Source: an uncultured Pelagibacteraceae bacterium (GTDB lineage: Bacteria; Pseudomonadota; Alphaproteobacteria; Pelagibacterales; Pelagibacteraceae). From it: a stretch of 64,000 nt of DNA. Shown piece by piece: positions 1-64,000 of the stretch. The translations under genes were made by a program, and so were the position numbers. Position 1 is the stretch's first letter. Every line of letters starts with the position of its first letter. Where the stretch lies: the NCBI GenBank assembly GCA_902572345.1, contig CACGEW010000002.1:1-64000 (forward strand). The letters run 5' to 3'. A model generated the notes under the pieces. The model saw nothing but the letters and a program-made list of their open reading frames with translations, searched no databases and was not told the origin of the DNA.

Positions 1-1
1 G

Positions 2-238
2 CCAGCATTAACGACCACCCTGCCGGCTCAACTTTCAATTAAATATAATATGAATATAATACCTGTATTTATTAAAAGAGAGAGTGATGAAAAATTTATT
101 ATAGAATTTTATAAAGAGATTAACCCAAACAACTTTAAAGATAAAATTGATTTAACTTTAAAGCTTAATAAAATTTTAGAGGCAATGATTCTTAAAAATC
201 CTAGCCAGTGGATCTGGACTCACAATAGATGGAAATAA
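2..238 (+). CDS. lpxL: LpxL-type lipid A acyltransferase, C-terminal fragment (5' end outside window)
   Basis: The frame is open from the first bases of the window. It reads PALTTTLPAQLSIKYN before the first internal Met at 50 and ends with NPSQWIWTHNRWK, the characteristic C-terminus of Kdo2-lipid A lauroyl/myristoyl acyltransferases. These membrane enzymes add the secondary acyl chain to lipid A. Only about 78 C-terminal residues are visible, and the catalytic HX4(D/E) region would lie upstream of the window. The oddity is its position: an LpxL N-terminus sits immediately to the right on the opposite strand, so the two halves of one gene face each other. This may be a real C-terminus next to a rearrangement, or the product of a chimeric contig end. 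Confidence 0.8.
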   Translation, partial: PALTTTLPAQLSIKYNMNIIPVFIKRESDEKFIIEFYKEINPNNFKDKIDLTLKLNKILEAMILKNPSQWIWTHNRWK

Positions 239-239
239 A

Positions 240-620
240 TTATTTTTTATTTTTTTTGTGTCTTTCGTTCACCTCTACCGGGGAAAAATAAGCTTCTTGC
301 AAATCTACACTCCAATAATTGAGATTTTGCAAATCAATTTTTTTTCCTGAAATTGCGCATAAAAAAATATATTCTATGAATGTTTTTCCATAATTTTTCC
401 ACATGCCTTTTATAGTATCTTGACGATTGATTGATTTAGATTCTTTAAAAACATTTTCTAGATTCTTATTAATAATTTTTTTTGACCTAAATATCGGGCC
501 AAAAAAATTAAATAAATTTGCAAAGATTTTTCTACTTAATTTTAAGCCCAAAACACGTCCAATTAAAAAAAAGAAATAGATAAAAATTGATTGAATAAAA
601 TAACTTAAAAATTTAATCAT
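240..620 (-). pseudogene. Chimeric ORF: LpxL N-terminus joined to DUF2093-like C-terminus
   Basis: The first ~87 residues (620 down to about 360) look like the start of an LpxL acyltransferase: an N-terminal membrane segment, then ENVFKES and a GMWKNYGKTFIEYIFL block. The start overlaps the end of lpxK by 8 nt, the position expected for lpxL after msbA-waaA-lpxK. After about position 360 the similarity stops. The last 39 residues (CAISGKK, then NYWSVDLQEAYFSPVEV) instead resemble the C-terminus of the short DUF2093 family, recognised from memory. The HX4(D/E) acyltransferase motif is absent, so the product is not a working LpxL. The remainder of LpxL lies inverted at 2-238. Confidence 0.7.
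350..372. other. Probable rearrangement or chimera junction inside lpxL
   Basis: Protein similarity on the minus strand switches from LpxL to a DUF2093-like tail at about position 360, inside a T/A-rich stretch. The DUF2093-like piece then converges with the LpxL C-terminus on +, with a 1-nt gap between stop codons. The order fits a fold-back in which synthesis moved from lpxL onto the opposite strand of a downstream convergent gene and ran back through lpxL. The exact breakpoint cannot be fixed from one sequence. Confidence 0.5.
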
Positions 621-1542
621 TTAACCTCTTAACTTTATTAATAAGCAAATCTTTATTGTGTATCTCTAAAGAAACTTTTAAATAGTTTATTTCATTTAAT
701 TTAAAATCCTTAATTTTAAAAAAATCTTTTTCTGTCATTATTATTTCACAATTTTTTTCTTTAGCGTTGTCGATAATACCTTTGATTTCCTGGTAAGAAA
801 ATCTATGATGATCAGGGAAAATTATTTCTTTTTCAATAATTAAATTATTTTCTTTCAATAAATTAAAAAAATTTTCAGGATTTCCTATTCCTGCTATAGC
901 AAATAATTTTTTTTTTAAAAATTGTTGAATATTGACTGGTTGATATCTAGAATAAATAATTTCTAACTCGGGATTGATTTTAAGAATTTGCTTCTCAAAT
1001 TTCTCATTTTTCTCTCCGTTAATTATTACTATTTGTACACTTTTAAGTGAATTAAGGTTTTCTCTTAATGGTCCGGAAGGTAAAACAAGTCCGTTACCAA
1101 TTAATTGATTTTGATTAAAACAGACAATACTCAGATTTTTTTTTATTGAGTAATCTTGTAGTCCATCATCAAGGATTACTATATCGTGGTTGGAATTTTC
1201 TAATTCCTTTAAAGCTTCTAATCTACTTTGACAAAGAAACAAGTTCTCAAAATCATTTTTAATAAGATTGTGCTCATCCTTGTGGCTTTCATAAAATTTT
1301 CTTAAAATCACTGGTTTCATACCTAAGTTTGTTAATTCTTTACCTAAATAAATTGACAACGGAGTTTTACCTGTCCCACCCACATAAATATTACCGACAC
1401 AAACTATTGGAATATTGAATTTATGTACCCTAGAAATTTTTTTTTTTAAAAAAATAAAAAATAAAATCAGCAATGTTATAGGAAATAAAAGAAAGGCGTA
1501 AAAACCTTTTTTTTTATCCCAAAATTTTGGTTTATTAATCAT
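613..1542 (-). CDS. lpxK: Tetraacyldisaccharide 4'-kinase
   Basis: LpxK phosphorylates the 4' position of the lipid A disaccharide at the inner membrane. The 309-residue protein has an N-terminal membrane segment (about residues 15-32), a Walker A motif GGTGKT at 55-60 and a conserved DDGLQ motif near residue 124, all standard for LpxK and at normal length. The gene overlaps waaA upstream and the lpxL fragment downstream by 8 nt each, which indicates translational coupling in an msbA-waaA-lpxK-lpxL lipid A operon. Function is assigned with high confidence from motifs and context. Confidence 0.93.
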   Translation of the reverse strand: MINKPKFWDKKKGFYAFLLFPITLLILFFIFLKKKISRVHKFNIPIVCVGNIYVGGTGKTPLSIYLGKELTNLGMKPVILRKFYESHKDEHNLIKNDFENLFLCQSRLEALKELENSNHDIVILDDGLQDYSIKKNLSIVCFNQNQLIGNGLVLPSGPLRENLNSLKSVQIVIINGEKNEKFEKQILKINPELEIIYSRYQPVNIQQFLKKKLFAIAGIGNPENFFNLLKENNLIIEKEIIFPDHHRFSYQEIKGIIDNAKEKNCEIIMTEKDFFKIKDFKLNEINYLKVSLEIHNKDLLINKVKRLND

Positions 1543-2815
1543 TTTTAAATAAAAAACTATCTAATATTTTAAGTGTATCAGTTAAAGTATTTCGACCCAA
1601 ATCATTAATTATATTTGTATTTTGAATTTTTTGTTTTTGATTATCTTGAAGATCTATAATTAAATTTTTGTATAATTCTTCAAAGTTTTCAATTTTTTGT
1701 GAAATATTATAATTTGATAAAACTTCATATGTTTCTTTAAAATTATAAACATATGGGCCGTGATAAATTTTACAATTTAACTTTGCTGCTTCAATTGGAT
1801 TTTGACCTCCATTATTTTTAAATTTTGCTATTGCAGACTTACCTAAAAATACACTTTTTGCGTATTTAAAGTAATTTTGTAACACGCCGTAATGGTTAAC
1901 GATTATTATATCTTTGTCTTTTGAAATTAACTCGTTTTTATTATTCAAAATTTGTAAGTTTAAATCATATTTTTTAGATAAAGATTTTATTTCTCGAACT
2001 CTATTAATATGTCTAGGAGCTATAATTGTAATAATTTCACTAAACTCTTTTTTGAGCTTCAAATGTGTTTTAATACATAAAGCATCTTCCCCTTCATGAG
2101 TGCTAGCTGCGAACCAAAATTTTCTTTCAGATAAAATATTTTCGTTTATATTATGAATTTTTTGTGAATTCAAATTTCCAATTAATTTTATGTTTCCTTT
2201 AAAGTGAATATTATTTGCATGTAGTTTCTCCAAATAACCTTTAGTTTCATTGCTAGAACACAAACATAAACTAAAAATACCAAATATTCTTTTGGCAACT
2301 TTTGGAAACATCATCCATCTATAAAAAGATTTTCTTGTTATTCTAGCATTTATTAATGCTATTGGAATTTGAAGTTTTTCAGCCTTTAAGATTAAATTAG
2401 GCCAGATCTCCGAGTCCACAAGAAATATTCTATCTGGTCTCCATAATTTTAAAAATTTTTCAATGAGAAAATCTATATCAAAAGGAAAAAATCTGTGGGA
2501 AGCATTATTAAACCTTTTTAACTCTTTTTGTGCTAAATTACTTGAACTTAATGTAGTAGTTGTAACTAAAAATTTTAAATTTTGGTTATTATTTAATTTT
2601 TCAATTATTGGGATAATACTTTTGAATTCTCCTAGACTTGAAGCGTGAAACCAAATTAATTTACATTGGCCTTTTTCAACTGGATTAAAGTTAGAAATTA
2701 GAATTTTTTCCAAGAATCTTTTTGGATCTTCTTTTTTAAAAATTATTCTTAAAAATAAAAAAATAAATAAAAAAGGATATAATATTGTTCCAAAGACTCT
2801 ATAGGCAAGAATCAT
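1535..2815 (-). CDS. waaA: 3-deoxy-D-manno-octulosonic acid (Kdo) transferase
   Basis: WaaA (KdtA) transfers Kdo from CMP-Kdo to lipid IVA at the cytoplasmic face of the inner membrane. The 426-residue protein has an N-terminal hydrophobic anchor (residues 7-25). It then carries HASSLGEF with the conserved catalytic-base Glu at about residue 62, VDSEIWPNLI and a C-terminal GGQNPIEAA motif, all typical of this GT30 family. Its start lies 1 nt from the end of msbA and it overlaps lpxK, so it is part of the same transcript. Whether it adds one or two Kdo residues cannot be read from the sequence. Confidence 0.93.
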   Translation of the reverse strand: MILAYRVFGTILYPFLFIFLFLRIIFKKEDPKRFLEKILISNFNPVEKGQCKLIWFHASSLGEFKSIIPIIEKLNNNQNLKFLVTTTTLSSSNLAQKELKRFNNASHRFFPFDIDFLIEKFLKLWRPDRIFLVDSEIWPNLILKAEKLQIPIALINARITRKSFYRWMMFPKVAKRIFGIFSLCLCSSNETKGYLEKLHANNIHFKGNIKLIGNLNSQKIHNINENILSERKFWFAASTHEGEDALCIKTHLKLKKEFSEIITIIAPRHINRVREIKSLSKKYDLNLQILNNKNELISKDKDIIIVNHYGVLQNYFKYAKSVFLGKSAIAKFKNNGGQNPIEAAKLNCKIYHGPYVYNFKETYEVLSNYNISQKIENFEELYKNLIIDLQDNQKQKIQNTNIINDLGRNTLTDTLKILDSFLFKND

Positions 2816-2816
2816 T

Positions 2817-4559
2817 TTATTTTAATTGTTTTTTATATAGAGATTTATATTCTTCACAATTTTTGATTAAAAATTCATGTGTTCCATTATCTATAATTTC
2901 TCCATTTTTCATTACAAAAATCACATCTGCATTATGTATAGTTGAAAGTCTATGAGCAATCACTAAGGTCGTCTTATTCTTAATCAAATTTAATATTGCA
3001 TTTTGTACAATTTGCTCTGAGTCAGCATCTAGAGAAGAGGTTGCTTCATCTAACAATATTATAGACGACTCCTTTAATATTGCTCTAGCAATAGATATTC
3101 TTTGTTTTTGACCACCAGAGAGTCTTACTCCATTTTCACCAATCATTGTCTGAATTTTATCAGGCATTTTGTCTATAAACTCATCTGCGGCTGCGAATTT
3201 ACAAGCTTCTTCTATTTCTTTTTCGGAAGCATTATTTTTTGCGTATGCAATATTATTTTTTATTGTGTCATCGAAAAGAATTACATCTTGACTTACTAAA
3301 GATATATTTTTTCTTAAAGAGCTTAATCTGATTTTAGAAATATCTTGATCGTCAATCTTAATTTTTCCATCTTGAGGATCATAAAATCTTGGTAGGAGAT
3401 TAAGGATAGTGCTTTTACCAGCACCACTATGCCCAACAAAAGCAGCCATTGTGCCACCTTTAATTGAAAAGTTTATATTTTTTATAGTTTGGTTTTTAAC
3501 GGTATCATATTTGAAAAAAACCTTATCGTAAACTATATCATTATTTTTTAAAATTAAATCAGGTAATTCAAAATTTTCTTTCACTTGAATTTTTTTATCT
3601 ATTACTTTGCTTACACGTTTAAACGCAGTGGCACCTTGATATACTGTTAAATTTAAAGTCGCTAGAGAACGAATTGGTTGATAAGCTAACATCATCGCAG
3701 TCAAGAATGAAAAAAAATTATTTATCTCTAGTTCCCCTGCAGCAATTAATGTTCCAGAGAAACCTATAAAACCAGCAATCATTATCCCCGTGAGTGTCTC
3801 CATTAAGGGTGTGGCTCTAATCATTACGCTTGAAGTTTTAATATTTTTTTCAATCATATCATTAATTACAGTTTCAGCTTCCATTCCAACTTCTTTTTCC
3901 TTTTGATATATCCTAATCATTTTTGCTCCTCTGAATATTTCAGACAAGAAAGTTACTAAAACTCCAGATGCTTCACCGGCTTTTCCGACAGCTTTACCTA
4001 TTCTTTTACCTAAAGATTTGGCTAATCCACCAGCTAAAGGCATCATTAGCATAGCAAACAACGCTAACTTCCAATTTTGATAGACCATTACTCCTACTAA
4101 TGCCACAACTGAAAAACTATCTTTCATTAAATTTAAAACTCCTGTGCTGACTAAATGTTGTATTTGACCAGTGTCATAAAGAACATTGGAAACATATTTT
4201 CCTGAGTGCCTGCTATCTAAAGTTTGAATGTCACTTTTTATGATATTATCTGTAATTTGCTTCTTAACTTCCCCCGATACTTCTTCACCAACTCTTATAA
4301 TTGTAAGCCTTGCTATATATAAAGATATACCTTTACCGGCAAAAGCTAATATTATTAAAATAGGTATTAACCAAGAAAAAGTAGTATTTTTTTCAATAAA
4401 TATTTTTTTTACTGCTGGGTCTAAAAGCCAAGCTATAGAAGAAGTACTTCCAGCTACAAGTATTGATAAAAATAATGCCAAAAAGATTTTTTTTAAATGT
4501 TTTCTGACATATTCTCTAAAAAGTCTTTTTAGTATTGATACTACTTCTTTAAATTCCAT
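2817..4559 (-). CDS. msbA: Lipid A flippase-type ABC transporter, MsbA family
   Basis: This 580-residue half-transporter has an N-terminal six-helix transmembrane domain (roughly residues 20-310). The C-terminal ATPase domain carries Walker A GHSGAGKST at about 375, the signature LSGGQ at about 480 and Walker B ILLDEATSSLD at about 500. MsbA homodimers flip lipid A-core across the inner membrane. The location directly upstream of waaA and lpxK supports that role over a general multidrug exporter, although the fold alone cannot tell them apart. It overlaps the end of ubiA by 11 nt. Confidence 0.9.
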   Translation of the reverse strand: MEFKEVVSILKRLFREYVRKHLKKIFLALFLSILVAGSTSSIAWLLDPAVKKIFIEKNTTFSWLIPILIILAFAGKGISLYIARLTIIRVGEEVSGEVKKQITDNIIKSDIQTLDSRHSGKYVSNVLYDTGQIQHLVSTGVLNLMKDSFSVVALVGVMVYQNWKLALFAMLMMPLAGGLAKSLGKRIGKAVGKAGEASGVLVTFLSEIFRGAKMIRIYQKEKEVGMEAETVINDMIEKNIKTSSVMIRATPLMETLTGIMIAGFIGFSGTLIAAGELEINNFFSFLTAMMLAYQPIRSLATLNLTVYQGATAFKRVSKVIDKKIQVKENFELPDLILKNNDIVYDKVFFKYDTVKNQTIKNINFSIKGGTMAAFVGHSGAGKSTILNLLPRFYDPQDGKIKIDDQDISKIRLSSLRKNISLVSQDVILFDDTIKNNIAYAKNNASEKEIEEACKFAAADEFIDKMPDKIQTMIGENGVRLSGGQKQRISIARAILKESSIILLDEATSSLDADSEQIVQNAILNLIKNKTTLVIAHRLSTIHNADVIFVMKNGEIIDNGTHEFLIKNCEEYKSLYKKQLK

Positions 4560-5421
4560 AACTTAAATCTTTTGAAAATATAGCTAAAAACAAAAATATT
4601 CCCGAGTAATTGTTGATTTTAAACATTCGTAAGCATTCTTTATGATTTGACTCATCAAATTTTAAAATTTGAAATAATAAACTCAAAACAAATAAAATAA
4701 AAAAAAATGATAAAATATTTACCCCTATTGAGTCTTTGAATAATAAAATTAAAAGTAATGATGTTATAAAATAATTTATACTCACAAAGGTTTTTATATT
4801 TTTTTTAAACTTAATCGAAGTTGATTTCACTCCAATAATCTCATCATCAACAATATCTTGTGCTCCATAAATCGTGTCATAACCCAATGTCCAAAATATG
4901 GCTGATATGTAAAGAATTATTACTTCTAAAGATATATAGTTATTGAGCGCCACCCAAGCCATAATAATTCCCCAATTAAAGGTTATTCCTAAAAAAAGTT
5001 GAGGCCAATAAGTTATTCGTTTCATGAAAGGGTATGAAAAAGCTAAAAACATTGAACTTATACCTAACAAAATCGTTAATTTATTAAACTGTATCAAAAT
5101 AAGAAATGCTAAAAAACATAGACTTAAAGCATATATTAAAGACCAGAGAATTGATATTTTTCCTGCAGCAACAGGACGATTTTTTGTTCTCTCAACTTTT
5201 TTGTCAAAATCTTTATCAACAATGTCATTTATAATGCATCCTGCACTTCTCATCAAAACAGACCCGAAAAAAAATAATATTAAATAATAAAAAAATAAAT
5301 CTAATTCATAATTAATATTTTTTGTTAATGCTAAACCCCAAGAACAAGGCCAAAATAACAACATAAACCCAATCGGTTTGTTAAGTCTTGTTATTTCTAT
5401 GAATATTTTAATATGGTGCAT
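4549..5421 (-). CDS. ubiA: 4-hydroxybenzoate polyprenyltransferase
   Basis: UbiA attaches the polyprenyl tail to 4-hydroxybenzoate in ubiquinone synthesis. The 290-residue protein is strongly hydrophobic with about eight or nine membrane helices. The two Asp-rich prenyl-diphosphate motifs are present: NDIVDKDFD beginning near residue 65, followed by VERTKNRP, and DTIYGAQDIVDDE in the second half. It is the first gene of the run leading into msbA. Its start faces the DUF2721 gene across 53 nt. Ubiquinone feeds the bc1 complex and the oxidases encoded elsewhere in the window. Confidence 0.93.
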   Translation of the reverse strand: MHHIKIFIEITRLNKPIGFMLLFWPCSWGLALTKNINYELDLFFYYLILFFFGSVLMRSAGCIINDIVDKDFDKKVERTKNRPVAAGKISILWSLIYALSLCFLAFLILIQFNKLTILLGISSMFLAFSYPFMKRITYWPQLFLGITFNWGIIMAWVALNNYISLEVIILYISAIFWTLGYDTIYGAQDIVDDEIIGVKSTSIKFKKNIKTFVSINYFITSLLLILLFKDSIGVNILSFFFILFVLSLLFQILKFDESNHKECLRMFKINNYSGIFLFLAIFSKDLSYGI

Positions 5422-5474
5422 GAAATATTACTTGTAAATATCAAACACTAACTTCATAATCAATTTGATTCGAT

Positions 5475-5885
5475 ATGGATATAGATTACACAGTTGCTGC
5501 ATTAATGTTTCCAGCTATTCCCTTAATGATGACTATGTATAGCAATAGATTTCACACATTGAGTGGGCTAATAAGAAGCTTACACGATCAGTTAACTTTT
5601 GAAAAAAAAGCCCCTCCAGAATTAGAGAATCAACTTCACGTACTTAACAATAGAACAAATCTACTTAAATACACAATGGGCTTTGCAGCTTTTGGTTTTT
5701 TATTCAATATGACTACAGTTTTATTACTCTATTTAGGAAATATACAAGTTGCTAGATTAAATTTTGCAGCTTGCTGTGTTTGTATGATTATTTCAATATT
5801 TTTATTTTTACAAGAAATAAGACTTTCTAATCAAGCTCTAAAGTATCATCTGAGCGATATGGACTCGATGAAGAACGATTTATAA
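5475..5885 (+). CDS. DUF2721-like membrane protein
   Basis: This 136-residue protein has a short hydrophobic N-terminus, a hydrophilic stretch RFHTLSGLIRSLHDQL, and two strong membrane helices near residues 65-85 and 95-115. That pattern matches the DUF2721 family of unknown function; the call is by general resemblance. It stands alone between ubiA (divergent) and the DUF1289 gene (convergent, no gap between stop codons). No catalytic motif is visible and I assign no function. Confidence 0.7.
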   Translation: MDIDYTVAALMFPAIPLMMTMYSNRFHTLSGLIRSLHDQLTFEKKAPPELENQLHVLNNRTNLLKYTMGFAAFGFLFNMTTVLLLYLGNIQVARLNFAACCVCMIISIFLFLQEIRLSNQALKYHLSDMDSMKNDL

Positions 5886-6149
5886 TTATTTATCCTCTAA
5901 CAATTTTTTTTTAAACAAAGAAATACCTATGTTTTTTTTATGACTATAAGACTCTTTAAAAGTTTCTAATTGCCAGCCTTGCATTCTAGTTAATATTATT
6001 TTTAGATTTTCTTCTTTCCAATCCTCAGAAATGTTTTCATCTTTCCATTGTCTCTTTTCGTCACTAGTTCTCGCACAACCATAACAAAAACCTGAAACAG
6101 GATCAGTTCTACAAATGCTTATGCATGGTGATATTATTTTTTTGTTCAT
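5886..6149 (-). CDS. DUF1289 small cysteine-rich protein
   Basis: The 87-residue protein begins with a four-cysteine cluster at residues 9, 13, 22 and 25 (C-x3-C-x8-C-x2-C, with SPCISIC and GFCYGC), then an acidic/Trp-rich segment. This is the DUF1289 family of short proteins common in proteobacteria, with a likely metal-binding fold. The start codon shares bases with the stop of the quinone oxidoreductase gene, so the two are co-translated. Its biochemical role is unknown. Confidence 0.85.
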   Translation of the reverse strand: MNKKIISPCISICRTDPVSGFCYGCARTSDEKRQWKDENISEDWKEENLKIILTRMQGWQLETFKESYSHKKNIGISLFKKKLLEDK

Positions 6150-7123
6150 TATGGAATTAATATTGCTGGGCCTGTAAGCTTTCTTGACTCTAAGTCTTCA
6201 TGGGCTTTTTTTGCATCTATTAAGCTATATTCTTTTGAAATTTTAATTTTAATTTTACCAAATTTAACTTTTTCAAATACAGTATCTGCTCCAGCTTGAA
6301 GCTCTTTTCTATTTGTGAAATATTGACCAATGGAAGGTCTGGTTATATATAGTCCTTTTGGTTGAATATCTTTTGGAACGTTTACTGGATCGAGTGGACC
6401 TGAAGCATTTCCAAAGCTTATCATCATACCTCTTGTTTTAAGACAAGCCAAAGATCCATGAAAGGTATTTTTTCCAACTCCATCAAAAACAGCTGGAACT
6501 CCCTCGTTATTTGTAATCTCCATTACTTTCTTTGTAAAATCATCTTTCGTATAGTTGATGACATGAGCGTATCCATTTTCTTCTGCAATTTTAATTTTTT
6601 CATCAGAACCAACTGTTCCTATAACTTTAGCACCAATACTGTTTGCCCATTGTGCAAATATTTGGCCGACTCCTCCCGCAGCAGCATGAAATAAAACCGT
6701 TTCTCCAGCATTAAGATTGTAAGTTTTACTTAGTAGATAATTAGTGGTTAAACCTTTAGTCATTAAAGTTGCAGCTTGTTTATGAGAAATACCTTCTGGA
6801 ACTTTTACAGCTATTTTGGACGGTATAATTCTTTGTTGTGAGTACGCTCCAAGCGGCATTGAAGCATAAGCGATATTATCACCTATATTAAATTCTTTAA
6901 CATTTGATCCAACTTCTTCCACTTTACCAGCAGCTTCTAAGCCAATTCCACTTGGTAACTTAAGGGGATACAATCCTGATCTGTGATAAGTATCAATATA
7001 ATTTAAACCAATCGCATAATTGGTTACTTTAATTTCATCTGGACCAGGTATGCCAATATTTACGTCTTCGAGCTCTAAAACTTCAGGTCCACCATTTTTT
7101 TTTATAATTATTGCTTTTGGCAT
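6149..7123 (-). CDS. NADPH:quinone oxidoreductase, zinc-independent MDR family
   Basis: The 324-residue protein has the quinone-reductase layout: an N-terminal GroES-like domain, then a Rossmann domain with AAAGGVGQIFAQWANSIGA at about residues 145-163. It lacks the Cys/His ligands of zinc alcohol dehydrogenases. The KPKGL/RPSIGQY stretch near the C-terminus is typical of QorA-type enzymes, which reduce quinones or enals with NADPH. It lies in a minus-strand run with pirin, CDGSH and HAD genes, so a role in oxidative or carbonyl detoxification is plausible but inferred. Confidence 0.87.
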   Translation of the reverse strand: MPKAIIIKKNGGPEVLELEDVNIGIPGPDEIKVTNYAIGLNYIDTYHRSGLYPLKLPSGIGLEAAGKVEEVGSNVKEFNIGDNIAYASMPLGAYSQQRIIPSKIAVKVPEGISHKQAATLMTKGLTTNYLLSKTYNLNAGETVLFHAAAGGVGQIFAQWANSIGAKVIGTVGSDEKIKIAEENGYAHVINYTKDDFTKKVMEITNNEGVPAVFDGVGKNTFHGSLACLKTRGMMISFGNASGPLDPVNVPKDIQPKGLYITRPSIGQYFTNRKELQAGADTVFEKVKFGKIKIKISKEYSLIDAKKAHEDLESRKLTGPAILIP

Positions 7124-7144
7124 TCGAGGAACGTACTTGAACTT

Positions 7145-7987
7145 TTAATATTTAGCAAATGTTCCATTATTATAATCTTGAACAGCCTCCAGAATTTCAG
7201 CCTTAGTATTCATAACAAACGGACCACCTCTTGCAATGGGCTCTCCAATAGGCTTACCTGCTATGAAAAGAAATTCAGTTTTTTCAATAGCTTTTACAAT
7301 TAGTTTATTTCCTCTTTCCAATAATATGAGATTTGAATTACCTGTTTTAGAGTGGTCTTTTTCTCCAATTTTAAGCTTACCTTTTAACAAATAAATAAAA
7401 CTGTTGTGACCTTCAGGCACTTCGCATGCGAATTCTTTTCCTTCACTTAAAATTATGTGAAAATATATCGGGTCAACGTTATGATTTTTTTCTGGGCCTT
7501 CAGCTTTTTCATATTTGCCAGCAATGACTTTAACCGTCTTTTCATTGTCTTTATGAACTCCAAGTTCATTACTCTTTATATATAAATATTCAGGTTTATT
7601 TTTTTTTAGTTTTGCTGGCATATTTACCCAAAGCTGAAATCCTAATAATTGACCATCTGACATAGCTGGCATTTCAGAATGAATTATTCCTCTGCCAGTT
7701 TTCATCCATTGCACATCTCCAGATGACATTATTCCTTTAGCACCAGTGCTATCTTGATGTTCAAACTCACCTTTAAGCATGTAAGTTACTGTTTCTATTC
7801 CTCTATGTGGGTGAGGTGGAAAACCAGCAATATAATCATCTTTATTTTCTGAACCAAATTCATCTAACATCAAAAAAGGATCAATATAGTCTGCTTCTGG
7901 AGTTCCAATACTTCTCTTTAATTTAACTCCAGCACCATCTGATGTTTCTATTGCTTGTACAATTCTTTTTACTTCAATATTTTTCAT
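7145..7987 (-). CDS. Pirin family protein
   Basis: The 280-residue protein has the two-cupin pirin fold. The N-terminal cupin carries HPHRGIETV (about residues 58-66) and GRGIIHSEMP (about 98-107), which contain the usual three His and one Glu metal ligands. The C-terminal motif ARGGPFVMNT is also family-typical. Pirins bind Fe(II) and some act as quercetinases or as redox-sensitive regulators, so the substrate here is not predictable. It sits 5 nt downstream of the CDGSH gene, next to another iron protein. Confidence 0.9.
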   Translation of the reverse strand: MKNIEVKRIVQAIETSDGAGVKLKRSIGTPEADYIDPFLMLDEFGSENKDDYIAGFPPHPHRGIETVTYMLKGEFEHQDSTGAKGIMSSGDVQWMKTGRGIIHSEMPAMSDGQLLGFQLWVNMPAKLKKNKPEYLYIKSNELGVHKDNEKTVKVIAGKYEKAEGPEKNHNVDPIYFHIILSEGKEFACEVPEGHNSFIYLLKGKLKIGEKDHSKTGNSNLILLERGNKLIVKAIEKTEFLFIAGKPIGEPIARGGPFVMNTKAEILEAVQDYNNGTFAKY

Positions 7988-7992
7988 AAAGA

Positions 7993-8232
7993 TTATTTAG
8001 CGTTATGTGATCCATCACACATTGGCTGATCATTAGTTTGTTTGCAAGTACAGAAAAAAACTTTTTTAGATTGATCAGCTTTATAAGGCAAAGGTTTAAA
8101 TGGAGTATCTTTATGTGATCCATCACAAAAAGGTTGTTTCGAACTTTTTCCACAAGTACACCAATAATAAGATTTACCTTCTAATACATCTACTCCAATT
8201 GGAGTGTCTCCAGCTCTTTGTCCTTTAGTCAT
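7993..8232 (-). CDS. CDGSH iron-sulfur domain protein, tandem motif
   Basis: This 79-residue protein has two complete 2Fe-2S CDGSH motifs, each CxC-x8-CDGSH. The ligands are C25, C27, C36, H40 and C61, C63, C72, H76. Three-Cys/one-His clusters of this type are redox-active and pH-labile and occur in small electron-transfer or cluster-transfer proteins. There is no membrane anchor, so it should be soluble. The start is supported by a clear Shine-Dalgarno sequence. The neighbouring pirin, quinone reductase and HAD genes suggest a redox context, but no specific partner can be named. Confidence 0.92.
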   Translation of the reverse strand: MTKGQRAGDTPIGVDVLEGKSYYWCTCGKSSKQPFCDGSHKDTPFKPLPYKADQSKKVFFCTCKQTNDQPMCDGSHNAK

Positions 8233-8237
8233 TTAAA

Positions 8238-8244
8238 TCTCCTT
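8238..8244 (-). promoter_or_regulatory. Shine-Dalgarno sequence of the CDGSH gene
   Basis: On the minus strand AAGGAGA lies 5 nt before the ATG at 8232. It is one of only a few near-consensus ribosome binding sites I saw in the window, and it fixes the start of the CDGSH protein. Confidence 0.75.
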
Positions 8245-8254
8245 TTAAGTTTGC

Positions 8255-8917
8255 TTATACAATATCTAATAACTGTTTCAAATTTTTAATTTGTTGTTTA
8301 GGTTTGTAATCAAGATTGTCAAAAATATTATTATTTCTATTTACCCAAATGGAGCTGTAACCATAATTTCCACCACCAGATACATCCCAAGTATTTGCAC
8401 TTAAAAATGCAACCTGTTCTTTTTGTATTTTATATTTTTTTATTGGCATGTCGTAAACTTTCGAGCTTGGTTTATAAATTCCTACTTCTTCAATAGAAAA
8501 AACATCATCAAAAATATTTTTTAAGTTATTGCTTTCAATTAACTCATTAAGAAGGGCAGGTGTTCCATTTGAAAGAATACTAAGTTTATAATTTTTTTCT
8601 TTCAAAGTTTTTAAAACTTCTGGAACCTCTTTGAATGGAGAGAGCACCTTGTAGAGATTAAGCAACTCATTTCTCATGGAGGTATTTATATCAAAAGCTT
8701 TCATCGATTTATCCAAGCTATCCTCTGTAATTTGCCAGAAGTCTTTATGTCTGTTCATCAAACTTCTTAGCCAAGTATATTCAAGTTGTGTAGTTCTCCA
8801 ATAATTGGCAAAACCTTCCCACTTACTACCGATTTTATCTTTACATTTTTCTGCAGCCGAATTGACATCAAAAAGGGTGCCATATGCATCAAAAATTATT
8901 GCTTTAATATTTTTCAT
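8255..8917 (-). CDS. Haloacid dehalogenase, type II (L-2-haloacid dehalogenase-like)
   Basis: The 220-residue HAD-fold hydrolase has the nucleophile Asp at residue 10 (FDAYGTLFDV), SILSNGTP in motif II, a Lys in GIYKPSSKVY, and the SANTWDVSGGGNYG block that is distinctive of L-2-haloacid dehalogenases. The enzyme would remove halide from short 2-haloacids with inversion. A small-molecule phosphatase activity cannot be excluded. It is the first gene of the minus run 8917-5886 and diverges from rsmE with only 17 nt between starts. Confidence 0.85.
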   Translation of the reverse strand: MKNIKAIIFDAYGTLFDVNSAAEKCKDKIGSKWEGFANYWRTTQLEYTWLRSLMNRHKDFWQITEDSLDKSMKAFDINTSMRNELLNLYKVLSPFKEVPEVLKTLKEKNYKLSILSNGTPALLNELIESNNLKNIFDDVFSIEEVGIYKPSSKVYDMPIKKYKIQKEQVAFLSANTWDVSGGGNYGYSSIWVNRNNNIFDNLDYKPKQQIKNLKQLLDIV

Positions 8918-8934
8918 AACTTAAATTGATCTTG

Positions 8935-9648
8935 ATGAGCAATATTAGATTATTTCACCCAGAAAATATAATAGAAAATACTACAAGCCTATTATCTAAA
9001 GAGCACACTCATTATGTTGCAAATGTAATGAGAATGAAAAGGGGTTCTAACATTAATTTTTTTAATAAAGATGGAGAATGGCTAAGCGAGATAGTTTTTT
9101 TGGATAGAGATCGTGTTGAAGTAAAATTTTTAAATAAATTAAAAGAACCAACTACAAAATCAAATATTGAGTTAGCAATTTGTTTAGTAAAGAAAAGTCC
9201 AATGGAGACTATTTTACAAAAAGCTACAGAGCTTGGTGTTACTAAAATTATACCAATTGTATCTGAAAGAACAGAAGTTAAAGAACTAAATTTTGAAAGA
9301 GCAAAAAAAATTGTTATTGAGGCCACAGAACAATCTAATCAATTAATTCCTCCAGAAATTTCCCAGGTAAAAAAGCTTAAAGATTTTTTAAATAATTTAG
9401 ATGGATCTACAAAATTATTATTTGCAGATGTGAATTCTAAAGATAATTTAAAAAAAGAAGTTTTAAGTGGTGCTAAATCTTTGTCCGTACTTATAGGTCC
9501 AGAGGGAGATTTTTCACCTTCAGAAATAGAACTTATTCACGAAAATCCTAACGTTGTCCCATTTACAATATCTAGAAACATTCTAAGGTCAGATACCGCT
9601 GTAATAAGCGCTATTTCATTAGTGAATTTTATCAATAACTTTCATTAA
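8935..9648 (+). CDS. rsmE: 16S rRNA (uracil1498-N3)-methyltransferase
   Basis: RsmE is a SPOUT-class methyltransferase modifying U1498 of 16S rRNA. From the ATG at 8935 the protein has 237 residues, starting MSNIRLF. An in-frame TTG at 8926 is possible but would leave only 8 nt to the divergent HAD gene. The knotted C-terminal domain shows LIGPEGDFSPSEIELI near residue 188 and ILRSDTAVISA near the end, which form the SAM site. It lies immediately upstream of the cox cluster but has no functional link to it. Confidence 0.92.
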   Translation: MSNIRLFHPENIIENTTSLLSKEHTHYVANVMRMKRGSNINFFNKDGEWLSEIVFLDRDRVEVKFLNKLKEPTTKSNIELAICLVKKSPMETILQKATELGVTKIIPIVSERTEVKELNFERAKKIVIEATEQSNQLIPPEISQVKKLKDFLNNLDGSTKLLFADVNSKDNLKKEVLSGAKSLSVLIGPEGDFSPSEIELIHENPNVVPFTISRNILRSDTAVISAISLVNFINNFH

Positions 9649-9678
9649 TTGTCGCATTAATTGAAATTGTGAAATTGT
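9643..9678 (+). repeat. Two sets of short direct repeats upstream of coxB
   Basis: CATTAATTG occurs at 9643-9651 and again at 9655-9663, a 12-nt period overlapping the rsmE stop. It is followed by GAAATTGT twice in tandem at 9663-9670 and 9671-9678. They fill most of the only intergenic space before the cytochrome oxidase cluster and may be a regulator binding region. This is an inference from position. Confidence 0.4.
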
Positions 9679-9694
9679 CTAAAAGCTGTATAAA
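9667..9694 (+). promoter_or_regulatory. Candidate promoter for the cox cluster
   Basis: TTGTGA (9667-9672) and TATAAA (9689-9694) are separated by 16 nt just before the coxB ATG at 9700. If used, the transcript would start at or near the start codon. The -35 is weak and the region is AT-rich, so the assignment is tentative. Confidence 0.3.
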
Positions 9695-9699
9695 AACTC

Positions 9700-12128
<2,429 letters not shown>

Positions 12129-12129
12129 A

Positions 12130-13050
12130 TTGAGCCAAACACTTTCAAAAACGAGAAACTCTAAACTTGGTTTAGCTTTAGATTTTAATTCATTTTTTAA
12201 TCTGATGAAGCCAAGAGTAATGTCTCTTGTTTTATTTACATGCATGGTTGGCTTGTTGATTGCACCTTACAGTGTTGATTTAAAAAGTTCTTTGATTTCT
12301 TTACTAGCAGTAGCGATTGGTTCTGGTGCAGCTGGAGCTTTAAATATGTGGTATGAGTCCGATGTTGATGCCTTAATGAGCAGAACTTGTTTAAGGCCGA
12401 TACCAACAGGAAAAATAAAAAGAAATCAGGCTTTATATTTTGGAATTATTTTATCAATCGTTTCTGTTGCTATGCTTTACTATTCGGCAAATCTTATTTC
12501 ATCAATATTATTAGCATCGACTATTGGTTTTTATTTTTTTATTTACACGATCTGGCTTAAAAGAAAAACTCCACAAAATATTGTAATTGGAGGTGCCGCA
12601 GGAGCTTTACCTCCAGTCATTGGATGGACAATAGCCACTGGATCTATAACAGTTGAACCAATAATACTTTTTTTAATTATTTTTATTTGGACGCCGTCTC
12701 ATTTCTGGGCATTAAGTTTATATAAATCAGGAGATTATAGGAAAGCCAAGATACCTATGTTGCCAGTTATAGCTGGAACAAAAACTACAAAAACAAATAT
12801 ATTAGTTTATTCATTGGCAATGCTACCAATTGTAATAGCTCCATATTATTTTGAGTTTGCAAGCTTATTATACTTAGTCTCAGTATTAGCTATGACATTA
12901 TATTATAATTATTTATGTTTAGAATTATTTAAAGCAAAGGTTACAAAATCCTCAAACAAAATTGCCAGAAAAGTATTCATCTACTCAATCTTTTATCTAT
13001 TTTTTATTTATCTAATTTTACTTATTGATAATGCTAGGAGCCTTTTTTAA
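12130..13050 (+). CDS. ctaB: Protoheme IX farnesyltransferase (heme O synthase)
   Basis: CtaB/CyoE adds the farnesyl group to heme B, giving heme O, the precursor of heme a for the oxidase. The 306-residue membrane protein has about nine helices. The two Asp motifs of UbiA-fold prenyltransferases are present: NMWYESDVDALMSRT near residues 72-86 followed by RPIPTG, and DYRKAKIPMLPV later. The start is the TTG at 12130, one nt after the coxA stop. It lies between coxA and the assembly genes, as in many alphaproteobacteria. Confidence 0.95.
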   Translation: MSQTLSKTRNSKLGLALDFNSFFNLMKPRVMSLVLFTCMVGLLIAPYSVDLKSSLISLLAVAIGSGAAGALNMWYESDVDALMSRTCLRPIPTGKIKRNQALYFGIILSIVSVAMLYYSANLISSILLASTIGFYFFIYTIWLKRKTPQNIVIGGAAGALPPVIGWTIATGSITVEPIILFLIIFIWTPSHFWALSLYKSGDYRKAKIPMLPVIAGTKTTKTNILVYSLAMLPIVIAPYYFEFASLLYLVSVLAMTLYYNYLCLELFKAKVTKSSNKIARKVFIYSIFYLFFIYLILLIDNARSLF

Positions 13051-13160
13051 TGAATAAAAAAAAAAAAAACGTAATAACCGCAATATTATTAGTGCTGTTT
13101 ATGATCTTTTTATTTGCTCTTACTTTCTACAATATTGGAATTTATAATAGAGAAATTTAA
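13050..13160 (+). CDS. 36-residue single-helix protein in the CoxF position
   Basis: A short ORF fills the gap between ctaB and ctaG exactly: its ATG shares a base with the ctaB stop and its TAA shares a base with the ctaG ATG. The product has a basic start (MNKKKKN), then about 22 hydrophobic residues (VITAILLVLFMIFLFALTFY) and a short tail ending NREI, so it is a small inner-membrane protein. Alphaproteobacterial oxidase operons often have a small gene called coxF at this place. Sequence is too short to prove homology, but the back-to-back overlaps make translation likely. Confidence 0.7.
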   Translation: MNKKKKNVITAILLVLFMIFLFALTFYNIGIYNREI

Positions 13161-13711
13161 TGACCATTAATAAAAAAAATTTAACGCCAATAGCTTTAGT
13201 TTCAATATTTCTGTTAATGTTGGCTTTATCCTTTGCAGCGGTACCTTTGTATGATTTATTCTGTAGAGTTACTGGCTTTGGAGGAACAACACAAAATGCT
13301 TCAGATAAAGAAATTCCAAAAATAATAGTTAATCAAGATTATAAAATGAGGTTTGATACTAATGTTCACAGTACTTCAAGTTGGAGGTTTTATCCTGAAA
13401 AAAATACTTTAGATTTAAAACCGGGCCAAGTTCACACAGTCAAATTTAATGTGGAAAATCCAAGTAACCAGACATCATCAGGTTCAGCTTCATTTAATGT
13501 TTCCCCTTCTTCATTTGGCAAGTATTTAAATAAGATTGGCTGTTTTTGTTTCGAAAAACAAACGTTAAAACCTAATGAGAAACAAGAATTTGTTTTAACA
13601 TTTTTCTTGGATCCCAAAGTGGTTGATGATAATAAAACTAAGAATATTTCTGATGTAACACTATCTTTTACGTTTTTTGCATCTGAATTTTACGAAAAGG
13701 GAAAAATTTAA
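13160..13711 (+). CDS. ctaG: Cytochrome c oxidase assembly protein CtaG (Cox11 family)
   Basis: Cox11-type CtaG delivers copper to the CuB site of subunit I. The 183-residue protein has one N-terminal membrane anchor (about residues 10-30, followed by AAVPLYDLFCRVTGFGGTTQ) and a periplasmic Ig-like domain. The copper-binding CFCF motif is in IGCFCFEKQTL near residues 132-137. Its start and stop share bases with the flanking genes, as expected in a translationally coupled cox operon. Confidence 0.96.
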   Translation: MTINKKNLTPIALVSIFLLMLALSFAAVPLYDLFCRVTGFGGTTQNASDKEIPKIIVNQDYKMRFDTNVHSTSSWRFYPEKNTLDLKPGQVHTVKFNVENPSNQTSSGSASFNVSPSSFGKYLNKIGCFCFEKQTLKPNEKQEFVLTFFLDPKVVDDNKTKNISDVTLSFTFFASEFYEKGKI

Positions 13712-14502
13712 TGTCGACTGAAAAAAAGAAACACGATTTTCATTTAGTAGATCCAAGTCCATGGCCGATATATGTGTCTTTTGCAACATTAGTATTAGCA
13801 GTCGGTGCAGTTTATTATTTTCACTCTGAGGCTCTTTGGCTTTTATTAGTTGGTTTTGCTTTAGTTGTTTACGGAGCCTTTATGTGGTGGAGAGATGTAA
13901 TTGAGGAAGCAGAGCATCAAGGTCATCACACTCCAGTAGTACAAATTGGTCATCGCTATGGAATGACACTTTTTATTGCATCTGAAGTGATGTTTTTTGT
14001 TGCATGGTTTTGGGCTTATTTTAATGCAAGTTTATTTCCAACAGAGTCAATTGGAGGCACTTGGCCGCCACCTGACATTAAAACATTTGATCCTTGGGAT
14101 ATACCATTAATTAATACTCTTATTTTATTATTATCTGGAACAACAGTGACTTGGGCACACCATGCAATGTTAGAAAATGATAGAAAAGGACTTGTGAATG
14201 GATTAATCGCAACTGTGTTTTTAGGATTTATATTTTCATGCTTTCAAGCTTACGAATATCACCACGCTACATTTACTTTAGACGGAAATATTTATGGCTC
14301 TACATTTTATATGGCAACAGGCTTTCATGGTTTCCACGTAATTGTAGGTACAATTTTTTTAGCAGTGTGTCTGTTTAGATCCATGAAAGGACATTCAACA
14401 CCAACTCATCATTTTGGTTTTGAAGCAGCTGCCTGGTATTGGCACTTCGTCGATGTTGTTTGGTTATTCCTTTTTGCTGCAATTTATATTTGGGGAAGCT
14501 AA
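13711..14502 (+). CDS. coxC: Cytochrome c oxidase subunit III
   Basis: Subunit III stabilises the oxidase core and binds structural lipid. The 263-residue protein has seven predicted membrane helices and the usual C-terminus HFVDVVWLFLFAAIYIWG. EVMFFVAWFWAYFNAS and TGFHGFHVIVGT are also typical of the family. It follows ctaG with overlapping stop and start. Length and order match an aa3-type oxidase. Confidence 0.97.
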   Translation: MSTEKKKHDFHLVDPSPWPIYVSFATLVLAVGAVYYFHSEALWLLLVGFALVVYGAFMWWRDVIEEAEHQGHHTPVVQIGHRYGMTLFIASEVMFFVAWFWAYFNASLFPTESIGGTWPPPDIKTFDPWDIPLINTLILLLSGTTVTWAHHAMLENDRKGLVNGLIATVFLGFIFSCFQAYEYHHATFTLDGNIYGSTFYMATGFHGFHVIVGTIFLAVCLFRSMKGHSTPTHHFGFEAAAWYWHFVDVVWLFLFAAIYIWGS

Positions 14503-14509
14503 TCTCAAA

Positions 14510-15166
14510 TTGAAAAGACAATTACTTTTTCAGTTATTTGTAGTTCTGTTCATCACATTATTTTGTGCATTAGGTACTTGGCAACTTTATCGCCTGCAAT
14601 GGAAAATGGAGTTAATAAGTGAAATTAATTTTGGTTTAAATTCTACCCCTATTAAATATTCAAATTCAATTAAAAAAAATTATCAGAGGGTTGTCTCTGA
14701 GGGTTCTTTTAATTATGAAGATCAAATTTATTTATACAGTTTAAATACAAAAGGAAAACCTGGTTATGATATTATTACCCCATTTAAAACAAATAATAAT
14801 GAAAATGTTTTAGTTAATCGAGGATGGATTGAAAAGGAGCTTAAAGGATCTTCAGAAATAAATACAATTAAATCAAAAAAAATTACTGGCCTTTTAAGAA
14901 AAATTTATAAACCTAATATATTCAAACCTGAGAACGATTTAAAAAACAATATTTGGTTTTCAATTAATTTGAATGATATAGAGAAATTTACAAAAACTAA
15001 GTACCCTAATTTTGTAATATTTTTAGAAAATCAAGAAATCAAAGTACCATTACCTAAAAAAATAACAATTGATGTGCCAAATAATCACCTCAAATACGCT
15101 ATAACTTGGTATTCTATAGCAATATCAATTTTACTTTATTATTTATATTTTAGAAGAAAGAAATGA
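14510..15166 (+). CDS. SURF1 family oxidase assembly protein
   Basis: SURF1 proteins help insert heme a into subunit I. From a TTG at 14510 the product has 218 residues: a first membrane helix just after MKRQLLF, the family motif LGTWQLYRLQWKMELI, a periplasmic middle with GYDIITPF and VNRGWI, and a second helix near the C-terminus. A longer reading from 14414 would overlap coxC by 89 nt and add an unrelated extension, so the TTG 7 nt after the coxC stop is preferred. The end overlaps thrC by 4 nt. Confidence 0.9.
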   Translation: MKRQLLFQLFVVLFITLFCALGTWQLYRLQWKMELISEINFGLNSTPIKYSNSIKKNYQRVVSEGSFNYEDQIYLYSLNTKGKPGYDIITPFKTNNNENVLVNRGWIEKELKGSSEINTIKSKKITGLLRKIYKPNIFKPENDLKNNIWFSINLNDIEKFTKTKYPNFVIFLENQEIKVPLPKKITIDVPNNHLKYAITWYSIAISILLYYLYFRRKK

Positions 15167-16539
15167 ATTATTTAAGCACCAGGGATAAATCTTTAAATTT
15201 TGATTTTAAGGATATCTTCTTAAGAGGCCTAGCACCAGATGGAGGGTTATTCTTACCATCAGAGATCAGGCATTACAATAAATCAGAATTGGAAAACTTA
15301 AGTAAATTATCTTATTCTGATCTAGCAGTAGAAATTTTACTTAACTTTTGTTCTGACAATTTATCTAAAGATGAACTTAGATCTTTGATTCAAGATGCTT
15401 ATAAAAATTTTAAAGATAAAGAAGTTGTAAGAATTAAAAAAATTGGAAATATAAATCTTTTAGAACTGTATCACGGGCCAACTTTAGCTTTTAAGGATAT
15501 TGCCATGCAGGTTATAGGTAATATGTATGATCAATTAAAAGTAGCAGAAAAAAAAACAGTTAACGTTGTGGTAGCAACTTCAGGAGATACCGGATCGGCT
15601 GCTATATCAGCACTTAATAACAGAAAAAATATAAATCTATTTGTACTGCACCCTCATAATAAAATTTCAAATGTGCAGAGAAAAATTATGACTACGATTG
15701 GTTCAAACAATATTTTTAATATAGCTATTGAAGGTTCATTTGATGATTGCCAAAGAATTGTAAAGGACCTTTTTAATGAAAATGATTTTAGAGAGAAAAT
15801 AAACATGTCAGGAGTAAATTCAATCAATTGGGCAAGGATAATTTGTCAAATCGTTTATTATTTTTATACTTACTTTTTTATTGGAAAAGAAAAGATTAGT
15901 TTTTCAGTACCTACAGGAAATTTTGGAGACGTTTATGCCGGCTATGTTGCGAAAAAAATGGGTTTGCCCATAGACAAATTAATAGTTGCAACAAATGAAA
16001 ACGACATTTTACAAAGAGTAATTAATACTGGAGAATACAAGCCAGATAAGGTCAAACCATCTTTATCTCCAAGTATGGATATACAGGTATCAAGTAACTT
16101 TGAAAGATTATTATTTTATATTTTAAATGAGGATGATAAAAAAGTAGCTTCTCTGATGAAAAATCTTAAAGATAAAGGGTCGTTTAAACTTAGTAAAGAG
16201 GAGATTAATGAGATTAAAAAAGATTTTAAAGCTGAAAAAATAAGTGATAGTGAAACTCTATCAATAATTAAAGAGGTTTATGATAAAGAAAAATTTATTA
16301 TTGATCCGCATACTGCTACTGCCTTTGGAGCTATCAATAAAATTGGAGAGTTAAAAGATACAGTTGCGCTAGGAACAGCTCATCCATATAAATTTTTAGA
16401 GACTGTAAAAAAAGCTACTGGCGAAAAAGTTGATGTACCACATCAATTAGAAAAGTTTATAGATAAAGATGAAAAATTTGATATAATTGATAATAATAAC
16501 GAAAAAATCAAAAAATATATCCTTAATAAAATACAATGA
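15163..16539 (+). CDS. thrC: Threonine synthase
   Basis: ThrC converts O-phosphohomoserine to threonine with PLP. The 458-residue protein starts with MNYLSTRDKS, a common ThrC N-terminus. The Schiff-base Lys lies in HGPTLAFKDIAMQ near residue 112, with ATSGDTGSAA for phosphate binding and SVPTGNFGDVYAGY downstream. Length fits the longer class of threonine synthases. Homoserine kinase, the previous step, is encoded nearby on the opposite strand (17449-18417). Confidence 0.96.
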   Translation: MNYLSTRDKSLNFDFKDIFLRGLAPDGGLFLPSEIRHYNKSELENLSKLSYSDLAVEILLNFCSDNLSKDELRSLIQDAYKNFKDKEVVRIKKIGNINLLELYHGPTLAFKDIAMQVIGNMYDQLKVAEKKTVNVVVATSGDTGSAAISALNNRKNINLFVLHPHNKISNVQRKIMTTIGSNNIFNIAIEGSFDDCQRIVKDLFNENDFREKINMSGVNSINWARIICQIVYYFYTYFFIGKEKISFSVPTGNFGDVYAGYVAKKMGLPIDKLIVATNENDILQRVINTGEYKPDKVKPSLSPSMDIQVSSNFERLLFYILNEDDKKVASLMKNLKDKGSFKLSKEEINEIKKDFKAEKISDSETLSIIKEVYDKEKFIIDPHTATAFGAINKIGELKDTVALGTAHPYKFLETVKKATGEKVDVPHQLEKFIDKDEKFDIIDNNNEKIKKYILNKIQ

Positions 16540-17024
16540 AAATAAAAGTAGGCGAAAAAATACCAACAATAGATTTCTTTCACATTGATCATAGCGGAGC
16601 AGTAAAAAAAGTAAAAAGTACTGAGTTACTAGCCAAGCAAAAAGCTATTCTGATTGGGGTTCCGGGAGCATTTACTAAAGTTTGCTCCGCAAAACATTTG
16701 CCGGGATATGTAAATAATTTTGAAGAAGCTATAAAGAAAGGAATAACTAAAATTATGTGTATTTCTGTAAACGATCCCAATGTAATGAAAGCTTGGGGAG
16801 AAAATCAAAATGTTGGAGATAAGATCTTTATGGCAGCAGATCCTTATTGTGAATTTACAAAAGCTATTGGAGCAGAGATAGATAGAACCGAGCGTGGGCT
16901 TGGAATAAGATCAGCAAGATACACCATGTTAGTAGAAGATAATGTAATTAAAACAATAAAAGCAGAGGAAGATACTGCTAACTGTGAAATTTCTGCGGCA
17001 GAAAATTTTATAAAAGAGATTTAA
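16536..17024 (+). CDS. Peroxiredoxin, Prx5 family
   Basis: The 162-residue thioredoxin-fold protein has the Prx5 signature PGAFTKVCSAKHLPGY, with the peroxidatic Cys at about residue 50. It reduces H2O2 and alkyl hydroperoxides using thiol donors such as glutaredoxin or thioredoxin. ISVNDPNVMKAWG and the later RTERGLGIRSARYTM follow the family pattern. A further Cys occurs in EDTANCEIS near the C-terminus. The gene overlaps thrC by 4 nt and shares its stop region with rnhA. It is the only obvious peroxidase in the window. Confidence 0.92.
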   Translation: MKIKVGEKIPTIDFFHIDHSGAVKKVKSTELLAKQKAILIGVPGAFTKVCSAKHLPGYVNNFEEAIKKGITKIMCISVNDPNVMKAWGENQNVGDKIFMAADPYCEFTKAIGAEIDRTERGLGIRSARYTMLVEDNVIKTIKAEEDTANCEISAAENFIKEI

Positions 17025-17449
17025 TTTTTTATTGCTTGAGTTGCAAGTTCATCAGCTAAATTATTATATTTGTTTGTCGAGTGACCTTTAACCCATTTCC
17101 AAGACACATTATTTTTCTCACACAATAAATCTAATTTTATCCAAAGATCTTTATTTTTAACTGGTTTTTTATTTGAATTTTTCCAGCTATTATTTTTCCA
17201 CTTTATCACCCATTCTGTAATACCATTTTTAACGTAAGCCGAGTCAGTATAAATCACTACATCTGATCCACTTTTTATTTTTTTTAAAGCCATAATTGCA
17301 GCAAGAAGTTCCATTCTATTGTTTGTAGTGTTTTTCTCATTCCCAGAAATGTTCTTTTGATTGTTTTCTTTATCAAAAATTACTGCTCCCCAACCACCTG
17401 GACCTGGGTTTCCAGAACAAGCCCCGTCAGTGTATATCTTAAATTTCAT
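17021..17449 (-). CDS. rnhA: Ribonuclease HI
   Basis: RNase HI cuts RNA in RNA-DNA hybrids. The 142-residue protein carries the four-carboxylate active site: Asp8 in IYTDGACSGNPGPGGWG, Glu in NRMELLAA (about 47), Asp in IYTDSAYV (about 70) and Asp in LADELA near the C-terminus. The ATG lies at the very end of thrB with a 1-nt overlap, so it is the last gene of the long minus run that begins at dciA. Confidence 0.96.
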   Translation of the reverse strand: MKFKIYTDGACSGNPGPGGWGAVIFDKENNQKNISGNEKNTTNNRMELLAAIMALKKIKSGSDVVIYTDSAYVKNGITEWVIKWKNNSWKNSNKKPVKNKDLWIKLDLLCEKNNVSWKWVKGHSTNKYNNLADELATQAIKN

Positions 17450-18417
17450 TAAAAAAAATAATCCTCGTGGTTTTTTGCATTTTTATGAAATTCTAACCTT
17501 TTTAAGTATTCTATAGGATCTTTTACTTTTACTATTGCTCCCTCAACAGTGTTTAAAGCATCAAAAACTCGAGTTAGTAAAAACCTTAAAGCAGCTCCTT
17601 GAGAGAGAACTTTCATGCTTTGTTTTTCAGTATCTGATAGTTTTCTTATAGAAGAATAACCATCAATAAAGTTTTTGGCTTTTGTAACATTAAAACTCAA
17701 ATTTTCCTTAGCTCCGTCAAAACATAATGCGTTGAAACATATAGCTATTTCAAAAGCAAAAAAATCTTCACATGAAAAATAAAAATCTATAATTCCACTA
17801 ATTTTATCTTTATTAAAAAAAATATTATCATGAAATAAATCTGCGTGAATAATTCCTTTCGGTAAATCTTTTGGCCATTTCTTTTCAACACTATTTAGAC
17901 TCTCTTCTATCAGTTTTGGAAGATCTTTATGTAACTTAGAGCATTGATCTTTTACAGTTTCAAATAAACTTCTCCACGAATTAACAGATAAATCGTTTTG
18001 TCTTTTAATTTTTATATTTTTTGTTAATTCATGCATTTTAGCTGTTTCAATTCCTATATCTTTACAATTGCTAGGAGATAAATCGGATTTAGCTTTTCCA
18101 TCAAGAAAAGAAACTATCATTAATTTTTTGCCATCAAAATTTGTAATTGTAGAATTGCTTTTATTTATAATGGGAGCAGGGCATTTAAAATTTGACTTAT
18201 TTAATGATGACATCAAATTAGAAAAAAAAGGAAGATCTTCAGATTTAACTCTTTTCTCATAGACAGTAAGAATTAACTTTTTCTTATTTACTGATAAAAA
18301 ATAGTTTGTATTTTCTATACCTTCTTCGATTCCTTTAAATGAGTCCAATTTACCTAAGTCATAATTAGATAAAATTTCTTCAATTTTATTTTGATTTAAT
18401 TGTGTGTAAACAGCCAT
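17449..18417 (-). CDS. thrB: Homoserine kinase, ThrB type with aminoglycoside phosphotransferase fold
   Basis: The 322-residue protein starts MAVYTQLNQNKIEEIL and shows GIEEGIENTNYFL for the nucleotide loop. GIIHADLFHDNIFF (catalytic loop, about residues 190-203) is followed by GIIDFYFSCED. This is the APH-fold homoserine kinase used by alpha- and some gammaproteobacteria instead of the GHMP kinase. It makes O-phosphohomoserine for ThrC. Start and stop share bases with ispH and rnhA. Confidence 0.93.
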   Translation of the reverse strand: MAVYTQLNQNKIEEILSNYDLGKLDSFKGIEEGIENTNYFLSVNKKKLILTVYEKRVKSEDLPFFSNLMSSLNKSNFKCPAPIINKSNSTITNFDGKKLMIVSFLDGKAKSDLSPSNCKDIGIETAKMHELTKNIKIKRQNDLSVNSWRSLFETVKDQCSKLHKDLPKLIEESLNSVEKKWPKDLPKGIIHADLFHDNIFFNKDKISGIIDFYFSCEDFFAFEIAICFNALCFDGAKENLSFNVTKAKNFIDGYSSIRKLSDTEKQSMKVLSQGAALRFLLTRVFDALNTVEGAIVKVKDPIEYLKRLEFHKNAKNHEDYFF

Positions 18418-19361
18418 TATTTTAGTTCATTTGGTAATTTGAATACTACTTTTTCTTCTGCAACTACCACCTCTTCTATAGATACTTTTCGATCTTTCTT
18501 TATATTATTTAGTAACGTTTGTACTAATTTTTCCGGTGCCGATGCACCAGAAGAAATTCCTATCGTATTTGAGTTCTTTATTTCTTGAAAAGGTATCTCT
18601 TTTTCAGAATGCATTAATTGAGAGTTTTTGCATCCTGCTTTTTTTGCTACCTCAACTAGTCTTACTGAATTTGAAGAATTTCGACTTCCTACTACAAAAA
18701 ATAAATCACACTTAGATGCTATTTCTTTTACTGCAGATTGACGATTAGTTGTAGCATAACAAATATCCTCTTTAATCGGACCTTTAATCTCAGGAAATTT
18801 ATTTTTAAGAGCATTTATAATTTCTGCTGTGTCATCAACCGAAAGAGTTGTTTGAGTTATATACGCTAAAGGTTTTTTAAAATTATCTACCTTAAGATTT
18901 TCGACATCGCTTTTAGTTTCTACTAATTTAATCGATCCTATTGGGAGTTGTCCCATTGTACCAATAACCTCTGGGTGATTTTTGTGTCCAATTAAAATTA
19001 TCTCATATCCCTTTTTATGCAATTGTTCAGATTCTCTATGCACTTTAGATACCAAAGGACAAGTCGCGTCTACATAAGATAAATTTTTTAATCTTGCTTC
19101 GTCAGGAACTGACCTGGGAACCCCATGCGCTGAAAAGATCACAGGTCTGCTACTATCTTTTATATCAGAGAGTTCGTCCACAAAGATTGCACCTTTTTCT
19201 TTTAACTCATCAACAACTTGCTTGTTGTGAACAATTTCATGCCTGACATATACTGGAGGTCCATATTTATTTATTACTTTTTCGACAATTTCAATAGCTC
19301 TTTTAACACCAGCACAAAATCCCCTGGGAGAAGCTAAATAAATTTTAAGTTCTTTTTTCAT
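18417..19361 (-). CDS. ispH: 4-hydroxy-3-methylbut-2-enyl diphosphate reductase
   Basis: IspH is the last enzyme of the MEP pathway, giving IPP and DMAPP with a 4Fe-4S cluster. The 314-residue protein has its three cluster Cys: C16 in PRGFCAGVKRAI, one in DATCPLVSKVH near 99 and one in EDICYATTNRQ near 200. The Glu/His of the active site lie in HEIVHN and GHKNHPEV. Its start overlaps blh by 17 nt, so isoprenoid supply is translationally coupled to the retinal genes upstream. Confidence 0.96.
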   Translation of the reverse strand: MKKELKIYLASPRGFCAGVKRAIEIVEKVINKYGPPVYVRHEIVHNKQVVDELKEKGAIFVDELSDIKDSSRPVIFSAHGVPRSVPDEARLKNLSYVDATCPLVSKVHRESEQLHKKGYEIILIGHKNHPEVIGTMGQLPIGSIKLVETKSDVENLKVDNFKKPLAYITQTTLSVDDTAEIINALKNKFPEIKGPIKEDICYATTNRQSAVKEIASKCDLFFVVGSRNSSNSVRLVEVAKKAGCKNSQLMHSEKEIPFQEIKNSNTIGISSGASAPEKLVQTLLNNIKKDRKVSIEEVVVAEEKVVFKLPNELK

Positions 19362-20250
19362 TCTTTTCTAACAAGTATTCGAGCAATATATGCGGAAAAG
19401 TAAGAGACGCCAAACCAATAAATATTACTTTATAAATAGCCTCGTCGAGCTTATAGGAGCTATTAAGAAAATATACCGCTATTAAAAACATCACACCAGT
19501 TACAAAAGTTAATGGAATAGCTTTGTTAATAAATTTCTTTAGTCCTGATCTAAAAGACTTATCTAGTTCGAAGATTAATGTAATTGAATGCCTTATAGAA
19601 TGAAGAAAGCAAAAATAAATTGTGAAAGCCAAAACAGGAGTTAAAAAGAGATTTAATATAATTAACGAAAAAAAATCCATTATCATCAATGCTTTAAAGT
19701 CAGCCTTTTTCTTATTAGAGATAATTAGAGATGATAAAAAGCTTAAACACAAAAAAATTATTAAGAATTGATTAGTGAATAATTGAGACTCAAAAAAATT
19801 AAAGTTTAAAATTTCAAATATTTCGTTTGTTTTCTCTCTCTGAAACAATAACGGAGCAAAAATTACTGCCGATCCTTTTAAAAAGTACAAAAACTCAGAT
19901 ATTAGAAATTTCTCTTTAAATGAGAATACCGTATCCTCCTTACCAAAGTGATAAGCTGCTACAACAAGAAATAATAATAAAACAGTATTAGGAAAAAATA
20001 CCCACAAAAAAACTATTAAGATAGAGATTAAAATATATATAAAATAAAAAGTAAAAAGAGATCTATAACCAAATAAATATAAAAGTTTTTTTCCCTTTAA
20101 ATTATCTAATGCTCCATGCGAAATTCCTAAAATTAATATTAAGATTAAACAAAATATTATCGGCTCGTAATTTACCATAAAGTAGAATGGGCTAATCAAA
20201 ATACAAAAATTGAAAAATATAAGTGAGTGTTTAAAATTTATCTTTTCCAT
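19345..20250 (-). CDS. blh: Beta-carotene 15,15'-dioxygenase, Brp/Blh family
   Basis: Blh cleaves beta-carotene into two retinal molecules, the chromophore of proteorhodopsin. The 301-residue protein is an integral membrane protein with about eight helices and conserved His in family motifs GISHGALDNL (near residue 43), AAYHFGKEDT and FLHSIRHS, which form the iron site. It directly follows crtY, whose product makes beta-carotene, with a 1-nt overlap. Its presence implies a retinal-binding rhodopsin elsewhere in the genome; none is in this window. Confidence 0.92.
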   Translation of the reverse strand: MEKINFKHSLIFFNFCILISPFYFMVNYEPIIFCLILILILGISHGALDNLKGKKLLYLFGYRSLFTFYFIYILISILIVFLWVFFPNTVLLLFLVVAAYHFGKEDTVFSFKEKFLISEFLYFLKGSAVIFAPLLFQREKTNEIFEILNFNFFESQLFTNQFLIIFLCLSFLSSLIISNKKKADFKALMIMDFFSLIILNLFLTPVLAFTIYFCFLHSIRHSITLIFELDKSFRSGLKKFINKAIPLTFVTGVMFLIAVYFLNSSYKLDEAIYKVIFIGLASLTFPHILLEYLLEKNEKRT

Positions 20251-21317
20251 TATTGAAATAGAGCCCTCATAAAAATTAATTTTGGCATTCTTCCTATAAT
20301 ATTAATATCTTCAAAGATATTACTTTTATTGGATAAAAATTTTATTACACAGTTTGATGAAGCTTTAAACATTTCAAAAAATATTTTTGGCATTTTATCT
20401 GGATTATTTTTTAAAACTCTCAAAAATATTTCATCCAAAAACTGATATTTCTTTCCTATATTGTACTTTTTTATTTTTTCAATTTTATCAATATTTTCGA
20501 CAATATATTTACTATGCTCTTGGATATTTAAAAAAGTATAACCTGTGCTTAACCTTGTCATTCCGCCAGCAGATCCAATATAAACAGTTTTCTCATTATT
20601 TTTATTTAATGGATGGAATAATGGTATAGCACCTTTTTCAGTAAAATTTATTTTATAGTCTTTTATACCAAGATTATTTTTTATATAATTTTCTAATTGA
20701 AGATCGTAATCCATTAAGCTTTGATCTTCTAAATCTGAAAGCCATGTTGTTTCAATTAAAGCTTTATTTTTACTAAATGGTAATGTGTAAAAAAAGTGAA
20801 CATCATTTCTCTGATCACAATTAAAATCCATAAGATTTATTATTTCCTCATCAAAAATATTTTTAGGTGTTTCTATCTCGATACCTTGAAAGTGTTGCCA
20901 CAATTTAGATTTATCTAATTCTTTTTCATGAACACTATTAAAAATTATGGAATTTTCTGAGTTGATTTCACTTAGGTTTTTAAAAAAACTTATATTGGAA
21001 TTTGTAGATAGCTTAGAATTTATTTTTTTATAAAATTTACCACTATCGATGCTTTGATAGGGAAATTTTTCATTAGTTAATTCATGCGAACTATCTGGAG
21101 AATTTATCGTAAAGTTGTTCCAACTTTTAATTACACAATCATCAAAATTATGATTAAAAACTTTCCAAAAAGACCATGTCTTGTCTCTTTTATATTCCTC
21201 ACGAGTTTCAATAATTGCTAAAGTTTTCTCTTTTAACTTATCATTAATTTCAAGCTCATAAGCTAAAGATAGGCCCGCGCATCCACCTCCAATAATTATA
21301 TAATCAAATTCTTTCAT
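20250..21317 (-). CDS. crtY: Lycopene beta-cyclase, CrtY type
   Basis: CrtY closes both ends of lycopene to beta-carotene. The 355-residue flavoprotein begins with the dinucleotide-binding motif IIGGGCAGLSLAYEL (residues 8-22). It then shows DKTWSFW and GSAGGMTRLSTGYTF, both characteristic of CrtY cyclases. It overlaps crtB by 14 nt and blh by 1 nt. The set crtI-crtB-crtY-blh covers phytoene to retinal; geranylgeranyl diphosphate synthase (crtE) must be elsewhere. Confidence 0.92.
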   Translation of the reverse strand: MKEFDYIIIGGGCAGLSLAYELEINDKLKEKTLAIIETREEYKRDKTWSFWKVFNHNFDDCVIKSWNNFTINSPDSSHELTNEKFPYQSIDSGKFYKKINSKLSTNSNISFFKNLSEINSENSIIFNSVHEKELDKSKLWQHFQGIEIETPKNIFDEEIINLMDFNCDQRNDVHFFYTLPFSKNKALIETTWLSDLEDQSLMDYDLQLENYIKNNLGIKDYKINFTEKGAIPLFHPLNKNNEKTVYIGSAGGMTRLSTGYTFLNIQEHSKYIVENIDKIEKIKKYNIGKKYQFLDEIFLRVLKNNPDKMPKIFFEMFKASSNCVIKFLSNKSNIFEDINIIGRMPKLIFMRALFQ

Positions 21318-22152
21318 TTAAATTAATCTCTTGACTTAAGATATTATGATTTGTTTGGTTATCGTAATTTAAATTTTTGATGAACAATAATTTAATAAAG
21401 TCAAAAACAGATAAAAAGGTCTGAATTATTTTTTCAACCATAGGAACATAGATTTTGCCAGCTTTGTTATAATTATCTATATTTTTCTGCTTAAGGATAT
21501 AGTCACCTATTTTTCTGTAAATACGCCTTGCAACAATAACTGAAAATCTTGATCTAATTGGTATACTACTAATAGAGTTAAATGAATTTTCGTAAAATAT
21601 TTGAGACTCACTAATTATTTTTTGAATTGCCAAAAAATCGTGATCAATATATTTTCTATTACGTGCTTTATCTTCACAAACATCTCGAGCAATATTGGTA
21701 AATTGCATAGCTATCCCTAGATCAATCGCGCCTTTTAAAGCCTCCTTATTTTTTACTTTCAGTATTTTTGACATCATTAATCCGACTGTTCCAGCAACTC
21801 TATAAGAATAAATAAGTAAATCTTTTTTAGAATTTATCACTACTTTTTCTTTTAAGTCTGATTCTACTCCATCAAATAAATCTATTATTATTTGTTTAGA
21901 AATGTTTTCGTTGTCAATAACTGACCAAATATCTTTTATAATTTGGTTGTTAAGATTTTTATTTTCAAAATCGTTTTTAAACCTTGAGAAATTTTCTCTC
22001 TTCACTTTCAAATTATCATCATCATCAACTATATCATCTAAAGTTCTACAAAAATTATATAAAGAAGAGCATTTGTCCAAAGTATTACTCGATAGAAAAA
22101 AACTTGCCCAATAAAAAGATTTAGCATGTTTCTTTAGTAAATTACTTTTCAT
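21304..22152 (-). CDS. crtB: Phytoene synthase
   Basis: CrtB condenses two geranylgeranyl diphosphates to phytoene. The 282-residue protein has both Asp-rich metal motifs of the squalene/phytoene synthase family: DDIVDDDD near residue 38 and DVCEDKARNRKYID near 160. AKSFYWASFFL at the N-terminus is also typical. The gene overlaps crtI by 1 nt and crtY by 14 nt, consistent with one carotenoid transcript. Confidence 0.94.
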   Translation of the reverse strand: MKSNLLKKHAKSFYWASFFLSSNTLDKCSSLYNFCRTLDDIVDDDDNLKVKRENFSRFKNDFENKNLNNQIIKDIWSVIDNENISKQIIIDLFDGVESDLKEKVVINSKKDLLIYSYRVAGTVGLMMSKILKVKNKEALKGAIDLGIAMQFTNIARDVCEDKARNRKYIDHDFLAIQKIISESQIFYENSFNSISSIPIRSRFSVIVARRIYRKIGDYILKQKNIDNYNKAGKIYVPMVEKIIQTFLSVFDFIKLLFIKNLNYDNQTNHNILSQEINLNERI

Positions 22153-23618
22153 TAAAATAATTTATCTAAAACTTTTGCTGATGAAAGAACACCGGGCATT
22201 CCAGCACCTGGATGTGTACCAGCTCCCACAAAGTATAAGTTTTTATATATTTCAGATTGATTATGAAATCTAAAATAAGCTGACTGAGAAAATTTTGGCT
22301 GAATTGAAAATCCGGATCCATAAAGAGTTGCTAAATCGATCTCAAAATAATCAGGTGTTAAATAAAAATCACTTACCACATTTTCTTTAATACCAGGCAG
22401 AACAGTCTTATCCATTTTATCTAGAACTAAATCTTTGAATTTATCGCCTTCATCGATCCAGTTAACTTTAGACAAATTATTTGGTACCGGAACCAATACA
22501 TAAAAAGCATCTTGGCCTTCTGGAGCCATATTAGGATCTGTTGCAGATGGTCTATGCAAATAATAGCTTATGTCATCAGATAGTATTTTCTTTTCAAAAA
22601 TTTTATCAAGATGTTTTTCATAATCTTCTCCAAAATAAATTGTATGATGCGCAACATCACTATATTTTTTTTTAGAGCCAAAATAATAAACAAATAATCC
22701 CATTGAATAATCCATTCTTCTCATTTTTTGCTTAAATAAAAAATCATAATCTTCCTTCGATTTTATCAAGTTGTTGTAAACATTAGGAGGATCGGAGTTA
22801 CAAATTACATAATCACTATTAATTATTTTTGAATTATTAATTTTTACACCTTTAACTTTTTTATTTTCTGTAATTATTTCAGTAACTTCAGCGTCTTTAA
22901 TAATTTTGATATTTTCTTCAATCATTAGCTTTTCTAAGGCTTTAACTACGCTTCCGGTTCCTCCCATTGAGTAATGTATGCCCCATTTTTTTTCTAAAAA
23001 TAAAATTAATGTATATATCGAAGTAGTACTGAAAGGATTTCCACCTACTAAAAGAGGATGCATGCTAAATACTCTTCTCAATTTTTCATTTGATATATAG
23101 TTTGAAACCAAACTGTAGACTGACTTATAACTTTTTAATTTTAATAAAGACGGAATCTGCTTCATCATAAAGACTAAATTATTAAAAGGTTTATCTGATA
23201 AATCTGTAAAACCTTTATTAAAAATTTTTTCAGTAAAATTTACTAAATTTTTATATCCATCGTAATCAGAAGGATTAAATTTTTTAACTTGTTCCTCCAT
23301 AGATTTATCGTCTCCATTGTAATCAAACTTATCTCCGTTGCTAAATACAAAACGGTACCATAAATCTAAAGGCACTATTTCGACGTAATCAGAAATATTT
23401 TTATTAAATAGTGAAAATAATTCTTCGAAAAGATAGGGGGCAGTTATTACCGTTGGACCACCGTCATAAATAAATTGATCTTTTTTAAAAACTCTAGCCC
23501 GACCACCAAGGTCAGGATGCTTTTCTACTAAAGTAACTTTATGGCCTTTAGCTTTCAATCTAAGCGCGGCAGCTATGCCTCCAAAACCTGAACCAATAAC
23601 AGTTGTTTTTTTTGCCAT
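22152..23618 (-). CDS. crtI: Phytoene desaturase (CrtI type)
   Basis: CrtI introduces four double bases' worth of desaturation to convert phytoene to lycopene. The 488-residue FAD enzyme has an N-terminal Rossmann motif VIGSGFGGIAAALRLKAKG (residues 7-25) followed by LVEKHPDLGGRA. The C-terminal block YFVGAGTHPGAGMPGVL is a CrtI signature. It is the first gene of the crtIBY-blh group and starts 15 nt after atpF ends, so it may be transcribed with the F0 genes. Confidence 0.95.
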   Translation of the reverse strand: MAKKTTVIGSGFGGIAAALRLKAKGHKVTLVEKHPDLGGRARVFKKDQFIYDGGPTVITAPYLFEELFSLFNKNISDYVEIVPLDLWYRFVFSNGDKFDYNGDDKSMEEQVKKFNPSDYDGYKNLVNFTEKIFNKGFTDLSDKPFNNLVFMMKQIPSLLKLKSYKSVYSLVSNYISNEKLRRVFSMHPLLVGGNPFSTTSIYTLILFLEKKWGIHYSMGGTGSVVKALEKLMIEENIKIIKDAEVTEIITENKKVKGVKINNSKIINSDYVICNSDPPNVYNNLIKSKEDYDFLFKQKMRRMDYSMGLFVYYFGSKKKYSDVAHHTIYFGEDYEKHLDKIFEKKILSDDISYYLHRPSATDPNMAPEGQDAFYVLVPVPNNLSKVNWIDEGDKFKDLVLDKMDKTVLPGIKENVVSDFYLTPDYFEIDLATLYGSGFSIQPKFSQSAYFRFHNQSEIYKNLYFVGAGTHPGAGMPGVLSSAKVLDKLF

Positions 23619-23633
23619 AAGTTTATGGCTATT

Positions 23634-24131
23634 CTAACTAGATTTTTTCTTAAGTGCTAATTTTGTTTCTTCAATACTAGAGCTGTAAATTTTATCTAAT
23701 TTGCTTTTATCTAGTGAGTTTTTAATAAGTTTTTCGACGGATTGTATAGCAATTTTTACTGAAGCATTTCTAATATCTTTCAAAGCTTGATTTTTCAGCT
23801 GTTTAACTCTTTCTTCAGCATTCCTCTTTCTAGTTTCCATCAAACTATGAAAATCTTTATTAGTTTTAATAACGTTTTTTTCAGCTTCTTCACTCGCTTT
23901 GTTTAACATTTGTTTTACCTCTACCTCAGAATTACTGATTTTTCTTTCATGTTCAGTTAGGATATTTTTAGCATCTTCTTTTAGTTTATCAGCTTCATCA
24001 ATTTGATTTTTAATGTTGTTAATATTTTCATCTAAAGTTTTTTTAATTTTTTGAGGAATTTTAAAGTATATAAGCAATCCTATGAAAGCAAAAAAGGATA
24101 TCATTACCCAAAAAGTTGCATCAATCGTCAT
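23634..24131 (-). CDS. atpF: ATP synthase F0 subunit b
   Basis: The 165-residue protein has one N-terminal membrane helix (FWVMISFFAFIGLLIYF, residues 7-23), then a long charged coiled coil that forms the peripheral stalk joining F0 to F1. It overlaps the b' gene by 4 nt. A b/b' pair is usual in photosynthetic bacteria and alphaproteobacteria. It closes the F0 set atpI-B-E-F'-F, and F1 genes are not in the window. Confidence 0.92.
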   Translation of the reverse strand: MTIDATFWVMISFFAFIGLLIYFKIPQKIKKTLDENINNIKNQIDEADKLKEDAKNILTEHERKISNSEVEVKQMLNKASEEAEKNVIKTNKDFHSLMETRKRNAEERVKQLKNQALKDIRNASVKIAIQSVEKLIKNSLDKSKLDKIYSSSIEETKLALKKKSS

Positions 24132-24703
24132 AAATATTTACCTAAGTTTTTTTTCGACATATCTTCAATCACTGCTTTTAAGCTGCTCTCATTAAGTTTG
24201 TCACCAGAAATTGTTTCAATTATATTTGAGGCTATATTTTCTGATATTTTTTGAATATCGGAGATAGAATTTTTTTTAAGATCGCTTATTTCTTTTTGAG
24301 CATTTATAATTTCTTTTTCGATTTCTTTTTCAATAGACTCTTTCTTTGTTTGAATATCTTTATCTAATCTATTTTTGGACTCTATGTGAATTTTAATCAC
24401 TTGTTTTTTAGCTTCCTCTATAATTTTTTCATATTCTTTAATTTTTGTTTCTGATAATTCTTTAAATTTATTAGCATCTTCTAAATCATCTTTAATTTTA
24501 TTTTCACGGTTATCTAAATTATTTTTAATTTTAGGAAGATAAAATTTTGCTAAAGAAATATATAAAATTGAAAAAACTAAAATTAACCAAAATGCTTGTG
24601 AGGCCCAATACTTTGGATCCAGCTGAGGCATACCCGCCTCAGCTGCAAATAAATCATTTTGTATAGCTAATAAAGCTAAAGTGAAACCAAAGTATCTATT
24701 CAT
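24128..24703 (-). CDS. atpF': ATP synthase F0 subunit b' (second peripheral stalk subunit)
   Basis: The 191-residue product has a signal-like N-terminus ending near LFAAEAGMPQLDP, a membrane helix (FWLILVFSILYISLAKFYLP, about residues 38-57) and a coiled-coil stalk. The PQLDPKYWASQAFW segment before the helix is typical of alphaproteobacterial b' subunits. It lies between atpE and atpF in the standard order. With AtpF it should form a heterodimeric stalk. Confidence 0.9.
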   Translation of the reverse strand: MNRYFGFTLALLAIQNDLFAAEAGMPQLDPKYWASQAFWLILVFSILYISLAKFYLPKIKNNLDNRENKIKDDLEDANKFKELSETKIKEYEKIIEEAKKQVIKIHIESKNRLDKDIQTKKESIEKEIEKEIINAQKEISDLKKNSISDIQKISENIASNIIETISGDKLNESSLKAVIEDMSKKNLGKYL

Positions 24704-24713
24704 AATTATTTAT

Positions 24714-24941
24714 TTAAAATGCAAATAAAATAATTAAAGCTACTACAAGACCAAAAAGTCCAGTCGCCTCTGCTAAAGCAAATCCTAACAGCAAGTTAGG
24801 GAATTGTTTCTGAGCTGCAGACGGATTTCTCATTGCTCCAGAAAGGTAGTTACCAAAAATAATTCCGATACCTACACCAGCTCCTGCTAAAGCGATTGCA
24901 GCGAGACCTGCTCCAATCATTTTTGCCGCTTCTAACTCCAT
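24714..24941 (-). CDS. atpE: ATP synthase F0 subunit c
   Basis: The 75-residue proteolipid forms the rotor ring. It has two helices joined by the polar loop RNPSAAQKQ, a Gly-rich first helix (AGAGVGIGIIFG) and the proton-carrying Glu58 in LGFALAEATGLFG. The ion-site neighbours (E followed by A-T, and no Gln in helix 1) argue for H+ rather than Na+ coupling. A strong Shine-Dalgarno sequence precedes it, consistent with the high copy number of subunit c. Confidence 0.97.
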   Translation of the reverse strand: MELEAAKMIGAGLAAIALAGAGVGIGIIFGNYLSGAMRNPSAAQKQFPNLLLGFALAEATGLFGLVVALIILFAF

Positions 24942-24945
24942 TTTT

Positions 24946-24951
24946 CCTCCT
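24946..24951 (-). promoter_or_regulatory. Consensus Shine-Dalgarno sequence of atpE
   Basis: On the minus strand AGGAGG lies 4 nt before the atpE ATG at 24941. A perfect anti-16S match is uncommon in this window. It fits the need for several c subunits per complex from a single transcript. Confidence 0.75.
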
Positions 24952-24958
24952 TTATTGA

Positions 24959-25693
24959 TTAATGATGTAAATTTAATGCATCATTTAAATAGATGCAGGT
25001 TAATATTGCAAAAACATAAGCTTGTAGAAATGCTACTAATATTTCTAAGCCAGTTAATGCTACTGAAAAACCAAGCGGTAACCACCCGCCAAGTAATCCT
25101 AAACTTATTACAAAACCTCCAAAAACTTTTAACATAGTATGTCCTGCCATCATGTTTGCAAATAATCTTACAGATAAACTTATTGGTCTGCTCAGGTATG
25201 AAATAATTTCAATAACTGTTATTAACGGCAATAATACTGATGGAACTCCACTAGGGACAAATATACTCAAATACTTAAAACCATGTTTAACAAATCCTAT
25301 GACAGTTACTGAAATAAAAATAAAAAGTGCCATAATTAAAGTGACGATAATATGACTAGTCACTGTAAATGAGTAGGGAAGCATTCCAACCATATTACAA
25401 AACAAAACAAACATAAATAAACTAAATATAAAAGGAAAATAAGGTTTAGCTTTTGAACCCGCTGTGTCACTTATCATTTTGGCAACAAAGGTATAAAACA
25501 TTTCAGCAATTAGTTGAATTTTAGTGGGAACAATTTTTTTCTCTTTAGTCCCAAGTGATAAAAATAACAATATAATTGATGCGCTTAAAACCATGAATAA
25601 GCTTGCGTTTGTAAAAGATAAATCAATTCCAGCAATTTTTATTTCAGGTCCAATTTTGTGAACGCTAAATTGTTGCATCGGATTACTAGCCAT
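24959..25693 (-). CDS. atpB: ATP synthase F0 subunit a
   Basis: Subunit a provides the proton half-channels next to the c-ring. The 244-residue protein has five or six membrane helices. The essential Arg lies in LSVRLFANMMAGHT (about residue 175), and the last helices carry the family motif FLQAYVFAILTCIYLNDAL. Gene order atpI-atpB-atpE-atpF'-atpF is the usual alphaproteobacterial F0 operon. Confidence 0.97.
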   Translation of the reverse strand: MASNPMQQFSVHKIGPEIKIAGIDLSFTNASLFMVLSASIILLFLSLGTKEKKIVPTKIQLIAEMFYTFVAKMISDTAGSKAKPYFPFIFSLFMFVLFCNMVGMLPYSFTVTSHIIVTLIMALFIFISVTVIGFVKHGFKYLSIFVPSGVPSVLLPLITVIEIISYLSRPISLSVRLFANMMAGHTMLKVFGGFVISLGLLGGWLPLGFSVALTGLEILVAFLQAYVFAILTCIYLNDALNLHH

Positions 25694-25705
25694 AAATTTC
25701 CTACA

Positions 25706-25990
25706 TTAGTCTTCTTTTTGCATTCGATTAGCAGTGCGTATCACATTTAAAATACCTGCCGCTGTACCCAAAAAAAAGAAAATTATTATTAACCATGGTT
25801 TAGTATCAAACCAATTATCTAAAATAAACCCAATTATTGTCCCAACAACGACTGCCGCTACAAGTTCTGTGCCTAATTTGAAAGCACTGCCAATAAATGA
25901 GCCTTTTTTTTCTATATCTGATTGTACCTTTTTTTTTATTTTTGATTTTGCAATTTTAAGGCGAGTTTTAAAATCCTCAGGAATAGGCAT
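25706..25990 (-). CDS. atpI: AtpI/AtpZ-type F0 assembly protein
   Basis: The 94-residue protein has a basic N-terminal part, then two membrane helices in the second half. GTELVAAVVVGTIIGFILDNWF followed by PWLIIIFFFLGTAAG shows the AtpZ/AtpI pattern, but is split here. This small protein sits first in F0 operons and helps c-ring assembly or Mg2+/Ca2+ supply in other bacteria. It starts 8 nt after smc ends and stops 12 nt before atpB. Confidence 0.87.
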   Translation of the reverse strand: MPIPEDFKTRLKIAKSKIKKKVQSDIEKKGSFIGSAFKLGTELVAAVVVGTIIGFILDNWFDTKPWLIIIFFFLGTAAGILNVIRTANRMQKED

Positions 25991-25998
25991 AATAAATT

Positions 25999-28443
25999 TT
26001 ATGCAACTAACTCTTCAGCTTTTTGCAGGTCAACAGAAACTAATTGACTTACACCTTGTTCTGCCATTGTCACACCATACAATCTATGCATTCGTGACAT
26101 AGTTAAAGCGTGGTGGGTAATAATAATAAATTTTGTTTTTGTTATTTTTGTAAGTTCATCTAATAGTGAACAAAATCTAGTAACATTAGCATCGTCTAAA
26201 GGAGCATCAACCTCATCTAAAACACATATAGGTGAAGGATTTACCAGGAACACAGCAAAGACCAATGATAAAGCTGTTAAAGCTTGCTCCCCTCCGGATA
26301 ACAAAGTAATTGATTGCAGTCTTTTTCCTGGGGGAGAAACATACATTTCTAAACCAGCTTCTAAAGGATCATCAGAGTCTACCAGTTCAATTTTTGCAGT
26401 TCCTCCATTAAATAGTTTCGTATAAACTTCATTAAATTTTCTATTCACTTTGGTATAAGCTTCAAGCAATCTTTCTCTTCCTTTTTGATTTAACTCATCA
26501 ATACTAGTTTTTAATTTTACAATCGCAGAATAAAGATCTGTTCTATCATCTTCCATTTTTTTTATTTCTGTTTCGTATTTTTTTGTTTCCTCATCTGCTC
26601 TAAGGTTTACAGAACCCAGAGACTCTCTTCGTTTTTTTATTTTTTCTGATTTTTCAGATTGTTCTTCAAGCGTTGGAAGATCATCTGGTGGCATTTGACT
26701 TAAATCTGATCGCGGCAGCAGTTCATCTTCATTTTCAATATTTAATTCATTTTTAACAGTATATAATAAATCTTTTTTTCTATTTTCAATTCCCTCAATA
26801 GTAGCTTCGTTTCTTGCTTTATTCTCTTTTAATTCAGAAAGTTTTAATTGTATTTCTCTAATGTTTTGATTTATTGCACCATATTTTTTCTCTGCTTCTA
26901 TTAGCTCGTTTTCTATTTCCTCATTTCTTTTTTTTGTGTTTTCTAGGTTTTGAAGATTTTGACCTTTAGAGGTAGCAATTCTCTCCGGATTCTTTTGATT
27001 ATCCATTATTTCTGAATGGATTTTATTTTTTCGATCAGACAATTCATGTATCATTTTTTCTGAATTAGATTTTAAATTACGCCAATTTTCTAATTCTAAA
27101 TCGATATTTTTAATTCTCTCTTTTCTTTTAATAGAGTCGCTTTGAATCGATTTATCTTTACCATATTTTTCTGCATATTCTTCTTGTGAGAGAGTAATTT
27201 TTTTTACTATTTGTTTTAGTTTAAGAAAAATTTCTTTTGTAAGTTTTTTATTTTCATCAATATACTTTTCAATTTTATTAAGTAAATTATCGAGTTGAGT
27301 TTGTAAATCATCTAATTGAGTTTTAGACTCCTTTAGCTCTCTTAATGAATTAATCTCTACTTTAGATAATTCACTTTCAGTTTTAAGCAATTCTCCTTTT
27401 TCTTTAGATATTCTTTTTTCATTAAGATCTGCATCTAATGAAATACTCTTTTCTCTTTCAAGATCTGACTCAACAGTTCTAATTGATTTTTCAAGTTTTT
27501 CTTGGTGTGATTTTACTCTTGCTTCCTCCTCATCTAAACTAGCCATATCCAAATTTAGTTTTTGTAAATTTGCTGCGCTTTCCATTTTTTTGTCCCGCAA
27601 AGGCGCTAGCTTTTTGTTTTCTTCTTCTAAAAGAGAGTTATTGTGATTAAGGTCAATATTTATTGCGCTTATTTCATCCTCTAGTTCACTTAATTTTTCA
27701 ACTATTTTTTTCTTATCTTTCTCTATCTCTCTAATTTTTAAATAGTATAAACCTGCCTCTGCTCTTTTGATTTCTCTGGATATTTCTTTATATCTAGTTG
27801 CCTCTTCTGCTTGTTTTTTAAGACTGTCCAATTGCTTTTGTTGCTGCTTTTTTAGCTCATCGGCTCTTTTCAAATTATTTTCAGCAGCATTTAATCTAGT
27901 TTCTGCCTCTTGTCTTCTTGCATGAATTCCCGAAATCCCTGCTGCCTCTTCAAGAATAGATTTTCTTTCAATTGGCTTGGAAGTTACAAGCTGTCCAATT
28001 CTTCCTTGACTTATCAAAGATGGTGAATGTGCCCCAGTTGATAAATCAGCAAATAAAGTTTGCACATCTCTAGCTCTTACCTCCTTATCATTAATATAAT
28101 ATTTTGATCCTTTGTCCTTTTCAATTTTTCTTCTTATATATATTTCATCAAACTCTTTATATTGTGCTGGACCCTCTTTATTTTGATTGTCCAAGATTAA
28201 GGAAACTTCTGAAATATTCTTAGAGGGTCTATTAGAGGTTCCTGAAAAAATGACATCCTCCATTCCACTTCCTCTCATACTTTTTGCAGAATTTTCTCCC
28301 ATGCACCAACGTAAAGACTCTACAATATTAGATTTTCCACACCCGTTTGGGCCTACAATACCTGTTAACCCGTCTTCAATTAAAAAAGTTGTCTTCTCTG
28401 AGAAAGATTTAAATCCTGTTATGTTAAGTTGTTTGAATCTCAT
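25999..28443 (-). CDS. smc: SMC chromosome segregation ATPase, shortened and apparently lacking a hinge
   Basis: Both ATPase halves are present: Walker A GPNGCGKS at residues 31-38 with R-loop region, and the C-terminal LLSGGEQAL signature near 712 plus VLDEVDAPLDDANV near 740. N-terminal motifs (NITGFKSFSEKT, SLRWCMGE, GISGIHARRQEAE) are those of bacterial SMC rather than RecN or SbcC. At 814 residues it is about 300 shorter than the usual ~1150. The middle (about 170-620) reads as charged coiled coil without a Gly-rich globular hinge. It compacts or separates chromosomes; the dimer interface is unclear. Confidence 0.9.
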   Translation of the reverse strand: MRFKQLNITGFKSFSEKTTFLIEDGLTGIVGPNGCGKSNIVESLRWCMGENSAKSMRGSGMEDVIFSGTSNRPSKNISEVSLILDNQNKEGPAQYKEFDEIYIRRKIEKDKGSKYYINDKEVRARDVQTLFADLSTGAHSPSLISQGRIGQLVTSKPIERKSILEEAAGISGIHARRQEAETRLNAAENNLKRADELKKQQQKQLDSLKKQAEEATRYKEISREIKRAEAGLYYLKIREIEKDKKKIVEKLSELEDEISAINIDLNHNNSLLEEENKKLAPLRDKKMESAANLQKLNLDMASLDEEEARVKSHQEKLEKSIRTVESDLEREKSISLDADLNEKRISKEKGELLKTESELSKVEINSLRELKESKTQLDDLQTQLDNLLNKIEKYIDENKKLTKEIFLKLKQIVKKITLSQEEYAEKYGKDKSIQSDSIKRKERIKNIDLELENWRNLKSNSEKMIHELSDRKNKIHSEIMDNQKNPERIATSKGQNLQNLENTKKRNEEIENELIEAEKKYGAINQNIREIQLKLSELKENKARNEATIEGIENRKKDLLYTVKNELNIENEDELLPRSDLSQMPPDDLPTLEEQSEKSEKIKKRRESLGSVNLRADEETKKYETEIKKMEDDRTDLYSAIVKLKTSIDELNQKGRERLLEAYTKVNRKFNEVYTKLFNGGTAKIELVDSDDPLEAGLEMYVSPPGKRLQSITLLSGGEQALTALSLVFAVFLVNPSPICVLDEVDAPLDDANVTRFCSLLDELTKITKTKFIIITHHALTMSRMHRLYGVTMAEQGVSQLVSVDLQKAEELVA

Positions 28444-29034
28444 CTATAAATTTTTATCAATTACTTTTTTAAATGATTTATAATCAGTTTTATTTTTATA
28501 TTTTTTTTCATTAACAATTATAGTAGGTGTCGAGTCGATATTATATTTTTTTTGAGCCTCTATTCTTTGTTCCAAAATCTCATCTTGTGTAACACTATCT
28601 TTTAGACAAGTGTTCATTTTTTCCATAGTCAAACCAAAGCTTATAGCAACTTTTTTTATCAAATCATTAATTTTATTAATGTCAGATCCAATTGCCCAAT
28701 TTTTCTGTTTTTTATAAATCGCTTCTAGCAGTTCAAACTTTTTATTGTTATCAGTTTGACATCTAACAACAACTTCAGCATTTAGCGCAGCTAAATCTAA
28801 CGGGAATGGATGATGCTCAAATCTGACCAATCCTTTATCGATATAATCTTTCTTAAGATTATTAAAAATTTCCTCATGGAAATTTGCACAATGAGGACAA
28901 GTTAATGATGAGAAAACTTTTACTATAACTTTAGCTTCTGGATTACCAATACTCAAAATTTTGCTTTCTACTTGAGCAGTAAGAGTAAAAAAAATAAATA
29001 ATACAGTTAATAACGTTTTCTTAATTTCTGTCAT
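28444..29034 (-). CDS. DsbA-family thiol:disulfide oxidoreductase, exported
   Basis: The 196-residue protein has an N-terminal signal peptide (residues 1-24, hydrophobic LLTVLFIFFTLTA). A thioredoxin-fold domain follows with the active site CPHC at 46-49 in FSSLTCPHCANFHEE, and a C-terminal DSTPTIIVNEKKY with the cis-Pro. It should act in the periplasm in disulfide formation or rearrangement. It lies between the DciA-like gene and smc, a common alphaproteobacterial arrangement. Whether it behaves as DsbA or as a DsbG/C-like isomerase is not decidable. Confidence 0.88.
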   Translation of the reverse strand: MTEIKKTLLTVLFIFFTLTAQVESKILSIGNPEAKVIVKVFSSLTCPHCANFHEEIFNNLKKDYIDKGLVRFEHHPFPLDLAALNAEVVVRCQTDNNKKFELLEAIYKKQKNWAIGSDINKINDLIKKVAISFGLTMEKMNTCLKDSVTQDEILEQRIEAQKKYNIDSTPTIIVNEKKYKNKTDYKSFKKVIDKNL

Positions 29035-29503
29035 TGAACGCCTTTAAAAAATTTTTTAGAGAGTTTTTTAGTTCGATATTTTTAACTTTGTCCATCTTTT
29101 CTTCTATTTTGGGAAGGTTTTTAATTTTTGGAAAAACTTTTTTATTTGATTTAATTTTATCTTGAACAATTTTCAGTGTAACTTTACTGATACAGTTATA
29201 TCCAAAAAAACTATTAATTTTATCAATTATATCTTTCTTTTCATATTCGACTTCCAACTCTTTTCCATGAATTACATTAAGCACTAAATTACCATTTTTC
29301 ATTTCTTTACCCATTTTAATACTAGCAGGATAGCAGGCATCTGAAATTTTTCTATTTACCATCTTTGTCCAATTATCTACAATGTTAGAATAGTTGTAGC
29401 CTCCTTTTCTCAAGTGTTTTTTTAGCGTTTTTGGAATTGAATTAGCAAAAGGTTTAAGCCCTTGTATGAACGTGTGGGTTTTATTATTATTTTTACTATG
29501 CAT
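29021..29503 (-). CDS. DUF721/DciA-like protein
   Basis: The 160-residue basic protein matches the DUF721 pattern: GLKPFANSIPKTLKKHLRKGG, then IVDNWTKMVNRKISDACYPASI, then a beta-rich segment NGNLVLNVIHGKELEVEYEK. DUF721 proteins related to DciA load the replicative helicase in bacteria without DnaC. Its ATG (29503-29501) lies within the six-base palindrome ATGCAT that also contains the start of mutY on the other strand, so it begins the long minus run with no untranscribed leader of its own visible. Confidence 0.82.
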   Translation of the reverse strand: MHSKNNNKTHTFIQGLKPFANSIPKTLKKHLRKGGYNYSNIVDNWTKMVNRKISDACYPASIKMGKEMKNGNLVLNVIHGKELEVEYEKKDIIDKINSFFGYNCISKVTLKIVQDKIKSNKKVFPKIKNLPKIEEKMDKVKNIELKNSLKNFLKAFNDRN

Positions 29504-30499
29504 TTAAATTCAACTTTATCAAAAAAAATTCTTGCTTGGTATGATAATAGCAAAAGAAATTTACCTTGGCGTGTTAGCAAAAAATCACCGAAAAAGCTTT
29601 ATTACAGACTTTTAAGCGAATTTATGTTGCAACAAACTCAGGTAAAAACAGTTATTCCTTATTTTAATAAATTCACAAATAAATATAAGACACTCGAGTC
29701 ATTATCCAAGATTAATGAAAATCAAATTCTTAAGTTGTGGGAAGGTTTAGGTTATTACAGGAGAGCAAAAAATTTACTAGCGTCAGTTAAATTACTAGTA
29801 AAAGTGTATAATTCTAAGCTGCCTGATACTTTACAAGAAATAAAAAAGTTACCAGGAGTTGGCGATTATACTGGAAACGCATTGTTAGGGTTTATCCACA
29901 ATTACCCAACAATAGCTATAGATGGTAATGTAAAAAGAGTATTCGCAAGGTATCTAAACAAAAAAGATACAAAGATAAATTTTGAAAAGTTAATTTCCTC
30001 TAATAAAAAAAATCTTTTCATTACAAACAGAAACTCAGATTTGATTGAAGCATTAATGGAATTTGGAGCTTTAATTTGTAAGCCAAAAGACCCAAAATGT
30101 AGTCAATGTTGTTTGAATAAAAGTTGCAGGTATTTAAAATCGTCAAATAAGATTGAAACTAATAAAAAAAAAAAATTAAAAGTTATGAACTACAATATTT
30201 TTTGTTATTTGAGTAAAAAAAAACAAATAGCTTTGACAACAAAGAATGAAATAAAATTTCTTAAAAATTTTAATTTACCTTTAATAAAGGAAATGAAAAA
30301 TAATTCTGTAAATAAAGATTGGAAATTTTTAAAAAATTATAAAAATTCCATTTCAAACTTAAGTCTTAATATTAATTTATATTATAAATTTTCAAAAAAA
30401 ATTCCAAAATCATATAATTGGTATTCTTTAAATAATAATAAAGAATTTATTCCTAGTTTTACAAAAAGAATATTTAATCAAGTTTCATCTTTATTCTAA
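29498..30499 (+). CDS. mutY: A/G-specific adenine DNA glycosylase
   Basis: MutY removes adenine opposite 8-oxoguanine. From the ATG at 29498 the protein has 333 residues. It has the catalytic Glu in LSEFMLQQTQVKTVIPYF, the HhH motif LPGVGDYTGNAL and catalytic Asp in AIDGNVKRVFARY. The 4Fe-4S ligands C-x6-C-x2-C-x5-C follow (CKPKDPKCSQCCLNKSC), then a NUDIX-like C-terminal domain. An upstream TTG at 29462 would only add residues inside the divergent gene. The stop overlaps the next start. Confidence 0.94.
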   Translation: MHLNSTLSKKILAWYDNSKRNLPWRVSKKSPKKLYYRLLSEFMLQQTQVKTVIPYFNKFTNKYKTLESLSKINENQILKLWEGLGYYRRAKNLLASVKLLVKVYNSKLPDTLQEIKKLPGVGDYTGNALLGFIHNYPTIAIDGNVKRVFARYLNKKDTKINFEKLISSNKKNLFITNRNSDLIEALMEFGALICKPKDPKCSQCCLNKSCRYLKSSNKIETNKKKKLKVMNYNIFCYLSKKKQIALTTKNEIKFLKNFNLPLIKEMKNNSVNKDWKFLKNYKNSISNLSLNINLYYKFSKKIPKSYNWYSLNNNKEFIPSFTKRIFNQVSSLF

Positions 30500-31632
30500 T
30501 GAAAAAAAAAATTGCAATAATTGGAGCTGGTATAGCAGGATTAACTTTAGCAAACTTAATTAAAAAATATACAGATCATGAATTTATGGTTTATGAAAGG
30601 GAAGAAAGTTTGTCTCTTGATGAGGGGTATGGTATTCAATTAGCAGCAAACGGTATAAAAATTTTAAATCAAATAAGTTTTGATAAAATTAATAAAGAAA
30701 AAATTTTTCACCCAAGAACAATTGATTTTTACAATATACAAAATAAAAAAATATGTGATTTGAATTTATCTAAGTTTAATAGTCCTGAGGCAAAATACAC
30801 AACGCTGCAAAGATCTACCTTAATCGAATTTTTGAAAGAGGATATTTATACTCAGCATTTAAGATTTGGAAAAAAAATAAAAGAAGTTTCTGAACTAAAA
30901 GACAAAGTTCTTATCAAATTTGATGACAATACAAATGATTTAGTAGATTTCGTGGTAGCTGCTGATGGAATATTTTCAAACACTAGGTCATTTTTTGAAA
31001 AGAAAAAAGTTGAGCCAAAATTTAAAAAAGCTATTGCAGCAAGAGTAATTTTAAATTCAAAATCTGAACTTGATATAAATGAAGAAAATATAAGTTTAAT
31101 GCTTGGAGGCAACAGTCATATTGTTCTTTATCCAATAAATAAAAAAAAAGAACTTAATGTGGTATGTATAATTAGATGTAAAAAATATGAACCTGATAAT
31201 GTCAAACATTTAGTTCAAGAAATAGTTTTAAAACAAAATCCAAAATTAAAAAACATATTTGAGAGAGAGATAAAAACATGGCCTTTATATTTTACTCCAA
31301 AAATTACACCTTCTTCTAATAAAAAGGTATTTTATATTGGAGATGCATTTAATGGATTTTTACCAACACTCGCACAAGGCGCTGGGCAATCTATAGAAAG
31401 TGCATTTGAAATATTTAATTTATTAAAAAATGATAAACTTGATAAAGATAATAATTATTTTAAGATTAGATCAAATAGAGCAAAAATCATAAGAAGTAGA
31501 TCAAATTTTAATTTCTTCGCATTCCACTTTTCAAGCAAAATTACTCAAAATATAAGAAATCTATTTTTGAAGTTTTTGGTAAAACGTAAATTTTTTATAA
31601 AAAAATATTTAGGTAAAGTTTATAAGAATTAG
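30499..31632 (+). CDS. FAD-dependent monooxygenase, PHBH/UbiH type
   Basis: The 377-residue flavoprotein starts with IAIIGAGIAGLTLANLI (residues 5-21), has the DG motif VVAADGIFSNTR near 160, and the GD motif FYIGDAFNGFLPTLAQGAGQSIE near 275. It therefore belongs to the group A aromatic hydroxylases. Possible substrates include a ubiquinone intermediate or an aromatic acid. Ubiquinone hydroxylases are the best-known members, but nothing here fixes the substrate. It overlaps the mutY stop by 1 nt and converges with ccrM. Confidence 0.85.
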   Translation: MKKKIAIIGAGIAGLTLANLIKKYTDHEFMVYEREESLSLDEGYGIQLAANGIKILNQISFDKINKEKIFHPRTIDFYNIQNKKICDLNLSKFNSPEAKYTTLQRSTLIEFLKEDIYTQHLRFGKKIKEVSELKDKVLIKFDDNTNDLVDFVVAADGIFSNTRSFFEKKKVEPKFKKAIAARVILNSKSELDINEENISLMLGGNSHIVLYPINKKKELNVVCIIRCKKYEPDNVKHLVQEIVLKQNPKLKNIFEREIKTWPLYFTPKITPSSNKKVFYIGDAFNGFLPTLAQGAGQSIESAFEIFNLLKNDKLDKDNNYFKIRSNRAKIIRSRSNFNFFAFHFSSKITQNIRNLFLKFLVKRKFFIKKYLGKVYKN

Positions 31633-32702
31633 GCTTTGTTTTCAGTGATAAATTTTTGTCTTAAACTATCAATTACAACAGTAGATCCATTAATATTACA
31701 ATGCCAATAAGTCCAACCATTATAGCTTTCGGCTCCCATAATTGTTGCTGCTACTTTATGAATAGAACCTTCTGACTCTTTATATTTAATACTTCCGTCA
31801 GCCATAATTTTAGCATTAATCTTCATCTTTGGATCAAATAGGGAAGTGCCAGGCTTTAATATCCCTAGTTCCACAAGAGAACCAAAAGGTATTCTTGGTT
31901 TTGATTTATTGTTTTCAATTGTGTCTAAATATTCGTCGTCTATCACTTTAGCTTTTTTTATTCGTTCACCAGCAGCTTTAAAATAATTTTTATCTTTCTC
32001 TATTCCGAAATATTTTCTTCCTAATTTTTTAGCAACCACTGCTGTAGTCCCAGTGCCTAAAAAAGGATCAAAGATTGTATTACCTTTGTTTGTGGTGGCT
32101 AAAATAATTCTATGTAAAAGAGCTTCCGGTTTTTGTGTAGAATGGATTTTTTTTCCATTTTTCCTTAGTCTTTCTTTTCCGTTACAAATAGGCAATGTCC
32201 AGTCAGATCTCATTTGCAGGTCATCATTTAAGCATTTTAACGATTGATAATTGAACGTATATTTTGATTTCTTATTTTTTGAAGCCCAGATAAGAGTTTC
32301 ATGTGCATTTGTAAATCGTGTACCTCTAAAATTTGGCATAGGATTTTTCTTTTTCCAAATAACATCATTAAGTAGCCAGAAATCTAAATTTTGTAAGTGA
32401 TAACCTAGACGAAAAATATTATGATAAGATCCTATTACCCAAATACTTCCATTGTCTTTTAAAATTCTTTTACACTCATTTAGCCAAGAAATGCAGAATT
32501 CATCGTAATGTTTGAAACTATTAAATTGATCCCACTTATCATTTACACCATTAACTTTGCTTGCATCAGGTCGAGTTAATTTTTTTCCAATCTGCATATT
32601 GTAAGGTGGATCGGCAAAAATTAAATCGAAAGATTTATCTGGAATTTTTTTAATTTCCTTTAAGCAATCTCCATTAATTATTTGATTGAAAAATTTTAAC
32701 AT
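31629..32702 (-). CDS. ccrM: Cell-cycle adenine DNA methyltransferase CcrM (GANTC)
   Basis: CcrM methylates adenine in GANTC and couples replication to transcription in alphaproteobacteria. The protein starts at the ATG at 32702 (357 residues); a TTG four codons upstream is possible but lies in an inverted repeat. It is a beta-class methyltransferase with DPPY (31-34) first and FDPFLGTGTT near 210 later. The CcrM-specific C-terminal domain is present (PRIPFGSLVELGILKPGTSL, then NGWTYWH and IDSLRQKFI). That extra domain separates it from restriction-type HinfI enzymes. It lies downstream of rnhB. Confidence 0.93.
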   Translation of the reverse strand: MLKFFNQIINGDCLKEIKKIPDKSFDLIFADPPYNMQIGKKLTRPDASKVNGVNDKWDQFNSFKHYDEFCISWLNECKRILKDNGSIWVIGSYHNIFRLGYHLQNLDFWLLNDVIWKKKNPMPNFRGTRFTNAHETLIWASKNKKSKYTFNYQSLKCLNDDLQMRSDWTLPICNGKERLRKNGKKIHSTQKPEALLHRIILATTNKGNTIFDPFLGTGTTAVVAKKLGRKYFGIEKDKNYFKAAGERIKKAKVIDDEYLDTIENNKSKPRIPFGSLVELGILKPGTSLFDPKMKINAKIMADGSIKYKESEGSIHKVAATIMGAESYNGWTYWHCNINGSTVVIDSLRQKFITENKA

Positions 32703-32707
32703 TTTTA

Positions 32708-32728
32708 GATTCAACCTTAAATTGAATC
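32708..32728 (-). promoter_or_regulatory. Inverted repeat with two GANTC sites directly upstream of ccrM
   Basis: GATTCAA (32708-32714) and TTGAATC (32722-32728) are perfect inverted arms with a 7-nt spacer, 5 nt before the ccrM ATG. Each arm contains a GANTC site, the expected target of the enzyme. A third GANTC is at 32775-32779. On the minus strand TTGACC (32737-32732) and TTGAAT (32714-32709) are 17 nt apart and could be -35 and -10, which would put methylation sites in the core promoter. Confidence 0.45.
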
Positions 32729-32779
32729 CAGGGTCAAACCTTTTTGATTAAAAAATAAGTCTTCTTGTGTTTGAGATTC

Positions 32780-33352
32780 TTAATTCGACAATATGTTGTG
32801 TACGGGCTTGAAACCTTTTCTATGATGCGAGGTAATACCAAACTTTTTAAGACCTTTTAAATGAGCCTTAGTTCCATAACCAAAATTACTTTCCCAGGCA
32901 TAATTAGAAAATTTTTTTGCAAGATCAATCATTAGTTTGTCTCTATAAACTTTTGCTATGATAGAAGCTGCGCTGATAACTTTAATTTTTTCATCTCCAT
33001 TTATTATAGTTTTATAATTTTTTAATCCTCTTGGTGCAAAATTTCCATCTATCAATGTCAAATTTGGTTTTACAGTTAGCTTATCTAAAGCTCTTTTCAT
33101 CGACAGCAACGAGGCCTGTAAAATATTTATATCTAAAATTTCCTCTACAGAGGCTAAGCCAATAGCATAATGTGAGTGAGCTTGAATATGATCAGAGATT
33201 TCTAATCTCCTTTTAAAATTTATTTTTTTGGAGTCTTTGAGAAGTTCTATATTTATGCCTTCTTTAAATATTACAGCGGCAGAAACTACTGGGCCAGCAA
33301 GACATCCTCTACCAACTTCATCAACTCCTGCAGTAATAATTTTTTTTTTCAA
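32780..33352 (-). CDS. rnhB: Ribonuclease HII
   Basis: RNase HII removes ribonucleotides and RNA primers from DNA. The 190-residue protein has AGVDEVGRGCLAGPVVSAAV (residues 8-27) with the Asp-Glu pair and GRG motif that senses the 2'-OH, a third Asp in LTLIDGNFAP and a fourth in VYRDKLMIDLA. Typical bacterial length. It lies upstream of ccrM and 5 nt downstream of the uracil-DNA glycosylase gene, in a DNA-maintenance group. Confidence 0.96.
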   Translation of the reverse strand: MKKKIITAGVDEVGRGCLAGPVVSAAVIFKEGINIELLKDSKKINFKRRLEISDHIQAHSHYAIGLASVEEILDINILQASLLSMKRALDKLTVKPNLTLIDGNFAPRGLKNYKTIINGDEKIKVISAASIIAKVYRDKLMIDLAKKFSNYAWESNFGYGTKAHLKGLKKFGITSHHRKGFKPVHNILSN

Positions 33353-33357
33353 TTTAG

Positions 33358-34047
33358 TCAGATTTTTTTATCTCTTATCATTTTTAAGTCTATCCAAGCC
33401 ACTTTCTTTTGTGCTGGTTGCCTCATTAAAAAAGCAGGATGAAATGTAATAATTACAGAAGTTTTACAATTACCAAATTTTTTTTCAATCCATTTCCCTC
33501 TCATTTTAGATATTACAACTTCGTTCCCAATTAATGCATTCATAGCTGTACTTCCAAGTAATACCAAAATTTTAGGATTTATAATTTCAATATGTTTTGT
33601 TATAAACGGTAAATATCTTTTAATTTCTTCATCTGTTGGTCTTCTATTGTCAGGTGGACGGTAATTTATAATATTTGATATGTATACTTTTTTCCTATTC
33701 AAATCGATTGCCGCAAGCATTTTATCAAGCAATGCTCCAGCACGCCCCACAAAAGGTAAACCTTCCTCATCCTCATTAGCACCAGGAGCCTCACCAATAA
33801 ACATTATTTTAGATTTTGGATTTCCATCACTAAAAACCATATTTGTTGCATTTTTTTTTAGGATACAATTTTTAATACCATTAATTGATTTTTTTAACCT
33901 CTCTAAATTATCTGCTTTATCAGCAGAAATTTCAAAACTATCTTTTTTGTACCTATTGATTGCTTTATTATTGTAAATTAAATTATGATTAATAAGTTTA
34001 TAATATTCTATTAATTTTATTGATTTTGAATTACTTTTTTTAATCAT
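33358..34047 (-). CDS. Uracil-DNA glycosylase, family 4-like, cluster cysteines mostly missing
   Basis: The 229-residue protein has family 4 motifs GEAPGANEDEEGLPFVG (catalytic region) and FHPAFLMRQPAQKK (second motif) with NYRPPDNRRPTDEE between them. It would excise uracil from DNA. Family 4 enzymes bind a 4Fe-4S cluster through four Cys, two at the N-terminus in CxxC and two near RPPxNR. Here the N-terminal pair is reduced to one Cys (KNCILKK), and Tyr stands at the two later positions. The protein may fold without a cluster. Confidence 0.82.
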   Translation of the reverse strand: MIKKSNSKSIKLIEYYKLINHNLIYNNKAINRYKKDSFEISADKADNLERLKKSINGIKNCILKKNATNMVFSDGNPKSKIMFIGEAPGANEDEEGLPFVGRAGALLDKMLAAIDLNRKKVYISNIINYRPPDNRRPTDEEIKRYLPFITKHIEIINPKILVLLGSTAMNALIGNEVVISKMRGKWIEKKFGNCKTSVIITFHPAFLMRQPAQKKVAWIDLKMIRDKKI

Positions 34048-34055
34048 TGTTTTTT

Positions 34056-35738
34056 ATGAAAATATTTAATTATAAGATTATAGGACAGATTTTATTTGTC
34101 ATCATATTTTTGTCCACATCATCAGCCAAGTCTTTGGATAAGTTTGGTAAAGCAGAACTTATATCTGACTATTTTTCTGGCATTGTACTATTAAACGATA
34201 ATCAATATGAAAAATCTTTCAAGTTTTTAGGAAAATTAGAGGGACTTGAAAAAAACCATAAAAATTATTCAGAAAAATATTTATACTCTTTAGTAAATTC
34301 TGGCAATTTTAAAGAGGCATTTAATTATTCAAAAAAAATTGAAAAACAAAACAATAGCACCTACGAAAGCAATTTAATCTCAGGAATATTTTACCTAAAA
34401 AATAATAAAATTGATCTTGCAAAAAAATATTTTTTAAAAGCAAATAATAAAAATTCTAAATCTATTTTAAATAACTATGTATCAAAATCACTTTATAATT
34501 GGTCAAATTTAACAAATCAAATTCAAGCTGAATTAGATTTAAAAAAAATTGACGACCGATTTATTAATTTGAAAAAAATACAAAATGCATTTTTAAGTTG
34601 TTATTTTAATAACCCAAATACAGACAAATTTTTCACGGAAATTTTATCAAATCAAAGTACAGATTTTTCGAGGTATAATTATTTTCACGCCTCTTATTAC
34701 GCTTCAAATGGGAAGATTGCAGATGCAAAAAAAATTATTAGATCGGCATTAGAACTTTATCCAAGAAATTTATTATTAAACCAGTATAAACAAGATCTTG
34801 ATAAAAGCAAAAATATTTTATTATTTAATTGCAGGAAAGAAGAACATGTCGTTGCAGAAATTTTATATATAACTGCTAATGCTTTATCTTCACAATCAAT
34901 TTTTTCTTTGTCAAATTTTTATTTAAATTTGTCAAAATACCTTAATAACGAATTTATTTCTTACGATACATTAATGGCAGAAAATTTTTTTAAAATTGAA
35001 AATTTTGAAAAAGCAAAAAAAATATATAATAGTCTTAGTACGAACGGAGAAACTTTTCATTGGTATTCTTCTAAACAGCTTGCAAGAATCTTAGTATTAG
35101 AAGGAAATAAAAATGAAGCTTTAAAACTTTTAAAAAAATCCTATAATAATTTATTTAATAAAAAGTTGTATGAAACTTTTGATTACGCTGAGTTTTTAAA
35201 AAATAATGAAAAATTTGAGGAGTCAATTCCACTTTATTCAAAAATAATAAATCAAGTTAAAGAAAATCATCCTCTATATGTTGAAGCAACAGATGGAAGA
35301 GGAGTTTCTTATGAAAGAATAGGTGAGTGGGATAAAGCAGAAAAAGATTTATTATCATCATTAAAGGTAAATCCTGAACAAGCTTACGTTATTAATTATT
35401 TAGCTTATTCGTGGATTGAACAAGGCGTGAAAATTAAAGAGTCTTTAAGTATGTTAGAGCGAGCTAACAAACTTAGATCTAATGATCCGTACATCACTGA
35501 CTCCCTAGGTTGGGCACTTTTCAAACTTAAAAGATATAGAGAGGCGCAAGATTATCTCCAAACAGCTGTAAAACTACTTCCTTCTGATCCAATAGTTAAT
35601 GATCATTATGGAGATGTTTTATGGAAGAATGGAAACAAAATTCAAGCAAGGTATTATTGGAACTATGTTTTTAATCTTGAAAAAACTGATGATGAATTAA
35701 GAAAGACCATTGAAAATAAATTAATTAAAGGTCTTTAA
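34056..35738 (+). CDS. Exported TPR-repeat protein
   Basis: From the ATG at 34056 the protein has 560 residues: a signal peptide (hydrophobic IIGQILFVIIFLSTSSAKS) and then repeated helix pairs throughout. Clear TPR units are in the last third (ATDGRGVSYERIGEWDKAEK, AYVINYLAYSWIEQG, DPYITDSLGWALFKLKRYRE, DPIVNDHYGDVLWKNG). The C-terminal TPRs resemble proteins encoded next to ispE in other alphaproteobacteria. It is probably a periplasmic or membrane-attached scaffold; no enzyme domain is seen. The reading from a TTG at 34047 is less likely. ispE follows with a 1-nt gap. Confidence 0.8.
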   Translation: MKIFNYKIIGQILFVIIFLSTSSAKSLDKFGKAELISDYFSGIVLLNDNQYEKSFKFLGKLEGLEKNHKNYSEKYLYSLVNSGNFKEAFNYSKKIEKQNNSTYESNLISGIFYLKNNKIDLAKKYFLKANNKNSKSILNNYVSKSLYNWSNLTNQIQAELDLKKIDDRFINLKKIQNAFLSCYFNNPNTDKFFTEILSNQSTDFSRYNYFHASYYASNGKIADAKKIIRSALELYPRNLLLNQYKQDLDKSKNILLFNCRKEEHVVAEILYITANALSSQSIFSLSNFYLNLSKYLNNEFISYDTLMAENFFKIENFEKAKKIYNSLSTNGETFHWYSSKQLARILVLEGNKNEALKLLKKSYNNLFNKKLYETFDYAEFLKNNEKFEESIPLYSKIINQVKENHPLYVEATDGRGVSYERIGEWDKAEKDLLSSLKVNPEQAYVINYLAYSWIEQGVKIKESLSMLERANKLRSNDPYITDSLGWALFKLKRYREAQDYLQTAVKLLPSDPIVNDHYGDVLWKNGNKIQARYYWNYVFNLEKTDDELRKTIENKLIKGL

Positions 35739-35739
35739 A

Positions 35740-36576
35740 ATGGTTATTAAATCTTATTCAAAGATAAACTTAACACTCAAAGTGGGTCCTAAAAATAGAA
35801 ATGGCTTACATGAAATTCAATCGTTCTTTTGTATAGTTGATTTAGTAGATAAAATTGAAATTAAAAAAATTGAAGCTAAAAAAGATAAGATTATTTTCTT
35901 AGGCCCTTTTGCAAAATTAGTTAATAAATCAAATAATTCTATCCTTAATCTTTTGAAGACTCTAAGAGGATTAAAATTAATCTCTAATTACTACTCTGTA
36001 AAAATAAAAAAGAATATTCCAGTTTTTGCTGGCCTAGGTGGCGGTACAGGGAACGCAGCTTCTGTACTTAAATATTTAATAAAAAAAAAACTTAGCAAAT
36101 CATTATTCAGAATAATAGAGAACAAAGTTGGTTCGGATTTAAAATTATTTTTTTATAAACAAGGTTTTTTAAAAAGTTTAGAGACAATAATTACACTTAA
36201 AAAAAAACAAAAAATGTTTTTTGTTCTTGTTCAACCCCAATTTAGATGCTCTACAAAAAAAATATATACAAGGGTACGAAATTATAAAAAAATGAAATCA
36301 TTAAAAAAAAGTAAATTAAACTCTAAGTTAAATTTCATAAATTACTTATTAAATAGCAGTAATGAATTACAATTAATTGTTGAAAAACAATATCCTATAA
36401 CTAAAGAATTATTAATAAGTATAAAAAATGAAAAAGGGTGCTATTTTTCAAGAATGACAGGTTCTGGGTCAGTTTGTTACGGTTTATTTAACAACCAAAT
36501 TAATGCGAAAAAGGCCTTAAATAATTTGAAAACTAAGTTTCCTAGATTTTGGACATCATTAGCAAAAACTGTTTAA
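35740..36576 (+). CDS. ispE: 4-diphosphocytidyl-2-C-methyl-D-erythritol kinase
   Basis: IspE is a GHMP kinase of the MEP isoprenoid pathway. The 278-residue protein has the N-terminal SYSKINLTLKVGPKNRNGLHE, the phosphate loop PVFAGLGGGTGNAASVL near residues 94-110 and the C-terminal MTGSGSVCYGLF. Some positions differ from the norm (NGLHE for GYHE, GGGTGNAA for GGGSSNAA), but the three motifs are in order and length is normal. IspH of the same pathway is at 18417-19361. Confidence 0.92.
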   Translation: MVIKSYSKINLTLKVGPKNRNGLHEIQSFFCIVDLVDKIEIKKIEAKKDKIIFLGPFAKLVNKSNNSILNLLKTLRGLKLISNYYSVKIKKNIPVFAGLGGGTGNAASVLKYLIKKKLSKSLFRIIENKVGSDLKLFFYKQGFLKSLETIITLKKKQKMFFVLVQPQFRCSTKKIYTRVRNYKKMKSLKKSKLNSKLNFINYLLNSSNELQLIVEKQYPITKELLISIKNEKGCYFSRMTGSGSVCYGLFNNQINAKKALNNLKTKFPRFWTSLAKTV

Positions 36577-36582
36577 TTTTTG

Positions 36583-36599
36583 TGATATATGATATATCA
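36583..36599. repeat. 17-bp perfect palindrome upstream of tRNA-Gln
   Basis: TGATATAT and ATATATCA are perfect 8-nt arms around a single G, in the 36-nt gap between the ispE stop and the tRNA. There is no GC stem or U-run, so it is not a standard terminator. It could be an operator or an AT-rich promoter element for the tRNA and downstream cca gene. Confidence 0.5.
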
Positions 36600-36612
36600 G
36601 ATTTCTTAACAT

Positions 36613-36686
36613 TGGGGCATAGCCAAGCGGTAAGGCAGCGGTTTTTGATACCGCCATCCTAGGTTCGAATCCTAGTGCCCCAGCCA
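36613..36686 (+). tRNA. tRNA-Gln (anticodon UUG)
   Basis: The cloverleaf can be drawn by eye. The acceptor is TGGGGCA paired with TGCCCCA, and the D arm is GCC/GGC. The anticodon stem GCGGT/ACCGC has loop TTTTGAT (anticodon TTG), and the T arm is CTAGG-TTCGAAT-CCTAG, then discriminator G and an encoded CCA. The T1-A72 first pair is typical of bacterial tRNA-Gln. It is the only tRNA gene I found in the window. The CCA-adding enzyme gene begins 5 nt downstream. Confidence 0.95.
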
Positions 36687-36691
36687 CAATT

Positions 36692-37954
36692 ATGCTTGAT
36701 ATAAGTTTCAACTTTATAAAAAAAATTAAAAGAAACTTATTTCCTTTTTATAAAAATAAAGAATTGAAATTTGTTTTTAATAAAATCCAGGAAGGTTTTC
36801 CAGCAGAAATTATTACAGCCAGATTTGTTGGAGGGTGTGTAAGAAAATATCTATCTAATGAAAAAATTGATGATATTGATATAGCAACAATATTAAACAC
36901 AGATCAGATTAAAGAAAAATTTAAAAATACAAATTTCAAAGTTGTTGAAACTGGAATTAAACATGGAACAGTAACCCTTGTGTCAAAAAAATTTAAATTA
37001 GAGTTAACAACCTTAAGAAAAGATATCGAAACAGACGGAAGACACGCCGAAGTAGAATACATTCATGATTGGCAACTCGACTCTGAAAGAAGAGATTTCA
37101 CCATTAATGCCATATATATGGATATTAAGGGGAAAATACTAGATCCTCAAATGGGTACAGTTGATTTAAAAAATAATAATGTGAAGTTTATTGGCGATCC
37201 TCAAAAAAGAATTGAAGAGGATTACTTAAGAATTATCAGATTTATTCGTTTCAAAATAATGTATAACGGTAAAGTTGAACCAACTACTGAAAATGCAATT
37301 AAACAAAATTTAAACGGGATTAAAAAAATTTCAAAAGAAAGGATTTTGATTGAATTGTTCAAAATCCTGGATTTAAAAAATTTTATTCATTTGAACGAAA
37401 GCGCATATCTAAGAGAATTTTTTACTCTTATTTTTCCAGAATTTTGTAATTTAAAACGTTTAGAAAGATTATCAAAAATCTGCAATTATTCACAAATTAG
37501 CAGAGAGCTCTTACTGGGTGCATTACTTATCGACGAAAAAAGCAGTCACGAGTACTTTGTGCATAAGTATAATGTATCAAACGACATAAAAGACAATCTA
37601 AATTTATTGGCTAAAAATTTAGAACTTTTAAGAGAAGATAATAATTTCTTAATTAAAGACCTAGAGAAGAACATTTATCTATATGGCAAGAATCACTTGA
37701 TAAATTTAAATATTTTAAACTTTGTATTAAATACTAAAATAAAATTTAAAAATTTTTCTGAAACTTTAAACAAAATACTAAAATCTAAAAATCACCGCTT
37801 TAATATAAATGGCAAATATTTAATTGAGAACGGAATGCAGCCAGGTGCATTAATGGGTAAAGTTTTGAAAGAAATTGAAGAGGATTGGATAAAAAATAAT
37901 TTTAAAATTAATAAAGAACGAATTAAAGAAATTATTAAATTTCACACAAATTAA
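36692..37954 (+). CDS. cca: CCA tRNA nucleotidyltransferase / poly(A) polymerase family
   Basis: The 420-residue class II nucleotidyltransferase has ARFVGGCVRKYL (about 46-57), the catalytic DDIDIA Asp pair, and the family motifs TLRKD, RRDFTINAIYMD and RIEEDYLRIIRFIRF. Alphaproteobacteria usually have one such enzyme, which repairs or adds the CCA end of tRNAs. The neighbouring tRNA-Gln already encodes its CCA. Poly(A) polymerase activity cannot be excluded from sequence. The stop overlaps that of greA by 4 nt. Confidence 0.92.
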   Translation: MLDISFNFIKKIKRNLFPFYKNKELKFVFNKIQEGFPAEIITARFVGGCVRKYLSNEKIDDIDIATILNTDQIKEKFKNTNFKVVETGIKHGTVTLVSKKFKLELTTLRKDIETDGRHAEVEYIHDWQLDSERRDFTINAIYMDIKGKILDPQMGTVDLKNNNVKFIGDPQKRIEEDYLRIIRFIRFKIMYNGKVEPTTENAIKQNLNGIKKISKERILIELFKILDLKNFIHLNESAYLREFFTLIFPEFCNLKRLERLSKICNYSQISRELLLGALLIDEKSSHEYFVHKYNVSNDIKDNLNLLAKNLELLREDNNFLIKDLEKNIYLYGKNHLINLNILNFVLNTKIKFKNFSETLNKILKSKNHRFNINGKYLIENGMQPGALMGKVLKEIEEDWIKNNFKINKERIKEIIKFHTN

Positions 37955-38439
37955 ATATATTTTACCTCCAGCAATTCAAAATTTTTTTCTCCTGAGGGTG
38001 TATTTACAATTACCATCTCACCTATATTTTTACCGATTAAAGCTTTTCCTATCGGACTTTTAAAAAAAATTAAATTTTTTTTAATATCTGCTTCGTCTTG
38101 CCCAACTAATTTATAAGTAATTTTTTTTTCAGTATCTAGGTCTTTTAGATCTACTGTTGCACCAAAGATTACTTTTCCATCATTTTCAATCTTAGTAACA
38201 TCAATTACATTAGCGCGTGCAATTAAATCGTTGATAGCAATTACTCTACTTTCGATTAAAGCTTGTTGTTCTTTTGCAGCATGATATTCAGCATTCTCTT
38301 TTAAATCTCCGTGAGATCTAGCTTCAGCTATAGCTTCGACAACTTTTGGCCTCTGAACATTTTTTAAATCCTCTAATTCTGATTTTAAATTTTGAAGACC
38401 ATTTACTGTTATAGGTTCCTTATCCATAATTATTTCCAT
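37951..38439 (-). CDS. greA: Transcription elongation factor GreA
   Basis: GreA stimulates RNA cleavage by backtracked RNA polymerase. The 162-residue reading has an N-terminal coiled coil (GLQNLKSELEDLKNVQRPKVVEAIAEARSHGDLKENAEYHAAKEQQ), described here only by its ends: the tip carries the acidic DLKENAEY motif. The C-terminal FKBP-like domain holds SPIGKALIGKNIGE. A second Met at 38427 (MDKEPITVNGLQ) matches the usual GreA start better and removes the 10-nt overlap with hemF. Confidence 0.95.
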   Translation of the reverse strand: MEIIMDKEPITVNGLQNLKSELEDLKNVQRPKVVEAIAEARSHGDLKENAEYHAAKEQQALIESRVIAINDLIARANVIDVTKIENDGKVIFGATVDLKDLDTEKKITYKLVGQDEADIKKNLIFFKSPIGKALIGKNIGEMVIVNTPSGEKNFELLEVKYI

Positions 38440-39254
38440 TTAGCCTCAGGAGGCAAAGACATCAAAATAGACTCAGTATTTCCTCCAGAATTTAAACCAA
38501 ATTTTGTACCTCTATCAAATAAAAGATTAAACTCTACATATCTCCCACGTTTAAGCAATTGTTTTTCTTTATCTTTTTTTGTGTATTTAAAATTTTTTTT
38601 TCTAGTAATTATTTTATTTGAAATATCTATAAAAGCTAATCCAAGTTCTCTTACAAATTTAAAGTTTTTAATCCAATCTTTAGTTTCATAATCAAAAAAA
38701 ATTCCTCCGATACCTCTAGCTTCTTTCCTGTGAGGTAGATAAAAATATTCATCACACCACTTTTTATATTTTTTATAATTTTTTTTATTTTGTAAGCAAA
38801 TTTTTTTTAGACAATTATGAACAATGAGACTTTCTTTTTTGTCCTCGTGACTAGGCGTCACATCCATACCACCTCCAAACCATTCTTTAGATGTAACAAT
38901 AAATCTAGTATTGAAATGAATCGCAGGGATCTTGGGATTTTTCATGTGAGCAACTACAGAAACACCTGAAGCCCAATACTTACCTTTTTTTTCAGCACCA
39001 AGTATATTAGATCTGAATTTTTTGGGAAATATACCTGAGACGGTTGATTTGTTTACACCAACTTTATCAAAAATTTTTCCATTAGTTAACAAGTAAGAAA
39101 TTCCACCACCTTCATTGATATTTTTTTTATACCAATTTTTTTTAGAAAATTTTAATTTGTTGTTTTCCAAGATTTGAAATGATTTACATATCTGAGTTTG
39201 AAGGTACGAGAACCAACTATCGGTCATTTTTTTCTTATAATCAGATGAAGGCAT
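38430..39254 (-). CDS. hemF: Oxygen-dependent coproporphyrinogen III oxidase
   Basis: HemF converts coproporphyrinogen III to protoporphyrinogen IX with O2. The 274-residue protein shows GGGISYLLTNGKIFDKVGVN, SGVSVVAHMKNPKIPAIHFN and WFGGGMDVTPSHEDKK, with EARGIGGIFFDYE and GRYVEFNLLFDRGTKFGL later, all HemF signatures. The product supplies heme for the oxidase and the bc1 complex. Use of the aerobic enzyme agrees with an obligate or mainly aerobic life. Confidence 0.96.
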   Translation of the reverse strand: MPSSDYKKKMTDSWFSYLQTQICKSFQILENNKLKFSKKNWYKKNINEGGGISYLLTNGKIFDKVGVNKSTVSGIFPKKFRSNILGAEKKGKYWASGVSVVAHMKNPKIPAIHFNTRFIVTSKEWFGGGMDVTPSHEDKKESLIVHNCLKKICLQNKKNYKKYKKWCDEYFYLPHRKEARGIGGIFFDYETKDWIKNFKFVRELGLAFIDISNKIITRKKNFKYTKKDKEKQLLKRGRYVEFNLLFDRGTKFGLNSGGNTESILMSLPPEAKWK

Positions 39255-39703
39255 TATTTTAATAAGTTGTTTTGTCTAAGAGCTTCAGCAGAAATAATAG
39301 CCACACTCATTGCAACATTAAGGGATCTTGTTTTTTTATCCATGGGAACTTTAACTTTATTTTTAATTGTTTTATGAAGTCTTTCTGGAACACCAGCACT
39401 CTCTCTTCCAAATAATAGAATATCATCCTTTTTAAAATTAAATCTATGATAGTTTTTTTTAGCTTTAGTTGTCATAAGAATGATTCTTTTTTTTTTATTT
39501 TTGATTAAAAATTTATCATAATCCTCATATCTAAAAATCTTACTAAATCCTAAATAATCCATCACAACTCTTTTAAACCGTGGATCATGTAAATTAAAAC
39601 CACAGGGCTCAATAATATGGATTTTTAGACTTAAACAAGCACCCAATCTTATTATCGCAGCTGTATTTTGAGGTATATCGGGTTTATAGAGAGCTATGTG
39701 CAT
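39254..39703 (-). CDS. trmL: tRNA (cytidine(34)-2'-O)-methyltransferase
   Basis: TrmL methylates the wobble base of tRNA-Leu isoacceptors. The 149-residue SPOUT protein has PDIPQNTAAIIRLGACL (substrate loop), LLFGRESAGVPE and RSLNVAMSVAIISAEALRQ forming the trefoil knot. Length is normal for this minimal single-domain family. It overlaps hemF by 1 nt and diverges from petA across 89 nt. Confidence 0.93.
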   Translation of the reverse strand: MHIALYKPDIPQNTAAIIRLGACLSLKIHIIEPCGFNLHDPRFKRVVMDYLGFSKIFRYEDYDKFLIKNKKKRIILMTTKAKKNYHRFNFKKDDILLFGRESAGVPERLHKTIKNKVKVPMDKKTRSLNVAMSVAIISAEALRQNNLLK

Positions 39704-39792
39704 TATTATTGCTTAATTTATGTGTCATTCTGACCCTAGAGTATTTAAAAACATAGTTTAAATAAATATATACATTATAAACACAAAAACTA
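39704..39792. promoter_or_regulatory. Divergent spacer between trmL and petABC
   Basis: At 89 nt this is one of the longest non-coding stretches in the window and must hold the petABC promoter. It contains a short inverted repeat GTCA-TTC-TGAC (39724-39734) and A/T-rich TATACA and TTATAA runs near 39769-39780. I could not pair a convincing -35 with a -10, so no promoter is called. Confidence 0.35.
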
Positions 39793-40314
39793 ATGAGCAA
39801 GGAAGAAAAAAAAGTAAATCGAAGAGATTTTTTATTTACAGCTAGTTATACTATCGGAGCGGTGGGGCTTGGAGCAGTTGTTTGGCCTTTAGTCCATCAG
39901 ATGAATCCCGATAAAGCTCAACAAGCTTTAGCAACAACTGAGGTTGATGTAAGCCAGGTTGAACCAGGAAATTCTATAACTGTATTGTGGAGAGGGAAGC
40001 CAGTATTTTTAAAAAGAAGAACACAAGAGGAGATAGCTGAAGCAAGAGCGGTTAGCATGTCTGACTTACCCGACCCACAAAAAGATGAAGATAGAGTAAA
40101 AGATGGAAAAGATGAATGGTTAGTGATGCTGGGGGTTTGCACTCACTTAGGTTGCGTGCCATTAAAAGATAAGGGTGATTATAATGGATGGTTTTGCCCT
40201 TGTCATGGATCACATTACGATGTATCTGGAAGAATTAGAAAAGGACCTGCGCCAACAAATATGGAAGTTCCAAAGTATGAATTTGTAGATAACAACACGA
40301 TTAAAATAGGATAA
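39793..40314 (+). CDS. petA: Ubiquinol-cytochrome c reductase Rieske iron-sulfur subunit
   Basis: The 173-residue protein has a Tat-type N-terminus ([21 protein letters not shown]) that also serves as its membrane anchor. The Rieske domain follows, with CTHLGC near residues 116-121 and CPCHGSHYD near 136, which bind the 2Fe-2S cluster and form the disulfide. It passes electrons from ubiquinol to cytochrome c1. Gene order petA-petB-petC is standard. Confidence 0.97.
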
Positions 40315-40319
40315 ATTTT

Positions 40320-41579
40320 ATGAGCGATCACGATTACACACCGAAGTCTAAAGCAGGAAAATGGTTTAACGATCGACTTCCACTTTTAACTTTAGGTGCT
40401 CACCTTACAGATTATCCAACGCCAAAAAATTTGAATTATTGGTGGACTTTCGGTGGTATTTTGACTTTCTGCTTATTAACTCAAATAATTACAGGAATAG
40501 TCTTAGCTATGCATTATGTGGCTCACGCTGATTTAGCTTTTGCTAGCGTTGAACATATCATGAGAGATGTAAACTATGGTTGGTTAATCAGATACATTCA
40601 TAGTAATGGAGCCTCCATGTTCTTTCTTGCAGTTTACATTCATATTTTTAGATCTTTATTTTATGGATCATATAAGTCACCAAGAGAAGTAATATGGATT
40701 ATAGGTCTCTTAATTTATCTTTTAATGATGGCTGCTGCTTTTATGGGTTATGTTTTACCTTGGGGACAGATGAGTTTTTGGGGAGCAACAGTGATTACTA
40801 ATTTGTTTAGCGCAATACCTCTTGTAGGAGAAAGTATAACAACTTGGTTATGGGGAGCATATTCAGTTGATAACCCAACTTTAAATAGATTTTTCAGTCT
40901 TCATTATCTTATACCGTTTTTAATTTTAGGTTTAGTCGTTTTACATATTTGGGCATTACATGTTCCTGGAAACAATAATCCAGTAGGAATAGATATTAAA
41001 AAACCATCTAAAGATACAGTTCCGTTCCACCCATATATTACTATCAAAGATACATTCGCTTTATTAATGTTCATGATTGTTTTTGCGGGGTTTGTATTCT
41101 TTTCACCAAATGTTTTAGGTCATTCAGATAATTATATACCTGCAAATCCACTTGTTACACCAGCTCACATTGTACCAGAGTGGTATTTATTGCCTTTCTA
41201 TGCAATTTTAAGATCTGTTCCAGACAAATTGGGTGGTGTGATTTTAATGTTTGGAGCAATTTTCATTTTGTTTGTTTTACCATGGTTGGATACATCTAAA
41301 GTCAGATCAGCAGTATTCAGACCAATCTACAGACAATTTTATTGGATTTTTGTTTTAGACGTATTAATGCTAGGTTATATGGGGGCAATGCCCGCAGAAG
41401 GTATATATTTAGTTTTAGCTAGAGTAGGAACTATTTACTATTTTGCTCATTTTATAATTGTAATGCCTGTGGTCGGATTATTAGAAAAAACAGATCCAAT
41501 TCCTATGAGTATCTCAGAGCCAGTACTTACTGGTGGCGCAGATCCAGCACTCGCTAGGAAGGATAATGAAAAGATTTAA
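40320..41579 (+). CDS. petB: Cytochrome b of the bc1 complex
   Basis: The 419-residue protein has eight membrane helices. Heme-ligating His pairs lie in the second and fourth helices ([42 protein letters not shown]). The [14 protein letters not shown] motif marks the Qo site, and [18 protein letters not shown] is also diagnostic. It is fused in the bc1 manner, not split as in b6f. It overlaps petC by 14 nt. Confidence 0.98.
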
Positions 41580-42354
41580 TATAAAAAGTCTTTTATTTAT
41601 CATCACTTTTTTATTAGCTTCTTCAGCTAAACTACATAGCGCTGGAGAATCAACCGAGCCTTTAAAAGTTGATTGGAGCTTTAAAGGAGTTACTGGTAAA
41701 TTCGACAGAGCTTCACTTCAAAGAGGTTTTCAGGTTTACAAAGAAGTTTGCTCCTCATGCCATTCGATGCAATATCTAAGTTATAGAAATCTTGGCGAGC
41801 CAGGTGGTCCTGAGTTTTCAGAACAAGAAGTAAAAGCAATTGCAGCAAGTGTAGAAATTACTGATGGTCCAGATGACCAAGGTGAAATGTTTACAAGACC
41901 AGGGAGACCTGCAGACAAATTTAAAAATCCATATCCAAATGTTAAAGCTTCTATTGCTGCAAACGGTGGAGCTTATCCACCTGATATGTCGGTATTAGTA
42001 AAGGCAAGACCAGGGGGTTCTAACTATATTTATTCTGTATTAGTAGGATACGAAGATCCACCGGCGGGCGTAACATTAGATGATGGTGTTTATTACAATA
42101 AATATATGATCGGTAATAAGATCAAAATGTCATCACCTTTAAGTGATGATATTGTTGAGTATTCAGATGGAACACAAGCTACAGTAGACCAAATGGCCAA
42201 AGACGTTACAACATTTTTATCTTGGGCTGCTGAACCCGAATTAGAGGAAAGACACAGAACAGGTGTAAAAGTAATTATCTACTTAATTCTTTTAACCACT
42301 TTAGTTTATTTAAGTATGAAGAAAATCTGGTCACGGGTTGACACGGAAGTATAA
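41566..42354 (+). CDS. petC: Cytochrome c1 of the bc1 complex
   Basis: From the ATG at 41566 the protein has 262 residues. It begins with a Sec signal ([26 protein letters not shown], given by its features: basic start, hydrophobic core), then the heme-attachment CSSCH in [16 protein letters not shown]. The C-terminal anchor is [20 protein letters not shown]. The distal ligand Met probably lies in [14 protein letters not shown] or nearby. Starting further upstream at 41533 would only add residues ahead of the signal peptide. Its end overlaps ychF by 24 nt. Confidence 0.95.
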
Positions 42355-43401
42355 AACGTCCCCATCTTTTATAATATAATCTTTGCCTTCAATTCTAAGT
42401 TTTCCATTTTCTTTACATTTCTCTGCGCTGCCAAACCTAATAAAATCCTCACATGTTATGGCTTCTGCTCGAATAAAATTTTTTTCAAAATCAGTATGAA
42501 TTACACTTGCAGCTTTTGGTGCCAGAGTATTTTTTTCAACTGTCCAAGCTCTACTTTCCTCAGGTCCAGAAGTAAAAAATGTATCAAGATTCAAAAGATC
42601 ATATCCCTCTTTAATCAACTGGTTTAGACCAGTTTTATTAAGACCTATCTCTTTCATGAAAGTCTCTCTTTCATTATTGTCTAACCCCATGATCTGATCT
42701 TCGATATCGGCGCAGATAGTTACAATTTTCTCATTAGAATATTTTCTTTTTACTTCCTCGGTAAAAGTATTACCTGTTGCTAAACTTTCTTCATCAACAT
42801 TACAAACTATAATTTTAGGTTTTATACTTAACAAACCTAACGTAGATAAAAATTTTTTCTCAAATTCATCATTAATAGATATCTCATTTCCTGCATTTAA
42901 TAATTTTAATTTTTCCTCAAGTATCCTTATTTCTTTTTCTTGAAGTAATTTTTTTTTACCTTTTTCAAGTTTTTTTTGAACAATATCTAGATCAGATAAT
43001 ATTATTTCTGTTTTAATTGTTTCTAGGTCTTCTGCTGGATTAATAATAGAATTAACGTGGGTAATTTTATCAGACTCAAAACATCTTACTAAGTGAATAA
43101 TGGCATCTACCTCTCTTATATGCGAAAGAAACTTATTGCCTAAACCCTCACCCTTTGAGGCACCTTTAACTAATCCTGCAATATCCACAAAAGTTATGTT
43201 TGTGTAAATTTTTTTTTTAGAGTTTGATAGTTTCGTTAATTTATCTAATCTTTCATCAACAACGTCAACTATCCCAATATTTGGATCGATTGTACAAAAA
43301 GGAAAGTTAGCAGCTTCTGCATTTTTTGATGCGGTTAGCGCGTTAAATAAAGTGGACTTCCCAACATTTGGAAGGCCAACTATTCCACATTTAAATCCCA
43401 T
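42331..43401 (-). CDS. ychF: Ribosome-associated ATPase YchF
   Basis: YchF is an Obg-family P-loop protein that prefers ATP. The 356-residue protein has [15 protein letters not shown] (residues 8-22), [18 protein letters not shown] and the non-standard specificity motif NVDE in place of NKxD, which explains ATP use. The C-terminal TGS domain ends in [12 protein letters not shown]. It lies in the conserved prs-rplY-pth-ychF order and overlaps pth by 11 nt. Confidence 0.96.
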
Positions 43402-43963
43402 TAAGGTCTTGATTAACTTTGCTTGAAAAAAGGTCTATTTTTTTTTCAATTAGTGTAGGTAATTGTTTTACGATATTATCAGTTATCTCGTTTATTTTCT
43501 CTTCTTCATCTTCTTTAAAATCTTCTAAAACGTGATTATTAACTTTTTTCTTTTGTTTTGGGTGTCCTATACCTATTCGAACTCTGGAGTAATCTTTACC
43601 AATAAACTTGTCAATTGACTCAATCCCATTGTGTCCTGCACTGCTTCCTCCAAATTTTGCTTTTATTTTTCCAAAATCAATATCCATATCATCGTGAAAA
43701 ACAAAAACATCTTTCGCATCGATTTTAAAGTAATCAATTAACTCTTTAATTGCTGTTCCAGAGTTATTCATAAAAGTTAATGGTTTAATAGCATAAATTT
43801 TCTTTTCATCTATATTTCCTGTAGTAAGCAAGCCTTTAAACTTTGGTTTTTGTTTTGAAAGTTTAAAGTGTGCGTTAATAGCATCAATTATTTTAAAACC
43901 AATGTTGTGTCTTGTATTAGTATAGTTGGATCCGGGATTTCCTAATCCGACAAGTAAAAGCAT
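43391..43963 (-). CDS. pth: Peptidyl-tRNA hydrolase
   Basis: Pth frees tRNA from dropped-off peptidyl-tRNA. The 190-residue protein has GLGNPGSNYTNTRHNIGF with the catalytic His near residue 19, a conserved Asn in LTFMNNSG, and the Asp in FHDDMDIDFGKIKAKFGGSSAGHNG. Normal length for the bacterial enzyme. It lies between rplY and ychF, the usual proteobacterial neighbourhood. Confidence 0.96.
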   Translation of the reverse strand: MLLLVGLGNPGSNYTNTRHNIGFKIIDAINAHFKLSKQKPKFKGLLTTGNIDEKKIYAIKPLTFMNNSGTAIKELIDYFKIDAKDVFVFHDDMDIDFGKIKAKFGGSSAGHNGIESIDKFIGKDYSRVRIGIGHPKQKKKVNNHVLEDFKEDEEEKINEITDNIVKQLPTLIEKKIDLFSSKVNQDLNGI

Positions 43964-43968
43964 ATTAA

Positions 43969-44721
43969 TTATTTCTTTTCAGCAGGTTTCTTTTCAGCAG
44001 GTTTCTTTTCGTCAGGTTTTTTATCAGTACCTTCTTTAGATTTTTCATCATTTTTAGAAGCGTCTCCATCTTTAGCTGCTGCTTCCGCACCTTCTGCGGG
44101 AGTTTCACCTTCTGCACCTTCTGCGGCGGCATCTCCCTCTGCAGGTTTTTCAGGTTCTTTCATAACAGTCGGAGAAGCGACTGTTGCTATTACGAAGTCA
44201 CGATCTGTAATAGTTGGCAAAACATTTTCAGATAATTTTACAGATGAGATCTTGATACTTGTACCAATATCAGTTCCGGTTAAATCTATCACTATTTCGT
44301 CTGGTATTTTTTCTGCTGGACATCTAAGTTCAATTTTTCTTCTAACAATGTTTAATACTCCACCTCTTTTTAATCCAGGGGAGTCAGGATGATTAATAAA
44401 TTTTACAGGTATTTCCAAAATAATTTTTTTTCCTGCGACTATTCTCATAAAATCAATATGAATAGGTTCTTCAGACACCACATTGAACGCCACATCTCTT
44501 GGAATAACTTTTTCTTTTTTTCCATCTATATCTAATTCTAAAACTTTTGATAAGAAAGTATCTGAATTAATCAAATTCTTAATTTCTTTTTTTTGTATTG
44601 AAATATTGAGGTTAGCGTCATTGCCACCATACAAAATTGCAGGTATTAAACCTTCTGATCTTAATCTATTATTAGATCCAGAAGAGGTATTCTCTCTTTT
44701 TATCGCCTTTAAATTACTCAT
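43969..44721 (-). CDS. rplY: 50S ribosomal protein L25/CTC with charged C-terminal tail
   Basis: The 250-residue protein is the long (CTC) form of L25, which binds 5S rRNA. The N-terminal domain covers roughly residues 1-90 and the beta-rich CTC domain reaches about 185. The last ~65 residues are low-complexity: Glu/Ala/Gly-rich (AEGAEGETPAEGAEAAAK), then Lys/Glu/Pro-rich and ending with repeats of PAEKK. The tail is encoded by locally GC-richer DNA and 15-nt tandem repeats. Such tails vary between species and are likely disordered. Confidence 0.93.
   Translation of the reverse strand: MSNLKAIKRENTSSGSNNRLRSEGLIPAILYGGNDANLNISIQKKEIKNLINSDTFLSKVLELDIDGKKEKVIPRDVAFNVVSEEPIHIDFMRIVAGKKIILEIPVKFINHPDSPGLKRGGVLNIVRRKIELRCPAEKIPDEIVIDLTGTDIGTSIKISSVKLSENVLPTITDRDFVIATVASPTVMKEPEKPAEGDAAAEGAEGETPAEGAEAAAKDGDASKNDEKSKEGTDKKPDEKKPAEKKPAEKK
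43972..44016 (-). repeat. Three tandem 15-nt repeats at the rplY 3' end
   Basis: The + strand unit TTTCTTTTCAGCAGG occurs at 43972-43986 and 43987-44001, with a third copy differing at two positions at 44002-44016. In frame it encodes the repeated KKPAE-type pentapeptide of the L25 tail. Copy number could vary between strains by slippage. Confidence 0.85.
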
Positions 44722-44738
44722 AATTTATTTGAAGGGGG

Positions 44739-44767
44739 TATATAACCTAAGATTAATATCAAAACAA
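44739..44767 (-). promoter_or_regulatory. Candidate promoter of the rplY-pth-ychF operon
   Basis: On the minus strand TTGTTT (44767-44762) and TATATA (44744-44739) are 17 nt apart, in the 49-nt gap between prs and rplY. The predicted start would lie about 10 nt before the rplY ATG. Spacing is ideal and both boxes are close to consensus, but A/T-rich DNA produces such matches by chance. Confidence 0.45.
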
Positions 44768-44770
44768 GGG

Positions 44771-45703
44771 TTAATTAAATAAATCAGATACAGAATTTGA
44801 ATTAGCTATTCTTTTTATAGCCTCTGACATTAATGATGCGATAGATAAGACCTCGATTTTATTGTTATTTTTAATTTTGTTTGAATTATCAATAGAGTCA
44901 GTAATTATTAGTTTTTTTATTTTTGAACTTTTAATTTTTTTAGCTGCTTCACCACTAAGCACTGCATGGGTAATGAATACGAAAACTTCTTTAGCCCCCT
45001 TTTTCTTTAGCGCATCAACTGCATTAACTATTGTGCCACCACTATCAATTATGTCATCAACTATAATACAGGTTTTATTTTCCACATCTCCAATTATATT
45101 CATTACTTGAGATTTACCGGGTGCTGGCCTTCTTTTATCTATTATAGCAAGATCAGCTTTTAATCTAGTAGCTAGAGCTCTTGTTCTAGCTACACCACCC
45201 ATATCAGGCGAAACACAAATTAATCTTTTAGAACTAATTTTCCTTTTTATAAATTTTGAAAATAATGGTGTCGTAAAAAGATTATCTACCGGCATATCAA
45301 AAAAACCTTGAATCTGTCCTGCATGTAAGTCGACAGTAACAATTCTATTGGCGCCAGCGTTAGTCAGCAAATTAGCAACAACTTTTGCAGATATAGAAGT
45401 TCTCGGAGCGACTTTCCTATCTTGCCTTGCATATCCAAAATATGGAATTACAGCTGTAATAGTTTTAGCCGAAGATCTTTTTAAAGCATCAATTACCAGT
45501 AACAATTCCATTAAATTATCATTAGCAGGATTAGACGTGGATTGAATTACAAATACACTATTGCCCCTGATATTTTCATTTATTTCAATATAAATTTCGC
45601 CATCGGCAAATCTTCTAATATTGGTATTAATTAGTTTTAATTTTAAATTCTTAGCAATGTTTTTACTGAGTTTTAAATTGCTTGTTCCAGATAAAATTTT
45701 CAT
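44771..45703 (-). CDS. prs: Ribose-phosphate pyrophosphokinase
   Basis: Prs makes PRPP from ribose 5-phosphate and ATP for nucleotide, His and Trp synthesis. The 310-residue protein has FADGEIYIEINENIRG, the flexible loop region YFGYARQDRKVAPRTSISAK, described by its ends, VTVDLHAGQIQGFFDMPVDNL and the PRPP loop CIIVDDIIDSGGTIVNA. It is upstream of rplY as in many bacteria. Length is normal. Confidence 0.97.
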   Translation of the reverse strand: MKILSGTSNLKLSKNIAKNLKLKLINTNIRRFADGEIYIEINENIRGNSVFVIQSTSNPANDNLMELLLVIDALKRSSAKTITAVIPYFGYARQDRKVAPRTSISAKVVANLLTNAGANRIVTVDLHAGQIQGFFDMPVDNLFTTPLFSKFIKRKISSKRLICVSPDMGGVARTRALATRLKADLAIIDKRRPAPGKSQVMNIIGDVENKTCIIVDDIIDSGGTIVNAVDALKKKGAKEVFVFITHAVLSGEAAKKIKSSKIKKLIITDSIDNSNKIKNNNKIEVLSIASLMSEAIKRIANSNSVSDLFN

Positions 45704-45753
45704 GAAATGAGACTATTTATACCTTATTTCTAAATCTTTTCAAATTAATAAAG

Positions 45754-46506
45754 TTAAATTAATTTAACAGCAGATATACACCTGCCATAATCTTTTTGCT
45801 TTAATTTTTGTGATCTTCTATAACTAAAAAAATTACTTTTTTCAGCAAAAGTGTCCTTATCAACGTGATCAACTTTAACATTAAATTTTAAAAGCTTTTC
45901 TGTCACGAACTTTCTTAAATTAAAAAATTTTTTTGTTTTACTCTTATTTGTGAAATAAATTTTATACTTTCTAGATTTTGACACAAACTTTTCGTAGAAT
46001 AAGATATCCACTTCATAACTTTTTTTCCCAATACAAGGGCCAACACTCGCATAGAATTTATTATTAGAATTTAATTTTTTTAACATATTTATTGTGTTTT
46101 CAATTATGCCTGAAAAGGCACCTTTCCATCCAGCATGTATACAGCCTATAATTTTATTTTTAGCATCATAAATAATTATAGGCACACAATCTGCTGTTAA
46201 AACACCAATGGCAACATCTGTCATTTTGGTGATCATAGCATCTGCAATAATTTTTTTTTTGTAATTACCTCTTTTTATTTCAATTACTTTATTACTATGA
46301 GTTTGATGCATTAAAATAAGTTTAGTTTTTTTGACTGCCATTTTTTCTGCAACAAAATTTAAGTTTTTGCTAATATTAGTTTTGTTGTCTTTAGATCCCT
46401 TACCGCAATTTAAACTTTTATAAATCCCTTTCGAAAAACCGTTTTTTCTTGAAAAAAAACAATGTTTTATTTGATTTAGTTTTTTAAATTTTTTTGAGTA
46501 AAACAT
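45754..46506 (-). CDS. pgeF: Purine nucleoside phosphorylase / laccase-domain protein YfiH (PgeF) family
   Basis: The 250-residue protein has the family motifs LMHQTHSNKV, GVLTADCVPIIIYD, GCIHAGWKGAFSGIIENT and ASVGPCIGKKSYEVD. These give the Cys/His zinc site shared by this group. Members act on purine nucleosides and, in E. coli, correct peptidoglycan precursors (PgeF). The gene overlaps the methyltransferase gene by 1 nt in the order lgt-methyltransferase-pgeF that is common in alphaproteobacteria. Confidence 0.92.
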   Translation of the reverse strand: MFYSKKFKKLNQIKHCFFSRKNGFSKGIYKSLNCGKGSKDNKTNISKNLNFVAEKMAVKKTKLILMHQTHSNKVIEIKRGNYKKKIIADAMITKMTDVAIGVLTADCVPIIIYDAKNKIIGCIHAGWKGAFSGIIENTINMLKKLNSNNKFYASVGPCIGKKSYEVDILFYEKFVSKSRKYKIYFTNKSKTKKFFNLRKFVTEKLLKFNVKVDHVDKDTFAEKSNFFSYRRSQKLKQKDYGRCISAVKLI

Positions 46507-47570
46507 TACTTAAATCCAGCAAAATTATTATTATCAAAGTTATAAGCTAAAATTACTTTAAATAAATCTCCCATAAATCTAGGACTTAATAATCTTTGAA
46601 TTCTTAAATAAAGATCTGACTGCTCAATGAATTTCATATTTTTCGCTAAGATCTTAGATCTCTCAAGAATTCCCATAGTTTTCAAAAAATCCTTTTGAGA
46701 AATTACATTTTGAATTTTTAAACCATTTTTTGAGAAAAATTCATTTAATAATGTAAAATTTACATGGGCAGTAATATCAGCCTTACCTAAATTATTAAGA
46801 ATTTCATTTTTTTTATGCTTCATAACTGATTGAAGGGTATTTTGATTATTTGGTTTTAAGTATCCATAGTCTATCATTAAAATACACCCTTGTAGTTTGA
46901 TAATTTTTTTTGATATTTTTTTTAACTCTTCAAAACCAAGTTTAGGAAATTCAATAAACCTTAAATTATTAAATGTTTTGTATGATTTTATATATTTAAT
47001 GTTTCGGTAAGAAGCTTTTTTGTAAATTTCTTTAATATTGTAATTTTTATCAATAGAATAGTTTTTCTCAAAAAAGGAATTATTTATTTTTTTAAATTGC
47101 TTAATTGGTATAGCGTCAAAAAACTCATTCCCAAAAAATATTACTGGACCTTTTTTAATTTCATTCAAATCATTTATCCATTTTACATCCTTATTAGCAA
47201 TACTTTTTTTTTGCACTTTTTTCAAAAAACTGCTTTCTTCAAACAAAAATAATTTTTTTATAGAATTAAACTCTGGGAATCGTTTAAAAGATTTTAATAA
47301 AATTTTAGCCAAACTTCCATCTCCAGGGCCTAGCTCTACAATATTGAAATTTTTAGGTTTCCCGAAAGTCTCCCAGCACGAAATCATCCAAATTGCAATA
47401 ATTTCAGAAAATATACTTGTTACTTTTGGAGCTGTGATAAAATCACCTTTTTTACCAAATGGAATTTTAGAGCTATAATATCCATTTTTTTTATCATAAA
47501 GCACATTTTTAAAAAATTTATCTACTGGAAGAACTTTTGATTTTTTAAAAAAAAATTTATTAGTTTTCAT
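46506..47570 (-). CDS. SAM-dependent methyltransferase, NDUFAF7/MidA (DUF185) family
   Basis: The 354-residue protein has GYYSSKIPFGKKGDFITAPKV near the N-terminus, NIVELGPGDGSLAKILL (SAM site, about residue 80), FFGNEFFDAIPIKQF and ILMIDYGYLKP, all family markers. The mitochondrial homologue methylates an arginine in a complex I subunit and is needed for complex I assembly. An equivalent bacterial role is plausible but unproven. It overlaps lgt by 11 nt. Confidence 0.88.
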   Translation of the reverse strand: MKTNKFFFKKSKVLPVDKFFKNVLYDKKNGYYSSKIPFGKKGDFITAPKVTSIFSEIIAIWMISCWETFGKPKNFNIVELGPGDGSLAKILLKSFKRFPEFNSIKKLFLFEESSFLKKVQKKSIANKDVKWINDLNEIKKGPVIFFGNEFFDAIPIKQFKKINNSFFEKNYSIDKNYNIKEIYKKASYRNIKYIKSYKTFNNLRFIEFPKLGFEELKKISKKIIKLQGCILMIDYGYLKPNNQNTLQSVMKHKKNEILNNLGKADITAHVNFTLLNEFFSKNGLKIQNVISQKDFLKTMGILERSKILAKNMKFIEQSDLYLRIQRLLSPRFMGDLFKVILAYNFDNNNFAGFK

Positions 47571-48351
47571 TTTTTTTTAAAATACCCATAATAATTAAAC
47601 CCGACACAATCATTAAAAAACTTAAAATAGTTCCCATACTAAATAAATTAAATAGATAACCAATTTGAACGTCCGGTTCTCTAAAAAACTCAGCTATTAT
47701 TCTTAAAACCCCATAACAAATCAAAAATAAATAGGAGCAAGTGCCGAGTCTATATTTTTTTTTAAATATTAATATGTTTAATATCAAAAATAAAAGAACA
47801 CCTTCCAGCAAAGCTTCATATAATTGAGAAGGATGTCTAGGCAACATATCTACAGAAGGAAAAATTACACCCCAAGTTAAAGTAGTCGCTTTTCCTATTA
47901 GTTCACCATTGATAAAATTAGCTATACGCCCTAAAAAAATACCAATCGGAGAAACACATGCTATGACGTCTAATGCAAAAAATGTTGGTATATTTCTTTT
48001 TAAAGAAAATAAATAAGTACCAAAAATTATTCCTATTAACGCTCCATGAAAGGACATTCCCCCCTCCCAAATTTTAACTATCTCCAACGGATTTGAAAAA
48101 TAATATCCAAAATTATAAAAAACTATATAACCAAGCCGTCCCCCAATTATTAAAGAAATTATTATATAGGTAATTAAGTCGTCAAATTCCTTGATATTAA
48201 ATTTGGAGTCAAAACTTTTCGAAATGTGAACGATTATTTTTTTTCCAAACCACCAACCCAGTATAATTCCAAAGATATATGCTAAAGAATACCATTTAAT
48301 AGAGATGAACCCAAAATCTAACAATACAGGGTTTAAATTATGGGTGTACAT
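47560..48351 (-). CDS. lgt: Phosphatidylglycerol-prolipoprotein diacylglyceryl transferase
   Basis: Lgt adds diacylglycerol to the lipobox Cys of prolipoproteins. The 263-residue membrane protein has about seven helices. It has SIKWYSLAYIFGIILGWWFG with the Lgt His/Tyr region altered to a Tyr, then GGRLGYIVFYN and GGMSFHGALIGI. GRIANFINGELIGKATTLTWGVIFP (listed by its ends) contains the lgt signature with catalytic Arg. Normal length. It starts the run lgt-methyltransferase-pgeF. Confidence 0.94.
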   Translation of the reverse strand: MYTHNLNPVLLDFGFISIKWYSLAYIFGIILGWWFGKKIIVHISKSFDSKFNIKEFDDLITYIIISLIIGGRLGYIVFYNFGYYFSNPLEIVKIWEGGMSFHGALIGIIFGTYLFSLKRNIPTFFALDVIACVSPIGIFLGRIANFINGELIGKATTLTWGVIFPSVDMLPRHPSQLYEALLEGVLLFLILNILIFKKKYRLGTCSYLFLICYGVLRIIAEFFREPDVQIGYLFNLFSMGTILSFLMIVSGLIIMGILKKNEN

Positions 48352-48353
48352 GA

Positions 48354-48400
48354 CTTATCATATCATATTTGAAATTAAGATGTTCATCAAATAAGATAAG
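48354..48400. repeat. Two-tier inverted repeat between lgt and ubiK
   Basis: Outer arms CTTATC (48354-48359) and GATAAG (48395-48400) enclose inner arms TATTTGA (48366-48372) and TCAAATA (48387-48393) around a 14-nt loop. The structure fills the 51-nt space between the divergent lgt and ubiK starts. It may be an operator serving both genes. Confidence 0.4.
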
Positions 48401-48402
48401 GT

Positions 48403-48645
48403 ATGAGTAATTCAGAAAAAATTTTGAAGTCATTATCTAGTCTAATCGAAAATGGTATTTTAACCTCCAAAGATATTAAAAAAGAGATATCTACGGACTT
48501 AAAATTCAAAAGAGATAAAATTATCAATAAACTCGAGCTTGTATCAAGAGAGGAGTTTGAGGTACTTAAAAAAATTGTTCAAAAACAAGACGCAGTAATT
48601 AAGAAATTAATTAAATCTAAAACTAAAAAGGCAAAGAAACCTTAA
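48403..48645 (+). CDS. ubiK: UbiK/BMFP-domain accessory protein
   Basis: The 80-residue protein has an N-terminal amphipathic helix region and a C-terminal coiled coil VSREEFEVLKKIVQKQDAVI, then a Lys-rich tail. This is the BMFP/DUF526 (UbiK) layout. UbiK helps late ubiquinone steps in proteobacteria by holding Ubi proteins at lipid. The VSREEFEVL motif is the strongest evidence. Its 3' end overlaps the histidine kinase gene by 23 nt. Confidence 0.82.
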   Translation: MSNSEKILKSLSSLIENGILTSKDIKKEISTDLKFKRDKIINKLELVSREEFEVLKKIVQKQDAVIKKLIKSKTKKAKKP

Positions 48646-49942
48646 CTTGCAAACCATTTTGTTTGCTTTTACCAAGCTGAATAGTTCCTCCATGAGAATT
48701 AATAATATCTTCAACGATGGCAAGTCCTAACCCAACTCCAGATTTATTCAAGCTTCTACTTTTATCTAATCTAAAAAATGGCTTAAATACATTTTTATAT
48801 TGATCCTCAGGAATACCAGGTCCATCATCCTCAATAATTACTAAAGTTCTTTTATTTCCTTTTTGTATAAAAATATCAACTTTATCACCATAAGTTAACC
48901 CGTTTTGAATTATATTTTCGAAAGATCTTTTTAGCGCAGTCGGTCTACCTTTAAGCTCTATTATCTCGTCGCATTCATTAATAAAAATTTTGTCACTATC
49001 AAATTTATCTTTTAAAGATTTTATGAGATTATTAAGATTTATTGACGAAGTGCTTTCTTGAGTTTGAGTTTTTGCGAATTGCAAATAGTCATTTAACATT
49101 TTTTCCATTTCATCAATATCTTTTGACATTTTTTCTGAAAGATCTTTTTGATTTAACATTGCAAGCTGTAATTTTAATCTAGTTAAAGGCGTTCTTAAAT
49201 CATGACTTATACCAGAGAGCATCTCTGCTCTTTGATTTAGATGTCGATTTATTCTTTTAGCCATTCGATCAAATTCAAATGCAGCTTTTCTTATTTCTTG
49301 AGAGCCCGAGGCTCTGAAGTCATTTACATAATCTCCTTTTCCAAATCTTTCTGCTGCTTTAGCTAATTTTACTAAAGGCTTAGTTTGATTTTTCAAAAAA
49401 ATTAGAGCAATGATTATTAAAACTAAGGAAGGCAGTGTAGTCCATAAAACAAAAAGTCTTACCGAAGATGTCGCTACCATTTCTTTAGGAACCAAAAATT
49501 CAATTACATCCCCTCCTGAACGAATCTTGATTTCTACAGCATTTTTAAATTTAGAAGTATTAAACCAATAATTATTATTTCCAAAAACTGACTTTAACTC
49601 TCTTCTTAAAGACCTATCCATAGGACTAAATTTTCTTTCACCACTAACATTAGGGAAGGCTTCTTGATTAATACCAATTTCAAAATTAAAGTTATTTTTA
49701 TAACTATCTGTAAAAAAATCTAAATTTTTTTTATCATTTTGATACACCTCATCTATTGTTTTAAGCTGATTTACTAAAGATCTTGTAATATTTTTATTGG
49801 CCTTGATCCAAACACTGTCATAAAACACAATTGTAATAATTACTTGTAAAATTATTGTCGGCGCAGCAACAATAATTAATGCTCTGTAAAAAAGTCTTTT
49901 TGGCAAGATATATTTTATAAATTTATTCAATCCAAAGAACAT
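48623..49942 (-). CDS. Sensor histidine kinase, EnvZ/PetR-partner type
   Basis: The 439-residue protein has a first membrane helix near residues 18-40, a periplasmic sensor of about 120 residues and a second helix near 160-180. It then has a HAMP segment, a HisKA domain with His in GISHDLRTPLTRLK (about residue 246) and a HATPase domain (IIEDDGPGIPE; GVGLGLAIVEDI). It phosphorylates the response regulator whose gene overlaps it by 20 nt. The signal is unknown; EnvZ-type sensors respond to osmotic or envelope state. Confidence 0.92.
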   Translation of the reverse strand: MFFGLNKFIKYILPKRLFYRALIIVAAPTIILQVIITIVFYDSVWIKANKNITRSLVNQLKTIDEVYQNDKKNLDFFTDSYKNNFNFEIGINQEAFPNVSGERKFSPMDRSLRRELKSVFGNNNYWFNTSKFKNAVEIKIRSGGDVIEFLVPKEMVATSSVRLFVLWTTLPSLVLIIIALIFLKNQTKPLVKLAKAAERFGKGDYVNDFRASGSQEIRKAAFEFDRMAKRINRHLNQRAEMLSGISHDLRTPLTRLKLQLAMLNQKDLSEKMSKDIDEMEKMLNDYLQFAKTQTQESTSSINLNNLIKSLKDKFDSDKIFINECDEIIELKGRPTALKRSFENIIQNGLTYGDKVDIFIQKGNKRTLVIIEDDGPGIPEDQYKNVFKPFFRLDKSRSLNKSGVGLGLAIVEDIINSHGGTIQLGKSKQNGLQVKVSLPF

Positions 49943-50600
49943 AGCCTGAGCCTCTTATTGTTTGAAGATATTTTGGGGTTTTTGGATTCAATTCAAGTTT
50001 TTGTCTTAATCTTGTTATCATTACATCAATTGATCTCTCCTGACTGATCCCTGAAATTCTTCCTATTTCTTCTCTTGAAAAAGTTATTCCAGGGCTAGCA
50101 AGCATTTCAATTAACACTTTTTTCTCAGAATTATTAATTTTTACGAATTTATTGTTAATATGAATTGTCATTTTATTTAAATCAATTTCTGCTGTTCCTA
50201 CATTGTGTTTAGATTTAAGGTCAATTTTTTTATTTTTGTTAATTATGTTTTTTATTCTTAACAGCAGTTCTTTTGGCTCAAAAGGTTTTCCAATATAATC
50301 ATCCGCGCCTAGTTCTAAACCTTTAATCCTATTTTCAACTTCACCTTTCGCTGTAAGTAAAATAATTGGAATTTTTATTTTTTTCTTAATTTCTTTTGTT
50401 AATTCATATCCATTTTGACCTGGCATCATGACGTCTAAAATTATTATATCAAATTTAAAGTATTCTAACTTTTCTTTTGCTTGATTTGCATTTTCTGAAG
50501 TAGAGACAATATAATTATTTTCAGATAAATAATCTTTTAAAAGATTTCTTATTCTGTCATCATCATCAACAATAAGAATATGATTTTTATTATTTTCCAT
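49923..50600 (-). CDS. OmpR/PhoB-family response regulator (PetR-like)
   Basis: The 225-residue protein has a receiver domain with acidic pocket VDDDD (residues 11-15), phospho-acceptor Asp56 in IILDVMMPG, and Lys in LGADDYIGKPF. A winged-helix DNA-binding domain follows, with SQERSIDVMITRLRQKL and IRGSGYVLWIE. The order MarR regulator then OmpR-type regulator recalls petP-petR of Rhodobacter, which is linked to the bc1 genes. That link is by analogy. Confidence 0.92.
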   Translation of the reverse strand: MENNKNHILIVDDDDRIRNLLKDYLSENNYIVSTSENANQAKEKLEYFKFDIIILDVMMPGQNGYELTKEIKKKIKIPIILLTAKGEVENRIKGLELGADDYIGKPFEPKELLLRIKNIINKNKKIDLKSKHNVGTAEIDLNKMTIHINNKFVKINNSEKKVLIEMLASPGITFSREEIGRISGISQERSIDVMITRLRQKLELNPKTPKYLQTIRGSGYVLWIE

Positions 50601-51030
50601 CTATTATTTTTTTTAATACATCTTTAAACTTTATTACAGAGTCTGAACTTGAATTTTTTAAAGCATTAAATATTCTTTTCTTTTGAGTATTATAAACTGT
50701 TTCAAAAAAAACTTTTCCATCTTTATCTAAATATAAGTTTTTTTTTCTAGTGTCAGTTTCATCTTGAATTTGTTTAATCATTTTAGATTTTATTAAATCT
50801 CTTAAAACCCTATTTAGGCTTTGTTTTGTTACTTTTAGTCTAAAAATTAGTTCTCCTAGATTTATACCAGGATTTCCCTCAATAAGATTTAACGCCCTTA
50901 AATGTGCTGGTCCAAAGAATTTTTTTGACAGAACTTCTTTTGGGTCTGAAAATGTTTCTCTGTAAGCGTAATAGAGTAATTGAATAAACTCTTTTATTTG
51001 TTCATCTTTAAGATAAAGTAAATCTTTCAT
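50590..51030 (-). CDS. MarR-family transcriptional regulator (PetP-like)
   Basis: The 146-residue protein has a winged helix-turn-helix core: GPAHLRALNLIEGNPGINLGELIFRLKVTKQSLNRVLRDL, given here by its ends, and a beta wing with DETDTRKKNLYLDKDG. This is a MarR fold with the DxRxK-like wing. It overlaps the response regulator gene by 11 nt and begins the three-gene regulatory operon. MarR proteins usually bind their own promoter, and an inverted repeat lies 5 nt upstream of its start. Confidence 0.88.
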   Translation of the reverse strand: MKDLLYLKDEQIKEFIQLLYYAYRETFSDPKEVLSKKFFGPAHLRALNLIEGNPGINLGELIFRLKVTKQSLNRVLRDLIKSKMIKQIQDETDTRKKNLYLDKDGKVFFETVYNTQKKRIFNALKNSSSDSVIKFKDVLKKIIDGK

Positions 51031-51035
51031 AATGG

Positions 51036-51071
51036 TAAGTTATATTGACTTATCCTTTTGATGAATATACT
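51036..51071. promoter_or_regulatory. Candidate MarR operator and ilvE promoter
   Basis: TAAGT (51036-51040) and ACTTA (51048-51052) form an inverted repeat with a 7-nt spacer just upstream of the MarR gene start at 51030. The right arm overlaps TTGACT (51045-51050), a possible -35 for ilvE, with TATACT at 51066-51071 as -10 (15-nt spacer). Binding there could control both directions. Confidence 0.35.
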
Positions 51072-51106
51072 TTTTTATAAATAAAAAATCTATATATTTA
51101 CTTACT

Positions 51107-51994
51107 ATGGAAAGCATACCATACGATAAACGATCAGGAAAAATTTGGTTCAACGGTAAAACTGTTGACTGGGCAGACGCAAATATTCACATTCTTAATC
51201 ATGGATTGCATTACGCAAGCTGCGTATTTGAAGGAGAGAGAGTATATGATGGTGAGATATTTAAACTAGAAGAACACACAGAAAGACTTTTTTATTCTGC
51301 AAAAAGAATGGGAATTACAGTTCCTTATTCACAAGGTGATATAAATGATGCCTGTAAAAATATAGTTAACATTCAAAAAGTTCAAAATGGATATGTAAGA
51401 CCTTTAATTTGGCGAGGTAGTGAAATGATGGCTATCTCTGCCCAAAAAAATAAAATACATGTTGCTATTGCAACATGGGATTGGGGTTCATATTTTGACC
51501 CCAAATTAAAATTAAATGGGATAAAATTAAATATTTCAAGTTGGAGAAGACCTGCACCAAACACAATACCTTGGGATACCAAAGCAGCAGGATTATATAT
51601 GATATGCACTTTATCTAAACATGAAGCAGAAGCAAAAGGATTCACAGACTCACTTATGTTAGACCATGAAGGAAATATTGCCGAAGCAACTGGAGCAAAC
51701 ATATTTTTTAAAAATAAATCTGGAGAGCTACATACTCCCATTCCGGATTCATTTTTAGATGGAATCACAAGAAGAGAAGTTATTAAAATAGCAAAATCTA
51801 AAGGAGTCAAAGTTATTGAAAGAAAAATTAAGCCAGAGGAAATGAAAGACTTTGTAGGTTGTTTTTTAACAGGGACTGCCGCTGAGGTTACGCCAGTGTC
51901 TCAAATATCTGATTATACTTTCAAAGTTTGCGAATTAATTACTGATTTAAATGAGTCATACCAAACAGTTGTAAGAAAAAAATCAGCAGCTTAA
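51107..51994 (+). CDS. ilvE: Branched-chain amino acid aminotransferase
   Basis: IlvE performs the last step of Ile, Leu and Val synthesis with PLP. The 295-residue fold-type IV enzyme has GKTVDWADANIHILNHGLHYASCVFEGERVYDG at the N-terminus (named by its ends), the PLP Lys in WDTKAAGLYM near residue 160, and the EATGANIFFK motif. GCFLTGTAAEVTPV lies near the end. It shares a 4-nt stop overlap with pgsA. Confidence 0.94.
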   Translation: MESIPYDKRSGKIWFNGKTVDWADANIHILNHGLHYASCVFEGERVYDGEIFKLEEHTERLFYSAKRMGITVPYSQGDINDACKNIVNIQKVQNGYVRPLIWRGSEMMAISAQKNKIHVAIATWDWGSYFDPKLKLNGIKLNISSWRRPAPNTIPWDTKAAGLYMICTLSKHEAEAKGFTDSLMLDHEGNIAEATGANIFFKNKSGELHTPIPDSFLDGITRREVIKIAKSKGVKVIERKIKPEEMKDFVGCFLTGTAAEVTPVSQISDYTFKVCELITDLNESYQTVVRKKSAA

Positions 51995-52575
51995 TCTTTA
52001 CTATCCTCATTTATTGCGTGATCTATACCTTTTCTTAAGTAGTCATATCCAGTATACAGGGTTAAAAAAGCAGATAACCATAAAAGAATTATTCCCACAG
52101 TTTGAGCATTATAGTCCTGAAAGTTTATTATTTTATTCCCGCTTTCCCCAGTTAGCAATATAGCGATAGAAACCATCTGAATAAATGTTTTTAGCTTTGT
52201 TAAACTTGTAACCTCCATAGTAATGCTGCCTTTAGCTAAAAATTCTCTTAAACCAGATACTAAAATTTCTCTTGTAAGAATAATAATTGCAGCAATTACT
52301 TCATAATTTTTTATAGTACCATTCATTACTAAAAGGATCAGAGCAGCTGCAACGAGAATTTTGTCAGCAATAGGGTCGAGAAGTTCACCTAACTTTGATT
52401 CTTCTTTAAACATTCTAGCTAATAAACCATCAAGATAATCTGTAAAACTAGCTAAAGCGAAAAGAAAGAATGGAATTAAATCTCCAAAAAATCCTGGTAT
52501 AAAAAAAGTCAGAACGAAAATTGGAACAATAATTATACGACCAATAGTTAAAATATTTGGTATTTTTAGTTTCAT
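51991..52575 (-). CDS. pgsA: CDP-diacylglycerol--glycerol-3-phosphate 3-phosphatidyltransferase
   Basis: PgsA makes phosphatidylglycerol phosphate. The 194-residue membrane protein starts MKLKIPNILTIGRI, as usual, and carries the CDP-alcohol phosphatidyltransferase signature DX2DGX2ARX8GX3DX3D as DYLDGLLARMF, GELLDPIADK at about residues 46-72. Four or five membrane helices follow. It is 6 nt downstream of uvrC, a pairing found in many proteobacteria. Confidence 0.95.
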   Translation of the reverse strand: MKLKIPNILTIGRIIIVPIFVLTFFIPGFFGDLIPFFLFALASFTDYLDGLLARMFKEESKLGELLDPIADKILVAAALILLVMNGTIKNYEVIAAIIILTREILVSGLREFLAKGSITMEVTSLTKLKTFIQMVSIAILLTGESGNKIINFQDYNAQTVGIILLWLSAFLTLYTGYDYLRKGIDHAINEDSKD

Positions 52576-52581
52576 ACTTTT

Positions 52582-54420
52582 TTATTCGTGAAAATAATTA
52601 TATATTTTATTTGCTATACTGTCTTCTATTCCTTCAATAGCTTTTAAATCTTCAAGACTTGCTGACTCCACAGCTCTCGCTGAACCAAAATGGTTTAATA
52701 AAGCTCTCTTTCTTTGTTTTCCAATACCTTGTATTTGATCTAAAAGAGATTTACTCAAATTTTTCTTTCTTTTTGCTCTATGAGTGCTTATTGCAAATCT
52801 ATGTGCCTCATCTCTCAGCCTTTGAATAAAAAATAGAAGAGGGTCATTTTTATTCAAGATAAATTCTCTATTTTTGTAATAAATTTTTTCTTCACCAGCA
52901 TTTCGTCTCTTACCTTTTGCTACAGCTAAAATTGGTAGATCATGCAAGCCAAGTTCATTCAAAACTTCTCTACTTACTGAATATTGTCCTTTACCTCCAT
53001 CAATTAAAATTAAATCTGGAAGCGATAAAGATCCTGATTTCTCTTTCACTGCTTTAGAAAATCTTCTAAATAAAACCTCTTTCATCATTCCATAATCATC
53101 ATTTTTTACTTTTTCATCCCTTATATTAAATTTTCTGTATCTTTTTTTTACAAAACCTTCGTTACTAAAGCATATTAGAGCTCCAATAGAATCCGTTCCT
53201 TGAATATGACTGTTATCGTAAACTTCTATGAGATCTATACTGCTATTAAGTTGAAATTTAGCTGCAAGTGTTTCGATTAAATTATTATTTGTATCAGACT
53301 GAATGAGTTTTTGTTTTAAAGCTTGTTTTGCATTCTTTTCTGCGAGTTTTGAAATGGATAATTCATTTTTTGCTTTAGCTTTTTTAATTGTTATTTGTTT
53401 GTTTTCTTTTGTAGAGAATGTTTTTTCAAGAAGTTTTTTTTCATTTGCCTCTATATTTGTAAGGATTAGAGCAGGGATAGTTTTATTTTCATAAAATTGA
53501 GGTAAAAAAGATGATAAAATTTCTTCAACAGAATCATCCGTATCATGTTTTGGGTAAAACGCCTGATTGCCCCAATTCTGTTTAGATCTAAAAAAGAAAA
53601 CTTGAACACAAGTTTTTCCGGTCTCTTTATGGATGCTTATAACATCTGCTTCATTTAAATTTGTTTGGTTTATCTTTTGTGAAGTCTGTATCTGAGTTAA
53701 AGCTTTGATTCTATCTCTCGCAATAGCTGCTTTTTCATAATCGAGCTCTTTGCTCGCTGCTTCCATCTCTTTAGACAGGTTCTTTTGAATTCTTCTGGAT
53801 TTACCAGAAATAAAATCTATTGCATCATTCACGGTAGATAAATAATCTTTTTCTTGAATATGACCAACACATGGGCCAGAGCATCTTTTGATTTGATAAA
53901 GAATGCATGGACGTTCTCTGTTTTTGAAAACTGTATCGTCACAAACTCTTAATTGAAAAATTTTTTGTAGAATTTTGATTGTCCAATTAGCAGAACCTAT
54001 TGATGCAAATGGTCCAAAATAATAACCTGATTTTGATTTTTTTCCTCTTAACTTAGTTAGTTGAGGCCATTTATCTTTATTTCCAATATAGATATAAGGA
54101 AAGGATTTATCGTCTCTTAATAAAATATTATAGCGAGGTTTATGTTTTTTAATTAAGTTTGCTTCAAGCAATAAAGCCTCACTTTCATTACTTGTAGTAG
54201 TTGTTTCTAGGTTATGAGTGAGAGATAACATTCTTTCAGTTCTAATCGGAAGATTCGAATCTGTAACATAACTCTTTAACCTATTTGGAATATTTTTTGC
54301 TTTACCGATATAAAGAATTTCACCTGTAGAACTTAACATCTTATATATCCCAGGATTTTTGGGAATAAGCGGTATTTTATCTTTAATTACTTTTTTACCT
54401 AACTCTAGACTGTTAATCAT
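52582..54420 (-). CDS. uvrC: UvrABC system protein C
   Basis: UvrC makes both incisions in nucleotide excision repair. The 612-residue protein has an N-terminal GIY-YIG nuclease ([21 protein letters not shown], noted by its ends), a Cys-rich [17 protein letters not shown], a UVR motif for UvrB contact, an RNase H-like C-terminal nuclease ([30 protein letters not shown]) and terminal helix-hairpin-helix repeats. Length is normal. Its partner uvrB is two genes upstream. Confidence 0.97.
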
Positions 54421-54812
54421 ATTTTAGTTTTTGATACTTCAATACCAACTGATTTAGTTTTTTTAAGGATATCTAGTTTTTCTAATTTTAAATTTATTTT
54501 TTTTACAAGTTTATTTTTAAATATTATATTAAAAATATTTTCTGCTAAATCTTCTAGTAATTCGTGATGTTTTAAATTTGTGAGCTTTTCAATTTGCATT
54601 ACAACCTCTTCATAATTTAAAATTGACTTTAGATCTTTACCATTTGGAGACACGTAAGGATCTGTTAAAATTTCAATATTGAATTTAACTCTCTGCTTCT
54701 TCTTTTTCTCAAAACTGTGTATTCCAACAAAAATATTCAAAGTAAGGTCTGTGATGATTACTTTCCTTTTGTATTTGAATTTTTCTTTTTTTTTAAATTT
54801 AATTACTTTCAC
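54417..54812 (-). CDS. folB: Dihydroneopterin aldolase
   Basis: FolB converts dihydroneopterin to 6-hydroxymethyl dihydropterin in folate synthesis. The 131-residue protein has [29 protein letters not shown] at the start (noted by its ends), a Tyr in [13 protein letters not shown] and a Glu in [12 protein letters not shown], which are the FolB active-site features. It overlaps the reductase gene upstream by 4 nt and uvrC downstream by 4 nt. Confidence 0.88.
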
Positions 54813-55564
54813 TCTTTTGTATTAATTATATCGGGTGTCTGCCATGCAAGCCTTTGTCCACCATCAATATTAACTATTTCTCCAGTTATGCTTTTACTTT
54901 CAATTAGAAATTTTACTCCATTACAGATATTTTCTAAATCCACTTTTTTTCTTAATATTATTGATTTCCATTGTTTTTTAAAATGCTTCTCGGATTGTCT
55001 TTTGTTTTTCAAAGTAGGTCCGGGTGAGATACCATTCACTCTGACATTAGGTGCCAATTTCATAGCTGTAGTTTTTGTTAAAACCGCTAAAGAAGATTTA
55101 CTTAAAGTATATGAGAAAAAAAATGGAGTTAATTTTTCAACTCTTTGGTCAATAATATTTACAATACATCCTTCTTTATTTTTCAATAATTTATGAAAGT
55201 TTTGAGTCAGTATAGCAGGTGCTTTTAAATTAATATTAATATGTTTTGAAAATGATTTTTCAGAGAAATTCTCAAGATTATCATTTTCAAAAATAGAAGC
55301 ATTATTAATCAGACAATCTAAGCCTTTCATCTTTTTATGTGCAGTCTTAACTAAATTGTTAGTTTGCTTAAAATTATTTAAATCTGCTTTTAATAGATAA
55401 GTTTCAGCGCCAAGCTCCTCTAGCTCTTTTTTTAATTTTAAAGCACTACTTTTAGACTTATTGAAATGAATAACCATTTTCACATCATAATTTACCAAGC
55501 TTTTTGCAATTGCGGCACCTATCCTTGTAGCTCCTCCAGTAATAATTATTTTTTTGGCTTCCAT
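54809..55564 (-). CDS. Short-chain reductase, FolM/pteridine reductase-like
   Basis: The 251-residue SDR protein has [16 protein letters not shown] (residues 9-24), catalytic Tyr-Lys in [11 protein letters not shown] near 155, and ISPGPT after it. The Arg in TGxxxRxG is the mark of pteridine reductases (FolM/PTR1), unlike the usual TGxxxGIG. It overlaps folB, so it may reduce dihydrofolate or dihydromonapterin where folA is absent. That role is inferred from motif and neighbour. A general SDR function remains possible. Confidence 0.75.
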
Positions 55565-57717
55565 TTTTTTATTGCTTTTTTTGGTTTAGTGCCTGGCATA
55601 CCCATCGTAGATCGTCCCTTTGGGTAAACTTTGCTTTTTAAATTATATTGAGAAATTTTTGGATTTAAAGTTATTTCAAGTTCACTTGCTTCCAACTTTC
55701 TCATTTCATCCCTCAATTTTGCGGCTTCCTCAAACTCCAAGTTAGATGCTGCTTCTTTCATCTTTCTATTTAATGCTTTTAGATGTTTTTTTAAGTTTCC
55801 ACCAATATTTGAGCCCTCACTTATTTTAACGTAATCTTTTTCATAAACAGACTCTAAAATGTCACTTATCTCTTTTTTTACTGACTCTGCGGTTATTCCG
55901 TTTTTTTTATTATACTCTAATTGCTTATTTCTTCTTCTGTCAGTTTCCTTTATTGCTTTATCAATACTTTTCGTAACTTTATCTGCATACAAAATTACTT
56001 TACCGTCTATGTTACGAGCAGCTCTTCCAATAGTTTGTATTAAGGAAGTTTCAGATCTTAAAAAACCTTCTTTATCTGCATCTAATATTGCTACTAAAGC
56101 GCACTCGGGTATATCTAGTCCCTCTCTCAATAAATTTATGCCAACAAGAATATCAAATACCCCCATTCTTAAATCTCTGATAATTTCAATTCTTTCTAAA
56201 GTATCTATATCGGAGTGCATGTATCTTACTTTAAGACCATTTTCGTGAAGGTATTCAGTAAGATCTTCTGCCATCTTTTTAGTAAGTGTCGTGGCAAGAA
56301 CTCTGTAACCTTTTTTTACAATCTCTTTTGCTACATGCATGAGATCATCTACCTGAGTTTTTGCTGGCCTTATTTCCACTGGTGGATCTATTAAACCTGT
56401 TGGTCTAATAATTTGGTCAATGTGTTTATTACTAGTTTGTTTGAGTTCCCATGGACCAGGAGTAGCAGACACGAATATAGTTTGTGTTCTCATTAAATCC
56501 CACTCTTCAAACTTTAAAGGTCTATTATCCATACAGGATGGCAGTCTAAATCCGTACTCAGCCAATGTGCTCTTTCTTGTACGGTCTCCTTTATACATTC
56601 CGTTTAACTGTGGGACAGTCACATGACTTTCATCCACAAATATTATTGCGTTATCTGGAAAATATTCAAAGAGAGTAGGTGGAGGTTCTCCAGCTTTTCT
56701 TCCAGACAAAAACCTCGAATAATTTTCGATACCAGCACAAGTTCCAGTCGCTTCGATCATTTCTAAATCAAATTTAGTTCTTTCCCTCAGGCGCTGCTCT
56801 TCCAAAAGTTTATTATTTTCTCTGTGTTTTTTTAAAGTTTCAGCTAATTCAGATTTTATTTGTCTTATAGCCTGATCGATAGTTGGTTTTGGAGTTATGT
56901 AGTGGCTGTTAGCGTAAATTTTTATAATGGAGTAATCATTTGTTTTATCACCAGTAAGTGGATCAAATTCCTCAATTTTTTCTAATTTATTTAAATTAAA
57001 GCTTATTCTCCAAGCTCTATCTTCCAAATGTGATGGAAAAATTTCTAAATTTTCTCCTCTTACCCTAAAAGTGCCTCTAAAAAAATTTTGATCATTTCTT
57101 TTGTACTGTAAGTTTATAAAAGCTCTGATTAAATCATCCCGTTCATACTCATAATTTTTTTTTAAAGTAATTGTCATTTTTGAGTACGCCTCTACTGAAC
57201 CTAAACCGTAAATACATGATACGCTTGCTACAATAATTACATCATCTCTTTCCAGTAAAGATCTAGTTGCTGAGTGCCTCATACGATCTATTTGTTCATT
57301 TATTGAAGCTTCTTTTTCTATGTAAGTATCTGATCTAGGCACGTATGCTTCTGGAGTGTAGTAATCATAATATGAAACAAAATATTCCACAGCATTGTCT
57401 GGGAAAAAACTTTTAAACTCACCGTATAATTGAGCGGCCAAGGTTTTATTAGGAGCTAGGATTAAGGCTGGCCTATTTGCTTTTTCAATAACTTTTGCCA
57501 TAGTAAAAGTCTTGCCAGAACCTGTAACTCCTAAAAGCACTTGCTCTTGTTTATTGTCTTTTAAATTTTTTAAAATTTGTTTAATAGCCTCTGGTTGGTC
57601 ACCGCTAGGTTGAAAATCGCTTTTGATTTTAAAGTTAATACCTCCCTCTAACTTCTTAATTTTTTTAGAGTTATTAACTTCCAGGTCAGCTAATTTTTCT
57701 TGATAAGTATTTTGCAT
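55546..57717 (-). CDS. uvrB: UvrABC system protein B
   Basis: UvrB verifies damage and recruits UvrC. The 723-residue helicase-like protein has Walker [13 protein letters not shown] near residue 64, the beta-hairpin [22 protein letters not shown] for motif II, and motif [11 protein letters not shown]. The C-terminal UVR coiled coil is [29 protein letters not shown] (noted by its ends). The basic tail ends [11 protein letters not shown]. It leads the uvrB-folM-folB-uvrC-pgsA run. Confidence 0.97.
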
Positions 57718-57731
57718 TATATGTTAATAGT

Positions 57732-59886
<2,155 letters not shown>

Positions 59887-59898
59887 TATGTAAAGGTA

Positions 59899-59904
59899 TA
59901 TAAT
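59899..59904 (+). promoter_or_regulatory. TATAAT box just before the ELM1-family gene
   Basis: A perfect TATAAT lies 5 nt before the ATG at 59910, in a 23-nt divergent gap. If it is a -10 element, the transcript would start at about the start codon. No good -35 is visible at normal spacing, so use as a promoter is uncertain. Confidence 0.3.
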
Positions 59905-59909
59905 AACTA

Positions 59910-60863
59910 ATGTTAGAATTAAAAGCACTTCTTTTAACGCAAGGTATGCACGGCATGATAAGTCAAGCAGAGGGATTAGCTAAAGCTTTGGGCTTAAATT
60001 ATAAACACCAAAAAATAGAATTAAAATCTTTTTGGAGTCATATCCCACCGCGAATCAGTCCAATTTCAGAAAATTTGGTAAAGAATAAATTCGTATGCGA
60101 TTGTAAAGTAATTATATCTTGTGGAAGAAAAAGTGTAATACCATCAATAGCTTTAAAAAAAAGACTCGGAAGTGAAATTTTTAATATTCATATCCAAGAC
60201 CCAAAAATATCGTTCAAACATTTTGATCTTATTGTAAGCCCAGAACATGACAACCTAAAAGGTGAAAATATAATTAATACTACTGGAGCTATTCATTATT
60301 TAACTAAAAAAGAAATTATGGATAACTCACAATATTTAGCAATTGAAAAAGACAAGAGGAAAGAATTAGTAGCCTTTATAATTGGTGGACCGAATAAATA
60401 TTACAAATATTCTGAAAAACAAATTCATGAACTTTTTAATAAAGTGAAAACCTTATTCACTCCAGATAAATTCAAAATTATTGTCATTCCTTCTTATCGA
60501 ACACCTGAAAATATTTTAAAAATGGCCTTTAATACCTTCAACGATGATCATTATGTGGTAAAAACTATTGATAAAAAAGCTTATCTTTCTGCGTTAGCAA
60601 TTTCTAATTATATTGTTGTTACATGTGACTCAACGTCTATGATTTCAGAGGCAGCAATTACTGGCAAACCAGTTTACATCGCAATGATGACATCTTTTAA
60701 GCCTTCAGGAAGATTTAAAAAATTTTATTCACAATTGAGAGATTTAGGTATAACAAGAGAATTAGGAAATAGTGTTGAAAATTGGAGTTACAATAAATTA
60801 AGCGAAGTAACCAGAATAGCGCCAATTGTAAAAGCAAAAATGAAAAAAAATGGAATTATTTAA
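59910..60863 (+). CDS. ELM1-family (mitochondrial fission ELM1-like) protein
   Basis: The 317-residue protein shows the DUF1022/ELM1 layout: LTQGMHGMISQAEGLAKALG at the N-terminus, FWSHIPPRISP, VISCGRKSVIPSIALK, IHIQDPKI, FIIGGPNKYYKYSE and VTCDSTSMISEAAITGKPVYI. The fold is related to GT-B glycosyltransferases. The plant homologue acts in mitochondrial fission, but the bacterial role is not known. It overlaps the downstream oxygenase gene by 14 nt. Confidence 0.87.
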   Translation: MLELKALLLTQGMHGMISQAEGLAKALGLNYKHQKIELKSFWSHIPPRISPISENLVKNKFVCDCKVIISCGRKSVIPSIALKKRLGSEIFNIHIQDPKISFKHFDLIVSPEHDNLKGENIINTTGAIHYLTKKEIMDNSQYLAIEKDKRKELVAFIIGGPNKYYKYSEKQIHELFNKVKTLFTPDKFKIIVIPSYRTPENILKMAFNTFNDDHYVVKTIDKKAYLSALAISNYIVVTCDSTSMISEAAITGKPVYIAMMTSFKPSGRFKKFYSQLRDLGITRELGNSVENWSYNKLSEVTRIAPIVKAKMKKNGII

Positions 60864-61515
60864 ATCTTTAGAAAAAAAAACAAAATTATTTGACCATCCT
60901 TTTAAACATTTTGAAATTAATGAGCCGTTGACACAAAGTGCAATTGATGAAATTAGCAATGCTGAAATAGTTGATCCAAGGAAACAAAATTTGAAATATG
61001 ATGGAACGAGAGCTCTTGATGGAGGAGAAGGAGCTTTTAGAGCCGGAATTAAAGAAGGAGGAAAGGCAAAAAAATTTAGATGTTATATTTCTAAAGAAAA
61101 CTCGAGTAAATTTCCTTATCTAACAAAATTTATTGAAGAATTAAGATCACCTCAAGTTTATAAAAAGATAGGTTCATTAATTGGAAAAGATCTAAGTAAT
61201 TCTTATGTAAGATTAGAAGTAATTAGCGATCGAGAAGGTTTTTGGTTAAAACCTCATTGTGATATAAAAGAAAAATTAATGTCTTCGATTGTTTTTGTTA
61301 ATTTAAATAACGAGTCAGAAAATTTGGGTACAGATTTTTATGATGAAAAATTAAACAAAGTCAAAACTGTTCCTTACAAACATAATTACGGATACTTCTT
61401 TACAAGTGGCCCAAACACTTGGCATGGCATGGAGAAAAAAGAAATTAAAAAAGAAAGACGCTGTATTCAAATAAATTACGTTACTTTTGAAACTGATTGG
61501 AAAGTAAAAAGTTAA
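60850..61515 (+). CDS. 2-oxoglutarate/Fe(II) oxygenase-like protein
   Basis: The 221-residue protein has a cupin-type facial triad pattern: His and Asp in [15 protein letters not shown] near residues 135-140, and a second His in [19 protein letters not shown] near 195 with a downstream Arg for 2-oxoglutarate. This suggests a dioxygenase of the prolyl-hydroxylase superfamily. Substrate unknown. Coupling to the ELM1-like gene is by a 14-nt overlap, so the two may act on the same surface or polymer. Confidence 0.7.
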
Positions 61516-64000
61516 ATATCTTGTAAGGAAGTAACACTGATATTTCTCAATTTTAGAGATTTAATACCTTCTAAACAAACCTTGGCCGTTGACATATTTG
61601 TACAATACGGAACTTTATTGGCTAAAGTAGCTCTTCTCAAAGCTATAGCATCACTCAACTGAGCTTCGCTATTTCCACCTCCAGTATTAATGACCAAAGC
61701 TATTTTTTTTGCATTAAGAACATCGACAATATGTGGGGATCCCTGATTAACTTTATTTATCTTCTTACATTTAATTCCGTGTTGGTTTATATAATCAGCA
61801 GTTCCACCAGTCCCGCAAAGCTTAAAATTTAATTGTACTAATTGTTTAGCTAATTGCACCCCCTCTTTTTTATGAGTATTTTTTAAAGAGATAAATGCTA
61901 GGCCTTTTTTAGGAAGAGAATTTGATGCTGCGATTTGACTTTTAGCAAATGCCATCCCAAAATTTTTATCAAAACCCATCACTTCACCTGTAGATTTCAT
62001 TTCTGGCCCGAGCAAAAGATCACTATTTGGAAATTTATTAAATGGGAATACTGCTTCTTTGACTGCAAACATATCTTTCGTTTTACTTTTTAAGTTAAAT
62101 TTAGTTAATTTTTCTCCAGCCATAACTCTTGAGGCTATCTTAGCAAGTGGTAAATTTTTTGCTTTTGAAACAAATGGAACAGTTCTACTGGCTCTTGGAT
62201 TTACCTCGATCACATAAATTTTATCATTTTTAATTGCATATTGAACATTCATGAAACCTTTTACCTTAAGTGCTAGAGCTAATTTTTTTGTTTGATTTTC
62301 AATTTCTTTTATTAAAAAAGATTTAATTGATACTGGCGGTAGACTACAAGCAGAGTCACCTGAGTGGACTCCAGCTTCTTCTATATGCTGCATAATACCG
62401 GCTACGAAAACATTCTTTCCATCTGATATAGCGTCAACATCAACTTCCATTGCATTATCAATAAATTTATCAATTAAGATTGGATTTTTTTCTGCTACTT
62501 TAAATGCTTCTTTTACAAAGTTCTTAAGCTGGCTTTTTTCATGAACTATTTCCATAGCTCTCCCTCCTAACACATATGAAGGCCTTACCATTAATGGCAA
62601 TCCTATTTTATCAGCTATCTTAATTGCTTGAGGAAAAGTTTTTGCTATACCGCTTTCAGCTTGATTTAAATTTAACTTGTTTAAAAGATTTCTAAATCTG
62701 TCTCTATCTTCTGCAAGATCAATCGAAGTATACTGTGTACCTAAAATCGGAAGTTTGTTTTCGTGTAAAAATTTTGCAAGCTTTATAGGTGTTTGACCTC
62801 CAAATTGAGTAATTACTCCTTTTACATTACCTTTTGATTTCTCTTTTTTTATAATGTTAAAAACATATTCATCAATTAAGGGTTCAAAATACAATCTATC
62901 ACTTGTATCGTAATCTGTTGATACAGTTTCTGGATTACAATTAACCATAATTGTTTCAAATTTAGCCTCTTTGAGAGCAAAACTAGCTTGGCAACAGCAA
63001 TAATCAAACTCGATTCCTTGACCAATTCTATTTGGACCTCCACCCAATATAATAATTTTATTTTTACTAGAAGGGCCAGACTCACATTCTACATAAGATG
63101 AGAAATGTCTTTGATAGGTAGAATACATGTATGGAGTAAAAGATTTAAATTCCGCAGCACAAGTATCTACTTTTTTATAAACTGGTAAAACTTTTAACGC
63201 AGTTCTTTTTTTTCTAATTAATGACTCCGAGGTGTTAGTGAGTTCCGATAATTTTTTATCAGAAAATCCTATTGACTTTATATAATTGAATTCATTGAAA
63301 GTTTTTGGAAGACCTTTTTTCTTTATTTTGATTTCACTATCTATGATCTCTTTAATTTGACTTAAAAACCAAGGGTCTATTTTTGAAAGATTATGTATTT
63401 TATTTAAATTGATTTTTTTTCTAATAGCTTCTGCAACGAGTAAAATTTTATTAGGAATATTTTCTTTTAGCTTCTTTTCTATTTTTTCTTTGCTAAGATT
63501 AAATATTTGATCTAAACCTGAGAAATCTGTCTCCAAAGAAACCAAAGCTTTTTGTAAAGACTCTTTAAAGTTTCTGCCTATTGCCATAGCTTCACCCACA
63601 GACTTCATTGAAGTTCCTAAAACTGCGGCAGAAGTTGAGAATTTTTCAAAGGTAAATCTTGGAATTTTTGTCACTACATAATCTATTGTAGGCTCAAAGG
63701 AGGCAGGAGTTACTTTCGTAATTTCATTTTTTAACTCATCTAAAGTATATCCAACCGCTAGCTTTGCAGCTACTTTTGCTATTGGAAACCCAGTTGCTTT
63801 AGAAGCTAAAGCAGATGACCTTGAAACTCTAGGGTTCATCTCAATAATTACCATCCTTCCATTTTTAGGATTGATCGCAAATTGAACATTAGATCCACCT
63901 GTTTCTACTCCAATTTTTCTTAAGCAAGCTATAGAGGCATTTCTCATTATTTGGTACTCTTTGTCGGATAAAGTAAGTGCAGGTGCAATAGTAACGGAGT
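61512..64000 (-). CDS. carB: Carbamoyl-phosphate synthase large subunit (5' end outside window)
   Basis: CarB makes carbamoyl phosphate for pyrimidines and arginine. About 829 C-terminal residues are in the window and the frame remains open to the right edge. Visible are the end of the first ATP-grasp domain ([29 protein letters not shown]), the oligomerisation domain, and the second half starting [22 protein letters not shown]. The second grasp domain ([31 protein letters not shown]) and the allosteric MGS domain with TGGTADY follow. The 4-nt stop overlap is with the oxygenase gene. Confidence 0.97.

Follow-up and report, generated by a model that had tools for sequence, protein, structure and literature searches.

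A probable amplification chimera joining inverted parts of lpxL and a DUF2093 gene at a contig start of an uncultured Pelagibacteraceae bacterium

Inverted MDA chimeras and the layout of the contig start

The closest described counterparts of the structure presented here are the inverted chimeras formed during multiple displacement amplification (MDA). In the sections of Lasken and Stockwell 2007 (PMC1855051) drawn on here, MDA of a single E. coli cell yielded 475 chimeras, of which 406 were inverted, and 337 of these 406 joined segments less than 10 kb apart. The amplified DNA carried approximately one chimeric junction per 22 kb. Short complementary bases (2–21 nt) at the join characterise such chimeras, and at least two shared bases were found in 93.5% of the close inverted ones. 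The inverted chimeras were attributed to 3' ends that are displaced and then prime anew on other displaced strands close by. For assemblies, a benchmark of a single-cell pipeline gave 1.5 misassemblies per 100 kb (PMC11247762); the "chimerism" treated in the sections of that paper used here refers to DNA from other organisms and has no bearing on the join at 359/360 described below.

The window (the whole 64,000-nucleotide stretch analysed) starts at base 1 of contig C2, in an assembly of 990,790 bases distributed over 21 contigs and 92% complete. Two pieces of lpxL lie on opposite strands at its start, separated by the end of a DUF2093 gene (Table 1).

Table 1. Features at the start of the window
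Feature	Position	Strand	Description	Evidence
lpxL 3' end	1..238	+	codons 208–285 and stop (236–238); runs off the contig start	PF03279 profile 216–294, E 1.5e-15 (frame 2–238); alignment with six 285-aa relatives
DUF2093 gene 3' end	240..359	-	last 39 codons (359–243) and stop (242–240); native tail-to-tail position relative to the lpxL 3' end	PF09866 profile 9–42; alignment with four relatives
Chimeric inverted junction	359..360		lpxL codon 87 (TTA) on the minus strand joined to DUF2093 codon TGC	alignments; orientation flip relative to G167 between blocks 243–362 and 360–620
lpxL 5' end	360..620	-	codons 1–87; collinear with lpxK and waaA	PF03279 profile 10–102, E 1.1e-8; six-relative alignment
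lpxK	613..1542	-	full-length; usual upstream neighbour of lpxL	PF02606, E 1.2e-65
waaA	1535..2815	-	full-length; usual upstream neighbour	PF04413, E 1.3e-47

A single open frame of 126 amino acids extended on the minus strand from position 620 to 240, in which LpxL residues 1–87 precede the C-terminal 39 residues of a DUF2093 protein. The frame matched the DUF2093 profile with an E-value of 1e-15. The first-pass annotation had noted the resemblance of the 39 residues to DUF2093, and the Pfam search confirmed it with an E-value of 1.1e-16 when the tail was queried alone (as 40 residues, the additional one being an LpxL or shared residue). The tail aligned from the conserved CAISG motif to the C-terminus of DUF2093, with 67–77% identity to four relatives; the N-terminal part of the protein was missing and LpxL 1–87 stood in its place. 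The same annotation had placed an LpxL C-terminus on the plus strand up to position 238 and an LpxL N-terminus on the minus strand from 620 to about 360, and both were correctly located and identified. By comparison with six relatives of 285 residues, the two pieces corresponded to residues 1–87 and 208–285, residues 88–207 being absent. The stops of lpxL and of the DUF2093 gene were one base apart in the window. The broken gene pieces were free of interrupting stops, as would be the case both for an artefact and for a recent event. Up to five bases (TTTTA, 360–364) may be shared at the join and could be assigned to either side, the native sites of this genome being missing from its assembly.

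The locus had first been described as a fold-back junction, with a path leading back through lpxL. The inverted junction was borne out. No lpxL sequence is duplicated inside the window, since the two pieces do not overlap, and a fold-back palindrome is thus not shown. A fold-back duplication in the genome itself, in which two copies of lpxL and of the genes upstream of it form the arms of an inverted repeat around a loop of approximately 720 bp, would produce the same single junction. The contig would then run on from position 1 through lpxL (207 to 88), followed again by the start of lpxL and by lpxK. In a profile search with E-values up to 10, no further LpxL or DUF2093 match was found in the assembly. 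A second copy of lpxL codons 1–87 was not found in the assembly either, and a search of window positions 1–3000 gave no inverted repeat arm of more than 29 bases; both results argue against a fold-back duplication. The instability of long perfect palindromes in bacteria also counts against it, and the objections raised below to a real inversion apply equally. We consider such a duplication extremely unlikely.

Native arrangement in relatives and position of the join

The lpxL and DUF2093 genes were surveyed in 61 genomes, comprising the window's own and 60 relatives belonging to the Pelagibacterales. Matches to LpxL and to DUF2093 were each found in 51 genomes. The two genes were on one contig and convergent in all 50 relatives that matched both families. 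Within the same genus they were immediately adjacent in 27 of 27 genomes, the matched profile regions being separated by 23–45 bases, and the two stops were a few bases apart or slightly overlapping. In another family of the order (f2, for example G037:C3:36348-38151), 822–971 bases separated the matches to lpxL and to the convergent DUF2093 gene in 23 of 23 genomes.

Positions 9–364 of contig C2 aligned as one piece with the block formed by the 3' ends of lpxL and DUF2093 in a relative, at 70% DNA identity. Because the two genes are convergent in relatives, the segment 1–359 is, to judge from these alignments, an ordinary native tail-to-tail block, and the join at 359/360 is the sole abnormal one. 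The true order on the chromosome is very probably waaA, lpxK, lpxL, the convergent DUF2093 gene and purD, as in relatives. These data agree with two earlier proposals, namely that the minus-strand gene order leads into lpxL (waaA and lpxK were collinear with the lpxL 5' end by comparison with relative G167) and that the path switches strand through a convergent gene downstream of lpxL.

The comparison with G167 showed that 71 of 73 aligned window blocks were collinear, with one order and orientation over the region 360–64000. The only flipped blocks were 5–235 and 243–362. In relatives, the two sites that the join links in inverted orientation were 715–744 bases apart (median of 720 in 33 distinct relative pairs). 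The spacing predicted from the window's own pieces, assuming the usual LpxL of 285 residues, was 718 bases. The equivalent sites shared no base in 20 of the 33 relatives, one to three bases in 5, four bases in 2 and five bases in 6; these values describe the relatives' sites, those of the window's genome being missing. Set against the at least two shared bases in 93.5% of close inverted chimeras in the cited paper, the values from the relatives may count against MDA.

The genes lpxL, lpxK, waaA, msbA and ubiA (window 1–5430, compared with positions 118.7–124.5 kb of contig C2 of G167) showed 52–72% protein identity, and the DUF2093 tail 82%. Among the remaining window blocks, 46 of 66 were at least 85% identical to G167 (range 60–100%). 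The low-identity lipid A block may be a replaced or fast-changing surface-lipid segment.

The join could also be real. In this case an inversion of approximately 720 bp would have flipped the 3' part of lpxL together with the 3' part of the DUF2093 gene, inactivating both. Such a two-breakpoint event predicts an identical left junction, the inverted block 1–359 is intact, and the far breakpoint would be out of view since the contig ends at position 1. Beyond that position the sequence would continue with lpxL 207 to 88, then with the first part of the DUF2093 gene. The lpxL broken by the inversion would be the sole one identified in the assembly, which argues against such an event. The 126-residue frame was matched in 130 of 169 genomes of the genus, including the window's own, and the 129 others matched in part. 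Among the matches listed for these 169 genomes, only the window's own carried the LpxL–DUF2093 join end to end, in one piece. This comparison, proposed with the first description of the locus, also stands against a real inversion. A search of viral contigs for a relative of the chimeric frame gave 28 candidate stretches, none of which was confirmed. We regard the inversion as very unlikely. The same slight chance is given to its full biological version, a recent inversion in a SAR11-type cell that inactivated its sole lpxL along with the conserved DUF2093 gene convergent to it, so that lipid A acylation was altered and an LpxL–DUF2093 fusion frame of 126 residues arose. If true, it would represent a lipid A mutant within a streamlined marine lineage.

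The assembly gap and the other contig ends

A segment of 9,400 bases of G167 was used as a query against the window's own assembly. The main matches stopped at query position 1007 (C2:364) and resumed at position 8372 (C9:2). The missing part, of approximately 7.36 kb (positions 124507–131872 of contig C2 of G167), contains the rest of the DUF2093 gene, purD, rsmD, the gene for glucose-6-phosphate isomerase, a small unnamed frame, lspA, ileS and part of ribF. Only three short matches to it (27–62 bases, E 1e-4 or weaker) were present in the assembly. As a positive control, the same 9,400 bases matched G167 in full, and both flanks were found in the window's assembly. A protein search gave no match in the assembly for the glucose-6-phosphate isomerase of the missing region. 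For purD and part of ileS, it gave only weak matches elsewhere in the assembly (25–30% identity), which were read as related enzymes. The join thus adjoins a hole in the assembly, since the 7.36 kb next to the start of C2 are absent from it. No overlap or inverted duplication with the left end of C2, such as a fold-back or an unresolved repeat would leave, was found among 41 contig ends, five of which were masked. A real inversion would require a chance coincidence with both a contig end and this gap of 7.4 kb.

The contig ends were then compared with approximately 1.03 Mb of G167, a reference without some 18 kb (the greater part of C9 together with short end pieces of further contigs). Of 42 ends, 41 were examined (the right end of C21 was left out); 5 were masked, and 32 of the 36 queries gave matches. 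The four ends without a match were C1_L, C6_R, C10_R and C18_L. The weak and uninformative matches of C9_R (38%) and C18_R (25%) were kept among the 32. End C5_L was flagged as mixed; its matches, of 30–39%, fell on two contigs without a change of orientation, and it was not counted as an inversion. For contigs shorter than 4 kb, the ends overlap each other.

Inverted joins within genes were observed at two of the 32 matched ends, the left end of C2 and the right end of C8, most ends showing none. In C8, lepA (EF-4; TIGR01393 profile 1–421 of 595) continues, without a change of frame, into the PDZ part of a C-terminal processing protease of family S41. The join lies at L126:1526-1528, 474 bases from the right contig end, with a three-base overlap between the two matches. 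The two parts are about 66 kb apart in G167 and in inverted orientation. A search for LepA_C, which detects it in 10 of 14 control genomes, gave no match in the assembly, where the sole S41 match is the one at this join. Shortly beyond it, the protease frame was broken at an A run (L126, about 1715–1730), as if sequence quality or coverage were low near the end of C8. Two genes broken by inverted joins, both at contig ends, suggest that the cause lies in the sample and not in the locus, which weighs against a real inversion at lpxL. The existence of a fragile site in lpxL, with an excess of contig ends there, was also considered. Several contig-end matches occurred in other genomes, but an approximate calculation based on the numbers of contigs suggests no excess.

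Origin of the join and comparison with known systems

The join at 359/360 most probably represents an artefact of DNA amplification, library making or assembly and not a feature of the chromosome, a reading to which, on the sequence comparisons available, we give a probability of approximately 0.93. The chimera at a contig end put forward in the first-pass annotation is supported by the collinearity of the rest of the window, by the missing adjoining region and by the second inverted join at the end of C8. The presence of joins at only 2 of the 32 matched ends counts against an artefact. As to how the artefact was made, an inverted MDA chimera is most likely, library making or assembly being less likely. 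Single-cell style names are carried by 14 of 17 named relatives, and the AG- and AH- prefixes are those that we take to designate single amplified genomes. These names, and the loss of sequence next to the join, lead us to infer that the genome derives from a single amplified cell.

In the model that we propose, a growing 3' end would have been freed during whole-genome amplification, and would presumably have primed again on a displaced strand of opposite polarity close by, at a distance of approximately 720 bases. This would have joined lpxL codon 87 in inverted orientation to the DUF2093 gene. Beyond this point, amplification was probably poor and coverage low, and no normal molecule would have competed. 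The assembler would have kept the chimeric molecule until coverage ended at position 1. This mechanism alone does not explain why the contig stops some 360 bases before the start of the would-be fold-back palindrome.

Within the probability given to an artefact, a smaller share goes to an error of assembly or library ligation without amplification, for example in a metagenome-assembled genome. A MAG label is present in the titles of 5 of the 17 relatives, three of them with AG- or AH- names and two without a single-cell style name (L074 and L075), which is in favour of this origin. The two sites in relatives hold no repeat that could mislead an assembler, with only 0–5 shared bases. In addition, the two joins at contig ends are both inverted, which is the form reported for MDA in the sections used of PMC1855051. 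An error of this kind is unlikely, to a lesser degree than a real inversion.

The case calls for caution at the contig ends of amplified genomes. Automated annotation could report here a false LpxL–DUF2093 fusion and score the lipid A acyltransferase as absent.

Compared with the LpxL/HtrB lipid A acyltransferases (PF03279), both pieces match the family. They lie on opposite strands, residues 88–207 are missing, and the assembly holds no full-length gene. Compared with DUF2093 (PF09866), the 39-residue tail matches profile positions 9–42, and LpxL 1–87 replaces the N-terminal part. Unlike the chimeras of Lasken and Stockwell, which were seen in reads, the present join is in an assembled contig, and we infer its amplification history. 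It resembles the inverted MDA chimera in two respects: the second segment is inverted at 359/360, both relative to G167 and to the native order of the 50 relatives, and the joined segments are close, being 715–744 bases apart in relatives, well within the distance of less than 10 kb typical of such chimeras.
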